DNA of 6,502 nucleotides from J061 sp003695725 [NCBI: Candidatus Schekmanbacteria bacterium] (GTDB lineage Bacteria > Schekmanbacteria > GWA2-38-11): the NCBI GenBank assembly GCA_003695725.1, contig RFHX01000015.1, positions 1 through 6,502 on the forward strand. Reading direction: 5' to 3'. The notes under the pieces are model-generated. The model did no database searches, was not told where the DNA came from, and saw only the letters and a list, made by a program, of their open reading frames with translations. Both the position numbers and the translations under genes were made by a program. Below are positions 1 through 6,502 of the stretch, one piece after another (positions within the stretch are counted from its first letter, which is position 1; each line of letters begins with the position of its first letter).

Positions 1-1
1 A

Positions 2-295
2 TTTATCCGTCACCCTGCGGCTGGTGTTGACATTGGAGCAATTGGCGGCGGACATTCCAGTCTTGCTCAGCTGAATTCTATTGCAAATCCTGTGAGAGTG
101 ATGGATCCTGATGGTTCTTGGACAGCTGGAGCATATGATGGCAATGAGACGCCGACCTGTCTTACCTGCCACAGAGCTCATGGTAATGGCAACTCCTTTG
201 GTCTCATCTTCCAAGCAGGAACATCTGCTGTAACGGAAGATGGTGATGGGTCAAGTATAAAAGACCTTTGCGCAAACTGCCATGTGCAGGGTTAA
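2..295 (+). CDS. Multiheme c-type cytochrome, C-terminal 97 residues (5' end outside window)
   Basis: The frame is open from the window edge, so the gene begins upstream and only its tail is seen. Two CXXCH heme sites are visible: CLTCH at visible residues 53-57 and CANCH at 90-94, three residues from the end. The tail follows the same plan as the two downstream cytochromes: an RHP motif near the edge, a variable stretch, then CxxCH-[RK]-A-H-G with a following N/S-F-x-L, an acidic linker, and a last CxxCH almost at the C-terminus. This marks it as a paralog of the cytochromes at 406 and 1813. By family analogy it should be exported and carry covalently attached hemes in the periplasm or beyond. 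An internal ATG at 101 or GTG at 92 is not a sensible start, because the conserved RHP lies upstream. Total heme number is unknown. Confidence 0.9.
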   Translation, partial: FIRHPAAGVDIGAIGGGHSSLAQLNSIANPVRVMDPDGSWTAGAYDGNETPTCLTCHRAHGNGNSFGLIFQAGTSAVTEDGDGSSIKDLCANCHVQG

Positions 296-308
296 TTAGC
301 TGAATGCT

Positions 309-341
309 GTGAGAGGGGGATTACCCCCTCTCACTTTTTTT
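309..341 (+). terminator. Rho-independent terminator after the first cytochrome
   Basis: A perfect 11-bp stem (GTGAGAGGGGG at 309-319 pairing with CCCCCTCTCAC at 324-334) closes a 4-nt loop ATTA and is followed at once by seven T (335-341). It lies 14 bp after the stop codon of the upstream cytochrome. The stem is long and GC-rich, so it should end transcription efficiently and separate that gene from the next. Confidence 0.93.
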
Positions 342-392
342 AATAAATTGAAGGGATTAGAAAGAGTTGAGAATAAGAGAGGAGAGAGATAC

Positions 393-401
393 GGAGGTGA
401 T
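393..401 (+). promoter_or_regulatory. Near-perfect Shine-Dalgarno that sets the start of the 7-heme cytochrome
   Basis: GGAGGTGAT is fully complementary to the 3' end of bacterial 16S rRNA. The GGAGG core ends 8 nt before the ATG at 406. This decides against the in-frame TTG at 367, which would add 13 charged residues in front of an otherwise typical signal peptide. No convincing -35/-10 pair was found in the 342-392 leader. Confidence 0.88.
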
Positions 402-405
402 AGAG

Positions 406-1539
406 ATGAGAAAGAAGATAATATTTAGCGGATTAATAGTATTGTTATATATAATGGTATTGCCTCTTTGGACATATGCGGCAAATACCTCTGTTGTCTC
501 TCAGCGCATTCACAGGATTTATAATCCAAAAAAGAAGTTGGGTTTTTCTGGTGGGAGTTTTAGAGCGATGGGGGCGCAAGGTGGCAGTATGACAGGGACA
601 TACCATAATGGAGACCAGCTTATATGCACTGATTGCCACATAATGCATGCGAGTATGCAGCACAACTATGCAGGTGGGACAGGTCCTGAAGGGAATATAT
701 CGAGTTTTCCATACAGCGGCACGCCGAATCAGAAGCTTTTGAAGGAGTCTGGGATAGGGCTTTGTGTAAGCTGTCACGATGGTAAATCTGGGATACCTGA
801 TGTAATAGGGGCTGACAGCAATGGTTTAACGGAGAGGTCAGCAGGGAAGTTTGATAATGTAGATGTATTGAATTATAAGGGGCACAATTTGAAGAGCAAT
901 CCTGGAGATCTTTGCACGCGTTGTCATTTTGGAGGAGATATGAGCACAGCAGGAGTTGAATGTATAGAATGTCATGATCAGCATGGGAATTTGAATTATC
1001 GCAATTTGAGGTGGGCGTCAGATCCCGGGAATGAGCCTGACATAAGGGCCTTTATACAGACAGGAGCGACAGGGTTGCAGCGCTATGAGAAGGCAAATGT
1101 TGGTTATGGAGCACCTGCTTCAGGAGACAATAGTTGGCGCGAGGTTACAAATATATGTATAGATTGTCATCATGCCTTTATGGATAGTAGTGATCATTAT
1201 TATACGCAGAGCAATGGTATGTGGGTAAAGCATCCTGGGACGAACAGTGAATGGGGAGCATATGCACCGATAGATGCGGCAGGAGCGAATACAGATCCTG
1301 CGCATTGGGTAGATGGGACAGGTTCAGGATTTGATATACCGCGATTGCCCTTCATTGTTGAAGGTGCTACTGATTTTGCAACAGCTACGACAGTAGCGAC
1401 AGACAATAATGTGTTTTGTTTAACCTGTCATAAAGCCCATGGTTCGGATAATTCATTCTCTTTGAGATGGGATGTAGATACAGAATCTGTCTTCAGCAAG
1501 GGTTGCAGACAATGCCATAACAATGTGGATAACCAGTAG
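406..1539 (+). CDS. Exported heptaheme c-type cytochrome (doubled-CXXCH type)
   Basis: A 377-residue protein. Residues 1-25 form a signal peptide (basic MRKK, hydrophobic core, TYA before the probable cleavage site). There is no lipobox, so the protein should be soluble in the periplasm or secreted. Seven CXXCH motifs lie at C74, C120, C170, C186, C251, C338 and C367. Eleven other histidines, several just after a motif (CHIMH, CHDQH, CHH, CHKAH), are more than enough for bis-His ligation. The CHDGK...PDV..GA stretch after the second heme and the CHKAHGSD near the end match the paralog at 1813. The third motif (CTRCH) has no counterpart there. The gene sits alone between two terminators. Its codon use differs from its neighbour: 17 of 20 isoleucines are ATA. 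Likely role is electron transfer; redox partner and exact location are unknown. Confidence 0.93.
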   Translation: MRKKIIFSGLIVLLYIMVLPLWTYAANTSVVSQRIHRIYNPKKKLGFSGGSFRAMGAQGGSMTGTYHNGDQLICTDCHIMHASMQHNYAGGTGPEGNISSFPYSGTPNQKLLKESGIGLCVSCHDGKSGIPDVIGADSNGLTERSAGKFDNVDVLNYKGHNLKSNPGDLCTRCHFGGDMSTAGVECIECHDQHGNLNYRNLRWASDPGNEPDIRAFIQTGATGLQRYEKANVGYGAPASGDNSWREVTNICIDCHHAFMDSSDHYYTQSNGMWVKHPGTNSEWGAYAPIDAAGANTDPAHWVDGTGSGFDIPRLPFIVEGATDFATATTVATDNNVFCLTCHKAHGSDNSFSLRWDVDTESVFSKGCRQCHNNVDNQ

Positions 1540-1649
1540 GGTTTGAGTAAATGAGCGGCTCCCTTAGAATTAAGAGATTTCGATATTTTGAGGAATATAA
1601 ATTTTCAAAAGGAAGATATTCTGAAAAAGAATTTCTACCCTTCAATAGT

Positions 1650-1693
1650 AAAGAGGGGACAAGGGAAAATATCTTTTGATTCCCCTCTTTTTT
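1650..1693 (+). terminator. Long bipartite hairpin terminator after the heptaheme cytochrome
   Basis: AAAGAGGGGA (1650-1659) pairs with TCCCCTCTTT (1681-1690). Above it, CAAGGGA (1660-1666) pairs with TCTTTTG (1672-1678), including two G-T pairs. The apical loop is 5 nt, and a 2-nt bulge (1679-1680) lies between the two helices. A T run at 1688-1693 follows. It is 110 bp after the stop codon, with no visible gene in between. It interrupts the in-frame upstream extension of the next cytochrome, so that extension is unlikely to be translated. Confidence 0.85.
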
Positions 1694-1770
1694 GGAAAAA
1701 AAATATCCCTTTTTATTCTCTTCTTTTACTAATAACTACTTGTTTTTTCTATTTTTTTTTGATTTATCTA

Positions 1771-1796
1771 TTGTTAATTAAGAAAAGAATTATAAT
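1771..1796 (+). promoter_or_regulatory. Possible promoter for the downstream operon
   Basis: A consensus -10 TATAAT lies at 1791-1796 in a very AT-rich stretch after the terminator, with nine T at 1752-1760 upstream. The best -35-like hexamer, TTGTTA at 1771-1776, is only 14 bp away, which is too short for a standard sigma-70 promoter. A start about 7 nt after the -10 would leave a leader of only about 10-20 nt before the cytochrome start. The terminator upstream means a promoter is expected here, but this assignment is weak; AT-rich DNA easily yields TATAAT by chance. Confidence 0.3.
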
Positions 1797-1812
1797 TCCG
1801 AAAATTCGTTTT

Positions 1813-2856
1813 ATGGCGATGATGCAAAAAAAATTTTTTCACTTTTTGGTAGTTATTATTGTTTTTTCATTTCCAAATATATCATTTGGAGGAGATTACC
1901 ACACTTTTTCGACTCTTGTATGTTCAGATTGTCATGTGATGCATGGGTCAAAGACTCATCTCTATGACGGCACATCAGGGCCTGATACAACAATTGGAGG
2001 GCTTGCGCCCTATAATATGCTTTTAAAGAATAATGAAAATGAGCTTTGTTTGTCCTGCCATGACGGAAAGGCAAATGCTCCTGATGTCAGAGGGGCAAAT
2101 ACAAATAGTTATATAAGAGCGGCAGGAGCAATAAATGTGCTTGGCGACTCAGGGACATATGGTGAAAATAAAGGGCATACACTGGGAATTACATCTCCTC
2201 CACCCGGAGGCACCTGGACAGGCAATTCATCTGAAGGTTTGAAATGCAGTCATTGTCATAATGTCCATGGAAATAATTTTTATAGAAACCTTGTCAAAAG
2301 TCCCGGTAATGCGACTGGAAAAAAAGTTACCTATTCGACTGGTAGCGGATATGGAGGCACTGAAGCAATCCAACAAATATCTACTTCCCCAATGAGTACC
2401 CATTATGGTGCTAATAATATTTATTATAGACAAACTGCTGTGGGAACTACTGACTTTGGACTTTCAGAATGGTGCTCGGGATGTCATGAGAGCATTCATG
2501 GTCAGGGAGGAAGCGGGAATATGGGTGGATCAGCTTCAGGAGACACTTCTTCAGCAGGTGATGAATGGCTTCGTCATCCAACGAGGGATGTTACAATGTC
2601 AGAGGGAGTAACCAATAAACACATTGATTCAAATCATTGGTTTTCATCTCTTTCGTCAAGGGTGCCTGTAGTTTCTCCTTCAGGAATAATTCCCGGTTCT
2701 TCTACAGGAAGCGACAATGAGGTTTTTTGTGGAAGCTGTCATAAAGCTCATGGTTCAGATAAAAAATTTGGTCTTTTGTATGATGATGATTCAACTTCAT
2801 CTTTGGAGGATGGTACATCGATGATGCAAACCTGTCAACAGTGCCATTACAAATAG
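1813..2856 (+). CDS. Exported hexaheme c-type cytochrome, paralog of the heptaheme gene
   Basis: A 347-residue protein from the ATG at 1813; ATGs at 1819 and 1822 are equally possible, and none has a clear Shine-Dalgarno. The frame stays open back to a TTG at 1588, but that extension crosses the terminator at 1650-1693 and adds a second hydrophobic block, so I reject it. Residues 1-26 form a signal peptide (KK, hydrophobic core, SFG before the probable cut). Six CXXCH motifs lie at C37, C79, C145, C221, C306 and C341. The order and flanks match the heptaheme paralog: CSDCHVMHGS, CHDGKANAPDVRGA, an RHP between the fourth and fifth sites, CHKAHGSD, and a terminal CQQCH. The paralog's third heme is replaced here by a Pro/Gly-rich loop (TSPPPGGTW). 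Thirty-one bases separate it from the next cytochrome, so it probably leads the operon. Its role is electron transfer by inference. Confidence 0.91.
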   Translation: MAMMQKKFFHFLVVIIVFSFPNISFGGDYHTFSTLVCSDCHVMHGSKTHLYDGTSGPDTTIGGLAPYNMLLKNNENELCLSCHDGKANAPDVRGANTNSYIRAAGAINVLGDSGTYGENKGHTLGITSPPPGGTWTGNSSEGLKCSHCHNVHGNNFYRNLVKSPGNATGKKVTYSTGSGYGGTEAIQQISTSPMSTHYGANNIYYRQTAVGTTDFGLSEWCSGCHESIHGQGGSGNMGGSASGDTSSAGDEWLRHPTRDVTMSEGVTNKHIDSNHWFSSLSSRVPVVSPSGIIPGSSTGSDNEVFCGSCHKAHGSDKKFGLLYDDDSTSSLEDGTSMMQTCQQCHYK

Positions 2857-2887
2857 AAATTAAGGAATCTTTGAGAGGCGAAAAAAG

Positions 2888-4300
2888 ATGGATTATAAGA
2901 TGTTAAAAAGAATATTGATCCTATTTATTTTTCAAATTGCTATTATTTTACCGTTATATATAGCACAAGCAGGGGGTGTATATACTCAAACTAAACATGG
3001 CGATTCATCAACAGGTGTTTTGAGAGATAATTCCATTGAAAGGGCAGATTGCCGGCAATGTCATATTGAGCACAGTGCTGGTGGTACGCCGAACACTTAT
3101 GCGCTTTTTGCTCCCAATACGAATGGTCTTTGTTTTACAACATCAGGAACCAGTCCTTGCCACAATTCCGCAAGCTCCTTGGGTATATTTCAGGGCTCGG
3201 TAAAATATGGAGATTCTTCTCATGCAACAGATTCCCAGGTTGTTTGGCCAGGACCTAATCCTTCGGCAAGACCTGCAAGCGATAGCGGAAAATGTGTAAA
3301 TTGTCATTCACCTCACGGTTATGAAGATGGGAATGGCCTTATCCCTTCACAATTGATAAAGAGAGAAGAAAATCTCTGCCTTACCTGTCATGATTCGAAT
3401 GGTCCTGCTTCCACTGACATTCAAACAGATATTTCAAAAACATATCGTCATCCTGCTTCAGATTACACCGGACGACATTCAGAAGATGAAGATGGGACTG
3501 CTTCAAATTATGGTACTTCTCCTTCAAATAACAGGCATGCGGAATGCGTAGATTGCCACAACCCTCATATAGCAGCAGCAGACACTTCACCTCCCTCAGC
3601 ACCGACTATGCCTTTGTCTTTGAAGGGTGTGGGGAGAGTCAAGGTAAGCAACGGAAGTGCAGGCACTACTCCTTCATTTACATATGTTTCTCCATCAAAT
3701 AATTCAACACCCTTAAGGGAGTATCAGATATGTTTTAAATGTCATTCTTCATGGACTTCTCAGCCATCAGGACAGCCGGATTTATCAGTTAAATTTAATA
3801 CAAATAATCCATCATACCATCCTGTGGAGGCACAGGGGAAAAACTTGAATATCAATCCTAATGCATTTGTCAATGGATGGTCAGACACAGACTTGATGTA
3901 TTGTTCAGATTGTCATGGAAGCGACAGCGGTACAGCTAATGGTCCTCACGGTTCGACATATAATTTTATATTGAAAAATAATTATGTTCAAAGCACGGCA
4001 AAAAGGACAATGTCGTCCAACGAAATATGCTTCAACTGCCATCGTTATGATACTTACGGCAATCCAAATTCAAGTAAAACCGTTAGAAAATACAGCCGCT
4101 TCGAAAAACATCATGAGCATATCAAGAAACAATATACCTGTTATAACTGTCACGACAGTCATGGTTCTACTGAAAAGCCACATCTTATTGTAACTGGCAG
4201 AAATCCGGGTGTAATAGACTATAATGAAACACAAAACGGAGGTTCATGCCGGCCGACATGCCATGGGTGGGAAAGCTACAATGTTACATATCCAAGGTAA
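2888..4300 (+). CDS. Exported multiheme c-type cytochrome with 8 canonical and 2 variant heme sites
   Basis: A 470-residue protein. The ATG at 2888 has GAGAGG 9 nt upstream; the ATG at 2900 is less well placed. The signal peptide ends around AQA/GG (residues 26-28), with no lipobox. Canonical CXXCH motifs start at C55, C136, C164, C220, C282, C339, C381 and C418. Two variants may also bind heme: CX8CH at C82-H92 (following NGL, exactly where NLCxxCH occurs elsewhere in the protein) and CX3CH at C454-H459, 11 residues from the end. The N-terminal HGD...RADCRQCHxEH, the CSDCHGSDSG...GPHGS segment and the terminal CxxxCHG resemble, from memory, large Geobacter-type cytochromes. A basic, histidine-rich run (KHHEHIKK, around residues 407-414) precedes the last canonical motif and may supply axial ligands. 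It is not closely related to the two upstream paralogs. Likely function is a multiheme electron wire in the periplasm or at the cell surface. Confidence 0.93.
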   Translation: MDYKMLKRILILFIFQIAIILPLYIAQAGGVYTQTKHGDSSTGVLRDNSIERADCRQCHIEHSAGGTPNTYALFAPNTNGLCFTTSGTSPCHNSASSLGIFQGSVKYGDSSHATDSQVVWPGPNPSARPASDSGKCVNCHSPHGYEDGNGLIPSQLIKREENLCLTCHDSNGPASTDIQTDISKTYRHPASDYTGRHSEDEDGTASNYGTSPSNNRHAECVDCHNPHIAAADTSPPSAPTMPLSLKGVGRVKVSNGSAGTTPSFTYVSPSNNSTPLREYQICFKCHSSWTSQPSGQPDLSVKFNTNNPSYHPVEAQGKNLNINPNAFVNGWSDTDLMYCSDCHGSDSGTANGPHGSTYNFILKNNYVQSTAKRTMSSNEICFNCHRYDTYGNPNSSKTVRKYSRFEKHHEHIKKQYTCYNCHDSHGSTEKPHLIVTGRNPGVIDYNETQNGGSCRPTCHGWESYNVTYPR

Positions 4301-5756
4301 GAGAAAGAAAAATCAACTGGCTAATTTACCCCTTCTTTTCGTAGCTTTATTTTTCCTCTTTTTCAACACCATTGCTTGTGAGCAAATCATAACTTCTGTA
4401 AAAGAAACACAGAAAAAAGTAAAAATATCAAAAAATAGAGGAAAAGTAATTGTCTATTTTAACGGCGCAGAAAGGACAGGTATCAATCTTACTATAACTA
4501 TTGATAATATAAGGATTAAATCAGAAAAAGGGGAGTGGATAAGAGTAAGCGAAAAAAGATTTCAAATCAACTCGATCAGAACAACAGGAGAACAGGTCCA
4601 AATAGGTGAGATTTTTGCAGATGCAGGGAAATATAGAGGAATGGAATTGACAATCACAGATGCAATACTTGTTGAAGATGGCAAAGAGAAGAAACTGCTA
4701 ACGGATGGGCAGAAGAAGATAGTTTTTATTGATTTCGATTTTGGTGTATATCCTGAAATGAATACACCGCTTTTTATTGATTGGGACCCGATCCGTTCTG
4801 TCAAGGTTAACTATATCTTCGAGCCGGTTTTTAAATTATCTACAAAGAAATTTGAAATAAGGGGAGTTATGACTTATGTGTCTAATGAAGATTCAGGAAA
4901 TATCTCTTTAATTGATAGAGCATTGCGGAGGGTCGTATCTGTAATCGAAGTAGAAGAAGGACCTAAGGGATTGGTGGCATCTCCTGATGGAACAAGGATT
5001 TTTGTGGCAAATTCACGTTCTGACAGCGTTTCTGTTATTGATACTAATTCAAATAGGGTTCTCCAGCACATAAATCTTGAATCAGGTTCAGGGCCTGAAG
5101 AAATTTCCATTTTGCCTGATGGAAGCAAACTTTATATTGTGAATTATAAGAGCAACTCTGTATCTGTTGTTAATGCCCGCAGTTTTCAGCTTTTGAGGAC
5201 TATTCCTGTCGGTGTTTCTCCTATTGCTCTTGACATTGATTCGCGCGGTAGAAGGGTTTATGTAGCAAATAGCAGGTCAAATGATGTAAGTGTAATAGAT
5301 GCATTGACTGATTCAATCATAGCATCATCCATTCCAGTTGATTCTTATCCAAGAGATATAATTGTAGACCAAAATAACGGGAATGTGTATGTTGCATGTT
5401 ACAATTCGAATAATATTGATGTAATATCTCCTTCAACACTTTCCGTTGAAAAAAGGCTAAATACAGGAAATTCTGTCGTAGCTATTGTAGAAGATAGAAG
5501 GAGGCCTTTTATTATTTATTTCTTTCAGCAGTATCCTAATAGGATTGTGCAGTTTGATACAAACTCGAATCTAACTATTCATACCTTACGAATTAGAGGG
5601 TTTGTCAGAAATTTGAAGATAGATGAGGATAGGGGCAAGATATATGCCGTAATGCAAAATGAGAATAAAGTGGCAGTCATAGATAAGCTTTCAAGAGTTG
5701 TTGAATGGAAAGCGGAAGTGGGCAAAAAACCTTATGATGTGCTTATTTTAAGATAA
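4281..5756 (+). CDS. Predicted lipoprotein: N-terminal beta-rich (DUF4382-like) domain plus seven-bladed YVTN beta-propeller
   Basis: A 491-residue protein from the ATG at 4281, overlapping the upstream cytochrome by 20 nt. An ATG at 4224 is in frame, but it would bury the signal peptide behind 19 more residues. The leader has a basic run (KRKK, 7-10), a hydrophobic core (16-28) and a lipobox-like TIA-C33. Glu follows the Cys, compatible with outer-membrane sorting. Residues about 45-190 form a beta-rich domain whose EIFADAGKYRGMELTITDA segment recalls DUF4382; this match is tentative. From residue 197 to the end I can lay out seven repeats of about 40 residues, each with [IV]-[YF]-V-[AV]-N, S-x-[SD]-V-S-V-[IV]-D and a following P-x-x-[IL] turn. 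Repeats 5 and 6 are the most degenerate. No heme motif, metal site or catalytic residue is visible. Such propellers usually bind proteins or ligands. Here it may scaffold the cytochromes or barrel. Confidence 0.88.
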   Translation: MLHIQGKRKKNQLANLPLLFVALFFLFFNTIACEQIITSVKETQKKVKISKNRGKVIVYFNGAERTGINLTITIDNIRIKSEKGEWIRVSEKRFQINSIRTTGEQVQIGEIFADAGKYRGMELTITDAILVEDGKEKKLLTDGQKKIVFIDFDFGVYPEMNTPLFIDWDPIRSVKVNYIFEPVFKLSTKKFEIRGVMTYVSNEDSGNISLIDRALRRVVSVIEVEEGPKGLVASPDGTRIFVANSRSDSVSVIDTNSNRVLQHINLESGSGPEEISILPDGSKLYIVNYKSNSVSVVNARSFQLLRTIPVGVSPIALDIDSRGRRVYVANSRSNDVSVIDALTDSIIASSIPVDSYPRDIIVDQNNGNVYVACYNSNNIDVISPSTLSVEKRLNTGNSVVAIVEDRRRPFIIYFFQQYPNRIVQFDTNSNLTIHTLRIRGFVRNLKIDEDRGKIYAVMQNENKVAVIDKLSRVVEWKAEVGKKPYDVLILR

Positions 5757-5759
5757 AAT

Positions 5760-6502
5760 ATGGCTTTAAGTAATGTTAAACGAGGAATTTTAATTTTTTT
5801 TTTGTGCACTATTATTGTGCCCAATGTTTGGGCTATAGATGGTTTTTCAACTATAGATTACACCATTAGCGAAAATGAGACAGGAAAAGAATCAATGGAC
5901 AGTGCTGATTTCAATCAAGTGTACGATTTGAATGTAAATAGGGACATTACAAGTTTATTAAGATTGCGCACAAGTTTGCGCTTTACGCGCTTTGATTCAA
6001 GGACGAATACTGAAGGAGATAAGAAAAGAACTACGAATGAAGTGCTTCAGCCCTATCTTGAAGTTAATTTTTCAGGACCCAAATATAACATCAATTCAGG
6101 TTTTAGGAGAAGTGAGACATCGATTTTCAATTATGGAAGCAGTCCTGTGAAGAATATAGACAACAATTTTTTTATTAGGTCCTTTTTCAATCCCTTTCCT
6201 AATTTGCCAATATCTTTTCAATTTGAGGACAATCATTCCTATGATGACCTTAAACCAAGAAAAAGAAATGCGGAAAGCACACGAATTATTTCCAATGTTG
6301 GTTATTCTATCTATAGGTTCAATTTCAATTATAATTTCAATAAACAGCTTAATGAGAATAGGATTAATGATGTTGTTTCCAATGTTGATAACAATACAAT
6401 AAACCTTTCATATAATGATTCCTTTTTTAGAGATGTATTTACAGTTTCAACAAGTTTTATATCCAATATGACAAGGTCAGAGCAGGATGTTAATCGCGAG
6501 TC
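5760..6502 (+). CDS. Predicted outer-membrane beta-barrel (porin-like), N-terminal 247 residues, 3' end outside window
   Basis: The frame opens at ATG 5760, 3 bp after the propeller stop codon, and runs without a stop to the window edge. There is no clear Shine-Dalgarno, so translational coupling is likely. Residues 1-25 form a signal peptide (VKRG, hydrophobic core, VWA before the cut). The rest is rich in Asn, Ser, Phe and Tyr, with short strands of alternating polar and hydrophobic residues joined by polar turns, for example LRLRTSLRFTRF, YLEVNFSG, YRFNFNYNF and VFTVSTSFI. This is the look of an outer-membrane barrel with large loops. The visible part lacks the CXXC pair found near the N-terminus of Shewanella MtrB. 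Placement after the cytochromes and propeller suggests the pore of a porin-cytochrome conduit. That role is inferred from context; without the C-terminal half the family is not certain. Ten T in a row (5794-5803) lie in the signal-peptide codons. Confidence 0.82.
   Translation, partial: MALSNVKRGILIFFLCTIIVPNVWAIDGFSTIDYTISENETGKESMDSADFNQVYDLNVNRDITSLLRLRTSLRFTRFDSRTNTEGDKKRTTNEVLQPYLEVNFSGPKYNINSGFRRSETSIFNYGSSPVKNIDNNFFIRSFFNPFPNLPISFQFEDNHSYDDLKPRKRNAESTRIISNVGYSIYRFNFNYNFNKQLNENRINDVVSNVDNNTINLSYNDSFFRDVFTVSTSFISNMTRSEQDVNRE

Follow-up and report, generated by a model that had tools for sequence, protein, structure and literature searches.

Does a run of multiheme cytochrome genes that ends in an outer-membrane barrel encode a fixed electron conduit, or part of a cluster for extracellular cytochrome wires? 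The question is raised by a whole contig of 6,502 nucleotides (the window) from a genome of the Schekmanbacteria order. A sequence-only reading had proposed a conduit of unusual composition, possibly anchored at the cell surface by a propeller lipoprotein. Conduits of the MtrCAB type are defined by a barrel with one periplasmic and one surface cytochrome. Related clusters in better-known bacteria have been linked to the making and export of heme-protein wires that carry electrons outside the cell. In the open-access literature, which barely covers extracellular electron transfer in Schekmanbacteria, we found nothing on multiheme cytochromes of this group. Our analysis indicates that the window is probably the central part of a diverged OmcS-type gene cluster for extracellular cytochromes ('nanowires').

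GENE CONTENT AND RECONSTRUCTION

The window contains a truncated cytochrome gene, cytochrome genes with seven, six and eight CxxCH motifs (the last with one additional CX3CH), a DUF4382/YVTN propeller gene and a barrel gene of which the window covers the N-terminal third (Table 1). The sequence-only reading is borne out in its hexaheme and 8- to 10-heme cytochromes and in the two further cytochromes upstream. It was also right that the complete window cytochromes have no lipobox, a pattern search of the first 80 residues of each finding none.

Table 1. Features of the window
Feature	Position	Strand	Remarks
cyt0, C-terminal end, hexaheme OmcS-family cytochrome	2..295	+	remainder on C332 (L007); joined frame has 6 CxxCH
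Strong intrinsic-terminator-like hairpin behind cyt0, then T7	309..334	+	terminator scan and RNA fold
cyt1, OmcS-family cytochrome	406..1539	+	7 CxxCH; reading frame open from 367; ATG 406, preceded by GGAGGTG, is the likely start
Another hairpin and T run, in the gap from cyt1 to cyt2	1650..1690	+	RNA fold
cyt2, hexaheme OmcS-family cytochrome	1813..2856	+	6 CxxCH; family profile and His columns
cyt3, nine-heme cytochrome	2888..4300	+	8 CxxCH and 1 CX3CH (CRPTCH); no lipobox
DUF4382 and YVTN/YNCE-type propeller, OscD-like by position	4281..5756	+	atypical lipobox; ORF opens at 4224, start 4281 guessed
Large outer-membrane barrel, N-terminal third, OscE-like by position	5760..6502	+	remainder on C248 (L050:12008-13384, minus strand)

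Flanking contigs of the same genome allow the full cluster order to be recovered. Upstream, the reverse complement of contig C332 shares an exact 99-base overlap with the window start and encodes a heme-sensor kinase, an NtrC regulator, a receiver-PilZ protein and the remainder of cyt0. Downstream, contig C248 carries the missing barrel half at its end, located via the neighbouring PPIase gene. A search at the 3′ end of the window for a DNA overlap continuing the barrel found none; this join is based on complementary barrel halves and synteny, without shared bases. The resulting order is kinase, NtrC, receiver/PilZ, the OmcS-family cytochromes cyt0, cyt1 and cyt2, the nine-heme cyt3, propeller, barrel, two CsgG-like proteins, PPIase, 25-heme cytochrome and 16-heme cytochrome.

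The hairpin behind cyt0 is stable (positions 300-345, -23.9 kcal/mol, z -6.3), with none of 200 shuffles equalling it. For the one between cyt1 and cyt2 (positions 1640-1712, -21.7 kcal/mol, z -1.9), 10 of 200 shuffles were at least as stable and the terminator scan did not list it; it is possibly a leaky terminator. Sigma-54 patterns are at chance level in the window (6 against 4.6 expected) and across L020 (18 against 15.3), while C332 has seven, one of them perfect, against 3.2 expected, a count reached by 8 of 200 shuffles.

The propeller ORF (4224-5756) matches YNCE, lactonase and YVTN propeller models together with DUF4382, and its product aligns with the propeller of a sister genome, G001, at 26% identity (E = 3e-41; also alignment A3). 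The propeller itself is upheld; its proposed lipidation is less firm. Its own lipobox (TIAC) fails both lipobox patterns applied. Among 15 homologues, with N-terminal stretches picked by hand, 11 pass the pattern and four (L023, L026, L029 and L030) have a plain signal without the lipobox Cys. The propeller is the only lipoprotein candidate inside the window but not in the operon: lipobox-like starts are found on C248 in the 25-heme cytochrome (...LIISSC), a CsgG-like protein (...LFLSC) and the PPIase (...LIAGC). Homologues of the 25-heme cytochrome in G001 and at locus L034 (the same contig as G003:C106) show no lipobox.

THE WINDOW CYTOCHROMES

In single-sequence PDB searches cyt1, cyt2 and cyt3 gave no OmcS match at E ≤ 1. 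The best match of cyt1 was 7tfs ('Cytochrome c', E = 0.011), which we take to be OmcE; cyt2 and cyt3 had no match. An alignment profile was therefore needed. With a profile of the window hexahemes, OmcS was the top PDB match (E = 8.8e-13; runner-up 0.11). An OmcS-like profile built without the window hexahemes gave them 34-44 bits (33.9 for cyt1), and 600 CxxCH-preserving shuffles reached at most 9.5. A negative control partly failed: on the OmcS profile the 16-heme cytochrome of the same genome came fairly close to cyt1, with 26.8 bits, so that weak profile scores are insufficient by themselves. The OmcS-family search with alignment A7 recovers the window sequences by construction and is no evidence for them.

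Twelve His columns are invariant in 19 aligned sequences (cyt1, cyt2 and 17 OmcS-like proteins), six of them outside CxxCH, and cyt0 also retains all twelve. The 17 proteins were chosen by patterns spanning the first two CxxCH, so two of the twelve columns are conserved by choice; the columns are those of the family alignment, not mapped one by one to structural ligands. OmcS (PDB 6ef8/6nef) likewise has six hemes and shares these 6 + 6 His in the alignment; PMC6584659 gives it twelve His ligands, 11 from its own subunit and one from a neighbour.

Profile and histidines together mark the window hexahemes as apparent distant relatives of OmcS, with about 20-28% identity to OmcS-like proteins. 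Identity of cyt1 to cyt0 and cyt2 is 31%, and cyt1 differs from OmcS by its seventh CxxCH. The window hexahemes are too divergent for single-sequence detection, and polymerisation like that of OmcS is a prediction for them. An AlphaFold2 model of cyt2 had a pLDDT of 38, too low for comparison of fold or heme stack. In G. sulfurreducens, wire formation is known for OmcS alone (PMC12977616), and what such wires do physiologically is contested (PMC13194489 and PMC11077965).

A paralogue of the nine-heme cyt3, 49% identical across 470 aligned residues, is encoded on contig C141, and cyt3 was not seen in the other nanowire clusters examined: no match was retained by tblastn in 16 OmcS-type loci (E ≤ 1e-6), and none was found in G001 at E ≤ 1e-15. 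By eye, cyt3 also has a C-X8-CH, which may or may not bind heme.

GENE ORDER IN OTHER GENOMES

In the sister genome G001 the genes from the kinase through the 16-heme cytochrome are arranged alike, but there are two hexahemes, and NHL, spermidine-synthase and TMTC-like genes are added. The first of its cytochromes matches OmcS (6ef8) over the full length (E = 4.9e-113), and the second is 79% identical to the first. In another genome of the same taxonomic order (G002, 99% complete), neither a barrel nor an OmcS-family protein was found at the thresholds applied.

Sixteen loci were found by a contig scan with patterns from the OmcS-like cytochromes of sister genomes. A propeller accompanies 14 of the 16, a barrel 12 and a PPIase eight; having been picked by cytochrome, the loci give the frequency of companions beside OmcS-like genes, not of companions occurring alone. 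Locus L036 ends at its match, and L022, L024 and L030 stop within the propeller or shortly after it. Wherever the contig extends far enough (11 of 11 loci), the barrel comes directly after the propeller; barrel and cytochromes stay together, and the outcome that would have refuted the sequence-only reading did not occur. An NHL gene is present at 11 of the 16 loci and absent from the stretch covered at the other five; on C332 there is no NHL-repeat ORF between the receiver-PilZ gene and cyt0. Loci that carry the labels of several phyla show this gene order again, so the arrangement is not due to chance.

The osc operon described by Shen et al. in 2025 reportedly runs from oscC (GSU2501) to oscJ (GSU2494), with omcS and omcT. 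As here, an OmcS-like cytochrome is followed by a propeller, a barrel, two CsgG-like proteins, a PPIase, a 26-heme-type cytochrome and a further cytochrome, an order that we take from the osc letters; GSU2506/2507, annotated as a sigma-54 regulator and a sensor kinase, match the regulators upstream here. The Schekmanbacteria cluster differs in the low identity of its cytochromes to OmcS-like proteins and in its three tandem OmcS-family genes and nine-heme gene before the propeller. In G. sulfurreducens, GSU2502 is annotated as a spermidine synthase, whereas neither this nor an NHL gene is present in the stretches seen of our cluster. The order and roles of osc as the omcS companion of Geobacter sulfurreducens have been published (PMC13194489 and PMC12977616). 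By these accounts the hexahemes of such an arrangement would be secreted as subunits of filaments, and the genes that follow the propeller would encode a secretion apparatus. As part of the preferred OmcS-type reading, and thus with the same good likelihood, the propeller would be OscD-like, the barrel OscE-like, the CsgG-like pair OscF/G-like, the PPIase OscH-like and the 25- and 16-heme cytochromes OscI/J- or Oet-like.

THE BARREL: EXPORT OR CONDUCTION?

The barrel fragment (5760-6502) has no match in Pfam or NCBIfam at E ≤ 0.1, and a first contig scan with it found no relative; it matches 3 of 98 genomes, its own included. On a profile of homologues built without it, it scores 66.8 bits (best of 300 shuffles, 7.4). 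The window and C248 halves align to positions 49-258 and 284-726 of one family profile; pairwise, the C248 half resembles its homologues only weakly (22-23% identity, E 3e-6 to 6e-6), and by profile clearly. A search of the same genome with the complete L034 barrel found the window fragment only.

The AlphaFold2 model of the L034 barrel has 28 long strands, counted by eye, with an insert of about 180 residues between strands 11 and 12. Its best Foldseek match is MtrB (6r2q_B; E 4.5e-8, Foldseek TM-score 0.40), and in VIA-align 451 residues pair with MtrB at 5.8 Å, the most among the 50 rows listed. We read the other rows (TonB receptors, LptD, ushers and porins) as indicating no more than a barrel, and families missing from the list are still possible. 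By profile and model, the completed downstream gene falls in a barrel family, as the sequence-only reading had supposed, and its homologue is predicted to be MtrB-sized.

This fold likeness favours a static porin-cytochrome conduit, in which the barrel would sheathe a periplasmic cytochrome, outer cytochromes or the propeller would dock at the surface, and the hexahemes would be accessory surface cytochromes. The 25-heme cytochrome, with its lipobox-like start, and the 16-heme cytochrome, both encoded after the PPIase, would suit it too, and MtrCAB, Omb/Oma/Omc and Ext also have a large barrel near multiheme cytochromes. Moreover, Murali et al. (2023, PMC10553843) describe, in sulfate reducers that partner ANME, an OetABI/OmcS/OmcX cassette with a barrel, two further cytochromes (OetA and OetB) and OmcS-like hexahemes, which is read there as conduit plus wires, with an OetABI conduit proposed beside omcS-like genes; our cluster is likened to it by gene context alone. 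However, the barrel here has a propeller gene, CsgG-like genes and a PPIase gene as its neighbours, unlike in MtrCAB, Omb/Oma/Omc and Ext, and the CsgG-like pair and the PPIase, which separate it from the giant cytochromes, suggest secretion. TonB receptors equal MtrB on Z, and likeness of fold shows no function. The window hexahemes have no anchor, and OscE, F and G are reported, secondhand, to serve OmcS secretion (PMC13194489). We consider such a conduit possible but on the unlikely side. The conduit first proposed is partly right in that a barrel homologue is MtrB-sized and giant cytochromes follow; as to the unusual composition, the gene set is that of the known OmcS-companion arrangement.

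Rather doubtful is a single machine in which the barrel, once it has exported the cytochromes of the filament, holds the base of that filament, though both types of function are encoded within one conserved block and a 28-strand barrel with its insert would be large enough in principle. That unconnected multiheme cytochromes merely lie next to a generic porin is very improbable: such cytochromes diverge fast (PMC12977616) and heme motifs inflate similarity, as the 16-heme control illustrates, but the same order recurs under several phylum labels and the split genes continue in order on adjacent contigs.

PROPOSED WORKING AND MEANING

In the OmcS-type cluster that we favour, the heme-bearing sensor kinase and sigma-54 activator would switch the genes on. 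The cytochromes would cross into the periplasm by Sec and then receive their hemes; the PPIase would keep them competent, and they would exit via the barrel and the CsgG-like proteins that partner it. Once outside, the hexahemes may stack end to end in the manner of OmcS, one subunit donating a His ligand to the next, while the 16- and 25-heme proteins would pass electrons across the outer membrane to the filament base. The propeller may act at the outer surface. Lipoboxes would be missing because the cytochromes would be secreted filament subunits; their absence can be explained without the propeller as surface anchor, and a lipobox-bearing 25-heme cytochrome is encoded downstream. More speculatively, and we think improbably, Schekmanbacteria may be a deep nanowire branch with a mixed wire of three diverged hexaheme-type subunits and a nine-heme subunit, its 28-strand exporter barrel staying on as a conducting socket, which would make one device of exporter and conduit.

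The locus would add a strongly diverged member, from a barely studied phylum, to the OmcS-type clusters. Once hexaheme identity falls to the level seen here, gene context can reveal such systems better than cytochrome similarity does. The cluster may thus serve as a diverged test case for whether its barrel exports wires, conducts electrons, or both.

Gene content and flanking contigs

The cytochromes, propeller and barrel named in the sequence-only reading are present in the window. The window is all of contig C15 (6,502 bases) in a genome of 2.77 Mb, 374 contigs and 97.8% completeness. Its four cytochromes, cyt0 to cyt3 in order, have 2 (gene cut off), 7, 6 and 8 CxxCH motifs, with one CX3CH besides in cyt3. 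The propeller ORF start overlaps the 3′ end of cyt3, and the barrel gene is open at the window end.

Upstream, contig C332 in reverse complement shares an exact 99-base overlap with the start of the window; it completes cyt0, the first hexaheme, and carries ahead of it genes for a histidine kinase, an NtrC-type regulator and a receiver-PilZ protein. At the 3′ end no long DNA overlap was found among own-genome contigs; contig C248 was located through a PPIase search. From its end inward it encodes a 458-residue open frame, a CsgG/GNA1162-like lipoprotein, a second CsgG-like protein, a PPIase, a 25-heme cytochrome, a 16-heme cytochrome and what we take to be an MreB-like protein.

A barrel profile made without own-genome sequences matched the window fragment at positions 49-258 (66.8 bits; best shuffle 7.4, n=300) and the C248 fragment at positions 284-726 (77.8 bits; best shuffle 7.1, n=300). 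Since these positions are successive and the scores far above shuffles, the fragments most likely complete each other as two parts of a single gene, separated by a small gap.

Features of the cluster and of related loci
Feature	Locus	Coordinates	Strand	Remarks
Cluster histidine kinase	L007 (C332)	3392-4813	minus	Mcp40H-20-type sensor domain, CxxCH
Sigma-54 pattern, exact match	L007 (C332)	1947-1961	coding	between NtrC and receiver-PilZ genes
MreB-like gene and similar 235-237 aa protein	L050 (C248)	4057-5070		directly after cluster
MreB-like gene and similar 235-237 aa protein	L051 (G001)	18248-19264		directly after cluster
Three tandem TMTC-like relatives	L051 (G001)	5032-10816		between barrel and CsgG-like genes
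MFS/spermidine-synthase fusion	L020 (G001)	16017-19019		
MFS/spermidine-synthase fusion	L034 (G003)	4416-7442		
MFS/spermidine-synthase fusion	L021, L023, L028, L029			
Barrel gene with insert	L034 (G003)	1864-4086		insert at residues about 253-437; ~180 residues, beta-rich
NHL-type propeller gene	L006 (C141)	115-1311		
cyt3 paralogue	L006 (C141)	1338-3356		directly after NHL-type gene
cyt0-type hexaheme, second close copy	L065 (C169)	177-1208		343 aa, 6 CxxCH
Set with cyt3 homologue	L066, L068 (G032, C30)	113000-147000		

Tests of OmcS-family membership

The hexaheme-type cytochromes cyt0, cyt1 and cyt2 are 31-32% identical to one another (BLASTP) and about 20-28% identical to OmcS-like proteins. 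Searched against the PDB, their profile found OmcS on top (E=8.8e-13; next match 0.11). Conversely, on an OmcS-like profile built without the window cytochromes they scored 44, 34 and 37 bits, respectively, with shuffles that keep CxxCH motifs at <=9.5 (n=600). Of nine control multiheme proteins, the eight other than the OmcS-like positive scored -26.5 to 26.8 bits, with the 16-heme cytochrome of the own genome at the top. By this test cyt3, at -7.7 bits, is not of the OmcS family.

An alignment of 19 sequences (cyt1, cyt2 and 17 OmcS-like sequences) has 12 invariant His columns, six in CxxCH, of which two fall within the patterns used to find the loci, and six outside; cyt0 retains the same twelve. 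In OmcS, twelve His are ligands and one of these is supplied by the neighbouring subunit (PMC6584659); the likeness to the twelve columns is one of count. AF2 gave no usable model for cyt2.

Distribution of the cluster

Among 98 genomes searched, three besides the own genome (G001, G002 and G003) belong to its taxonomic order. The barrel is present in G001 and G003; G002 (99% complete) gave no barrel and no OmcS-family match at the thresholds used. G001 keeps the own-genome order down to the MreB-like gene, but differs in having two hexahemes and extra NHL, spermidine-synthase/MFS and TMTC-like genes, and cyt3 has no match there at E<=1e-15. The two hexahemes in its cytochrome slot are 79% identical, and the one used as a query aligns with OmcS along its full length (E=4.9e-113). 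Those of G003 are related to them: one (56-58% identity) follows a TMTC-like gene on contig C106 (L034, Candidatus Schekmanbacteria bacterium GWA2_38_11) and one follows kinase, NtrC, receiver and NHL genes on C144. The putative TMTC-like protein of L034 has three tandem relatives in G001, for which a role in surface glycosylation is conceivable.

With three of the OmcS-like hexahemes of G001 and G003 as queries, 16 loci were found, labelled Rokubacteria, Acidobacteria/Acidobacteriota, Nitrospirota, Nitrospiraceae, Deltaproteobacteria, Proteobacteria, Geobacteraceae, Vicinamibacterales and Schekmanbacteria. Companions called by tblastn were the propeller (14/16), barrel (12/16), NHL protein (11/16), first CsgG-like protein (9/16), second CsgG-like protein (8/16) and PPIase (8/16); several misses are contig ends: the sequence of L022, L024 and L030 breaks off within the propeller or shortly after it, that of L036 at the cytochrome. 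L032 has the barrel through the 16-heme cytochrome and no propeller in the stretch covered. The barrel comes directly after the propeller in 11/11 loci reaching that far. The window propeller's own lipobox (TIAC) is atypical, but 11/15 homologues, in N-terminal stretches chosen by hand, meet a lipobox pattern.

An MFS/spermidine-synthase fusion of ~1000 aa accompanies the cluster in 5/16 loci and in G001; GSU2502 of the Geobacter cluster is likewise annotated as spermidine synthase.

Regulation

The kinase of the cluster has a Mcp40H-20-type sensor with CxxCH, and may therefore detect the redox state by way of a c-type heme. Besides the exact sigma-54 match on C332, there is a site with one mismatch in G001, before the receiver gene. 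Sites with two mismatches, TGGCATAGAAAATGC on C332 and TGGCATAGAATCTGC in G001, sit before the first structural gene of the respective cluster or at its beginning; in L020, two-mismatch sites are about as frequent as chance predicts (18 found, 15.3 expected). Behind cyt0 lies a strong hairpin of terminator type (z -6.3), behind cyt1 a weaker one (z -1.9), which suggests that expression of the downstream genes falls stepwise; the same scan found no terminator-like hairpins after the G001 cytochromes.

Barrel structure and proposed function

The AF2 model of the L034 barrel (pLDDT 78.5, pTM 0.59; alignment of 8 sequences) starts with 11 long strands and continues with 17 more after an insert whose confidence is low to middling, 28 in total by hand count from the DSSP list. 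The insert, discoidin-like by impression, is retained in the barrel half on C248; that half gave nothing in Pfam at E<=0.01. On the model the insert would face outward if the N terminus is periplasmic. Outer-membrane barrels commonly end in phenylalanine, as do the own, G001 and L034 barrels. Foldseek placed MtrB first (E 4.5e-8, TM 0.40); VIA-align placed it at rank 4 (Z 16.7, 451 residues at 5.8 A), with several TonB receptors at Z 16-18 (338-378 residues at 8-9 A).

Shen et al. reportedly describe OscD of the omcS companion (osc) operon of Geobacter sulfurreducens as a propeller, OscE-G as channel-like and OscH as a prolyl isomerase. The osc operon is proposed to act in OmcS folding through OscH, in secretion through OscE, F and G and in morphology through OscD; oscC is GSU2501, oscI GSU2495 and oscJ GSU2494 (PMC13194489). 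In ANME partners a cassette with OetABI and OmcS-like genes is proposed to form a conduit plus wires (PMC10553843). We infer that the osc letters fit the own-cluster order one for one. On these roles and the matching order, the hexaheme subunits would be secreted without lipid anchors, with export through the barrel and CsgG-like proteins, and the giant cytochromes would sit at the membrane. The earlier interpretation of barrel and cytochromes as an outer-membrane electron conduit is a serious rival, and it and the export of secreted wires may both be true together.

Related sets and novelty

A cyt3 homologue (36% identity) lies in an analogous but different gene set in genome G032, with a 42-CxxCH cytochrome with lipobox, an NHL-like protein, CsgG-like proteins, a B12-radical-SAM protein, a 568-aa barrel candidate (11.5 bits only on the barrel profile) and a weak PorZ-propeller match under the curated cut-off; it may represent another, parallel type of cluster for cytochrome export. 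The own genome has a 672-aa multiheme cyt3 paralogue on C141 (49% identity over 470 aligned residues), and a cyt0-type copy on the 5.7-kb contig C169, where no cluster companions were found.

In the open-access literature searched we found no report of multiheme cytochromes in Schekmanbacteria, and on their extracellular electron transfer only a review on underexplored prokaryotes. The cluster is a known kind of system; new here are its Schekmanbacteria member, the three far-diverged OmcS-family genes, the absence of the NHL gene and the presence of a nine-heme gene in the cluster.
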